Assembly (NCBI RefSeq): GCF_003852405.1
Contig: NZ_QAJM01000005.1
Coordinates: 1 to 37,464, forward strand
Length of the DNA stretch: 37,464 nt
Reading direction: 5' to 3'
DNA from: Pseudomonas sp. KBW05
GTDB taxonomy: Bacteria; Pseudomonadota; Gammaproteobacteria; Pseudomonadales; Pseudomonadaceae
The notes under the pieces were generated by a model. It was not told where the DNA came from. It saw only the letters and a program-made list of their open reading frames with translations, and ran no database searches. Made by a program: the position numbers and the translations under genes. This document shows, piece by piece, positions 1 through 37,464 of the stretch (positions are counted from its first letter, which is position 1; each line of letters opens with the position of its first letter).

Positions 1-13
1 GCCCGCTCCCACA
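1..13. repeat. REP half-site cut by the window edge
   Basis: The first 13 bases (GCCCGCTCCCACA) are identical to the end of the right REPIN arm at 10180-10192. This suggests a REP element lying just downstream of the first receptor gene and truncated by the window border. The match is short, so it remains a suggestion. Confidence 0.55.
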
Positions 14-47
14 AAAAGCCCGCCCCGACACAATCCTTCTGTTCGGC

Positions 48-2105
48 TTACATGTCGTACCGCACCGCCATACCAAAGGTACGCGGCGCGCCGGCGTCGA
101 TGATTTCGTCGTCGCGGTTGTTGGTGACGTATTGCTTGTCGAAGGCATTTTTCACAAAACCCGACACCGCCACGTTTTGGGTGACCTTGTACTCACCGCT
201 GAAGTTGGCCAGCACGTAGTTGTCGCTGCGCCGCTCGCCCGTGACCTTGCCGGCCGCGTTGAACTCATACGCCGACGGCGCACTGCTCTGGTACGTGACG
301 TCGGTGTTCAGCGTCAGGCGCTCGTTGACGCGGTACAGGGCCCCCACCGACGCCTTGTACTTCGGCGCATACAGGAAGGCTTCGCCGCTGCGGTCCTGGC
401 CACGGTCGGTGACGAAGTCCTTGTACTGGCTGTCGGTGATCGCGCCGCCGAGGGTCAGGGTCAGCTGTTCGCTGAGGTCTTTCTCGACGAATACTTCCAG
501 GCCCTTGATGTCGCTGCGACCGGCGTTGTACACGTTGATGATATTGGTGTTGGCCTGGCGCACGCTGACCTGCTGGTCTTTCCAGTCGGTGTAGTAGAGG
601 TTGGCGCGAGTGCGCAACGTGTCGTCGAAGAATGAACCGCGATACGACAGCTCGTAGTTGGTGGTGTATTCCGGGTCGTAGGCCTCGTGGCCACTGCCGG
701 AACGCACGTTGACGCCGCCGCCGCGATAGCCCTTCTGCACCATGAAGCCAAGGTACTGGCCGGCGGCGAGTTCATAGTTGATGCCCAGTTTGGGCAGCAA
801 GGCCGCGAAGGATTTGTTGACCTTGCCCGCGTCGGACAGGTCGTCCTGCTTGATGTTCGTGTCGTTGCTTTCGCGGTCGTAGCGCAGGCCGGTAATCAGG
901 GTCCAGCGCGGGGCGAAGGTCCAGTCGACTTCGCCAAACAACGCCTTGTTTTCAATGGTGGTGGCGCCTTTGACCGTGGCTGCCAAGTCGCCATCGAACA
1001 ACAGCTGGTCGTGGAAGTTGTTGGTGTTGTGGCCGTAGTAGGCGCCGACAAAACTCTTCACCGTGTCCGAGCTGTAGTTGAGGCGCAGTTCCTGGCTGAA
1101 CAGGTTGCCATCCTGGCGACGGCGGATCACTTCGTTGTCGACGGCGTTCTGGTCGAAGTCCAGGCGGTTGTTGTAGTCGGAGGCGGTATTGGCGGTGAGG
1201 CTGGTCAGCGACCAGTGGTCGTCGAGGCGGTAGTCGAGCTTGGCGCTGACGGTGTCCTGAATCAGGTTGTCGTAAGCCTGGGTGTCGGACGAAATCTTGT
1301 AGTAACGCACCTTGTCCTTGGTGCGCATCACCGAGTTGTCGCCCTGGCGGTGCTCGTTGTGGGCGTAAGTCAGCAGCACATCGAGGTCGTCGGTGGGCAC
1401 GATGAGCAATTTGCCGCGCGCGTTGCTGGTGCGATGGGGGTTGGCGTCTTTGCCCAGGGCGATGTTGTCGATGTAGCCGTCGCCGTCCTGATAATCCAGG
1501 GCGATACGCCCGGCGATCTTGTCATCGACGATGGACCCGCCACCGGCCACGGCCGCGCCTTTTTCACCGTAGTTGCCGACGTTGGTTTGCGCCGAGAACG
1601 TCGGCTGGAACGTCGGGTTGCGGGTCTGGATCACCACGGCGCCGGCCAGGGAGTTGCGGCCCTGGGTGGTGGACTGCGGGCCGAGGAACACTTCGACCTG
1701 CTCCACATCCCACAAGCCGGTTGGCGTCAGCGTGAGGGTACGGTTGGGCTGGACGGCGCCGTCGACATACACCGACACCGCGCCATTGAGGGTCGCCGGG
1801 CCCTGGTCGTCGAAACCGGACACCGGTACGCCGCGAATCCCCCAGTTTTCATTGCCGGCCTGGCTGTACACGCCGGGCGTACGGGCGAACACATCGACCA
1901 GGCTGTGGTCGGCCTTGTCGCGCAGTTGTTGTTCGGTCACCACCACCACGCTGGACTGGGTTTGCTCCAGGGTGCGGTTGATTTTTTCGCCGCTGACCGT
2001 GATCGGCGCGATTTCCAGGCTGTTGCTCTCTGCCGCCCAGGCCCCGTGCGCCAGGCACGCCATGGACCCTACGGCCATCGCGATTGTAGTTTTTTTGACA
2101 CTCAC
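48..2105 (-). CDS. TonB-dependent outer-membrane receptor (FyuA-like)
   Basis: Outer-membrane active transporter, energised by TonB-ExbBD, probably for a ferric siderophore or other metal chelate. The product is 685 residues from a GTG at 2105. That start is preferred because AGGGG lies 8 bases upstream; a second GTG at 2114 would sit directly on this Shine-Dalgarno, and there is no ATG nearby. Visible parts are a signal peptide (about residues 1-24, ending AHGAWA), a TonB-box-like LEIAPITVSG (about 30-39), a plug domain with GxRG and VEVFLGPQ-like segments, and a long beta-barrel. The chain ends YDM, whereas the other three receptors here end in phenylalanine, so the usual C-terminal barrel-assembly aromatic is missing. 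It is divergent from the receptor at 2505 and has a Fur-like site upstream. The ligand cannot be told from the sequence. Confidence 0.93.
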   Translation of the reverse strand: MSVKKTTIAMAVGSMACLAHGAWAAESNSLEIAPITVSGEKINRTLEQTQSSVVVVTEQQLRDKADHSLVDVFARTPGVYSQAGNENWGIRGVPVSGFDDQGPATLNGAVSVYVDGAVQPNRTLTLTPTGLWDVEQVEVFLGPQSTTQGRNSLAGAVVIQTRNPTFQPTFSAQTNVGNYGEKGAAVAGGGSIVDDKIAGRIALDYQDGDGYIDNIALGKDANPHRTSNARGKLLIVPTDDLDVLLTYAHNEHRQGDNSVMRTKDKVRYYKISSDTQAYDNLIQDTVSAKLDYRLDDHWSLTSLTANTASDYNNRLDFDQNAVDNEVIRRRQDGNLFSQELRLNYSSDTVKSFVGAYYGHNTNNFHDQLLFDGDLAATVKGATTIENKALFGEVDWTFAPRWTLITGLRYDRESNDTNIKQDDLSDAGKVNKSFAALLPKLGINYELAAGQYLGFMVQKGYRGGGVNVRSGSGHEAYDPEYTTNYELSYRGSFFDDTLRTRANLYYTDWKDQQVSVRQANTNIINVYNAGRSDIKGLEVFVEKDLSEQLTLTLGGAITDSQYKDFVTDRGQDRSGEAFLYAPKYKASVGALYRVNERLTLNTDVTYQSSAPSAYEFNAAGKVTGERRSDNYVLANFSGEYKVTQNVAVSGFVKNAFDKQYVTNNRDDEIIDAGAPRTFGMAVRYDM

Positions 2106-2207
2106 GCCCTGCACCCCTACGCCAGATAGTTATTGTTTTTGCTGCCGGCGAAAGGTGGCCTGACGCCAGCGGGGCGGAGTTTATGCGATACAAATGCCGA
2201 AATAAAC

Positions 2208-2226
2208 AGAATTGATAATCCATCTC
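2208..2226 (-). promoter_or_regulatory. Possible Fur box upstream of the first receptor
   Basis: The 19-base stretch centred on TTGATAATCC matches about 12 of 19 positions of the classical Fur consensus (GATAAT hexamer repeats). It lies about 100 bases upstream of the receptor start at 2105. Iron-repressed control fits a siderophore receptor, but the match is moderate. Confidence 0.4.
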
Positions 2227-2280
2227 ATTCGCGACGCAACCCGTCAAATGTATCCGACTCAACACACATCACTTTGATTT

Positions 2281-2311
2281 GATCGTTCCCACGCCAAGCG
2301 CAGGAACGATC
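2281..2311. repeat. Hairpin of the GATCGTTCC intergenic repeat type
   Basis: Perfect 9-bp inverted repeat: GATCGTTCC at 2281-2289 and GGAACGATC at 2303-2311, with a 13-base loop. The left half resembles a palindromic repeat that I recall as common between Pseudomonas genes. Here the inner part (ACGCCAAGCGC) looks decayed. There is no T-tract, so it is not a clear terminator. Confidence 0.45.
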
Positions 2312-2504
2312 ATGAAAATTAATAATTTTATAAATTATCTAAATAACAATATTTAATAATTAGCTTATTCGAAAAAAGAATTTCACTCAGGTTTTTTATA
2401 GTAATAAATTCAGTTCAACCCCACCTTAATCGTTTCCCCTAACTCGCTTTCGAAGCTGTACCCACGCCACGGGCCAGTACCAGAATCAATGGACTATTGC
2501 TGAC
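2312..2504. promoter_or_regulatory. AT-rich intergenic region before the second receptor
   Basis: The interval between the divergent receptors turns strongly A/T-rich from about 2318 to 2415, in sharp contrast to the flanking genes. Such a tract is typical of promoter and upstream-activation DNA. I cannot fix -35/-10 boxes or a convincing Fur site for the rightward operon, and I see no small ORF with a ribosome site. Confidence 0.4.
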
Positions 2505-4925
2505 ATGCCCGATCTCGCCTGCGCCCTACCGCTGAAGAAGTTCCACCTGTCCTTGCTGACCAGCTCCCTGCTATTGGCCGCCGCGCCATCGTTTGCCGAT
2601 GACGCCAAGCTCGACACCGTGACCGTGATCTCCACCGGCCTGCGCGGCCAGGAGCGTACCGTGGCCGACAGCCCGGCGCCGATTGACGTCATCAACAGCG
2701 ACCAGTTGCTCAAGACCGGCCGCGCGGAGTTGTCCGAGGCGATTGCCAAGTTGCTGCCGTCATTCAACTTCGGCACCAATATCGCCGGCTACAACTCGGT
2801 GACGCGGCCCTTGAGCAACCGCAGCCTGGGCCCGGCGTACACCCTGGTGCTGGTCAACGGCAAACGCCGGCACAACGGCGCCACCGGTCAGCGCGGCTCC
2901 ATCGACAACAGCGGCGCGAATGCGGTGGACATCGACCTGATCCCGGTCAGCGCGGTGGACCATATCGAAGTGCTCAAGGACAGCGCCGCCGCGCAGTACG
3001 GCTCGGATGCGGTGGCGGGCGTGATCAACATCATCCTGAAGAACACCAAGAGCGGCGGCCATCTGGAGACCAGTTACGGCCAGCTGTTTTCCGGCCAGGG
3101 CGAGACGATCAAAGTGGCTGGCGACCAAGGTTTCGAGCTGGGCCAGGGCGGCTTTTTCCACCTCTCTGCCGACGCGCGAAAACGCGGCAATGCGTCGTGG
3201 AACGACAAGGCCGACAGCAGCGTCAAGGCGTTCAACGACCCGGCCAAGGAAGCCGCCTGGGACCGCGTAGCGATCAAGAACGGCGACCCCGACCTCAAGG
3301 CCTTCAACCTCGCCTACAACGCCGAACTGCCCCTGGAAAACCTCACGCTGTACTCGTTCTCCACCTACGGCGAACGCGATGCCGAAGCCGCCAACTACTT
3401 CCGCCTGCCCACCGGCACCGCCGCCGTGCCTGAGGTGTTCCCCGACGGTTACTTCCCGCTGAACAACATCAAGGACCGCGACTACCAGTTGCTGTTTGGC
3501 GGCAAGGGTGAAGTGGCCGAGTGGAACTGGGACCTGAGCACCACCTACGGGCGCAACAATGTGCACCACTCCAGCGACCTGAATATCAACCCGTCCCTGG
3601 GCACCGCGTCGCCGACCAAGTTCGACAACCTGGCGACCTTTCGCTTTGAACAGTGGGTGAACAACCTCGACTTCACCCGCCGCTACGACAGCCTGTTCAA
3701 CCTGACCTCGCCGGTGCAGGTGTCGGCTGGCCTGGAACATCGCTGGGAGCATTTCAGCACCTTCGCCGGTGACCGCGAGGCCTATATCACCGGCACCTAC
3801 CCCGCCGCCTCGGGCGCGCAGGCGGCGGTGACGATCCGCCCGGAAGATGAAGTCAGCCTGATCCGCAACAACGTCGCCGGCTACCTGGACCTGGGTTTTG
3901 ACCTGACCGATAAATGGTTCCTGGACGTGGCCGGTCGCGTCGAACATTACGACGATGACTCGGGCAACACCTTCGGTCTCAAGGTCAACTCACGCTATGA
4001 ACTGACCGACAGCGTGGCCGTGCGCGGCACCGTCGGCACCGGGTTCCGCGCGCCGTCCCTCACGCAGATCGGCTACACCGTCGCCGACAACCGCGTGGCC
4101 CTGGATGCCGACGGCAACGTGGTGCCCGCCGTGACTCGCCTGACGCCGTCGGGCAGCAACCTGGCCAAGGCCCTTGGCGGCGATGACCTCAAGCCGGAAA
4201 AATCACGCAACCTCGGCCTCGGCCTGACCTGGCAACCGGCGCCGCGCACCAGCATCACCGCCGACGCCTACCTGATCGACATCGACGACCGCATCGCCCT
4301 CACCAGCAATATCTACGACCGAGGCAACGGCGCGATCAACGCGATCCTCACCGCCCAAGGCGTGCCGTCCGGTACCTGGGTCAACTACTACACCAACGCC
4401 TTCGACACCCGCACCAAGGGCCTGGACGTGGTCGCCGACCACACCACGCCGCTGGATGCATTCGGCGAAGTGCGCTGGAGCCTGGGCTTCAACTGGAACA
4501 AGACCACCATCCAGGACAGCCGTGACACCCCGGCCGCACTGGCCAACACCGGCGTGACCCTGGTGGGCCGCGACCGTGCCGGCGACCTCACCGACGCCTC
4601 GCCCAAGACCAAATGGATCCTCGGCGCCAACTGGAAGATCGACGACCTCGCGGTGAACCTGCAAACCGCGCGCTACGGCGCGGTCAAGACCCTCGCGGTC
4701 AACCCCAGCGGCGACCGCAGCTTCGGCGCCAAATGGATCACCGACCTCGACGTCAGCTACACCTTCGTCGACCACCTCACCGTGAGCATCGGCGGTACCA
4801 ACATCTTCGACGTACGCCCCGACAAGCACGCGGTGTACAGCAACCTGGGCCTGGCGGCCTACGGCAACCCGCCGTTCTACCCGGGCGGCGGCTACTGGTA
4901 CACCAAGCTGGCCTACGACTTCTGA
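2505..4925 (+). CDS. TonB-dependent outer-membrane receptor, first gene of a peptide-type ABC operon
   Basis: An 806-residue TonB-dependent transporter with a signal peptide (hydrophobic FHLSLLTSSLLLAAAPSFA, cleavage near residue 31), a TonB-box-like LDTVTVIS, and a plug with LVLVNGKRRH, VDHIEVLKDSAAAQYGSDAVAGVINI and similar hallmarks. A large barrel follows, ending in YDF. The GKRRH and SAAAQYGSDA plug style is that of larger receptors often used for non-siderophore nutrients, unlike the FyuA-like receptors elsewhere in this window. Only 44 bases separate it from a solute-binding lipoprotein and the ABC genes. It therefore very probably passes the same ligand to that importer. The start ATG has only a weak Shine-Dalgarno. 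Family assignment is firm; the substrate is unknown. Confidence 0.94.
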   Translation: MPDLACALPLKKFHLSLLTSSLLLAAAPSFADDAKLDTVTVISTGLRGQERTVADSPAPIDVINSDQLLKTGRAELSEAIAKLLPSFNFGTNIAGYNSVTRPLSNRSLGPAYTLVLVNGKRRHNGATGQRGSIDNSGANAVDIDLIPVSAVDHIEVLKDSAAAQYGSDAVAGVINIILKNTKSGGHLETSYGQLFSGQGETIKVAGDQGFELGQGGFFHLSADARKRGNASWNDKADSSVKAFNDPAKEAAWDRVAIKNGDPDLKAFNLAYNAELPLENLTLYSFSTYGERDAEAANYFRLPTGTAAVPEVFPDGYFPLNNIKDRDYQLLFGGKGEVAEWNWDLSTTYGRNNVHHSSDLNINPSLGTASPTKFDNLATFRFEQWVNNLDFTRRYDSLFNLTSPVQVSAGLEHRWEHFSTFAGDREAYITGTYPAASGAQAAVTIRPEDEVSLIRNNVAGYLDLGFDLTDKWFLDVAGRVEHYDDDSGNTFGLKVNSRYELTDSVAVRGTVGTGFRAPSLTQIGYTVADNRVALDADGNVVPAVTRLTPSGSNLAKALGGDDLKPEKSRNLGLGLTWQPAPRTSITADAYLIDIDDRIALTSNIYDRGNGAINAILTAQGVPSGTWVNYYTNAFDTRTKGLDVVADHTTPLDAFGEVRWSLGFNWNKTTIQDSRDTPAALANTGVTLVGRDRAGDLTDASPKTKWILGANWKIDDLAVNLQTARYGAVKTLAVNPSGDRSFGAKWITDLDVSYTFVDHLTVSIGGTNIFDVRPDKHAVYSNLGLAAYGNPPFYPGGGYWYTKLAYDF

Positions 4926-4969
4926 TCCACACCGTGCATGCACCCGAACCGCCACATGAGGGCTAACCA

Positions 4970-6601
4970 TTGACTACCTCCAACTTGATGAGCCGCTTGC
5001 TGGCCCCGTGCGCCCTGGCGCTGGCCCTGGCCGGTTGCTCGCCTTCGGGTGAGCAGGCCCAGGCCAACAAAACCCTGAACATCGCGTTCTTTGGCGACAA
5101 CACCATTCTGGTCAGCGTCGACCCGTTCCAGGTCTATTGGCTGGAACATCGGGTGCTGCTGCGCAATGTCGCCGAGTCCCTCACCGACCAGGACCCGGAA
5201 ACCGGCAAGATCATCCCGTGGCTGGCCAAAAGCTGGGAGGTCAGTGACGACGCGCTGACCTACACCTTTCACCTGCGCGACAACGTGACCTTCAGCAACG
5301 GCGAACGCTTCGATGCCAAGGCGGTGAAGACCGCGTTCGACAGCGACAAGGCCCTGGCCACCGAGCTGCCCGCCACGTTTGGCGCGACCTACCTGGCGGG
5401 TTACGACCACGCCGAAGTGGTCGATGACTTCACCGTCAAGCTGGTGCTGTCGCGGCCCAACGCGGGGTTCTTGCAGGCCACCTCCACCACCAACCTGGCG
5501 ATCCTCGCGCCCGCCTCCTATGCGCTGACCGTCAAGGAGCGCTCCCTGGGCAAGATCATCGGCACCGGGCCGTTTGTGCTGGAAAGCTACACCCCGGAAG
5601 TCGGCGCGCACCTGGCCAAACGCAAAGGCTACGCCTGGGCCTCGGCCAATATGAAAAACCAGGGCGAAGCCCATCTGGACGCAATCGACGTCACCTACAT
5701 CCCCGAAGAAAGCGTACGCAACGGCCTGTTCCTGCAAGGCAAGGCCGACATCCTGTGGCCGCGCAACCCGTTCTCCGAAGTGGACCTGAAGCTGTTCCAG
5801 TCCAAGGGCGCAACCATCCAGAGCCGCTCGCTGCCAGGCCCGGCGCTGAACCTGTACCCCAACACCCGTGGCGAACGCATCCTCGCCGACCGGCAAGTGC
5901 GCCTGGCCGTGCAGAAGTCCATCGACCGCACGAGCTACGCCAGCACCGTGTACAACGCCGAGTTCCCGGTGGTGCAAGGCATCTTCGACGTGACCACGCC
6001 CTTCGCCAAAAGCCAGGCGGCCAAGCTCGGCTATGACCCGGCGGGCGCCGAACAGCTGCTGGATCAAGCCGGCTGGGCCAAGGGCGCCGACGGTTACCGG
6101 CAGAAAAACGGCAAACGCCTGAGCCTGAGCTACAACATCAGCCCGGCCGAAACCGCCGGCGACGTGTTGATCCAGGACCAACTGCGCAAGGTCGGCATCG
6201 AGTTGAAACTCAGCGTGGTCACCCGCGCCGAGTGGGTGGCCAACAACTCCGCCGGCAACTACGACCTGACGATCAACTATATGACCCGCGCCGACCCGAT
6301 CATCCTGCAAACCATCCTCGACCCACGCACCGCCAACAGCTCCACCGTGGCCACCAACACCTACGAGCCGGCCACACTGGAAAAAGCCAAGGGTTTGTTC
6401 GATGCGGGCATCACCGCCACCCAGGGCCCACAACGCGCGGCGGCCTATGGCGCCCTGCAAGACCTGCTGATCGATGAAAGCTCGGCGTTCCCGGTGTATG
6501 AGCGGGTGTGGCAGGCCGCGACCTCGGCCAAGGTGAAAAACTTCCGCTGGACCGCCGAAGGTTTCGCCCTGCTGGGTGATATCGAGATCGGCACGCCATG
6601 A
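4970..6601 (+). CDS. ABC transporter solute-binding lipoprotein, peptide/nickel family 5
   Basis: Periplasmic binding protein of the DppA/OppA/NikA family (SBP_bac_5), 543 residues, a normal length. Translation probably starts at TTG 4970, since GAGGG lies about 8 bases upstream; the next ATG (4988) has no ribosome site. A lipoprotein signal ends in the lipobox LAGC (Cys about residue 23), so the protein should be anchored in a membrane. Family features include the early 'NVAESLTDQDPETGKIIPWLAKSWE'-type segment, the 'TFHLRDNVTFSNGERFDAKAVK' region and the later 'VRLAVQKSIDR' segment. It overlaps the next gene by ATGA. The upstream TonB receptor suggests a ligand too large for porins, such as an oligopeptide or a metal-chelator complex; this is inference. 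Confidence 0.92.
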   Translation: MTTSNLMSRLLAPCALALALAGCSPSGEQAQANKTLNIAFFGDNTILVSVDPFQVYWLEHRVLLRNVAESLTDQDPETGKIIPWLAKSWEVSDDALTYTFHLRDNVTFSNGERFDAKAVKTAFDSDKALATELPATFGATYLAGYDHAEVVDDFTVKLVLSRPNAGFLQATSTTNLAILAPASYALTVKERSLGKIIGTGPFVLESYTPEVGAHLAKRKGYAWASANMKNQGEAHLDAIDVTYIPEESVRNGLFLQGKADILWPRNPFSEVDLKLFQSKGATIQSRSLPGPALNLYPNTRGERILADRQVRLAVQKSIDRTSYASTVYNAEFPVVQGIFDVTTPFAKSQAAKLGYDPAGAEQLLDQAGWAKGADGYRQKNGKRLSLSYNISPAETAGDVLIQDQLRKVGIELKLSVVTRAEWVANNSAGNYDLTINYMTRADPIILQTILDPRTANSSTVATNTYEPATLEKAKGLFDAGITATQGPQRAAAYGALQDLLIDESSAFPVYERVWQAATSAKVKNFRWTAEGFALLGDIEIGTP

Positions 6602-7548
6602 GCCGCTACCTGATCGGCCGGGTCGGCCAGGCGCTGCTGGTGTTGTGGGGCGCCTACAGCATCACGTACTTCATCCTGTATCTGCTGCCGGGCGACACCC
6701 TGTCTCTGATGCTCAGCGCCTCGGGCATGGAGGCCGATGCGCTGTCGGTGGAAGACCTGGCCAAGGCACGGGCTTATTACGGCTTGGACAAGGGCGTGTT
6801 CGAGCAGTACTTCGACCTGCTGTGGGGCGCGTTGCGCGGTGACTTCGGCCAGTCGCTGTCGATGAACCGCCCGGTGGCTGAATTGCTGGTGGAGCGCCTG
6901 CCGCAAACCCTGTCCCTGGCCGGCCTGGCCATCGTGCTGTCGTTGCTCGGCGGCATTGGCCTGGCCTACCTCACCGCGTACATCCGCTGGCAACCGTTGA
7001 AAAAGGCCCTGACACGCCTGCCGTCGCTGGGCTTTTCGGTGCCGGTGTTCTGGATGGGCCTACTGTTGATCCAGGTGTTTGCGTTTGGCCTGGGCTGGTT
7101 TCCGGCCACCGGCAGCAAGGGCTTTGAAAGCCTGATATTGCCCGCCGTGACCCTGGCGATTCCCAGCGCGGCGGTGTACGCCCAGGTGCTGCAACGCAGT
7201 TTCCAGGGTGTGTGGAAAGAGTCGTATATCGTCACCGCCTACGCCAAGGGCCTCAGCCGCGGCCAGGTGCAGGCGCGCCACGGGTTCAAGAACGCGGCGT
7301 TGCCGATCCTCACGCTGATCGGTTTGCAGGTGGGCAACACGGTGTCCGGTGCGGTGCTGGTGGAAACCATTTTCGCTCGCTCCGGCATCGGCCGCCTGGC
7401 TCAGGAAGCGGTGTTGCGCCAGGACATCCCGGTGGTGCTGGCCATCGTCGCGGTGTCGGCGGCGGCGTTTGTGCTGGTCAACCTGCTGGTGGACCTGCTG
7501 TACCCGTGGCTCGACCCGCGTATCTCCCACACGCCAAAGGTGTCCTAG
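6598..7548 (+). CDS. ABC transporter permease, DppB/OppB type
   Basis: Inner-membrane permease of the peptide/nickel ABC class, 316 residues with about six membrane helices. The first helix (LLVLWGAYSITYFILYLLPGD) is followed by the family's periplasmic segment with YYGLDKGVFEQY. The EAA-type cytoplasmic loop that docks the ATPase is visible around 'SYIVTAYAKGLSRGQVQARH' and 'NAALPILTLIGLQVG'. The ATG overlaps the binding-protein stop codon (ATGA), which suggests translational coupling. It should pair with the following DppC-type permease. The substrate is unresolved. Confidence 0.93.
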   Translation: MSRYLIGRVGQALLVLWGAYSITYFILYLLPGDTLSLMLSASGMEADALSVEDLAKARAYYGLDKGVFEQYFDLLWGALRGDFGQSLSMNRPVAELLVERLPQTLSLAGLAIVLSLLGGIGLAYLTAYIRWQPLKKALTRLPSLGFSVPVFWMGLLLIQVFAFGLGWFPATGSKGFESLILPAVTLAIPSAAVYAQVLQRSFQGVWKESYIVTAYAKGLSRGQVQARHGFKNAALPILTLIGLQVGNTVSGAVLVETIFARSGIGRLAQEAVLRQDIPVVLAIVAVSAAAFVLVNLLVDLLYPWLDPRISHTPKVS

Positions 7549-7551
7549 ACC

Positions 7552-8451
7552 ATGACCATCCTTGAGCAGAACCTGCGCGGCACAGCCCTGCCGGCCAGCC
7601 AACCGCTGTGGCGCCGCCGCAGCCGCCTGCAACGCGCCACGGCGGTGTTGCTGCCGTTGTTGCGCAAACCCGGTTTCAGCCTGGCGCTGCTGCTGGTGCT
7701 GTTCGCGCTGGTCAGTGCCGTGCTCCCGCACCTGCTGACCGGCTTTGACCCCTACGCCACCTCCCCTGCCGACAAGCTGCGCGCGCCCAACTTCACCCAC
7801 TGGTTCGGCACCGATGAGCTAGGCCGCGACCTGTTTACCCGGGTCGTCTACGGCGCGCGCCTGTCGATGCTGGCGGCGTCGCTGGCGGTGGGCATTGCGC
7901 TGTTGGGCGGGCTCGGGTTGGGCATCCTCTCGGGCTTTGCCGGCGGGCGGATCGACTCGCTGATCATGCGTTTTGTCGATGTGCTGCTGGCCCTGCCTGG
8001 GGTGCTGCTGGCCCTGGCGATTGTCACCGCGATTGGCTTTGGCACGGTACCGGTGGCTATCGCCGTGGGCGTCGGCATCATTCCGGGGTTCGCCCGCACC
8101 ACCCGCGCCGAAGTGCTGCGGGTCAAGACCCTGCCCTACGTCGAAGCCGCGCGCCTGGGCGGCGCCAGTTGGGGGCGGACCTTGCTGCGCCATATTCTGC
8201 CGAATGCCTGGGGCCCGGTGGCTGTGTTGGCGACCCTGGATTTCGGCGCCGCGATCCTTGCCACGGCGGGGCTGAGTTTCCTCGGTTTCGGCGCGGTGCC
8301 CCCGGCTGCCGAATGGGGCACGTTGATCGCCAACGGCCGGCACTTTCTGATCACCGCGCCGTGGGTGTCCCTGTTGCCCGGCCTGTTCCTGGTGGCCGTG
8401 GTGTTCAGCCTCAACCATATCGCCCGCACCTTCGAGGAGACCCAGCGATGA
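7552..8451 (+). CDS. ABC transporter permease, DppC/OppC type
   Basis: Second permease of the peptide-type importer, 299 residues. It has the DppC-family N-terminus: one helix near residues 40-60, then 'HWFGTDELGRDLFTRVVYGAR', a strong family signature. The EAA loop is at 'LPYVEAARLGGASWGRTLLR' with 'HILPNAWGPV'. It starts three bases after the preceding stop and overlaps the ATPase gene start by ATGA, so all four ABC genes are tightly coupled. It forms the heterodimeric channel with the product at 6598. Confidence 0.93.
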   Translation: MTILEQNLRGTALPASQPLWRRRSRLQRATAVLLPLLRKPGFSLALLLVLFALVSAVLPHLLTGFDPYATSPADKLRAPNFTHWFGTDELGRDLFTRVVYGARLSMLAASLAVGIALLGGLGLGILSGFAGGRIDSLIMRFVDVLLALPGVLLALAIVTAIGFGTVPVAIAVGVGIIPGFARTTRAEVLRVKTLPYVEAARLGGASWGRTLLRHILPNAWGPVAVLATLDFGAAILATAGLSFLGFGAVPPAAEWGTLIANGRHFLITAPWVSLLPGLFLVAVVFSLNHIARTFEETQR

Positions 8452-10061
8452 GCGCTTTAGTGGATGTGCGCCAACTCAGTGTCAGCTACCGCTCCGGCGG
8501 GCAAGTCACCGCCGCCGTCAAACAGCTGTCGCTGGCGATTGCCGAGGGTGAAACCGTGGCGATTGTCGGTGAGTCCGGCTCGGGCAAATCGACCCTGGCC
8601 AACGCGATCCTCGGCTTGCTGCCGGACAACGCGCAGATCAGCGGCGGCGAACTGTGGATCGCGGGCAACGACCTGACCCACGCCAGCGAACGCCAGAAGC
8701 GCGGCGTGCGCGGCCGCACCGTCGGGCTGGTACCGCAGGACCCAATGGTCAGCCTCAACCCGACCTTGCGCGTGGGCCAGCAGATCGCTGAAGCGTTGAT
8801 CCTGGCGCACGGCAAACGCTATCCCGGCGTGGATGCCGACATTGTCGAGCTGCTGCAACAGGTGGGCATCGACAAGCCCGTACTGCGCGCCCGCCAGTAC
8901 CCCCATGAACTCTCCGGTGGTATGCGCCAGCGGGTGCTGATCGCCATTGCCCTGGCCGGCAACCCGCGCCTGATCATCGCCGACGAGCCAACCAGCGCCC
9001 TCGACGTGACCGTGCAGCGCAAGATCCTCGACCACCTGCAACGCCTGGTCAGTGAGCGCGGGATTTCGCTGCTGATCATCACCCACGACCTCGGCGTGGC
9101 CACCGACCGCGCCGACCGCATCCTGGTGATGCAGCAAGGTGAGCTGGTGGAACAGGGCCCGCCGCGGCAGATCCTCGACGCGCCGCAACACGACTACACC
9201 CGCGCCCTGATCGCCGCCGCGCCGGCGTTCGCCAGGCGCCGCGAACCGTTGCTGAATCTGGACCCGACGCAGGCGCCGATCCTCAGCCTGCACCACGTCG
9301 GCAAGACCTTCGCGCTGCCCAAGGTCAAGGGCGAAGCCAGCACCTTCCTGGCCCTGGAGGACCTGAGCCTGGAGGTGTACCCCGGGCAGACCCTGGCGAT
9401 TGTCGGCGAGTCCGGCTCGGGCAAGAGCACCGCACTGCGCATCGCCCTTGGCCTGGAGAAACCCAGCCACGGCCGCGTGCACTTCGAACAGCAGGACATC
9501 ACTGACCTCAGTTGGCGCGAATTCCGCCCGCTGCGCCAACGGATCCAACTGGTGCAGCAGAATCCGTTCGCCGCCCTGGATCCGCGCCTGACGATTTTCG
9601 AGAGCATCGTCGAACCGTTGGAATCCTTCGGGTTGCTCAAGGGTGCCGCCCTGGAACAGGCCGCGCGCGAACTGATCAGCCGCGTGCACCTGCCCGTCAG
9701 CTACTTGGACCGCCTGCCCCGCGAACTCTCTGGCGGGCAATGCCAACGGGTGGCCATCGCCCGCGCACTGGCCCTGAAACCGGACCTGTTGCTGCTGGAT
9801 GAACCGGTCAGCGCCCTGGATGTGTCGGTGCAGGCGCACATTCTTGAGCTGCTGGAAGAGCTGCAACGGGAGATGGGGATTGCCTATGTGCTGGTGTCAC
9901 ACGACCTGTCGGTGGTGGCCAACTTTGCGCACCAGGTGTTGGTGTTGCGTCATGGCCGGGTGATCGAGCATGGATCGGTGGAGCACATCTTCAACCGGCC
10001 GGCGACGGAGTACACCCGCGAGCTGATTGCGGCGATTCCGGGGCGCCAAGCGGCGGCGTGA
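8448..10061 (+). CDS. Fused double ATPase of a peptide-type ABC importer (DppDF/YejF-like)
   Basis: A single 537-residue chain carrying both nucleotide-binding domains (DppD-like and DppF-like). Domain 1 has Walker A GESGSGKST at residues 41-49, signature LSGGMRQR and Walker B LIIADEPTSALD. Domain 2 has an identical Walker A at about 320-328, signature LSGGQCQR and Walker B LLLLDEPVSALD. Both H-loops (ITHDL, VSHDL) are present, so both sites look competent. The frame stays open upstream to 8169, but the ATG at 8448 overlapping the permease stop is the sensible start. The link near residues 255-280 carries the 'HDYTRALIAAAP' element typical of this subfamily. It powers import by the two preceding permeases. 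Confidence 0.94.
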   Translation: MSALVDVRQLSVSYRSGGQVTAAVKQLSLAIAEGETVAIVGESGSGKSTLANAILGLLPDNAQISGGELWIAGNDLTHASERQKRGVRGRTVGLVPQDPMVSLNPTLRVGQQIAEALILAHGKRYPGVDADIVELLQQVGIDKPVLRARQYPHELSGGMRQRVLIAIALAGNPRLIIADEPTSALDVTVQRKILDHLQRLVSERGISLLIITHDLGVATDRADRILVMQQGELVEQGPPRQILDAPQHDYTRALIAAAPAFARRREPLLNLDPTQAPILSLHHVGKTFALPKVKGEASTFLALEDLSLEVYPGQTLAIVGESGSGKSTALRIALGLEKPSHGRVHFEQQDITDLSWREFRPLRQRIQLVQQNPFAALDPRLTIFESIVEPLESFGLLKGAALEQAARELISRVHLPVSYLDRLPRELSGGQCQRVAIARALALKPDLLLLDEPVSALDVSVQAHILELLEELQREMGIAYVLVSHDLSVVANFAHQVLVLRHGRVIEHGSVEHIFNRPATEYTRELIAAIPGRQAAA

Positions 10062-10087
10062 CTCCGGCCTGACTCGGTCAAAAGAAT

Positions 10088-10192
10088 GTGGGAGTGGGCT
10101 TGTGTGGGAGCGGGCTTGCTCGCGAAAGCGGTGGATCAGTCAGCCTATTTGTGACTGACAGACCGCATTCGCGAGCAAGCCCGCTCCCACAT
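10088..10192. repeat. REPIN: two inverted REP sequences plus an extra partial copy
   Basis: A 24-base arm at 10104-10127 (beginning TGTGGGAGCGGGC, ending CTCGCGAA) is repeated exactly in inverted orientation at 10169-10192, separated by 41 bases. A partial, one-mismatch copy (TGTGGGAGTGGGCTTG, 10088-10103) abuts the left arm. This is the classic Pseudomonas REP doublet, mobilised in trans by RAYT transposases; no RAYT gene is present here. It lies between converging genes and could fold into a long hairpin. Confidence 0.9.
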
Positions 10193-10223
10193 TTTGATCA
10201 CCTATTCACCTACCACCGGCGCA

Positions 10224-11099
10224 TCAGTCGGTCACCGCAACGCGTTTGCCCTCCCCCTGCGCCGACATCAAAATCGCCAACACAATCAGCGCCGCACCGG
10301 CGAGCATCCGCCACGAAGGCGCTTCGTGAAACAACCACCAGGCGCAGGCGATGGCGTACACCGGTTCCAGCGAGATGATCATGCCGGCGCTGCGGGCGTT
10401 GAGGCCCTTGAGGCTTTTGACGAACAGGGCCTGGGACACGGCGGTGCACAGCACGCCGAGGATGGCCAGGTTGCTCCAGTCAACGGCACCGAGATCCACC
10501 AGGTCAAACACCGCAAACGGCGCCATGATCACGGCCACCGTGGCGTTCTGCCAGAACACCACTTGCACGCCATTGCGCCCGTCGGTAGCGCGGCGGTTGG
10601 TCATGGCCAACAGGGCAAACGACAGCCCCGAGGCCAGGCCCCACAACAAGCCGACGGTGCCCTGGTTGGCGAGTTCGAACGACGGCGTGACCAACACCAG
10701 GCCAAGGCTCACCAGCAGCAGCAACAGCGCTTCGGCCAGGTGCGGCCGGTCGCGGAAGACCGCCATGTCGAGCAAGGTGATAAAGGCCGGGAAACTGGCA
10801 AAGCCCAAGGTGGCGACGGCGACACCGCCCACCTTGATGGCGATGAAGAACGTGACCCAGTGCGCGGCGAGCATCAGCCCCGAGAGGGCATAAATCGAGA
10901 GTTTCCTGAGGTTCAGACCGCGCAGCAACGCACGGTCTTGCAGCTGTGCGAACACCGCCAGGGCCAGCAGCGCAAACGCTGCGCGGCCAAAGGTGATCAC
11001 ACTGGCGCTGGCATGGATCAGTGCGCCAAAAATACCGGTCAAGCCAAACAGCAGTGCAGTGATATGGGCAGAAGTAAGGGCAGTACGATAGGCAGTCAT
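10224..11099 (-). CDS. EamA/DMT-family inner-membrane transporter
   Basis: A 291-residue hydrophobic protein with about ten predicted helices in two homologous halves, the layout of the drug/metabolite transporter EamA family. The second half carries the conserved 'SLEPVYAIACAWWLFHEAPS' segment and a following glycine-rich helix. Family members generally export amino acids or related metabolites, or act as permeases of unknown substrate. It lies 116 bases downstream of the aldehyde dehydrogenase on the same strand. It could be the last gene of that catabolic run or have its own weak promoter. No good Shine-Dalgarno is visible. Function beyond the family is not assignable. Confidence 0.88.
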   Translation of the reverse strand: MTAYRTALTSAHITALLFGLTGIFGALIHASASVITFGRAAFALLALAVFAQLQDRALLRGLNLRKLSIYALSGLMLAAHWVTFFIAIKVGGVAVATLGFASFPAFITLLDMAVFRDRPHLAEALLLLLVSLGLVLVTPSFELANQGTVGLLWGLASGLSFALLAMTNRRATDGRNGVQVVFWQNATVAVIMAPFAVFDLVDLGAVDWSNLAILGVLCTAVSQALFVKSLKGLNARSAGMIISLEPVYAIACAWWLFHEAPSWRMLAGAALIVLAILMSAQGEGKRVAVTD

Positions 11100-11159
11100 G
11101 AAAAGAGCTTCGCGAAAACGAGCTGGGCCGTGGACTTCTTATTGTTGACCCGGTGGAAA

Positions 11160-11208
11160 GGGAGGCGCCTCAATCGCCGCTTGCGTGGAGCTTTGTAGGG
11201 AGGCGCCT
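11160..11208. repeat. Short direct repeat GGGAGGCGCCT between transporter and dehydrogenase genes
   Basis: The 11-mer GGGAGGCGCCT occurs at 11160-11170 and again at 11198-11208, each with a GGCGCC palindrome. It occupies the gap downstream of the aldehyde dehydrogenase. The two copies could pair through GGCGCC in RNA, but no T-tract follows on the minus strand, so I do not call a terminator. Confidence 0.35.
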
Positions 11209-11215
11209 GGTTTTT

Positions 11216-12712
11216 TTAGCCTTCGGACGTGTCGATCCAAATGGTCTTGATTTCGGTGTACTGGTCGTGGGCCCAGATCGACTTGTCACGCCCGCCGAAG
11301 CCGGACTGCTTGTAGCCGCCGAACGGGGTCGAAGCATCGCCCTCGCCGAAGCAGTTGACGGTGACGATACCGGCGCGGATCTCGCGGGACAGCTTGATCG
11401 CATGGCGCAGGTTGTCGGTGTACACCGACGCGGCCAGGCCGTAGATGGTGTCGTTGGCCAGGGCGATGGCTTCGTCCAGGGTGGTGAACGTGGTCACGGT
11501 CAGTACCGGGCCGAAGATCTCCTCCTTGAACAGCAGGCTATCGGCGCCTACGCCATCGACCACGGTGGGCTGCACGTAGATACCGTCTTCGGTCTTGCCA
11601 CCGAAGACCACGCGCAGGTTTTCGTGGCCGGCCTGTACCAGGTACGAGCTGACTTTGTCGAAGTGCGCCTGGCTGACCATCGAGCCCAGGCGGTTGTCCG
11701 GGTCCAGCGGGCTGCCCATCTTCCAGGCCTGCAACTGCACGCCGATGCGCTTGAGCAGCTCATCCTTGACGTCGGCGTGGACGATCAGCCGCGACGAGGC
11801 CGAGCAGTTCTCGCCCATGTTCCAGAACGAGCCGTTGACGATATGCCCCGCCACCAGGTCCAGGTCGGCGACATCGTTCATCACCACAGCCGGGTTCTTG
11901 CCGCCCAGTTCCAGCACGATGCGCTTGAGGTTGGACTCGGCCGCGTAGTGCAGGAACAGGCGGCCGGTGTCGGTGGAGCCGGTGAAGCTGACCATGGTCA
12001 CGTCCATGTGCCGGCCCAACGGCTCGCCGACTTCGCGACCGCCACCGGAGACCACGTTGAACACGCCGTCCGGCACGCCCGCCTGGGACGCCAGCTCGGC
12101 CACGCGCAAGGCGGTCAAGGTAGTTTCCTTGGCTGGCTTGACGATGATCGAGCAACCGGCAGCCAGGGACGGCGCGATTTTCCAGGCCAGCATCAGCAGC
12201 GGGAAGTTCCACGGCAGCACCAGGCCGACCACGCCGATGGCTTCGCGCACCACCAGGGTCAGGGCGTCGTGGCCCACCGGCGCGGTGTTGTCGTAGATCT
12301 TGTCGATCAGCTCGGCGTGCCAGCGGATCATGTGGATGGTTTCCGGCACGTCGGTCAGTTGGCACTCGCGCACCGGCTTGCCGCTGTCCAGGCTTTCGAG
12401 CACGGACAGTTCGTGGGAGTGCTGCTCCAGCAGGTCGGCAAAACGCAGCAGGACTTTCTTGCGGGTGCCGGGGCTGAGCTTGTGCCAGCGGCCGTCGTCG
12501 AAGGCCCGCTTGGCCGAGGCCACGGCGACGTCCACGTCGGTGCTGTTGCACGCGGTGATTTCAGCCAGCACGTCACCGGTGGCTGGGTTGGTGGTGGTGA
12601 AGGTGTTGCCCGACACCGAGGTGTAGGGCGCACCGTTGATAAAGGACGTGGTGGGGAACTGGATGTCCTGGGCGATGGCCGCGTATTCCGCGGCGCTGAG
12701 CAGGTGGGTCAT
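11216..12712 (-). CDS. NAD(P)-dependent aldehyde dehydrogenase (PuuC/betaine-aldehyde type)
   Basis: Oxidises an aldehyde to a carboxylate with NAD(P)+; 498 residues from the ATG at 12712. GGAGG in the end of the preceding gene lies 6 bases before this ATG; an adjacent ATG at 12715 would be too close. The frame stays open further upstream, but that part only overlaps the lyase gene. Catalytic features are all present: PWNFPLLM with the oxyanion Asn, the FTGSTDTGR cofactor loop, general-base Glu in LELGGKNP (about 268) and nucleophile Cys in NMGENCSASSR (about 303). The C-terminus (QYTEIKTIWI) resembles gamma-glutamyl-aminobutyraldehyde dehydrogenase PuuC/KauB. It is coupled to the DapA-like gene by ATGA overlap. 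With the PuuB-like oxidase at 15146 it probably oxidises the semialdehyde produced by the pathway. Confidence 0.93.
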   Translation of the reverse strand: MTHLLSAAEYAAIAQDIQFPTTSFINGAPYTSVSGNTFTTTNPATGDVLAEITACNSTDVDVAVASAKRAFDDGRWHKLSPGTRKKVLLRFADLLEQHSHELSVLESLDSGKPVRECQLTDVPETIHMIRWHAELIDKIYDNTAPVGHDALTLVVREAIGVVGLVLPWNFPLLMLAWKIAPSLAAGCSIIVKPAKETTLTALRVAELASQAGVPDGVFNVVSGGGREVGEPLGRHMDVTMVSFTGSTDTGRLFLHYAAESNLKRIVLELGGKNPAVVMNDVADLDLVAGHIVNGSFWNMGENCSASSRLIVHADVKDELLKRIGVQLQAWKMGSPLDPDNRLGSMVSQAHFDKVSSYLVQAGHENLRVVFGGKTEDGIYVQPTVVDGVGADSLLFKEEIFGPVLTVTTFTTLDEAIALANDTIYGLAASVYTDNLRHAIKLSREIRAGIVTVNCFGEGDASTPFGGYKQSGFGGRDKSIWAHDQYTEIKTIWIDTSEG

Positions 12713-13614
12713 CATGCACCTCCATTGATGCGCGCGACGTCGCGCTTGAGGTTGGTGATGACGGTTTCCAGTGCCTGCTTTTCGTCTTCGAACAGCGGTT
12801 GCAGCGGCGCACGCACGCTGCCGGTGCGCAGGCCGTTGAAGGCGCAACCGGCCTTGATCGCCTGGACGAATTTACCGCCTTCGAGGAAGTCCATCAGCGG
12901 CATGAAGGCGCTCATGATCTTGCGGCCTTTGTCGAAGTCTTTTTCGACCACGCAGGCTTCGTACAGGGCGATGTGCTCGCGCGGCACGAAGTTGGAACCG
13001 GCACACACCCAGCTGCGTGCACCCCAGGCGAAGAATTCCAGGGCCTGGTCATCCCAGCCGCAGGACAGCGCGATGTGCGGGTATTGGGTGGCCAGGCGGT
13101 GGACTTGAGCCATGTCGCCCGAGCTTTCCTTGATCGCCACGACGTTTTTCGAGGCGCTGACGGCCTTGAAGTACTCGTCGCCCATGCTCACGCTCATGCG
13201 GCCCGGGTAGTTGTAGAGCATGATCGGCAGGCCGGCGGCCTGGTCCACGGCCAGGGCGTGGATGGCGTTTTCCTGTTCGGTGGGCAGCGCGTACGGCGGC
13301 GAACCGACGAGGATCGCGTCGGCCTTGATGGCGCGGGCAGCCTTGGCGTATTCCACCGAATCTTCGGTGCGGATGGCGCCGGTGCCGACGATCAGCGCGA
13401 CACGGTTGCCGATGACTTCCTTGGCGTGGGCCGCCAGGTCAATGCGTTCCTGGGCGGTGTGGGCGTAGTACTCGCCGGTGGAGCCGCCGATGATGATGCC
13501 GTGCACTTTGGACTCGATCAGGTATTCGAGCACGTCAGCGAAGGCTGCGTTGTCGATCTGGCCGGTGGCGGTCAATGGGGTGATTGCCGGGGTGTAGATG
13601 CCTTCAAATTTCAT
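12712..13614 (-). CDS. DapA/N-acetylneuraminate lyase family aldolase or deaminase
   Basis: Class I Schiff-base lyase of the dihydrodipicolinate synthase superfamily, 300 residues, a (beta/alpha)8 barrel. Visible active-site parts: GGSTGEYY (family GTTGE loop), Tyr107-type Tyr in SPPYALP, catalytic Tyr134 in LYNYPGRM, Arg139 that in DHDPS holds the 2-keto-acid carboxylate, and Schiff-base Lys162 in AIKESSGD. The numbering is almost the same as in E. coli DapA, but the setting is catabolic. Known members in such clusters include the deaminase of hydroxyproline breakdown, which makes 2-oxoglutarate semialdehyde, a substrate for an aldehyde dehydrogenase. That role fits the neighbours but is inference; a genuine lysine-biosynthetic DapA is unlikely here. 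GGAG lies about 9 bases before the ATG. Confidence 0.9.
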   Translation of the reverse strand: MKFEGIYTPAITPLTATGQIDNAAFADVLEYLIESKVHGIIIGGSTGEYYAHTAQERIDLAAHAKEVIGNRVALIVGTGAIRTEDSVEYAKAARAIKADAILVGSPPYALPTEQENAIHALAVDQAAGLPIMLYNYPGRMSVSMGDEYFKAVSASKNVVAIKESSGDMAQVHRLATQYPHIALSCGWDDQALEFFAWGARSWVCAGSNFVPREHIALYEACVVEKDFDKGRKIMSAFMPLMDFLEGGKFVQAIKAGCAFNGLRTGSVRAPLQPLFEDEKQALETVITNLKRDVARINGGA

Positions 13615-13652
13615 GGGTGTTTCTCCAACAGTGAAAGGGCTGTGTGTTGCGC

Positions 13653-14984
13653 TCAGCTGCTCAAGGCCGCTGCGTCCCGCAAGTTCAACGAGCGTGTTTC
13701 CGGGGCCATGGCCCAGGCGGCGGCCAGGCCGATAAAGGTCACGCCGGCGGCGACGTACATGGTGTTGCCGATGCCGATGGAGGTCAGCGACAGCGGCACC
13801 AGGTACGTGCCCACGGCGGCGCCGATCCGCGACAACGAGGTGCCGATGCCGACGGCGAAGGCGCGGATTTCGGTGGGGAATAGTTCATTCGGGTACACCA
13901 GTTGCAGCACCTGGGCGCCGCCGATGAACACGGCGTAGGCACCGAACAGGCACAACACCAGCAGTTCATGGCTATTGGAGAACGCCGCCAGCAGCAACAG
14001 CGCCAGGCCCGACCAGAGGAAGCTGTGGATCAGCATGCTGCGCCGGCCGATGGTGTTGATCAGTCGGGTGGCGAGGACGCAGCCGACCACAAACAACAAG
14101 GTGATGAACATCGAGCCGTAGGAGGCCCACTCGCCTTTGAGGTTGAGGGCTTGCAAGACTTTGGGCGCGAAGGCGTAGACGGCGAACACCGGGATGATCG
14201 AGCACGACCAGAACACCGAGACAAAGAACAGGCGCTGGCCGTAGCCCGAGCGCAGCAGGTCGCGGAAGGTCATCTTGCGTTCGTCCGGCTGCTCCGGCAG
14301 GTCGCGCAGCGAATAGTGCGCGCCGTAGACACGCTTGATCACCTGCTCGGCCTCGGCGTTGCGGCCTTTGCTGAGCAGCCAGCGCGCCGATTCCGGGGTG
14401 CCCAGGCGCAGCCCAAACAGCACCAGGCCGATCACCGCCGCACTGGCCAGCGCGTAGCGCCAGGCGTCGTCGGCGCCGCTGTTGATGATGGCGTTGCCGA
14501 CCACATAGGCAAACGCCGCACCGGCGAACCACAGGATGGTCAGCGCGGCGAGCCGTGGCCCGCGTTGTTTCTTCGGCAGGAACTCCACCAACAGGGAAGT
14601 GGCCACCGGGTATTCGATACCTACGGCCAGGCCAATAATGAAACGGAACAGGAACAGTGCCCAGGCGGACTCAACCCAGAACTGCGCCAGGGAACACACA
14701 ATAAATAACGACGGGCCAATGAAATAAACTTTCTTGCGCCCCAACTTATCGGTCAACCAACCGCCGATAAAACCGCCAAAGAACACGCCAATCAAGGCCG
14801 ATGCGGCAATCAAACCCTGCCAGAACTCGGTGAGTTGCAAGGCATCGGTGATCTGCAACATGGCGATCCCGATAATGCTTAAAACATAACCATCGACAAA
14901 TGAACCCCCGCCCGAACGGGCCGTGAGTACACGGTGAAAGTTATTAAGAGGTACATCCTCAACTGAGGCATTCGGACTTGTCAT
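13653..14984 (-). CDS. Major facilitator superfamily permease (metabolite:H+ symporter type)
   Basis: A 443-residue twelve-helix MFS transporter. The loop 2-3 motif A is present (GGWLTDKLGRKKVY), as is the sugar-porter-like segment 'RFIIGLAVGIEYPVATSLLVEFLPKKQRG' after helix 4; a large cytoplasmic loop follows helix 6. AGGAG sits 7 bases before the ATG. It lies 38 bases upstream of the DapA-like gene and 161 bases downstream of the FAD oxidase. It is likely to bring in the substrate, or an intermediate, of the pathway encoded around it. This would be a second import route besides the ABC system at 18426-22163. The actual substrate is not readable. Confidence 0.9.
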   Translation of the reverse strand: MTSPNASVEDVPLNNFHRVLTARSGGGSFVDGYVLSIIGIAMLQITDALQLTEFWQGLIAASALIGVFFGGFIGGWLTDKLGRKKVYFIGPSLFIVCSLAQFWVESAWALFLFRFIIGLAVGIEYPVATSLLVEFLPKKQRGPRLAALTILWFAGAAFAYVVGNAIINSGADDAWRYALASAAVIGLVLFGLRLGTPESARWLLSKGRNAEAEQVIKRVYGAHYSLRDLPEQPDERKMTFRDLLRSGYGQRLFFVSVFWSCSIIPVFAVYAFAPKVLQALNLKGEWASYGSMFITLLFVVGCVLATRLINTIGRRSMLIHSFLWSGLALLLLAAFSNSHELLVLCLFGAYAVFIGGAQVLQLVYPNELFPTEIRAFAVGIGTSLSRIGAAVGTYLVPLSLTSIGIGNTMYVAAGVTFIGLAAAWAMAPETRSLNLRDAAALSS

Positions 14985-15145
14985 TATTATCTCCTACTTC
15001 GCTTCGTTCATTCGCCGGGGTACAACGCACACTTGAAATCCAGGCGAATGAGAGCCGTCTCAATCAGAAACCGCAGTCGTTGAAACGCCTGCTGTTGTCC
15101 AATCAATAGATTAAGTTCGGTGTTACTGCGCTTACGTAGTGCGGA

Positions 15146-16465
15146 TCAGCTTTCCTGGCCGGCGCGGCTTTGTCCCCATAACAAGTTCATGTTTACACCC
15201 GCTGATAACAGCGGCTCCGGTGGGTTTCTGCTGGGGCCCGGGGACGTCAACAGGAAGTCCACCAGGTGATTGCTTTTGCCCGCCAGCCACTCGGCCAGCA
15301 AGGTGCCGGTGACGGTGCCGCGGGTTACGCCCAGGCCGTTGCAGCACAGGGCGCCGTAGACGTTTTTGGCCAGCTCGCCGAAGTGCGCCATGTGGTTGCG
15401 CGACAGGCTGAGGGAGCCGCCCCAGGTGTAGTCGAAGGTGACGTCGCGGTGCAGCGGGAAGCGCCGGTCGAAGGATTCTTTGTGGCGCTTCACAAAGCGT
15501 TGCAGGTATTTGGGGTTGCTGCGCCCGTCGGCGTTGTAGCTGAAGCTGTTGCGCACCAGCAGCCGGTTGTCGACGGTGCGGCGCAGGGTGGTGCCGAACG
15601 GGTCGGCGGGGATCACGCCCCAGAACGGATCGCCGCCCAGGCGCGCCTGCTCGTCTTCGCTCAGTGGCCGCGTCAGGCTGGCGTAGGTGAAGATCGGCAG
15701 CATGCGGCTTTTGAGGAAGCCGAAGCTCATGGCGAAGGCGTTGTTGGTGAGCACCAGTTTGTCGGCGATGATGCGGCCGTTCTTGTGGATCAACACGGTT
15801 TTGTCGCCGTACTCGACGGCGGTGATCGGGGTGTTTTCGTAGAGGGTGACGTTGGCCGGCAGCGTGTCCGCCAGGCCTTTGACCAGCGCCGCCGGTTGCA
15901 CCAGTGCGGTGCCCGGGGTGAACAGCGCCTTGCGATAGAAATCGGTGCCGATGCGGCTGGGCAAGTCAGCGGCGTCAATCACCTGGTAGGCCTGGCCGAG
16001 CTTGTCGAGGCCACGGCGGTAGGCGTCCAGCACGGCAATGCCACGGTCTTCGATGGCGGCCTGGTACTTGCCGCAATCGCGCCACTGGCAGTTGATACCG
16101 TGCTGCTCCACCAGTGCGCGCAGCATGGATTGCCCGGCGAGGTTGAGTTCCATGCTGATCTTGGCGGTGGCGATGTCGCCGATATAGTCTTCGGCGCCGA
16201 TGTCGTGGGGCAAGTCGATGGCAAAGCCCGCGTTGCGCCCGGAAGCGCCGTAGCCAACTTCCTGGGCTTCGATCAATACGATCTCGTCATCCGGGAAGTT
16301 CAGCGCCAGTTGGCGCGCCGCCGCAAGGCCGGTGAACCCCGCGCCGACCACGGCCCAGCGCGTGGCGCTGATACCGCTATGACGCGGGCGTGCCACGCGC
16401 GGCGGGCTCAGGTGGAACCAGCCACAGGTTGAATCGTCTGCCGGGGTGTTTCTGATGAGTGCCAT
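15146..16465 (-). CDS. FAD-dependent amine/amino-acid oxidoreductase (DAO family, PuuB-like)
   Basis: A 439-residue DAO-fold flavoprotein. As in gamma-glutamylputrescine oxidase PuuB, an N-terminal extension of about 36 residues precedes the dinucleotide motif VVGAGFTG (about residues 39-46). LIEAQEVGYGASGRNAGF follows, the family's ASGRNGG-type FAD segment. The C-terminal FAD region 'NVYGALCCNGLGVTRGTVTGTLLAEWL' is also intact. It is expected to oxidise a C-N bond of a secondary amine, N-methyl amine or imino acid to an imine or aldehyde. A 22-bp dyad lies 23 bases upstream of the start, next to the GntR gene, suggesting local control. It heads the run oxidase, MFS permease, lyase, dehydrogenase. 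Confidence 0.9.
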   Translation of the reverse strand: MALIRNTPADDSTCGWFHLSPPRVARPRHSGISATRWAVVGAGFTGLAAARQLALNFPDDEIVLIEAQEVGYGASGRNAGFAIDLPHDIGAEDYIGDIATAKISMELNLAGQSMLRALVEQHGINCQWRDCGKYQAAIEDRGIAVLDAYRRGLDKLGQAYQVIDAADLPSRIGTDFYRKALFTPGTALVQPAALVKGLADTLPANVTLYENTPITAVEYGDKTVLIHKNGRIIADKLVLTNNAFAMSFGFLKSRMLPIFTYASLTRPLSEDEQARLGGDPFWGVIPADPFGTTLRRTVDNRLLVRNSFSYNADGRSNPKYLQRFVKRHKESFDRRFPLHRDVTFDYTWGGSLSLSRNHMAHFGELAKNVYGALCCNGLGVTRGTVTGTLLAEWLAGKSNHLVDFLLTSPGPSRNPPEPLLSAGVNMNLLWGQSRAGQES

Positions 16466-16488
16466 TATTCGCGACCTGGGTTCTTTTA

Positions 16489-16510
16489 TAGTTGTTAGAG
16501 CTAACAGCTA
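16489..16510. promoter_or_regulatory. 22-bp dyad, candidate GntR-type operator
   Basis: Inverted repeat TAGTTGTTAG / CTAACAGCTA around a central AG, with 9 of 10 positions paired (TGTTAG/CTAACA perfectly). It lies between the GntR gene and the FAD oxidase, just upstream of the oxidase start at 16465. Size and symmetry fit a winged-helix dimer such as the adjacent FCD-type GntR protein. No experiment supports the pairing. Confidence 0.5.
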
Positions 16511-16548
16511 CCCGTCTGCATCGCGTCACTTCGGCCTGCATCAAAAGG

Positions 16549-17271
16549 TCAAAGCGTAAGCGCTACATCCAGGCCTTCGGGGGCCGCGTACTCGGACATC
16601 CGCCGACGGGACAGTTCGAGGTGGGCCTTCACGATTTCCCCGGCCAAGACCGGATCGTGGTGTTCGATTGCGCTGATCATGTCGTCATGCTGCTGGGCGG
16701 CCACTTCCAGGTCTTCCTGCATGTCCACCGTGGTCGGGTGGCGGTAGAAGATCTTGCCCAGACGGGCGTGGTCGATCAGCAAGCGCTGCAAGCTCGGCAT
16801 CAGGTAGGCGTTGTGGGCCATCTTGCCGATTTGCAGGTGGAACTCGTCGTTGTACAACACCCGGTTCTCAACATCCTTTTCCTCGATGGCGGTGCGGAAC
16901 AGCGCCTGGATGCGCTTCAGTTCCACCACTTCGGCCGGGGTTGCGTGGGAACAGGCCAGTTGCGTCGTCGCGATGTAAATCAGCGGCGCCGCGAGAAAAA
17001 AACTGCGCAGCGACTGGTAACTCATCGCCGAGACCCGCGCGGCACGGTTGGCTTCCAGGTCGATGTACCCTTCCGCCGCCATTTGCCGCATCAGCTCACG
17101 CACCGGTGGGCGCGACAAACCGAACTCATCACACAGCGCCAACTCGTCCACTACGGCACCCGGTGCCAGTTCCATGCTGAGGATGCGGCGGCGCAGCGCC
17201 TCACCCAATACCGCCTTGCGGTCAATGCTGGGCTCGACCGGCGCCGGCGTAGTGAGTTCTTTGGTAGCCAT
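16549..17271 (-). CDS. GntR-family transcriptional regulator, FCD subfamily
   Basis: A 240-residue regulator. The N-terminal winged helix-turn-helix (about residues 20-85) includes 'LRRRILSMELAPGAVVDELALCDEFGLSRPPVRELMRQMAAEGYI', a textbook GntR pattern. The C-terminal all-helical FCD ligand domain (about 90-225) has the metal/ligand residues in NDEFHLQIGKMAHN and HDDMISAIEHHD. FCD regulators usually repress catabolic operons until an organic-acid or amino-acid intermediate binds. It is directly upstream of, and co-oriented with, the oxidase-permease-lyase-dehydrogenase genes, which it most likely controls. Inverted repeats in its own leader suggest autoregulation. Confidence 0.92.
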   Translation of the reverse strand: MATKELTTPAPVEPSIDRKAVLGEALRRRILSMELAPGAVVDELALCDEFGLSRPPVRELMRQMAAEGYIDLEANRAARVSAMSYQSLRSFFLAAPLIYIATTQLACSHATPAEVVELKRIQALFRTAIEEKDVENRVLYNDEFHLQIGKMAHNAYLMPSLQRLLIDHARLGKIFYRHPTTVDMQEDLEVAAQQHDDMISAIEHHDPVLAGEIVKAHLELSRRRMSEYAAPEGLDVALTL

Positions 17272-17287
17272 GGTGAAACCTTCCTAA

Positions 17288-17368
17288 GTAGTAAGTGCAC
17301 ACGGTCTACTACCTGTATTCGCACTATAAAACAACAAAATACTTTGTGTCTACAATTAAAATACACAA
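17288..17368. promoter_or_regulatory. Leader of the GntR gene with two inverted repeats
   Basis: Within the A/T-rich gap upstream of the GntR gene are GTAGTA (17288-17293) paired with TACTAC (17307-17312), and TTGTGT (17344-17349) paired with ACACAA (17363-17368). Both are candidate operators for the GntR protein or for the GlxA-type regulator. They do not share an obvious core with the dyad at 16489, so assignment is open. Confidence 0.35.
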
Positions 17369-17410
17369 TATAAACATCAAGCAAAGCCCTGTTCCTGCGG
17401 GGCCATACGG

Positions 17411-18394
17411 CTATTTGACCAGGCGAATTTCCTTGGACGGACGATGCCCGAAATAGGCGCTGTAGCACTTGCTGAAATGGCTGGGCGAGACAAACCCACA
17501 GGCCACCGAGACCTCGACGATGGTCAGCGAGGTGTGCTGCAACAAGCGCCGCGCCTCGGTGATGCGCAGGTCCATGTAGTAGCGCTGCGGCGAGGTGCCC
17601 AATTGCTCCTTGAACAGCCGCTCGATCTGCCGTCGTGAGCGGCCGGCATACAGGCACAGGTCCTCCATTTGCAGCGGCTCTTCAAGGTTCACGTCCATCA
17701 GGTTGATCACCTCGCGCAACGGCCCGCTGACCGACACGCTTAACAGCGGCTTGGCCCGCCGAAAACGCGAGGCCTCGAACGCGAGGATGTCCTCGATGCC
17801 ATCGGTGAGGGTCTTGCCGTGCAGGCTGCGGATCCACTCCAGCGCCATATAGAAGGCGCCAGTCGGACTCGATGCCGTGAGGCGATTGCGGTCCACCACA
17901 TAGGCTTCACTGGTGACATGACTGAGCCGCGCAATCTCCGCCAACGCCGGGCGGTGCTCGGGATGAATCGCACAGCGATAGCCCTCCAACACCCCGGCCC
18001 GGCCGAGAAACCAGGCGCCGTTCCAGATGCCCGCCAAGGCCACGCCCTGCTCCGCCGCTGCGCCCAGCAACAGGCTCAGCTCATCGTTGTAGCGCAGCGG
18101 CGTGCGGTAGCCGCCGCAGATCACCAGCACGTCGAGTTGCAGCACCGCGTCCAGGCTCAGGCGCGCATCGGGCCGGATCACCAGGCCGAGGTCGCTGACC
18201 ACTTCATCAAACGCCAGGCCAAAGGTTTGCGTGGCAAACGACTCCGGCCGGATCAGGTTGGCGGTGACAATCGTGTCCAGCGCCTGGGTAAAGGCCGGCA
18301 GCGAAAAATGCTCCAGCAGCACAAAACCCGCCCGCGCCTTGCGCACCTCCTGGCCTTGATGATCGTTGAGATAACGCAGGTTCTTGCACTGCAT
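17411..18394 (-). CDS. GlxA-family AraC-type regulator with DJ-1/PfpI-like sensor domain
   Basis: A 327-residue regulator from ATG 18394. The open frame extends to 18511 into the preceding permease, but that extension overlaps its 3' end. Residues about 15-195 form a DJ-1/GATase1-like domain (LDVLVICGGYRT; AGIWNGAWFLGRAGVLEGYR). At the site where enzymes of this fold carry a nucleophilic Cys there is Trp-Asn (GIWNGA), so it should bind a ligand rather than catalyse. The C-terminal third has two helix-turn-helix motifs of the AraC family (MEDLCLYAGRSRRQIERLFKEQLG and IVEVSVACGFVSPSHFSKCY). Pseudomonas relatives (GbdR, CdhR, SouR types) respond to glycine betaine, carnitine or sarcosine. Its place behind a quaternary-amine ABC importer makes such a ligand plausible. 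Confidence 0.88.
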   Translation of the reverse strand: MQCKNLRYLNDHQGQEVRKARAGFVLLEHFSLPAFTQALDTIVTANLIRPESFATQTFGLAFDEVVSDLGLVIRPDARLSLDAVLQLDVLVICGGYRTPLRYNDELSLLLGAAAEQGVALAGIWNGAWFLGRAGVLEGYRCAIHPEHRPALAEIARLSHVTSEAYVVDRNRLTASSPTGAFYMALEWIRSLHGKTLTDGIEDILAFEASRFRRAKPLLSVSVSGPLREVINLMDVNLEEPLQMEDLCLYAGRSRRQIERLFKEQLGTSPQRYYMDLRITEARRLLQHTSLTIVEVSVACGFVSPSHFSKCYSAYFGHRPSKEIRLVK

Positions 18395-18425
18395 GACATC
18401 GCTGAATTGGCGTCGCGCTACCACT

Positions 18426-19271
18426 TCACGTCCGCCGTGCCTGGCGCTGCAAGGCGCCGCGTGACAAGCGATCGAGCAACAGCGCCACCGCGACAATCGC
18501 CAGCCCGGCACGCAGGCCCAGGCCCATTTCCATGCGGGTCAGGCCGCGCGTCACTTCGGCGCCCAGGCCGCCCGCGCCGACCAAGCCGGCCAGCACCACC
18601 ATTGCCAGCGACAGCAGGATGCATTGGTTTAGCCCCACCAGCAGCGTCGGCGCCGCCGTGGGTAATTCGATCTTGAACAGGATGTGCCGCGGTGAAGCGC
18701 CCATGGCCTGGCCCAACTCCAGCAAGTCCTTGGGCAATTGTTTGAACGCCAGGGTGGTCAGGCGCAGCATCGGCGGGATGCCATAGACGATGGTGGCGAT
18801 AATCGCCGGTACGCGCCCCAGGCTGAACAGCATCACTGCAGGGATCAAGTACACCCACGGCGGCACGGTTTGCATAATGTTGAGGATCGGCAGCAACGCC
18901 GCATCCACGCGCTTGACCCGCGCCGCCAGGATGCCCAGCGGGAACGCCACGCTGACCGAAATCAGCACCGCCACCGAGACCAGCGCGATGGTCTGCATCG
19001 ACGCCACCCACAGCCCGGCAAACAAACAGAACGCCAACATCAGGCCGGCGAACACGGCCACGCGCCAGTTGGCCAGCACCCACGCCAGCAGCACCACGAT
19101 GGCAATCAACACATAAGCGTGGGGCGCGAGCAGCGCGGTCTCGATGGCGCCGAGGGTGGCTTCGATGATCTTGCTGATCAGCACGAATAAACCGTGCAGG
19201 TTGGCATTCAGCCAATCAATGGCCGGCGCCAGGAAGGCACCGGGGGAGAAGCGAAAGTCCGTCAGGTTCAT
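18426..19271 (-). CDS. ABC permease of a glycine betaine/quaternary amine importer (ProW type), second subunit
   Basis: A 281-residue inner-membrane permease of the OpuAB/ProW class. The binding-protein-dependent transport signature is at 'DLLELGQAMGASPRHILFKIELPTAAPTLLVGLNQ' with the following 'AMVVLAGLVGAGGLGAEVTRGL', diagnostic for this family. It overlaps the previous permease gene by ATGA. A distinct second permease with the same fold lies just upstream, so the channel is probably a heterodimer instead of the ProW homodimer. The GlxA-type regulator starts 31 bases after its stop, consistent with a shared transcript. Confidence 0.92.
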   Translation of the reverse strand: MNLTDFRFSPGAFLAPAIDWLNANLHGLFVLISKIIEATLGAIETALLAPHAYVLIAIVVLLAWVLANWRVAVFAGLMLAFCLFAGLWVASMQTIALVSVAVLISVSVAFPLGILAARVKRVDAALLPILNIMQTVPPWVYLIPAVMLFSLGRVPAIIATIVYGIPPMLRLTTLAFKQLPKDLLELGQAMGASPRHILFKIELPTAAPTLLVGLNQCILLSLAMVVLAGLVGAGGLGAEVTRGLTRMEMGLGLRAGLAIVAVALLLDRLSRGALQRQARRT

Positions 19272-20116
19272 TGGCTGGCTCCGGTGCGCGATTCAGCGGC
19301 GCTTTGGGCGAGGCGGTCGAGGATCATCGTGAGGATGACGATGGCCAGCGCGGCATTGATCGACTTGGCGATATCCAGGGTGCGCACCGCGCCGTAGATG
19401 GCTTCACCCAGCCCGCCGGAACCGACGATCCCGGCGATCACCACCATGCCGAACGCCATCATCAAGCTTTGGTTCACCCCCGCCATGATGCTCGGCATGG
19501 CGAACGGCAAGCGGATCTTGAAGAACATCTGCAGGCCGGTGACGCCGCTGGCATCGCCCAGTTCGACGAACTCCTTGGGCGTCATGCGGATGCCCAGCGA
19601 GGTCAGGCGCAAGGCCGGTGGCACCGCGACAATAAAGGTCGCCAACAACGCCGTCGCCGGGCCGTACCCGAGCAAGGCAATCGCCGGCAACAGGTAGATG
19701 TACGGCGGCAGGGTCTGCACCAGGTCCAGGCACGGGTCGACCACGCGGTCGAACGCCGGCGCCAGCCCGGCCAACACACCCAACGGCACCGCCACCAGCA
19801 GGGCCAACAATGTCGCCGTGAGCACCAGCGCGAGGGTGCTGACGGTCTCGGGCCACAGGCCGATAAAGCTGCACAACAACAAGGCCAGCGCCGACAACAC
19901 GGCAAACCGCAGCCCCACCATGCGCCAGCCCAACAGGCCGATCACCAGGGCGATCACATAGAACGGCGGCGCGGCGATGCACCACAGCACGCCCTTGAAC
20001 ACGCCGTTCAACGCGCTGTTGACGGTTTCGAAGAAGAATTCGCCGTTGTCCTGCAACCACATCAGGCCCGCATCCACGGCAGCGTCGAACTGGGCGGAAA
20101 AATCCGGGGTCGTCAT
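19268..20116 (-). CDS. ABC permease of a glycine betaine/quaternary amine importer (ProW type), first subunit
   Basis: A 282-residue ProW-class permease. N-terminal residues 1-45 are an amphipathic/soluble stretch (WLQDNGEFFFETVNSALNG) as in ProW/OpuAB proteins. Five or more helices follow, with the ATPase-docking loop 'EFVELGDASGVTGLQMFFKIRLPFAMPSIMAGVNQS' and 'GMVVIAGIVGSGGLGEAIYGAV'. The ATG overlaps the ATPase stop codon and its own stop overlaps the next permease start, so three genes are translationally chained. It is clearly paralogous to the gene at 18426 but not a recent copy. Confidence 0.92.
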   Translation of the reverse strand: MTTPDFSAQFDAAVDAGLMWLQDNGEFFFETVNSALNGVFKGVLWCIAAPPFYVIALVIGLLGWRMVGLRFAVLSALALLLCSFIGLWPETVSTLALVLTATLLALLVAVPLGVLAGLAPAFDRVVDPCLDLVQTLPPYIYLLPAIALLGYGPATALLATFIVAVPPALRLTSLGIRMTPKEFVELGDASGVTGLQMFFKIRLPFAMPSIMAGVNQSLMMAFGMVVIAGIVGSGGLGEAIYGAVRTLDIAKSINAALAIVILTMILDRLAQSAAESRTGASQ

Positions 20117-21225
20117 AGCGTGGTCTCCAGCACCGGCGCCACGGCGTGGGCGTCGTTGGGGATGCCTTGCACGCCACGCAGTAGATCCTTGGGCGTGATA
20201 ATGCCGACCACTACGCCGTGCTCGACCACCGCCAGCGGTTCCAGGTCGGCGCCGATGGTCAGGCCGATCAAGGCGTCGATATCGGTGTCGGGCGAGGTCT
20301 GCGGCAACCGCGAAAAATCACACAGCGGGAAGGCCTGGCGATACGCCGCGATGGGCGTCATCACCGAATGGGCCTTGACCAGATGCAAGCGCGAGATGCC
20401 CGCGACGAATTCGGCGACATAGTCGTCGGCCGGGTTCAGCACGATCTCTTCGGCGGTGCCGACCTGGATAATCACCCCATCCTTCATGATGGCGATGCGA
20501 TCACCGATGCGGATCGCCTCTTCCAGGTCGTGGGTGATAAACACGGCGGACTTGCCCAGCTCTTTGGTGAGCTGGCGGAATTCGTCTTGCAACTGGCGAC
20601 GGATCAACGGGTCGAGCGCGCTGAACGGCTCGTCCATCAGGATAATCTCCGGGTCGGCGGTCAACGCCCGCGCCAGGCCGACACGCTGTTGCATGCCGCC
20701 CGAGAGCTCGCTGGGGTAGCGCGCGGCCCAGTCGGTCAGCCCGACCTTGGCCAGCGCACGTTCCGCCACCTTGTAACGCTCGGCCTTGCCGACGCCCTGC
20801 ACTTCCAGGCCGAACGCGGTGTTTTCCAGCACGGTGCGATTGGGCAGCAGCGCCACGCTCTGGAACACCATGCCGATGTTTTTGGCGCGCACGTCGCGCA
20901 GTTGCGCGGGCGACAACGCGGACAAGTCCTGGCCCTTGACCAGCACCTTGCCGGCGCTGGGGGTGATCAATTTGTTGAGCAAGCGGATCAGGGTCGATTT
21001 GCCACTGCCGGACAACCCCATGATGCAAAAGATCTCACCGCGGCGAACCTGCAGGCTCACATCCGACACCCCGACCACGCAGCTGAAATCCTGCAAGACC
21101 TGGGTTTTGCCAAGGCCCTTGTGGACGACTGCGTCCATCGCCGCCTTGGCGTTCTGACCAAAGATTTTCCAGACCGACTGGCAATCCACAAGCACTTCGT
21201 TGGTGTCTATTTTGACCGTTGTCAT
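20113..21225 (-). CDS. ATPase of a glycine betaine/quaternary amine ABC importer with C-terminal CBS region (ProV type)
   Basis: A 370-residue ProV/OpuAA-type ATPase. Walker A GLSGSGKST is at residues 70-78, the signature is LSGGMQQRVGLARAL, Walker B IILMDEPFSALDP, and the H-loop ITHDLEEA. 'VWKIFGQNAKAAM' near the N-terminus is the family's opening. After the ATPase core, residues about 275-365 form a short CBS-like region (LEPLAVVEHGVVVGIITPKDLLRGVQG). In OpuA-class transporters this region senses ionic strength, but here the pair looks shortened, so osmotic gating is uncertain. It lies 90 bases downstream of the binding-protein gene and is coupled to the permeases by overlap. It energises uptake of a betaine-like compound. 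Confidence 0.93.
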   Translation of the reverse strand: MTTVKIDTNEVLVDCQSVWKIFGQNAKAAMDAVVHKGLGKTQVLQDFSCVVGVSDVSLQVRRGEIFCIMGLSGSGKSTLIRLLNKLITPSAGKVLVKGQDLSALSPAQLRDVRAKNIGMVFQSVALLPNRTVLENTAFGLEVQGVGKAERYKVAERALAKVGLTDWAARYPSELSGGMQQRVGLARALTADPEIILMDEPFSALDPLIRRQLQDEFRQLTKELGKSAVFITHDLEEAIRIGDRIAIMKDGVIIQVGTAEEIVLNPADDYVAEFVAGISRLHLVKAHSVMTPIAAYRQAFPLCDFSRLPQTSPDTDIDALIGLTIGADLEPLAVVEHGVVVGIITPKDLLRGVQGIPNDAHAVAPVLETTL

Positions 21226-21314
21226 TGCTAAGCCTATTGAACCAGTCGGGCTGGTTTTTCTAATGGATCAGAACGCGTTGTCCGTACCTGGCAGTGGCAA
21301 AAATGCAGCGAAGG

Positions 21315-22163
21315 TTATTGTTTGATATTGGCCCAGCGCTTCATCAGGTCGGCGTGGTTGTCGGCCCAGCTGGAGACGGCCTGGTCCATGGTCTGGCCAT
21401 CCTTGACGGCGCCGTTGATGGCGGTGATATCGGCCAGGGGCACGTAGACGCTGGCGATCACTTCACGGGCGTGCGGGTACTCACCGGTGAAACCTTTGTG
21501 GCCGATCCAGTAGTAGGCTTGCGGCGGGGCAAAGGAGCCTTTGGGGTCCTTGAGGAACTTGAGGTCGAACTTCTGCGCCATCCACGACGGCTCCCAGATG
21601 GTCACGGCGACCCACTCTTTACGGTCAACGGCGGACTTGAGGGCGGCGGTCATCGCGGCGGTGCTGCCTTCGAGCAGCTGCAGCTTGAAGCCGTAGTCCT
21701 TCACCGCTTTGTTGGCATCGCTCATCAAGCCCGAACCCGGCTCGATGCCGATGATCTTGCCGCTGAACTTGTCCGCGTTGTCGTTAAGTTGTTCCAGCGA
21801 ATCGATGTCGACGTACTTCGGCACGGCGATGGCCTGGTACAGGCCGTAAGAAACCGGCGAGAGTTTTTCCAGGCGATTCTTGTTCTTGTTCCAGTAATCC
21901 TGGGTGGCGTAGTCGGTCTGCGACGCCAGGACCTGCACATCGCCCTTGGTCAACGCGGCATACGCAATACCGACCTCGGAGAACTCGACCACCTTGACGG
22001 TGTAGCCGGCGTTTTCCAGGACCTTCCTGGTAATGCCGGTAATGGGTGTCAGGTCTTCCCAGGACATGGTGCCGACGGTGATGGTTTTTTCTTCGGCCTG
22101 CACCGGAAGCGTCACCAACCCCACTAACGCAACCGCACAAACGGTTTTCCAAAATGTCTTCAT
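21315..22163 (-). CDS. Periplasmic substrate-binding protein for quaternary amines (OpuAC family)
   Basis: A 282-residue binding protein with a Sec signal peptide (cleavage near residue 23, LPVQA|EE) and the OpuAC fold. Family features are 'ITVGTMSWEDLTPITGITRKVLENAGY', the GIEPGSGLM segment and the late TIWEPSWM stretch. Its tryptophans belong to the aromatic cage that binds trimethylammonium groups in this family. Choline, betaine, carnitine or a related N-methylated compound is therefore the likely ligand. It is the first gene of the importer operon; GAGG lies about 6 bases before the ATG. The separate periplasmic protein, rather than a fused one, is as in ProX systems. The exact ligand cannot be read from the sequence. 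Confidence 0.92.
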   Translation of the reverse strand: MKTFWKTVCAVALVGLVTLPVQAEEKTITVGTMSWEDLTPITGITRKVLENAGYTVKVVEFSEVGIAYAALTKGDVQVLASQTDYATQDYWNKNKNRLEKLSPVSYGLYQAIAVPKYVDIDSLEQLNDNADKFSGKIIGIEPGSGLMSDANKAVKDYGFKLQLLEGSTAAMTAALKSAVDRKEWVAVTIWEPSWMAQKFDLKFLKDPKGSFAPPQAYYWIGHKGFTGEYPHAREVIASVYVPLADITAINGAVKDGQTMDQAVSSWADNHADLMKRWANIKQ

Positions 22164-22499
22164 GGCGTGCCTCGATCTACGTTGTAGTTATAGTTTCAAA
22201 CCTCCAGGGATGGAGGTCGGTGTGAGGGGACAACAGGTGAATTCGGCACCGCAAAAGCGGCTGGGTGAAGCCAGACTGGCATGGGCAAAAGGGTCGGTCA
22301 ATAGGATGTATTTTCTCTGTATACATATAGAATTCAGATAAAACACAATTGATATTATATTTTTACGTTTAAATTCAATCGCTTACCCATAGCCATTAAA
22401 AAACCGACAGGTCGCTCTCAGGAAAGTCGTGGGTCGCTTTTGGAATGCTGCCTTGCCGGCAAAAGTGACTGAAGGCGCTGCCCCGGACACATCCCAGGC
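22164..22499 (-). promoter_or_regulatory. Upstream region of the amine-importer operon
   Basis: A gap of over 300 bases with no convincing gene. Near the binding-protein start is a 6-bp stem, ACCTCC (22200-22205) with GGAGGT (22212-22217), which falls in the mRNA leader. Further up, TGTAT occurs at 22307 and again at 22318, where it extends to the palindrome TGTATACA (22318-22325). The 11-base period places both on one face of the helix. TGTATACA resembles cores bound by some FCD-type GntR regulators. The DNA from 22300 to 22380 is strongly A/T-rich, as expected for a promoter. Confidence 0.4.
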
Positions 22500-22500
22500 G

Positions 22501-22533
22501 AAAAAAAGCCACTCGTGTGAGTGGCTGTTTTTT
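22501..22533 (-). terminator. Intrinsic terminator of the AraC-type regulator gene
   Basis: Stem GCCACTC (22508-22514) and GAGTGGC (22519-22525) with a four-base loop. It is flanked by A7 on the left and a T-rich tract on the right, so it can work in both directions. It lies just downstream of the regulator stop codon at 22546. The stem is identical to the terminator at the right end of the window. Confidence 0.85.
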
Positions 22534-22545
22534 GCAGCGGACGGG

Positions 22546-23484
22546 TCAATCGTGACCCGCACCGGCCTTGAAGCTCGACGGGTTGATCCCGAACTGCTTG
22601 CGAAACGCCGTCGCAAAATGGCTGGCATTCGCGTACCCCAGGTCCGATGCCACCCGCATCACCGACGCCTCGCCTTCCATCAGGCGACTGCGCGCCTGGG
22701 CCATGCGTGCTTGCTGGAATACGCCGTACACGCTGTTGGCAAACAACTGGCGAAAGCCCCGCGTCAATTTCGGCTGGCTCATCCCGGCCTCCCGCGCCAG
22801 CGCTGGCAAGCTGGGCGCCTTGCCCAGGTCCGCGAGCAAATACTCGCGGGCGCGCAACAGGCGTTGGCGGTCGAGGGGGCTGAGGCGGCAGGTGCAGGCG
22901 AGGTTGCGCCGGGCTTGGAGGAACAGGCTGACCAACGTGACGCTCTGGCCGTACAACCACAGGCTGCTGCGCGGCTGGGACAGGTCCATGGCGTTGCACA
23001 ACAGGTGCGCGGTGGCGCTCATTTCGCCGCTGCGGTAGCCGTCGAGGAAGCAATGCTCACAGGCCAGCGCACTGCCCAGGGTCGGATCAATCTCCACGTC
23101 CCACTGGGCCAGCAACTGCGGGTTGATCATCACCGTGATGTTGTCGATCTCACCCTGCTGGTGATACAGGCCCTCGCGGCTGCGACCGAAACTGATACTG
23201 CCGGCGCCTTCGTTGATCGCATGACGCGTGTGCCGGCGGCCGTCGTGGAAGCTGCAATGGGCCTTGCCCTTGAGGCGGTGGGTGAAGCTGAAGTGGATGC
23301 GCTCGCTGTCGTCCTGCAACGGCAGCTCCACCGCCTGCGCAAACGTGCTTTGCCAGCGCACGATGTCCAGCCCGCCGTGCAAGGTCACGCGGGTGACCCG
23401 GCACTGATTGCCGGGGCCGAATTCGCCGCGATAGCCGTTGGCAATAATCTGCGAGACCGGCGTGGGCGCCTGAACAGCTGACAT
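22546..23484 (-). CDS. AraC-family regulator of siderophore uptake (PchR/YbtA-like)
   Basis: A 312-residue regulator from ATG 23484 (AGGGAG about 9 bases upstream). The frame remains open to 23565, but that extension runs through the Fur box. The N-terminal half is a cupin-like effector domain (LKGKAHCSFHDGRRHTRHAINEGAGSISFGRS...). The C-terminal AraC domain has 'LPALAREAGMSQPKLTRGFRQLF' and 'VMRVASDLGYANASHFATAFRKQFG'. The shape and setting are those of PchR and YbtA, which bind an iron-loaded siderophore and activate receptor and transport genes. It is divergent from a TonB receptor, with a Fur box and a 33-bp conserved element between them. I infer that it activates the three box-bearing promoters of this locus. 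Confidence 0.9.
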   Translation of the reverse strand: MSAVQAPTPVSQIIANGYRGEFGPGNQCRVTRVTLHGGLDIVRWQSTFAQAVELPLQDDSERIHFSFTHRLKGKAHCSFHDGRRHTRHAINEGAGSISFGRSREGLYHQQGEIDNITVMINPQLLAQWDVEIDPTLGSALACEHCFLDGYRSGEMSATAHLLCNAMDLSQPRSSLWLYGQSVTLVSLFLQARRNLACTCRLSPLDRQRLLRAREYLLADLGKAPSLPALAREAGMSQPKLTRGFRQLFANSVYGVFQQARMAQARSRLMEGEASVMRVASDLGYANASHFATAFRKQFGINPSSFKAGAGHD

Positions 23485-23505
23485 CGTTGAATCTCCCTGC
23501 TGACC

Positions 23506-23538
23506 GGATACGGCTCGAATCAGACCACATCGGGGTAG
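23506..23538 (+). promoter_or_regulatory. Conserved 33-bp AraC-type box, copy A (receptor promoter)
   Basis: One of three equal-length elements in this locus. Invariant bases among the copies are AT at positions 3-4, CGG at 6-8, GAA at 12-14, GAC at 18-20, A at 24 and GGGTAG at 28-33. This copy is 22/33 identical to the one at 32018 and 20/33 to the one at 31961. A -10-like TAGCAT lies 21 bases downstream (23560-23565), placing GGGTAG at about -35, where an activator would touch RNA polymerase. Confidence 0.7.
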
Positions 23539-23544
23539 AGTCGC

Positions 23545-23563
23545 GCAATTGATAATCACTAGC
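23545..23563. promoter_or_regulatory. Fur box between regulator and receptor
   Basis: The stretch around AATTGATAATCACTAGC matches about 14 of 19 positions of the Fur consensus. It overlaps the -10-like TAGCAT of the rightward receptor promoter and also lies upstream of the leftward regulator. Ferric-uptake repression of both genes is expected. Confidence 0.7.
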
Positions 23564-23612
23564 ATTTTGGCTGTTATCGCGACTCCCCAAAATCCTCAGC
23601 CAAGGCCCCATC

Positions 23613-25715
23613 ATGTCGACTCGCCGAATCGCGCAAAGTAGTTACACTATAACAATAGCCATCAGTTTGACACTCTGTCATCACGCCTACGCCGACACGC
23701 CCGCCGAAGCGGTGCAACTGCCCGCCTCCACCGTCACCGCACGCATGACACAGGAAGACCCCAAGGACGTGCCCATCAGCCTCAGCGTGATCAGCGGCGA
23801 ACAGTTGCGCGTGCAACGCCTGGACACCCTGGAAAGCGCCCTGCGCAACACCGCCGGGGTCAGCGTCAACTCGTCCGGTGGGCCGAATGACTTCAACGTG
23901 CTGATCCGTGGCGTGGGCTCGCTGTACCAGATGTCGATGGATGACAGCTCCGTCGCGTTCAACATTGATGGCGTGCCGGTGTCGTCGCGCAGCCTGGGGT
24001 TCGAGACGCTGGACGTGGAGCGCATCGAAGTGCTCAAGGGCCCGCAAGGCACGCTGTCCGGGGCGATCGGCCAGGCCGGCGCGGTGAACATCACCACCCG
24101 CCAGCCGACCCGCGAACTGCAAGGTTACGTGCGCGGCGAAGTCGGCCAGCAAGGCCAGTTCCTCAGCGAAGGGGCGATCGGTGGCCCGCTCAGTGACCAG
24201 CTCAGCGGGCGCCTGGCCGTGCGCAGTGCGGGCTACGACAGCTGGATCGACAACGACCAGAACAACCACCCGCTGACCAAGCCGCGCAACGAAGCCTTCC
24301 GTGGCAGCCTGCTGTGGGACGTCAACGACGACACCCACGTGCTGTTCAGCGCCGAGCGGCAAAAGACCAAACGCGCCACCAACTCCCTGGTGCTGCGCCC
24401 CTACGGCAGCGACCCGAGCCTGGACCTCAGCCCCGGCCTGTTCGATGACAACTACAAGACCACCGAGCGTTATGCGATCAAGCTCGATCACGATTTCGCC
24501 AACAGTCGCCTGACCTCCACCACCGCCACCAGCACCGCCGACTTCGAAGGCCTGATCGCCTACGACAGCAAGCTGATGGGCGCCCTCTACGGCACCCCGA
24601 GCGAGTTCTGGGTGGTGGATAAATCCTTCGAGCGCAGCTGGAGCCAGGACGTGCACCTGAGCGCCCTGCCCGACGCCGACGTGTTCTGGGTCACCGGTCT
24701 CGCCGCCACACGCAACGAGCGCAGCTACGACACGCCGCGCAATACCTACGGCACCTCCGGGGCGAAGTTCCGCGATTTCACCACGACCACCTATGCGGGC
24801 TACGGCGAAGCCACCTTCCCGCTGACCGAGCGCCTGAAGTTGACCACCGGCTACCGCCATTCCTGGGACCGCAAGACCTACGACGGGCAGTATTTCGCCG
24901 GCAGCGATGCGGTCAACGATTCGCGCAAACTCACCGACCACTACGGCACCGGCCGTGCAGCCCTGAGCTACGCCATCAGCCCGCAGACCAATGTCTATGT
25001 GCAGTTGGCGCGGGGCTATAAGTCCGGAGGTTTCAATGACTACGCCTCGCAGGTCAGTGACAGCCAACCGTACAAGGCCGCCGTCAGCAAAACTGCCGAG
25101 CTGGGCTTCAAGAGCGAGACCGCCGACCGCCGTGGCAGCCTCAATGGCGCGCTGTTCTTCACCCGCGTCCACGACGACCACCTGCTCGGCTACGATGCCG
25201 CCACCTTTGCCACCAACGCGTTCAACGCCGACACCCGCACCCGGGGTGCCGAACTGGAAGGCAGTTGGCACTTCGACCACGGCCTGACCCTGGCCGCCAG
25301 CGCCACCTACCTCGACGCCAAGATCACCAGCGCGGTGCTGGGCATCCAGGCCGGTGACGTCAACGCCGGCAACCGCACCCCGGACGTGCCGCGCTGGAGC
25401 GGTAACTTCAACGCCAGCTGGAAACACCCGCTGGGCAGCGTCGCCAGCCTGGGCGACACCACGCTGAACACCAGCCTCAACTACCACCTGGTGGGCGAAC
25501 GCGCGGCCGATCCGCAGAACCATTTCAACCTGGACAACTACGAGAAACTCGACCTGCGCGCCGGCCTCGAAAGCCGCTTCGGCGAGGTGTATGCCTTCGC
25601 CGACAACCTGCTGAACCAGACCTACGACACCTACGGTTTCTACAGCGACCCGGTGGCCTATGGCGCCCCCGCGCGCCGCCGCACCCTGGGCGTCGGCTAC
25701 ACCTATCAGTTCTGA
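23613..25715 (+). CDS. TonB-dependent siderophore receptor (FyuA-like), copy 1
   Basis: A 700-residue receptor with a signal peptide (about residues 1-27, ending CHHAYA), a TonB-box region near VQLPASTVTA, a plug with VLIRGVGSLYQMSMDDSS, GVPV and VERIEVLKGPQGTL, and a barrel ending YQF. Sequence style matches FyuA, the yersiniabactin receptor. It is closely paralogous to the convergent receptor at 25752: both contain QMSMDD, GYVRGEVGQQGQF and LTTGLRHSWDRKTY-like blocks. In the plug, where many receptors have GRNS, this one reads LSGAIGQAGAVN. Control by Fur and the neighbouring AraC regulator is indicated by the shared upstream region. Ligand: probably a thiazoline/phenolate-type ferric siderophore, by analogy only. 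Confidence 0.95.
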   Translation: MSTRRIAQSSYTITIAISLTLCHHAYADTPAEAVQLPASTVTARMTQEDPKDVPISLSVISGEQLRVQRLDTLESALRNTAGVSVNSSGGPNDFNVLIRGVGSLYQMSMDDSSVAFNIDGVPVSSRSLGFETLDVERIEVLKGPQGTLSGAIGQAGAVNITTRQPTRELQGYVRGEVGQQGQFLSEGAIGGPLSDQLSGRLAVRSAGYDSWIDNDQNNHPLTKPRNEAFRGSLLWDVNDDTHVLFSAERQKTKRATNSLVLRPYGSDPSLDLSPGLFDDNYKTTERYAIKLDHDFANSRLTSTTATSTADFEGLIAYDSKLMGALYGTPSEFWVVDKSFERSWSQDVHLSALPDADVFWVTGLAATRNERSYDTPRNTYGTSGAKFRDFTTTTYAGYGEATFPLTERLKLTTGYRHSWDRKTYDGQYFAGSDAVNDSRKLTDHYGTGRAALSYAISPQTNVYVQLARGYKSGGFNDYASQVSDSQPYKAAVSKTAELGFKSETADRRGSLNGALFFTRVHDDHLLGYDAATFATNAFNADTRTRGAELEGSWHFDHGLTLAASATYLDAKITSAVLGIQAGDVNAGNRTPDVPRWSGNFNASWKHPLGSVASLGDTTLNTSLNYHLVGERAADPQNHFNLDNYEKLDLRAGLESRFGEVYAFADNLLNQTYDTYGFYSDPVAYGAPARRRTLGVGYTYQF

Positions 25716-25722
25716 ACAAACC

Positions 25723-25746
25723 GGGGAGCCGGCATGCCGACTCCCC
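25723..25746. terminator. Hairpin between convergent receptor genes
   Basis: GGGGAG (25723-25728) pairs with CTCCCC (25741-25746), and the interior CGGC/GCCG extends the stem around one mismatch. It sits in the 36-base gap between the two receptor stop codons and may end both transcripts. There is no clear T-tract on either side, so intrinsic termination is uncertain. Confidence 0.45.
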
Positions 25747-25751
25747 GCGCC

Positions 25752-27929
25752 TCAAAACGCGTAGCTGTAACCCACCCCCGCCGAGCGCCCGCGTGCCGGC
25801 ATGCCGGTCAGCACCGCGTCGGTCGAGTAGGTGCCGTACAGGTCATAACGCGCATCCAGCAGGTTATCGCCCCACAGGTAGACTTCCGAACCGCCGCTTT
25901 CCAGGCCCAGGTGCAAATCCAGCTTGGCGTAGCCCTTGAGGTCATAGTGGTTTTGCGCGTCGGCCGGGCGGTTTTTCTGCACGCGGTAGTTGAGCAAGGT
26001 GTTCAGGCGTGGCGCGGGCAGGCCCAGCAGGTTCGGCAAGTCGCGCGTCCACGCCACACTGAAATTGCCACTCCACAACGGCACATCCGGAACCCGGCTG
26101 CCAGCGGCCACATCGCCGCCGGACACGCCCGGCGCATCGGACGTCACCACCGCGTTGGTGTAGCTCAGGGCACTGCCCAGGGTCAGTTCATCGTTCACAT
26201 GCCAGGTCGTGGATAGCTCGGCGCCCTTGCTGCGGGTGTCAGCGTTCACTGCGCTGACGGCCAGGCTGGTGAAGTCGTAACCGAGCAAATGATCATCGGC
26301 GACACGGGTGATAAACAACGCGCCTTCCACGCTCAGCGCACCACCGGCACTTTCATGCTTGAAGCCCAGTTCGGCGGCATTCACCTTCGCTGCTTTGTAC
26401 GGCTCGCTGTCCTTGACCGTGGTGGCGTAATCGTTGAACCCCGCCGATTTGTAGCCGCGCGACACCACGGCATACAGGTTGGTCTGCGCGGTCAGCGCAT
26501 AGGCCAAGGCCACGCGGCCGGTGCTGTAGTTGTCCTGCAGCTGGCGGCTGTCGCCGGTCACCGCGCCGCCACTGGCGTAGTCGGCGCCGTAGGTCTTGCG
26601 GTCCCAACTGTGGCGCAGGCCGGTGGTGAGCTTCCAGCGCTCGGCAAGCGGCACGGTGATCTCGCCATAGACCGCGTAGCTGTTGGTACTGAAATCGCGC
26701 TGTTGCCAGGAGCCGTTGGTGAAGTTGTCCGAATCGAAACTGCGCTCGGACCGCGCCAGGTTCATCCCGCCGACCCAGAACACCTCGGCGTCCGGCAAGG
26801 AGCCCAGGCGCAGGTCCTGGCTCCACACCTGCTCGCGGGCCGTGTCTTCGATCAAGTACTCGAACGGCGCACCGTAGAGCGCGCGGGTGATGTTGCGGTC
26901 GTAGCCCTTGACCGCATTGAAATCGGTGCGGGTATAAGCGCTGATCGAGGTGAGGCGCGCCTGCGCCAGGTCGTGGTTGAGTTCAAAGGAGTAGCGCTCG
27001 TTGGTCTTCTGGTTACCGTCAAACACACCGGGGGTGTAGTCCAGGCTCGGGCGGCTGCCGAACGGGCGCAGCATTTCCAGCCCGGCGTAATGCTCGGCGC
27101 GTTGACGCTCGGCCATCAGCAGGCCAGTGGTGCCGCTGTCGTTGTCCCACAGCAGGCTGCCGCGCAGGGCCAGGTCGCGGGGACGGGTCAACGGGTCGCC
27201 GTCCTGTTGGTCATCGACCCAATTGTCAAAGCCTGAGCGGCGCACGGCGATGCGCCCGGCCAAGGTGTCGGTCAATGGCCCGCCCACCGCGCCCTCGGTC
27301 ATGAACTGGCCTTGTTGGCCGACTTCGCCGCGCACATAGCCTTGCCCATCGCGGGTCGGCTTGCGCGTGGTGACGTTGATCGCGCCGGCTTCGCTGTTGC
27401 GCCCCAGCAACGTGCCCTGGGGGCCCTTGAGCACTTCCACTTGCTGCACATCCAGGGTGGCCATGGCCGCGTTGCGCACCGACATCGGCACGCCGTCCAC
27501 ATTCAGCTGCACCGAGCCGTCATCCATGCTCATCTGGTTCAGCGAACCGACACCGCGGATGCGCACGTTGGCATCGTTGGCGCCGCCCCACGAATTGACG
27601 TCCACTCCCGGCGTGGCGCGCAACGCGTCTTCGAGGGTGCGCAGGCGCCGGGTCTCCAGGGCCTGGCCGTCGAGCACCGACAGGCCGAACGGGATGTCCT
27701 TCGCGCTCTCCTGATGCAGCCGGGCGCTGACCGTCAGCGGCGCCAGCTCGAGGGTCTCGGGGCTCGGCAGGTAGTCGGCGGCAAACGCGCTGCACATCTG
27801 GCTGGACAGGGCCAGGGCCAAGGCTTGGGTGAGCACGTTGGCGCGCCAGCCTGGCGGGCGTTGCAGGGGTTTGAGGGTCACTTGGGCAGGCATGGAAAAC
27901 TCCAGGGATAAGGGTTTCAGGACATTCAT
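25752..27929 (-). CDS. TonB-dependent siderophore receptor (FyuA-like), copy 2
   Basis: A 725-residue receptor, last gene of the leftward ATPase-permease-receptor operon. The ATG at 27929 overlaps the permease stop (ATGA). An alternative ATG at 27893 has GGAG 8 bases upstream and gives a more ordinary signal peptide, so either start is possible. A hydrophobic signal ending SAFAA precedes a TonB-box-like LELAPLTVSA. The plug has VRIRGVGSLNQMSMDDGS and VEVLKGPQGTLLGRNSEAGAINV, and the barrel ends SYAF. It is homologous over its whole length to the receptor at 23613. Encoding the receptor behind its inner-membrane ABC partners implies that its ligand is handled by them. Confidence 0.94.
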   Translation of the reverse strand: MNVLKPLSLEFSMPAQVTLKPLQRPPGWRANVLTQALALALSSQMCSAFAADYLPSPETLELAPLTVSARLHQESAKDIPFGLSVLDGQALETRRLRTLEDALRATPGVDVNSWGGANDANVRIRGVGSLNQMSMDDGSVQLNVDGVPMSVRNAAMATLDVQQVEVLKGPQGTLLGRNSEAGAINVTTRKPTRDGQGYVRGEVGQQGQFMTEGAVGGPLTDTLAGRIAVRRSGFDNWVDDQQDGDPLTRPRDLALRGSLLWDNDSGTTGLLMAERQRAEHYAGLEMLRPFGSRPSLDYTPGVFDGNQKTNERYSFELNHDLAQARLTSISAYTRTDFNAVKGYDRNITRALYGAPFEYLIEDTAREQVWSQDLRLGSLPDAEVFWVGGMNLARSERSFDSDNFTNGSWQQRDFSTNSYAVYGEITVPLAERWKLTTGLRHSWDRKTYGADYASGGAVTGDSRQLQDNYSTGRVALAYALTAQTNLYAVVSRGYKSAGFNDYATTVKDSEPYKAAKVNAAELGFKHESAGGALSVEGALFITRVADDHLLGYDFTSLAVSAVNADTRSKGAELSTTWHVNDELTLGSALSYTNAVVTSDAPGVSGGDVAAGSRVPDVPLWSGNFSVAWTRDLPNLLGLPAPRLNTLLNYRVQKNRPADAQNHYDLKGYAKLDLHLGLESGGSEVYLWGDNLLDARYDLYGTYSTDAVLTGMPARGRSAGVGYSYAF

Positions 27930-30900
27930 CGCGGTGTTCCCCAGCGCTGACGCGCCTGGGTCACCACGGCTTCCGAGGGCGCGCCGAGCAGGCCCTGGAT
28001 CGAAACGGGCCATCCCTGGCCAGTGCGCACGGCGGCAGTCATTGCCAGCAGTTGTTCGGGGCTTTGACTGGCGACCCAGTCGAGGCTGGCCAACGGTGCA
28101 TAGAACGCCGACCAGCCCTGTGAACGGGCGCTGGCCAGGGTGCCGACGGGCTCGCCGTCGCTGGCCAAGGCGCGGGTCAGGTCGTCAGCCATCAGCGTGA
28201 TCAAGGCGGCGCGGGCCTGTGGACCGTCCACCTCGCCCACACAGAGCAAGCCCACGGCGCCGGCCACGCCGTGACTGAGCCACACATGCCCCGGTTGTTC
28301 GCGCAGGTCGCTGGCACTGAGCAGTTGCTGGCGGGCCAACAGTTCGGCGATCTGCGCGCGCCGTGCCCAGCGCCCGACGCCACTGGCAGCCACGTCCCAG
28401 TGAGGTGCCTGGGCCAACAGCAGATGCGCGTTGCTCAGGCGACTGGCGCCCATGCCGCTGGGCCACTGGCTCAATTCGCTGACGATCGGGCTTGCGCCCA
28501 AGCGCCGGGCCACGCACGCGGTCATCGCCGTGAGGTCGTCGCGCACTTCGCGGGCGGTGTGCTGGCGGCTGGCATCGGCCAGCACCTGCACACCGTCAAG
28601 GTGTTGGACCGAGGCCAGTGGCGTCAGTTGGTAAGCGAAGTCCAGGGGATGCTGGCTGTGGCCGCTGAACGGCTGCCCATCCAGGCTGATCGTCCATTGC
28701 CAATCCCCGGCTGGGGCCACGGCTTGCGCCGCCACGGCCGCGCCCATCGGCAGCGCCGGCGTGAGCGCGGGCAACCTAGTTTCCGTGCGTTGCGAGGGCG
28801 CGCGTACGGCGCGCTCCGGGTCCAGGCCCAGGCGCGGCAGCACCCGGCGCGCCTCCAGCCATGTGGCCTGGGGTGTCAGCCACAGGCCGTCACCGTCGGC
28901 GGGCCAACCACTGGCGCTGAGGGTCCAGTGCAACGTCACGCTGCACCCTGCCACCGCACACTTACCCAAGGGGATGCGCAGGTGGTCGCTGGCCTGCTCG
29001 ACGGCGACCGCTTGGCCCATGACGCGGGCGCCGGTCACGTGCAACCCCGGCGGCAGTTCGGCGTCCAGATGGCCGTTGGCGGCGATTACTCGGTCCAGGC
29101 GCCACAGCCCTTCTACTTGGCGACGCAGGCTGTCGATCTGCACCTGCACCTGCCCACCGGCGACCTGCCACGCGCCGGCATCGGCCAGCCAATGCTGTTC
29201 CCAGGCGGCACGTTCGGCCAATTCGTCGGCGCTGGAGCGGTAATCGCCCTGCTCCACCAGATGGCGATGCAGCAACACACCGCTGCCGAGCAGGCCCAGC
29301 ACACCCAGCGCCAGCAGCGCCGCGGGCACACGTCCGATTCCACGGGGCGCGAGCAAGGCCGCCAGCGCGACCATCACCGCACACCCCGCCAGCTTCCAGC
29401 CCGCCAGCGTCGCCAGGTACGGCCACCACGGCGCCCAGCCGGTCAACGCCGACAACGCCACATGGGCGGGGATGGCCATTTCATAGGGCGGGTAACTCAC
29501 CAGCCCCAGTTCATGGTTGAGCACCAGGAAAAACGTCAGCAGCATCGACGTCGCGTAAGCCAGGCCGGCGCGGCGGATCAGCGTGTGCACCAACAGCGTC
29601 AGCATTGCCAATTCCAGCAACGGCGGTGCGAACACCAGCAGTTGATAGGTCAGCACAAACCCCGGGGCCAGGCTTTGCGGTGCCGCAAGCGCACTGATCA
29701 GCAGGCTGGCGGCGCCCGGCACCAGTGCCAGCAGCAACGTCGCCGCCGCCACACACAGCACCCGCCCGAAGAGGCGCACCCACACCGGGGCCGGCGTGGC
29801 GTGCAGCATCGCGACCAGGCCTTCGACGTCATCGCGTCGGCACACCAGCCCCACCAGCGCCGCCAATACAAACGCCAGCACTAGGAACAGCGCGCTGGAC
29901 AGCAACGGCAAGCTCAAGTCCGCCCTCGGCACCATCGGCCCACGGGCGTGCCACACCCCATGAACAAAGCCGCTGAGCACGCCCATCACCATCAGCAGAA
30001 CCAGGGCCAGCCACCACACCTTGCGGGCGAAGACCTGGCGTGACTGCCAACGGGCTTCGTACCACAACGCCCGAGGCCAGTGGCTGCGCAGCACGGGGCC
30101 GAGCACCGCGGTACCCTCGGCCAAGCGCATCGGAGGCTCTGCCAGTACAGCGCCGGAACGACGCCCCATCAGGCCCTCGCGCGTGGTGCGCGCCAATACC
30201 CAGGCCAACAGCACCAATGGCAGCGCACACCACAGGCTGCGGTTGAGCCAGAAGCCTGGGGTCAAGGCCAACAGGGCCTCGGATTTCTGCGCCGCCGTCC
30301 AGGTTTCCACCTGGGCCTGGGCAAAGGTAAACAACGACGGATCGAGGCTGGCTGCCAACAATGGGTTGATCTGCCCGCCCTTGAGCACCACCACCGCAAA
30401 CATCCACAACAGCATCAGCACGGTGGCCAACGCAAACGGCGCCGCCAACCCGCGACTGCGCAACGCCAGCAGATAATACAACGCGCCGATGCCGGTGCTC
30501 ACCGGCAACAGCAAGGCCACCCAGGCGAACCCCAGCGCCGACCATGCCGGCGCGCCGATGCTCGCCGCCGGCACCCAACCCAGCCAAGCGAGGATCGGGC
30601 TCAGTAAAAAGCCCACCACCAAGGCACTGGCGAGCAAACCGCCGACCACCGCCGCACCGATAAAGCGTCCCCACAACAGCGCCGGCAGCGACACCGGCAA
30701 GGCCAGCAGTACTTCTTCCAACTGCGCCTTGCGGTCGCGCAGGGCCGGCTGGGCAAACACCCAGGCCCAGGCAAAAAACAGGAAGAACATGCAACCGCAG
30801 GACATCAGGTAGATCAGGCTCGGGGCGTTGCGCGGGATCTCACTGGCGCCCATTTTCTGTACGTAATCGGCGTTGGTCAGGGACATCAGCAAGTAGCCGG

Positions 30901-30994
30901 CCAGGCCGAGGAACACCAGCAAGGGAATTCCGCTGCGCAGCCCGGCACGCAGTTCCACCCAGGCTTCGCGGCGCATCAGGGCAAAGTTGTTCAT
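27926..30994 (-). CDS. ABC-2-type permease fused to a degenerate M1-aminopeptidase-like domain
   Basis: A 1022-residue inner-membrane protein. Residues 1 to about 600 hold roughly twelve hydrophobic helices in two ABC-2-like halves (second half from about 320). From about 605 a soluble, presumably periplasmic domain follows. The domain resembles the M1 part of 'ABC permease/M1 aminopeptidase' proteins: LGASPIVSELSQWP near 840 mimics the GPYPxxxLxVxExP element, and GHVWLSHGVAG near 905 mimics WLxEGLA. However, the zinc motif HExxH is replaced by ELLAR (884-888) and the third ligand Glu by Ser/His (907-908), so peptidase activity should be lost. The known fusions are also longer as I recall them. 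ATGA overlaps join it to the ATPase upstream and the receptor downstream. Role unknown: siderophore handling or export in the periplasm is a guess. Confidence 0.82.
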   Translation of the reverse strand: MNNFALMRREAWVELRAGLRSGIPLLVFLGLAGYLLMSLTNADYVQKMGASEIPRNAPSLIYLMSCGCMFFLFFAWAWVFAQPALRDRKAQLEEVLLALPVSLPALLWGRFIGAAVVGGLLASALVVGFLLSPILAWLGWVPAASIGAPAWSALGFAWVALLLPVSTGIGALYYLLALRSRGLAAPFALATVLMLLWMFAVVVLKGGQINPLLAASLDPSLFTFAQAQVETWTAAQKSEALLALTPGFWLNRSLWCALPLVLLAWVLARTTREGLMGRRSGAVLAEPPMRLAEGTAVLGPVLRSHWPRALWYEARWQSRQVFARKVWWLALVLLMVMGVLSGFVHGVWHARGPMVPRADLSLPLLSSALFLVLAFVLAALVGLVCRRDDVEGLVAMLHATPAPVWVRLFGRVLCVAAATLLLALVPGAASLLISALAAPQSLAPGFVLTYQLLVFAPPLLELAMLTLLVHTLIRRAGLAYATSMLLTFFLVLNHELGLVSYPPYEMAIPAHVALSALTGWAPWWPYLATLAGWKLAGCAVMVALAALLAPRGIGRVPAALLALGVLGLLGSGVLLHRHLVEQGDYRSSADELAERAAWEQHWLADAGAWQVAGGQVQVQIDSLRRQVEGLWRLDRVIAANGHLDAELPPGLHVTGARVMGQAVAVEQASDHLRIPLGKCAVAGCSVTLHWTLSASGWPADGDGLWLTPQATWLEARRVLPRLGLDPERAVRAPSQRTETRLPALTPALPMGAAVAAQAVAPAGDWQWTISLDGQPFSGHSQHPLDFAYQLTPLASVQHLDGVQVLADASRQHTAREVRDDLTAMTACVARRLGASPIVSELSQWPSGMGASRLSNAHLLLAQAPHWDVAASGVGRWARRAQIAELLARQQLLSASDLREQPGHVWLSHGVAGAVGLLCVGEVDGPQARAALITLMADDLTRALASDGEPVGTLASARSQGWSAFYAPLASLDWVASQSPEQLLAMTAAVRTGQGWPVSIQGLLGAPSEAVVTQARQRWGTPR

Positions 30995-31875
30995 GCGTCG
31001 GGCGCCTCGCCGGCCTGGGCCAAGGCCAGGTAATAGATATCTTCCAGGCGCGGTGCGTGGGGCGTGAAACGCGGATCAAGGGGCCGCTCACCGTGCACGA
31101 TCACCCGGCTGCCTTGCGGGCTGGCCGCCACATGCAACGCGGCTGGCAAGGGTTCGCCACGGCCAAACGGCGCTTGCCACAGGCGCCCCTGCTCGGCCGC
31201 CAGCAGGTCCGCCGGGCGGCCTTCGACGATGATCCGCCCAGCGGCCAGGACGGCCAGGCGACTGCACAGGTTCTCGACGTCTTCGACGATATGGGTCGAC
31301 AGCAGCACAATCGACTCGGCGGCAACGTCCGCCAGCACTCGGTGGAAACGGTTGCGTTCCGCTGGATCGAGGCCCGCCGTCGGCTCATCGACAATCAACA
31401 AGCGCGGCGCGCCCACCAGTGCCATGGCAATGCCAAAGCGGCGCAGCATGCCGCCCGAATACGTCGCCAGCGCACGGTGTGCGGCGTCTTGCAGGTTGAC
31501 CTTGCTCAGCAGGCCTTCAATTTCCTCGCGGCGTTGCCGGGCATCGGTGCGGCCCTTGAGCCAGGCGAAGCGGTCGAGCAGGTCACGCGCGCTCACGCCG
31601 GGATAAGCGCCCAGTTGCTGCGGTAGATAACCGAGGCGCTGGCGCAGGTGATTGCCGTCAGCCAGCACGTCCACGCCATCCAGATGAATACTGCCGGCGT
31701 CGGCGGGTTGCAGCGTCGCCAAGGTGCGCATCAGGCTGCTTTTGCCGGCGCCATTGGGCCCCAGCAAGCCATACATGCCGGGGCCCACGCTCAGGTCCAC
31801 GCCGCGCAGCGCTTCGACGCCGTTGTTGTAGCGCTTGCGCAGACCGCGCACTTGCAAACCTGAATCGACTGCCAT
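30991..31875 (-). CDS. ABC-2-type transporter ATPase
   Basis: A 294-residue stand-alone ATPase (CcmA/ABC-2 class) that should drive the 1022-residue permease. Start ATG 31875 is chosen because GGAG lies 8 bases upstream; the frame is open to 31917 without a comparable site. Walker A GPNGAGKSS carries Ser where Thr is usual, which is tolerated. The Q-loop (YLPQQLGAYPG), signature YSGGMLRR, Walker B LLIVDEPTAGLDP and H-loop (LLSTHIVED) are intact. The segment LLGPNGAGKSSLMRTLATLQP is typical of ABC-2 exporters. First gene of a three-gene leftward operon ending in a siderophore receptor; a conserved 33-bp box lies about 85 bases upstream. Confidence 0.92.
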   Translation of the reverse strand: MAVDSGLQVRGLRKRYNNGVEALRGVDLSVGPGMYGLLGPNGAGKSSLMRTLATLQPADAGSIHLDGVDVLADGNHLRQRLGYLPQQLGAYPGVSARDLLDRFAWLKGRTDARQRREEIEGLLSKVNLQDAAHRALATYSGGMLRRFGIAMALVGAPRLLIVDEPTAGLDPAERNRFHRVLADVAAESIVLLSTHIVEDVENLCSRLAVLAAGRIIVEGRPADLLAAEQGRLWQAPFGRGEPLPAALHVAASPQGSRVIVHGERPLDPRFTPHAPRLEDIYYLALAQAGEAPDA

Positions 31876-31945
31876 CTGCCACTCCAAGGACACCGGTTGG
31901 GGGAAATACCTGCCCACGAAACAGGCAGCCTGGAACGGTAGCCAG

Positions 31946-31959
31946 GGCCACCCGTGGCC
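31946..31959. repeat. GGCCAC-CC-GTGGCC palindrome in the leftward promoter
   Basis: Perfect 6-bp arms with a two-base centre, lying between box copy M and the presumed -10 of the leftward operon. It could be an extra protein site or a small hairpin. Other promoters of the locus lack it. Confidence 0.4.
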
Positions 31960-31960
31960 T

Positions 31961-31993
31961 CTACCCGATTCAAGTCATTTTCCAACCGTATCG
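31961..31993 (-). promoter_or_regulatory. Conserved 33-bp AraC-type box, copy M (leftward operon)
   Basis: Read on the minus strand, this element begins GATACGG at positions 2-8 and ends in GGGTAG at 28-33. It keeps the GAA, GAC and single-A landmarks at exactly the spacing of copies A and B. The match to copy A continues two bases further (AG). A poor -10-like TACCGT lies 20 bases on. It faces the ATPase-permease-receptor operon. Confidence 0.65.
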
Positions 31994-32017
31994 CGCCGCT
32001 GGCGGGGTTGGGATGTC

Positions 32018-32050
32018 GAATGCGGGGCGAATTGGACTCGATGCGGGTAG
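32018..32050 (+). promoter_or_regulatory. Conserved 33-bp AraC-type box, copy B (ABC-pair promoter)
   Basis: Rightward copy of the element, ungapped, 22/33 identical to copy A. Its two halves contain ATGCGGGG (32020) and ATGCGGGT (32041), a direct repeat with a 21-base period, as expected for AraC proteins contacting two turns of DNA. TAGCAT, the same -10-like hexamer as at copy A, lies 19 bases downstream (32070-32075). No Fur box is visible here. Copies M and B diverge, with 24 bases between them. Confidence 0.7.
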
Positions 32051-32107
32051 CCGACAAATCTGGAGTGACTAGCATCGTTTGCCCCGCAGAAGACCTACGG
32101 AACACCG

Positions 32108-33835
32108 ATGACAACTGCCCTGGACACCCTGAAACGCCCGGTCAACCCGCTGATTCGCCTGGGCGTGCTGTTTGCCGCCGTTGGCGCGCTGGTCAACCTG
32201 GTGCCCTTCATCGGCCTGACCGAATTGGCCCGGCTGCTCCTGGCCGGCAACGCCGCGCGTCACACCTTGTGGTCATGGGCCGCGCTGGTGGTGATCGCCC
32301 TGAGCCTGGGCTGGGTGGCCAACGGCGTGGCACTGTGGCTCACCCACGTCGCCGACCATCGCCTGCAAGCCGGCTTGCGCGACGCGATGGTGCGCAAACT
32401 CGGGCGCGTGCCCCTTGGCTGGTACAGCGACACCACGTCCGGCGCGGTGCGCAAAGTGGTGCAGGATGACCTCGAAGACCTGCACCACCTCGTCGCCCAT
32501 CACGCCGTGGAACTCACCGCCGCTGTCGTCACGCCCCTCGCCGGGCTGGCGTGGCTGGCCAGCCTCAACGGCCACCTGGTGGTGCTGGCGGTGCTGACCC
32601 TGCCGGTCTATGCGCTGGCCTACGCCCTGATGATGCGCGGCTTCGGCAGCAAGATGCAGTTGCTGGACCAGAGCATGACCCGGGTCAGCGCGGCGATTGT
32701 CGAGTTCGTCCACGGGATCGCGGTGGTCAAGGCCTTCGGGCGCGGCGGCCAGGCCCATCGCAGCTATCAGCAGGCGGTCAGCCAGTTCAGCCGGCAGTAC
32801 GCCGGTTGGGTGCGCCCGTTGCTACGCCTTGAGGCGTTGTCGTCAATGGCCCTGAGCGTGCCGGTGATTCTGCTGGTCAGCCTGGGCGTGGGCAGCCTGC
32901 TGTTGGCGCGGGGCTGGGTCACGCCGCTGGAGTTGTTCGCCGAAACCCTGGTGGCGGTGGTGATCCCGCAATCGTTATTGGTGATCAACCAGAGCCTGAC
33001 CGCGCAACGCACCGCCCTGGCGGCTGCCGCACGCATCGAAGCCCTGCTGGATATCGACGAACTGCCAAGCCCGACGGCCTGCCAATCGCCCGAAGGCAGT
33101 GCCATCACCTTCGACAACGTGCAGTTTGGCTATGACCCCGCCCACTTGATCCTCGATGGCATCACCCTGCATTGCCCGGCGGGCACCGTCACCGCGCTGG
33201 TGGGGGCATCGGGCGCCGGCAAGTCGACCCTGGCCAAGTTGGTGCCGCGCTTTCACGACGTCACCGCTGGCCGCGTAGTGGTCGGGGGTGTCGATGTGCG
33301 CCAGATCGACCCGCAGCAGCTGTACCGGCACGTCGGCTTTGTGCTGCAAGACGCGCAACTGGTGCACGGCAGCGTGGCCGACAACCTGCGCCTGGGCCGC
33401 CCGCAGGCCAGCGACGAAGACATGCAGGCGGCCGCGCGTGCGGCGCAGATCCACGCGCGTATCCAGGCGCTGCCCCGTGGCTATCAGTCGGTGATTGGCG
33501 AGGACGCGATATTCTCCGGCGGCGAAGCCCAGCGACTGTCCATCGCCCGCACGCTGCTGGCCGATACGCCGGTGCTGATCCTCGACGAAGCCACCTCCCA
33601 CGCCGATCCAGAATCCGAAGCGCTGATCCAGGACGCGTTGTCGGCGCTGGCCAGAGGGCGCACGGTGCTGGTGATCGCCCATCGCCTGGCAAGTATCCGT
33701 GGCGTCGATCAAATCGTCGTCCTCGATCATGGCCGCGTGATCGAGCGCGGCCGTCACCCTGACCTGCTGCACGCCGATGGCGCCTACGCGCGCTTGTGGC
33801 GCGCCACCACCCCCGACCTGGAGATGCCCTTGTGA
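32108..33835 (+). CDS. Fused permease-ATPase of a ferric-siderophore ABC transporter (YbtP/PchH-like)
   Basis: A 575-residue half-transporter with an N-terminal six-helix exporter-fold membrane domain (about 1-310) and a C-terminal ATPase: Walker A GASGAGKST at about 366-374, signature FSGGEAQR, Walker B VLILDEATS and H-loop IAHRLA. The D-loop reads SHADPESE instead of the usual SALD. I recall a similar change in siderophore-importing pairs of this class (YbtP/YbtQ, IrtA/IrtB). The next gene, overlapping by GTGA, encodes the partner, so a heterodimer is expected. Despite the exporter fold, known relatives import iron-siderophore complexes across the inner membrane. Two FyuA-like receptors and a PchR-like regulator next door support that reading. 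Confidence 0.9.
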   Translation: MTTALDTLKRPVNPLIRLGVLFAAVGALVNLVPFIGLTELARLLLAGNAARHTLWSWAALVVIALSLGWVANGVALWLTHVADHRLQAGLRDAMVRKLGRVPLGWYSDTTSGAVRKVVQDDLEDLHHLVAHHAVELTAAVVTPLAGLAWLASLNGHLVVLAVLTLPVYALAYALMMRGFGSKMQLLDQSMTRVSAAIVEFVHGIAVVKAFGRGGQAHRSYQQAVSQFSRQYAGWVRPLLRLEALSSMALSVPVILLVSLGVGSLLLARGWVTPLELFAETLVAVVIPQSLLVINQSLTAQRTALAAAARIEALLDIDELPSPTACQSPEGSAITFDNVQFGYDPAHLILDGITLHCPAGTVTALVGASGAGKSTLAKLVPRFHDVTAGRVVVGGVDVRQIDPQQLYRHVGFVLQDAQLVHGSVADNLRLGRPQASDEDMQAAARAAQIHARIQALPRGYQSVIGEDAIFSGGEAQRLSIARTLLADTPVLILDEATSHADPESEALIQDALSALARGRTVLVIAHRLASIRGVDQIVVLDHGRVIERGRHPDLLHADGAYARLWRATTPDLEMPL

Positions 33836-35586
33836 TCCGCAGCCTGCTCACCCTGTTGGGCCCGGCCCATGCCCCGCGCCTTTACCGTTACCTCGCCTGG
33901 CTGGTGACCAGCGCCGTGCTGCAAGGCCTGGCCGTCGCGTTGTTGGTGCCGATCCTGCGCACGCTGTTCGCCGGCGACTTGCCGACGGCTCTCGCCTGGC
34001 TGTGTGCCCTGGCGGCGATGGTGGTCCTGACGTGCATCGCCCACTATCAGCAGGCGATGCAAGGTTTTGCCCTGGCACTGCTGGTGCTGACGACCCTGCA
34101 TGATCGCCTTGGCCAACACCTGATGCGCCTGCCCCTGGGCTGGTTCAACACGGAAAAGGTCGGGCGCCTGTCGCGCAGCGCCACCAGTGGCACGTTGATG
34201 GTCACCGGTCTGTTTGCCCATTACCTGGGGCCGGTGGTGTGCGGCGTGGTGGTACCCGCCACGGTGGCCCTGACGCTGTTTGTGTTCGACTGGCGCCTGG
34301 GCCTGACCGCCGTGCTCTGTGCGCCGCTGATCTACGCCACCCATCACTGGTCGGCCAACGCCATTGCGGCCAATGATCAGCGCGTCGAAGCCGCCGCGAC
34401 TGTGGCCGGCAACCGTGTGGTGGAGTTCGCCCGCTACCAGCCGGTGCTGCGCGCCTTTGGCCAGGCGCGGGGCGGCTATGCACCGTTGCACGCGGCCAAC
34501 CTTGCGCAGAAACACGCCGGCGGCTCGATGCTGGCGCAGACCTTTCCCAAATTGCTCGCCGGTGGCCTGACGGTGCAACTGGCCTTCGCCCTGCTGGTAG
34601 GCGTCGGCATTGCCCTGGCGGCAACCGGTGCAATCGACGCCATCCAACTGGTCGCACTGCTGGCCCTGGCCGCGCGTTTCGTCGGCCCGCTGGCCGAAGC
34701 TGCCGCACGCAGTGGCCTGTTGCGCATGGCCGGCAACGACCTCGATCAACTGGTGAGTATCCTGCGCGAGCCCGGCCTGCCGGAACCGGCAAGCAGTCAG
34801 CCACTGACGGCGCCCGGCAGCCTAGCGTTTGAACACGTGAGCTTTGCCTATCCCAGTGGCCCCACGGTGCTCAAGGACCTGACCTTCAACGTCCCGGCCC
34901 ATTCCATGACCGCCATCGTCGGCGCCTCGGGCTCGGGTAAAACCACCATCACCCGTCTGTTGATGCGCTTCTTCGATGCCAGCGAGGGCCAGGTCAAAGT
35001 GGGCGGCGTGGATGTGCGCGAGCTGTCCAATGCCGCGTTGATGGCGCAACTGTCCCTGGTGATGCAGGACGTGTACCTGTTCGACGACAGCCTGGAAGCC
35101 AACATCCGCGTCGGTAGCCCCGATGCCAGTGCACAGCAGGTGGCCGAAGCGGCGCGCCTGGCCGGGGTCGATGAAATCGTCGCACGCCTGCCCCAAGGCT
35201 GGCACACCCCCGTGGGCGAAGGCGGCGCCAGCCTCTCCGGCGGTGAACGCCAGCGCGTATCCCTGGCCAGGGCCCTGCTCAAGCGCGCGCCGATCCTGTT
35301 ACTGGACGAAGCCACCGCAGCGCTCGATCCGCAGAACGACGCCTACGTGCAAGCCGCTATCCGCACGCTGATGCACAACGCCACGGTGCTGGTGATTGCC
35401 CATCGCCTGCCGACCATCATGGCGGCCGACCAGATCCTGGTGTTGGATGAAGGGGGGTTGGTGGAGTCTGGTACTCATGCGCAGTTGCTGGGGCGGAACG
35501 GCAGGTATGCGGGGTTCTGGAAGGAGCGTCAGCGGGCGGGGGGATGGCGGCTGGAACGAGCGACGCAAGGCGCTGACCGTGGGTAA
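33832..35586 (+). CDS. Fused permease-ATPase of a ferric-siderophore ABC transporter, partner (YbtQ/PchI-like)
   Basis: A 584-residue half-transporter. The start is taken as GTG 33832, overlapping the previous stop (GTGA), with GGAG 8 bases upstream. An upstream ATG in frame at 33796 lies inside the preceding gene. The membrane domain (about 1-310) is followed by an ATPase with Walker A GASGSGKTT (about 364-372), signature LSGGERQR (about 469), Walker B ILLLDEATAALDP and H-loop IAHRLP. Its D-loop is conventional (AALD), unlike the partner's SHAD, so the two ATP sites may not be equivalent. Its stop is five bases from that of the convergent dehydrogenase gene. Confidence 0.9.
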   Translation: MIRSLLTLLGPAHAPRLYRYLAWLVTSAVLQGLAVALLVPILRTLFAGDLPTALAWLCALAAMVVLTCIAHYQQAMQGFALALLVLTTLHDRLGQHLMRLPLGWFNTEKVGRLSRSATSGTLMVTGLFAHYLGPVVCGVVVPATVALTLFVFDWRLGLTAVLCAPLIYATHHWSANAIAANDQRVEAAATVAGNRVVEFARYQPVLRAFGQARGGYAPLHAANLAQKHAGGSMLAQTFPKLLAGGLTVQLAFALLVGVGIALAATGAIDAIQLVALLALAARFVGPLAEAAARSGLLRMAGNDLDQLVSILREPGLPEPASSQPLTAPGSLAFEHVSFAYPSGPTVLKDLTFNVPAHSMTAIVGASGSGKTTITRLLMRFFDASEGQVKVGGVDVRELSNAALMAQLSLVMQDVYLFDDSLEANIRVGSPDASAQQVAEAARLAGVDEIVARLPQGWHTPVGEGGASLSGGERQRVSLARALLKRAPILLLDEATAALDPQNDAYVQAAIRTLMHNATVLVIAHRLPTIMAADQILVLDEGGLVESGTHAQLLGRNGRYAGFWKERQRAGGWRLERATQGADRG

Positions 35587-35591
35587 ACCGC

Positions 35592-36332
35592 TCAACGCAT
35601 GGTCAAACCACCATCCACCGCATATTGGCTGCCGGTCACGTACGACGAATCATCAGACAGCAAAAACAACGCAACTGCCGCAGCCTCAGCCGCAGTGCCG
35701 ACGCGTCGTAATGGTAGTTGATTGACCAGCCCATCCTCGAACTGCTGCCGCACGTCATTGGCCATGAAGTTTCGGAAGTTGGTATCAATTGGTCCGGGGA
35801 CCAATACGTTGACGCGGATCCCCCGCTCCCCCAATGCCGCCGCACAACACCGGGCCATTGAAATCATCGCTCCTTTGGTCGCGGCATAAACGCTGGCCAT
35901 CGGGGCCGACTCGTAGGCTGAGGTCGATGAGGTCAAGACAACCGAGGCGTGGGGAGACAACAGGTCCTTCAATTTCGCGATCTGTAGCAAAGGCCCTCTC
36001 GCATTGGCATTCATCATGCGATCAAAAAACGCTGCATCTGTGTCTTCAATGGCGCGCACTTGCGCGTAGCCGGCATTCAGCCATAAGCCATCCAGACCGC
36101 CCATTTCTTTAACCACGTCCACCAACTGCGCAGTGGCCGCTGGATCCGCTGCATCGTTTTTAAATACCCATGCATTGGAAGGCAGAATATCCGCAGCTTC
36201 TTCAAGGTGTTCCTGGCTATAGCCGGTGACAGCGACCCGACCGCCCTCATCCGCAATTCGCTTGGCACCTGCCAGCCCCATGCCACTCGTACCACCGGTA
36301 ATCAAGATCCGTTTACCTGAGAATCTGCCCAT
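35592..36332 (-). CDS. Short-chain dehydrogenase/reductase (SDR family)
   Basis: A 246-residue classical SDR from ATG 36332 (GGAGG 7 bases upstream; the open frame continues further but includes the intergenic region). The cofactor motif TGGTSGMG is at residues 12-19, NAG in LNAGYAQ, the catalytic Ser in TSSTSAYES, and YxxxK as Tyr149-Lys153. The post-catalytic 'RVNVLVPGPIDTNF' and the C-terminal 'SSYVTGSQYAVDGGLTMR' are typical. It reduces or oxidises an unknown carbonyl/alcohol with NAD(P). It is divergent from a LysR regulator, the usual arrangement for regulator and target. By eye the G+C of this pair is lower than that of the transport genes, which may point to separate acquisition. Confidence 0.93.
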   Translation of the reverse strand: MGRFSGKRILITGGTSGMGLAGAKRIADEGGRVAVTGYSQEHLEEAADILPSNAWVFKNDAADPAATAQLVDVVKEMGGLDGLWLNAGYAQVRAIEDTDAAFFDRMMNANARGPLLQIAKLKDLLSPHASVVLTSSTSAYESAPMASVYAATKGAMISMARCCAAALGERGIRVNVLVPGPIDTNFRNFMANDVRQQFEDGLVNQLPLRRVGTAAEAAAVALFLLSDDSSYVTGSQYAVDGGLTMR

Positions 36333-36444
36333 AGGTTTGCCTCCATTGCCGACATGAAAATCTGAATGCGGGGGCAGTATTGCGTAATTGGATCCATTTG
36401 ATAATGCGCTAATATCCGCATGACCCATTAAGGAAGTGGACACA
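36333..36444. promoter_or_regulatory. Divergent promoter region of SDR and LysR genes
   Basis: A short A/T-rich gap containing the perfect palindrome TGGATCCA and the nearby stretch TTGATAATGCGCTAATAT. LysR proteins normally bind such divergent gaps, autoregulating and activating the neighbour. I cannot pick one T-N11-A site with confidence. Confidence 0.35.
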
Positions 36445-37392
36445 ATGCGCGGCAACGAATACGCCCAACTCCAAGCATTCGCCGCGGTTATTCAGCAAGG
36501 CAGTTTTGTCCGCGCCGCAGCCCACCTGGGGATGTCTGCCTCTGCACTGAGCCAGACCATCCGCAATGCCGAAGAGCGACTGGGTGTTCGCTTGGTCAAC
36601 CGTACGACACGCAGCGTCTCGCCAACCGAGATCGGCGCACGACTCCTTGAGGAGCTGCTCCCCGCCCTGGCGTCGCTTGATTCGGCAGTCGCCCGGCTAA
36701 AAGAGTCCAGCGAAGGCCCTAGCGGACTGTTGCGCATCAACACGACCCGCGTTGCAGCCACTCATTACCTTGCGCCTCTGATCGGACCCTTTCTGCGGGC
36801 TTACCCCGGTATTCATTTCGATATCGTCACTGATGAACGTCTCGTGGATATTGTCGCCGGAGGGTTCGACGCCGGAGTCAGGCTCGGCAAAAAGCTGGAC
36901 CGCGATATGGTCTCCCATGGTCTCGGCGGCCACCTGGAAATGATGGTCGTTGCCTCTGCCGACTACCTCACCCGCTACGGCACCCCGCACACCCCGAGAG
37001 ACCTGGTAAACCATAAATGCCTGACATATCGATGGCCTACGGACAGAAGCCTGTATCGCTGGGAGTTTGAGCGCAATGGCGAGCTTCTCGAAATAGATGC
37101 CCAGGGGCCATTGGTGGTGACAGAGCCGGAAATGCTGACGCAAGTCGCTCTCGACGGGGTGGGCATTGCGTATCTGTTCAGGCACCAAGTGGCAGACCTT
37201 ATCGAGACAGGCCAATTGATCCACCTCCTCAAAGAGTGGACGCCGACCTTTCCGGGGTTCTATTTGTACTACCCCAGCCAACGTCAAATGGCCCCGGCCC
37301 TGCGCGCTTTTGTGGATTTCGTGGTGCAGTATCAACAGCCAGACCCTGTCGCTCTCGACACGCCCGAAGCGGGCTCGGCATCACGCGTTTAG
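36445..37392 (+). CDS. LysR-family transcriptional regulator
   Basis: A 315-residue LysR regulator from ATG 36445 (AGGA about 10 bases upstream; an in-frame GTG at 36436 is less likely). The N-terminal winged helix-turn-helix is 'LQAFAAVIQQGSFVRAAAHLGMSASALSQTIRNAEERLGVRLVNRTTRSVSPTEIG', followed by the linker helix. The LysR substrate-binding domain (about 88-295) includes 'GGFDAGVRLGKKL' and 'GVGIAYLFRH'. This style belongs to the large group near YafC/DmlR-type regulators that often control a divergent oxidoreductase. The SDR at 35592 is the obvious target. The inducer is unknown. A terminator follows the gene. Confidence 0.94.
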   Translation: MRGNEYAQLQAFAAVIQQGSFVRAAAHLGMSASALSQTIRNAEERLGVRLVNRTTRSVSPTEIGARLLEELLPALASLDSAVARLKESSEGPSGLLRINTTRVAATHYLAPLIGPFLRAYPGIHFDIVTDERLVDIVAGGFDAGVRLGKKLDRDMVSHGLGGHLEMMVVASADYLTRYGTPHTPRDLVNHKCLTYRWPTDRSLYRWEFERNGELLEIDAQGPLVVTEPEMLTQVALDGVGIAYLFRHQVADLIETGQLIHLLKEWTPTFPGFYLYYPSQRQMAPALRAFVDFVVQYQQPDPVALDTPEAGSASRV

Positions 37393-37423
37393 GTGCGTTG
37401 CTGTGGGCCAACTCAAATTTCAG

Positions 37424-37457
37424 GCAAAAAAAAGCCACTCTATTGAGTGGCTTTTTC
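37424..37457 (+). terminator. Intrinsic terminator downstream of the LysR gene
   Basis: Stem GCCACTC (37434-37440) and GAGTGGC (37445-37451), loop TATT, with A8 before and T5 after, so it can act in both directions. It follows the LysR stop codon at 37392. The stem is the same as that of the terminator at 22501. Confidence 0.9.
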
Positions 37458-37464
37458 TTAATGC

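Follow-up and report, generated by a model that had tools for sequence, protein, structure and literature searches.

The PchR-box, about 32 bp long, lies in pyochelin promoters. According to the available text of PMC8477383, PchR is, like MchR, an AraC-type activator with a siderophore effector. The mupirochelin (mch) locus of Pseudomonas sp. NCIMB 10586, as presented in the available text of PMC10080011, shares genes and arrangement with the locus reported here, and its three transcripts are all activated by an AraC-type protein. The same source documents the activator role of an ortholog of our mchR: its deletion in another strain represses mchB, mchQ and mchS; the latter two respond to mupirochelin with increased expression, for which mchS requires MchQ, and mchR itself is not induced by mupirochelin. 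As far as the available main text goes, Fur boxes are the only sites named, with no MchR site at its nine mentions of box, promoter, binding site, operator or motif. The literature searched likewise yielded no description of MchR boxes.

An uptake-only mupirochelin locus in KBW05

The window, a 37,464-nt stretch of the genome of the soil bacterium Pseudomonas sp. KBW05, contains the mch siderophore locus in its uptake-only form, with mchR, mchS, mchOPQ and mchCD present and the synthetase genes mchAB absent. The order mchR-mchS, mchOPQ, mchCD matches the published mch order (available text of PMC10080011) when layouts, rather than sequences, are compared, and a producer locus (G374) agrees by its domains with the published A–G order. 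No homologs of mchA, mchB or mchE–G were found within the window and no thiazolinyl reductase in the whole genome; with these, the biosynthetic mark of an mch locus is lacking. In the available text of PMC10080011, uptake-only versions are reported for 22 strains of the P. gessardii subgroup and for KBW05, with mchMN listed as the pair kept, as opposed to mchCD here; one locus that carries mch genes and lacks mchR is also named.

The AraC-family activator gene mchR (22546–23484, minus strand) lies in an ORF (22546–23565) with HTH_18/HTH_AraC matches. Its true start is probably 23484, not the ORF start at 23565: AGGGAG, read by eye, precedes 23484, and the majority of MchR orthologs begin aligning at residue 26–28 of the long ORF, the exceptions being three (L054, L055 and L009) that align from residue 1. 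This start places box A (below) in the intergenic region. On the plus strand, at higher coordinates, follows the TonB-dependent receptor gene mchS (receptor 1; 23613–25715), identified by its domains, with position and name as in the available text of PMC10080011. The minus strand carries mchO (30991–31917), an ABC ATPase by domain matches; mchP (27926–30994), a 1022-aa ‘membrane protein’ in the term of that text, without a match in Pfam or NCBIfam; and mchQ (25752–28013), a second TonB-dependent receptor (receptor 2) by domains and orthologs, its start being uncertain. The ABC transporter genes mchC (32108–33835) and mchD (33796–35586), both on the plus strand, are 85% and 89% identical to their counterparts in the producer locus.

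Three boxes confined to the locus

Three candidate MchR boxes of 33 bp mark this locus: box A (23506–23538, plus strand) between mchR and mchS, box B (31961–31993, minus strand) in the mchOPQ promoter, and box C (32018–32050, plus strand) ahead of mchCD here and ahead of mchAB onward in producers. In an ungapped alignment, 18 of the 33 positions are identical in all three, and pairwise identities are 21 (A–B), 22 (A–C) and 21 (B–C). The earlier note had these coordinates, strands, sequences and common positions exactly, and rightly assigned each box to a separate transport transcript.

The 18-position pattern matches exactly three times in the 6,517,586-base genome, at boxes A, B and C only; about 0.0002 exact matches would be expected at 60% G+C, a figure that ignores the derivation of the pattern from these very boxes. 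Allowing three mismatches added one match genome-wide, as compared with five for the reversed control. A sequence profile (R1) built on 28 distinct ortholog boxes recovered, at E values up to 5, only the same three sites in the KBW05 genome, with 150 of 1,939 candidates scored. Pattern and profile scans together thus reject further regulon members elsewhere in the genome and leave no comparable matches outside the locus, of the kind that the earlier note would have counted against itself.

Every box consists of two direct half-sites in tandem that repeat at a period of 21 bp (z = 4.6; p = 0.0005 uncorrected, ~0.01 when corrected for 20 periods), with GATnCGG on the left and a looser GATnCGGGTAG on the right; in Pseudomonas, the right one keeps G23 in 18, T25 in 21 and C27 in 18 of the 28 distinct boxes. 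A −10-like hexamer, with variants, follows 19–21 nt after the box at all 65 sites known from orthologous loci. For mchS this is TAGCAT (23560–23565, plus strand), 21 nt after box A, where TAGCA, TATCA or TAGCG occurs in 21/21 loci carrying that box. For mchOPQ it is TACCGT (31935–31940, minus strand), 20 nt after box B, with TACCGT or TATCGT at 20–21 nt in 22/22 loci. Downstream of box C, TAGCAT (32070–32075, plus strand) stands at 19 nt, as it does in 21 of 22 loci, the remaining one having TACTAT. The two copies of TAGCAT, placed after boxes A and B by the earlier note, therefore belong to A and C. Assuming a 17-bp spacer, the predicted −35 element occupies the last 2–4 bases of the box. Judged from the DNA sequence, the layout, which the 21-bp tandem repeat explains, would be the classic AraC activator arrangement (class II); as in AraC-family operators, a cognate AraC/XylS gene lies nearby and two direct half-sites are spaced about two helix turns apart. 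As a sole search tool, the half-site repeat proved too loose and was rejected: GATnCGG-N14-GATnCGGG with up to one mismatch matched 15 times in the KBW05 genome, equal to its reversed control (15), and 27 versus 10 times in G578, a distant relative (MchR 40–45% identical). Without mismatches it matched four times in G578, two of these being that genome’s own boxes, and once in KBW05, elsewhere.

Conservation of the boxes and candidate regulators

Across 22 distinct mch loci, 65 of 66 possible box sites are kept, corresponding to 28 distinct sequences. All three boxes occur in 21 of these loci, and the remaining one has lost mchS together with its box, so that ortholog promoters keep the box wherever the genes are kept, in line with what the earlier note had expected of a genuine site. 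In one locus (L015), box A is retained in its weakest form (28.7 bits) although mchS was not found at its place. Mean column conservation amounts to 0.96, 0.97 and 0.92 for boxes A, B and C, as compared with 0.86, 0.54 and 0.61 in the 40 bases upstream.

The two receptors are paralogous, and their promoters could hence be duplicates; the resemblance of the three promoters might then reflect functionless shared ancestry, or mere chance. We consider this the least probable of all readings, since the boxes are conserved in 22 loci while their flanks diverge, each of the three types has its own sequence outside the common positions, and no further copies exist in the genome. Chance resemblance in particular is excluded by the genome pattern count and by a relaxed-pattern scan of 399 Pseudomonas genomes. 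In that scan, the relaxed box was found in 17 genomes, exactly those encoding MchR (E ≤ 1e-60), and was absent from 382/382 genomes without mchR. All 44 matches fell inside the mch locus, where 50 boxes are known in these 17 genomes; the reversed control gave 0 matches, and a control shifted by one extra N hit 0/399 genomes. The relatedness of the 17 genomes lowers the weight of this 17/17 match; as the box occurs together with the locus as a unit, the match cannot separate MchR from a co-travelling regulator.

Another protein (a different AraC-type regulator, an ECF sigma factor or Fur) could thus bind the boxes, with MchR acting indirectly. MchR binding is, after all, inferred, and Fur-like sites cover the −10 element at promoter A and, in producers, at promoter C; the one at mchS (23545–23563, plus strand) matches the consensus at 14/19 positions. 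The Fur-like sequence is, however, separate from the box and downstream of it, and stays at background level at B. A comparison of Fur scores at C gave p = 0.002, a value not to be trusted, as promoter B, with nothing but background values, gave p = 0.006 in the same test. Moreover, KBW05 encodes no second close MchR relative (next best E = 1.9e-10, 33% identity, residues 232–332), the relaxed box does not occur in genomes lacking mchR, and the 21-bp tandem layout suits AraC proteins. We therefore regard binding by another regulator as improbable.

More improbable still is that MchR is a PchR acting on a PchR-type box. The authors of PMC10080011 do compare MchR to PchR in its available text, and the AraC proteins of four pch-like clusters are 38–39% identical to MchR over residues 198–333. 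Yet nothing in these clusters (L134, L136, L138, L140) reaches 11 bits, as against 25–48 bits for mch boxes, and the relaxed box is absent from their genomes. Unlike the mch loci, then, the four lack an MchR-type box, and PchR-box identity was rejected on the basis of this search for mch-type sites in clusters called pch-like by gene layout only.

Apart from the boxes, the matrix scored no site at 12 bits or above, either across the 22 mch loci (377 kb) or across other flanks (252 kb); random 38.9-kb sequences yielded 0.05 sites of at least 14 bits each, with a top of 21 bits in 40 trials. Ten other loci (183 kb) gave a single site, of 14.3 bits, within a 2210-aa ORF (L132), and such scores hence arise by chance as well. 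The G578 genome has two weaker sites (15.3 and 14.2 bits) flanking its mchR, both period-21 repeats of GATnCGGG; profile R1 did not recover them at E values up to 5, which leaves the matrix scan and their position as the support for them.

A proposed MchR switch and its possible rewiring

With a probability of roughly 90%, we take the three boxes to be operators of the MchR encoded at 22546–23484. The genes repressed upon mchR deletion in the other strain (mchB, mchQ and mchS) represent one gene behind each box-bearing promoter, so the expression change by which the earlier note proposed to judge the regulator is in print for an ortholog (available text of PMC10080011). The earlier note's reading of a local AraC regulon is supported by boxes that are kept in orthologs and occur nowhere else in the genome, with MchR as their presumed ligand. 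We infer direct binding by an MchR dimer, ferric mupirochelin as ligand and polymerase contact. The dimer would read the tandem half-sites with their 21-bp period, the downstream one overlapping a poor −35 element 19–21 bp before the −10-like hexamer; owing to this overlap, MchR would activate by contacting RNA polymerase. Ferric mupirochelin would enter via MchQ, and Fur would additionally repress promoter A, as well as C in producers. Given that mchR is not induced by mupirochelin, nothing suggests its activation from box A.

It seems that mchAB was deleted in at least two lineages, which joined promoter C to mchCD and replaced self-sensing by the sensing of a siderophore made by others. With mchAB gone, as well as the further biosynthetic genes that were sought, the circuit would answer the mupirochelin of neighbours, which would raise mchS, mchOPQ and mchCD in KBW05. 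Box C is weaker in five of six uptake-only loci (25–38 bits versus 39–45 bits in producers), scored with a matrix that leans to producers. Tentatively, and with somewhat more doubt than confidence, we suggest that a self-sensing switch was rewired for eavesdropping at least twice, through loss of mchAB, retention of the boxes and decay of the Fur-like site at C. Internal loss of mchAB would have brought promoter C, which MchR drives, immediately upstream of the ABC genes mchCD, and the decay at promoter C would belong to the lineage of the window; mchCD would then answer a foreign siderophore under less iron control. The locus also makes a clean case of how siderophore users that have lost synthesis retain the ligand switch.

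YbtA, of the yersiniabactin system, is an AraC-type regulator. The available text of PMC11225919 describes it as a siderophore-locus regulator with three repeat sequences as binding sites. What appears new here, judged by the literature searched, is the operator; its regulator MchR was already known and the type of control is ordinary. A published regulator thus gains a likely operator and its regulon a sequence signature, for which the genome yielded no member beyond the three promoters. MchR becomes directly testable with short DNA fragments, and is a candidate sensor part for mupirochelin. At araI1-I2, AraC occupies tandem direct half-sites with a 21-bp period, the downstream half overlapping the −35 element. 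The box described here has the same tandem 21-bp layout, with another half-site sequence.

Gene content of the mch locus and published role of MchR

Besides an AraC protein, the window codes for two TonB-dependent receptors, a 1022-aa protein, an ATPase (nearest model DrrA, score below cut-off) and two fused ABC permease-ATPases. In producer genome G374, condensation, AMP-binding, carrier, methyltransferase and thioesterase domains are encoded by two synthetase genes, mchAB, behind which lie mchC, mchD and the genes of a saccharopine-dehydrogenase-like protein and two methyltransferases. Because this order is that of the mupirochelin operon, mchABCDEFG, in the published account (PMC10080011), we assign the window genes as mchR (probably 22546..23484, minus strand), mchS, mchQ, mchP, mchO, mchC and mchD; no mchA, mchB or mchE-G homologs were found within the window. 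MchP (27926-30994, minus strand; 1022 aa) had no Pfam or NCBIfam match; its conservation is 95% in the nearest mch locus and 72-82% in more distant ones.

We compiled 22 distinct loci: the window, 16 from a genus search (L054-L069) and five of eight from a genome-contig search (L010, L012-L015). L009 and L011 were left out because their contigs, of equal length, are those of L054 and L056, and L016 for an AraC protein merely 28% identical and a lack of mch genes. An ORF sharing the start of the first synthetase gene follows box C in 16 of the 22, spanning at least 1658 codons in 11; for L010, L012, L013 and L014 just its first 159-438 codons fall inside the fetched stretch, and in L069 (genome G359) it is broken. 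L069, whose boxes were counted while the locus was omitted from the tree, has a split mchR, receptors and mchA in pieces and three intact boxes; its broken genes reflect either decay or assembly errors.

Of the 399 genus genomes, 26 encode a member of the thiazolinyl reductase family (22 above cut-off); these include all 12 producer-type genomes among the 17 with mchR and none of the five uptake-only ones, KBW05 included. The KBW05 genome does carry other synthetases (21 condensation domains). Section 23 of PMC10080011 reports uptake-only clusters for KBW05 and 22 strains of the P. gessardii subgroup, naming mchMN among the retained genes. Since the pair retained in the window (32108-35586) is mchCD, the mention of mchMN may be a slip.

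In that study, when mchR was deleted in Pseudomonas sp. NCIMB 10586, mupirochelin was no longer made, and mchB, mchQ and mchS were repressed. Supernatant containing mupirochelin induced mchQ and mchS, though not mchR, and the mchS response required MchQ; the authors proposed MchR to work like PchR (PMC10080011). Provided that NCIMB 10586 is laid out like the present loci, box C stands before the reporter mchB, box B before mchQ and box A before mchS. The main text, as distinct from its supplements, speaks of a box, promoter, binding site, operator or motif at nine places; none describes an MchR site, and whatever DNA site is referred to belongs to Fur (PMC10080011). No other MchR study was found in the literature searched, itself accessible in part, on mupirochelin and on mchR/mchQ.

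Conservation and genomic distribution of the boxes

The three 33-bp elements that the earlier note had described, with 18 of 33 positions in common, are present exactly so at 23506-23538 (plus strand; box A, before mchS), 31961-31993 (minus strand; box B, before mchOPQ) and 32018-32050 (plus strand; box C, before mchCD). That equally good matches should be lacking elsewhere was borne out: the 18-position pattern occurs exactly three times in the KBW05 genome (6,517,586 bases), each time at one of these boxes. One extra site, at 3 mismatches, is noise, given that a reversed control matched five times within 3 mismatches. R1, a sequence-only profile from 28 distinct ortholog boxes, recovered boxes A, B and C and no fourth site in this genome among the 150 of 1939 first-look candidates that were scored (E up to 5); searched against three other mch genomes, it returned a single weak partial match in two (E about 1.1-1.2).

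The expected retention in orthologous promoters likewise held, with a matrix built from the window's three boxes finding 65 of 66 possible sites across the 22 loci and no additional site of at least 14 bits in them. Only L068 is short of a site, box A; it has lost mchS as well, with no remnant seen. L015 also lacks mchS, yet retains a weakened box A (28.7 bits). Mean column conservation is 0.96, 0.97 and 0.92 for boxes A, B and C and 0.86, 0.54 and 0.61 for the 40 bases upstream, which at box A include the start of mchR.

An MchR-type AraC protein (E ≤ 1e-60) occurs in 17 of 399 genus genomes, and a relaxed box pattern, allowing no mismatch, hits the identical 17. All its 44 matches lie in the mch locus, its reversed control gave none in the 399 genomes, and it overlooks six of 50 boxes known in the 17 loci. 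The Fisher value of this co-occurrence (3e-30) ignores relatedness and the linkage of box and locus and therefore overstates the case for MchR itself.

Origin of the uptake-only form

In the two producers examined, G374 and G010, mchC lies behind the mchB 3′ end. The uptake-only locus L015 (Stutzerimonas stutzeri 24a13; orientation with mchR on the minus strand) contains, between box C (17861) and mchC (18093), at least 119 bases alignable to this producer mchB end, a remnant that is the scar of synthetase loss. The last 12 bases of mchB are matched at 11 of 12 positions in L055 and L056 and at 5 of 12, ungapped, in the window, where a shifted CCTACGGAA is visible by eye. In a tree of 21 loci, L015 groups with producer L068 (support 100), apart from the remaining five uptake-only loci, suggesting at least two losses of mchAB, barring a transfer of the uptake-only form between lineages; the branching of the other uptake-only loci and L010 has support of 32-44. 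Every loss of mchAB set promoter C before mchCD.

Operator anatomy and known systems

The right part of the box repeats the left at a period of 21, the best of 20 tested (z = 4.6; p = 0.0005, the minimum attainable with 2000 shuffles, or ~0.01 corrected), followed by 10 (z = 2.9). Of 28 distinct boxes, 26-28 have each fixed base of the left half, GATnCGG. Conservation of the right half is less strict, its counts being G 18, A 28, T 21, n, C 18, G 28, G 28, with a tail of G 27, T 26, A 25 and G 28. An mch-like locus also occurs in the distant relative G578, which belongs to a different family of the order; its MchR homolog is 40-45% identical and the only one at E ≤ 1e-40 besides that of KBW05 in 194 genomes searched. 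The two best sites in G578 (15.3 and 14.2 bits) flank mchR on both sides, one separating mchR from a 2189-aa ORF that occupies the mchA position (placed by position alone), the other before the mchO homolog, overlapping the called ORF start of mchR. Because these sites, GATCCGGG...GATTCGGG and GATTCGGG...GATTCGGG, keep the repeat 21 bp apart while their middle has diverged, they point to the half-sites as putative contacts of the regulator; against this count the failure of R1 to report either site and a 14.3-bit site that falls within an ORF of L132, an unrelated locus.

A -10-like hexamer, one-base or two-base variants allowed, follows box A after 21 nt (21/21 loci), box B after 20-21 nt (22/22) and box C after 19 nt (22/22). 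Assuming a 17-bp spacer, the -35 would cover the box's final 2-4 bases; judged by eye it is unlike TTGACA, fitting expectation for an activator-dependent promoter. Wherever box A is present (21 loci), the -10 of that promoter is overlapped by a Fur-like sequence scoring 14-15 of 19, and promoter B has no Fur-like site (scores 7-10 across loci). At C, the six uptake-only loci score 10, 10, 12, 12, 12 and 13 and the 16 producers 12-14 of 19, the window (32051-32107) and its nearest relative, L054, being at background with 10 (shuffled 50-mers: mean 8.5, 95% point 11, 99% point 12). This difference (p = 0.002, relatedness ignored) has a counterpart at the siteless B (p = 0.006, same test), and only the low score of the window and L054 is telling.

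For comparison with PchR, ten loci were taken around thiazolinyl reductase genes of genomes without mchR. Four (L134, L136, L138, L140), named pch-like from gene layout alone, encode an AraC protein whose identity to MchR over residues 198-333 is 38-39%. Next to its gene are ORFs of 1385-1441 and 1773-1872 aa, and nearby lie ABC proteins resembling mchC and mchD, two in each of the first three loci and one in L140. We rejected the box as a PchR-box, as these four loci hold no site of at least 11 bits, compared with 25-48 bits for mch boxes; L132 alone among the ten reaches that score. Recurrent GAAAAGTC-like motifs, seen by eye in the four pch-like intergenic regions, are possibly the PchR-box.

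The literature searched, accessible in part, yielded no description of the operator, its repeat structure or a closed three-promoter regulon. The three boxes are with high probability operators of MchR, as predicted. The kind of system is already well known, and the arrangement of box and promoter is one we take to be that of AraC at I1-I2.
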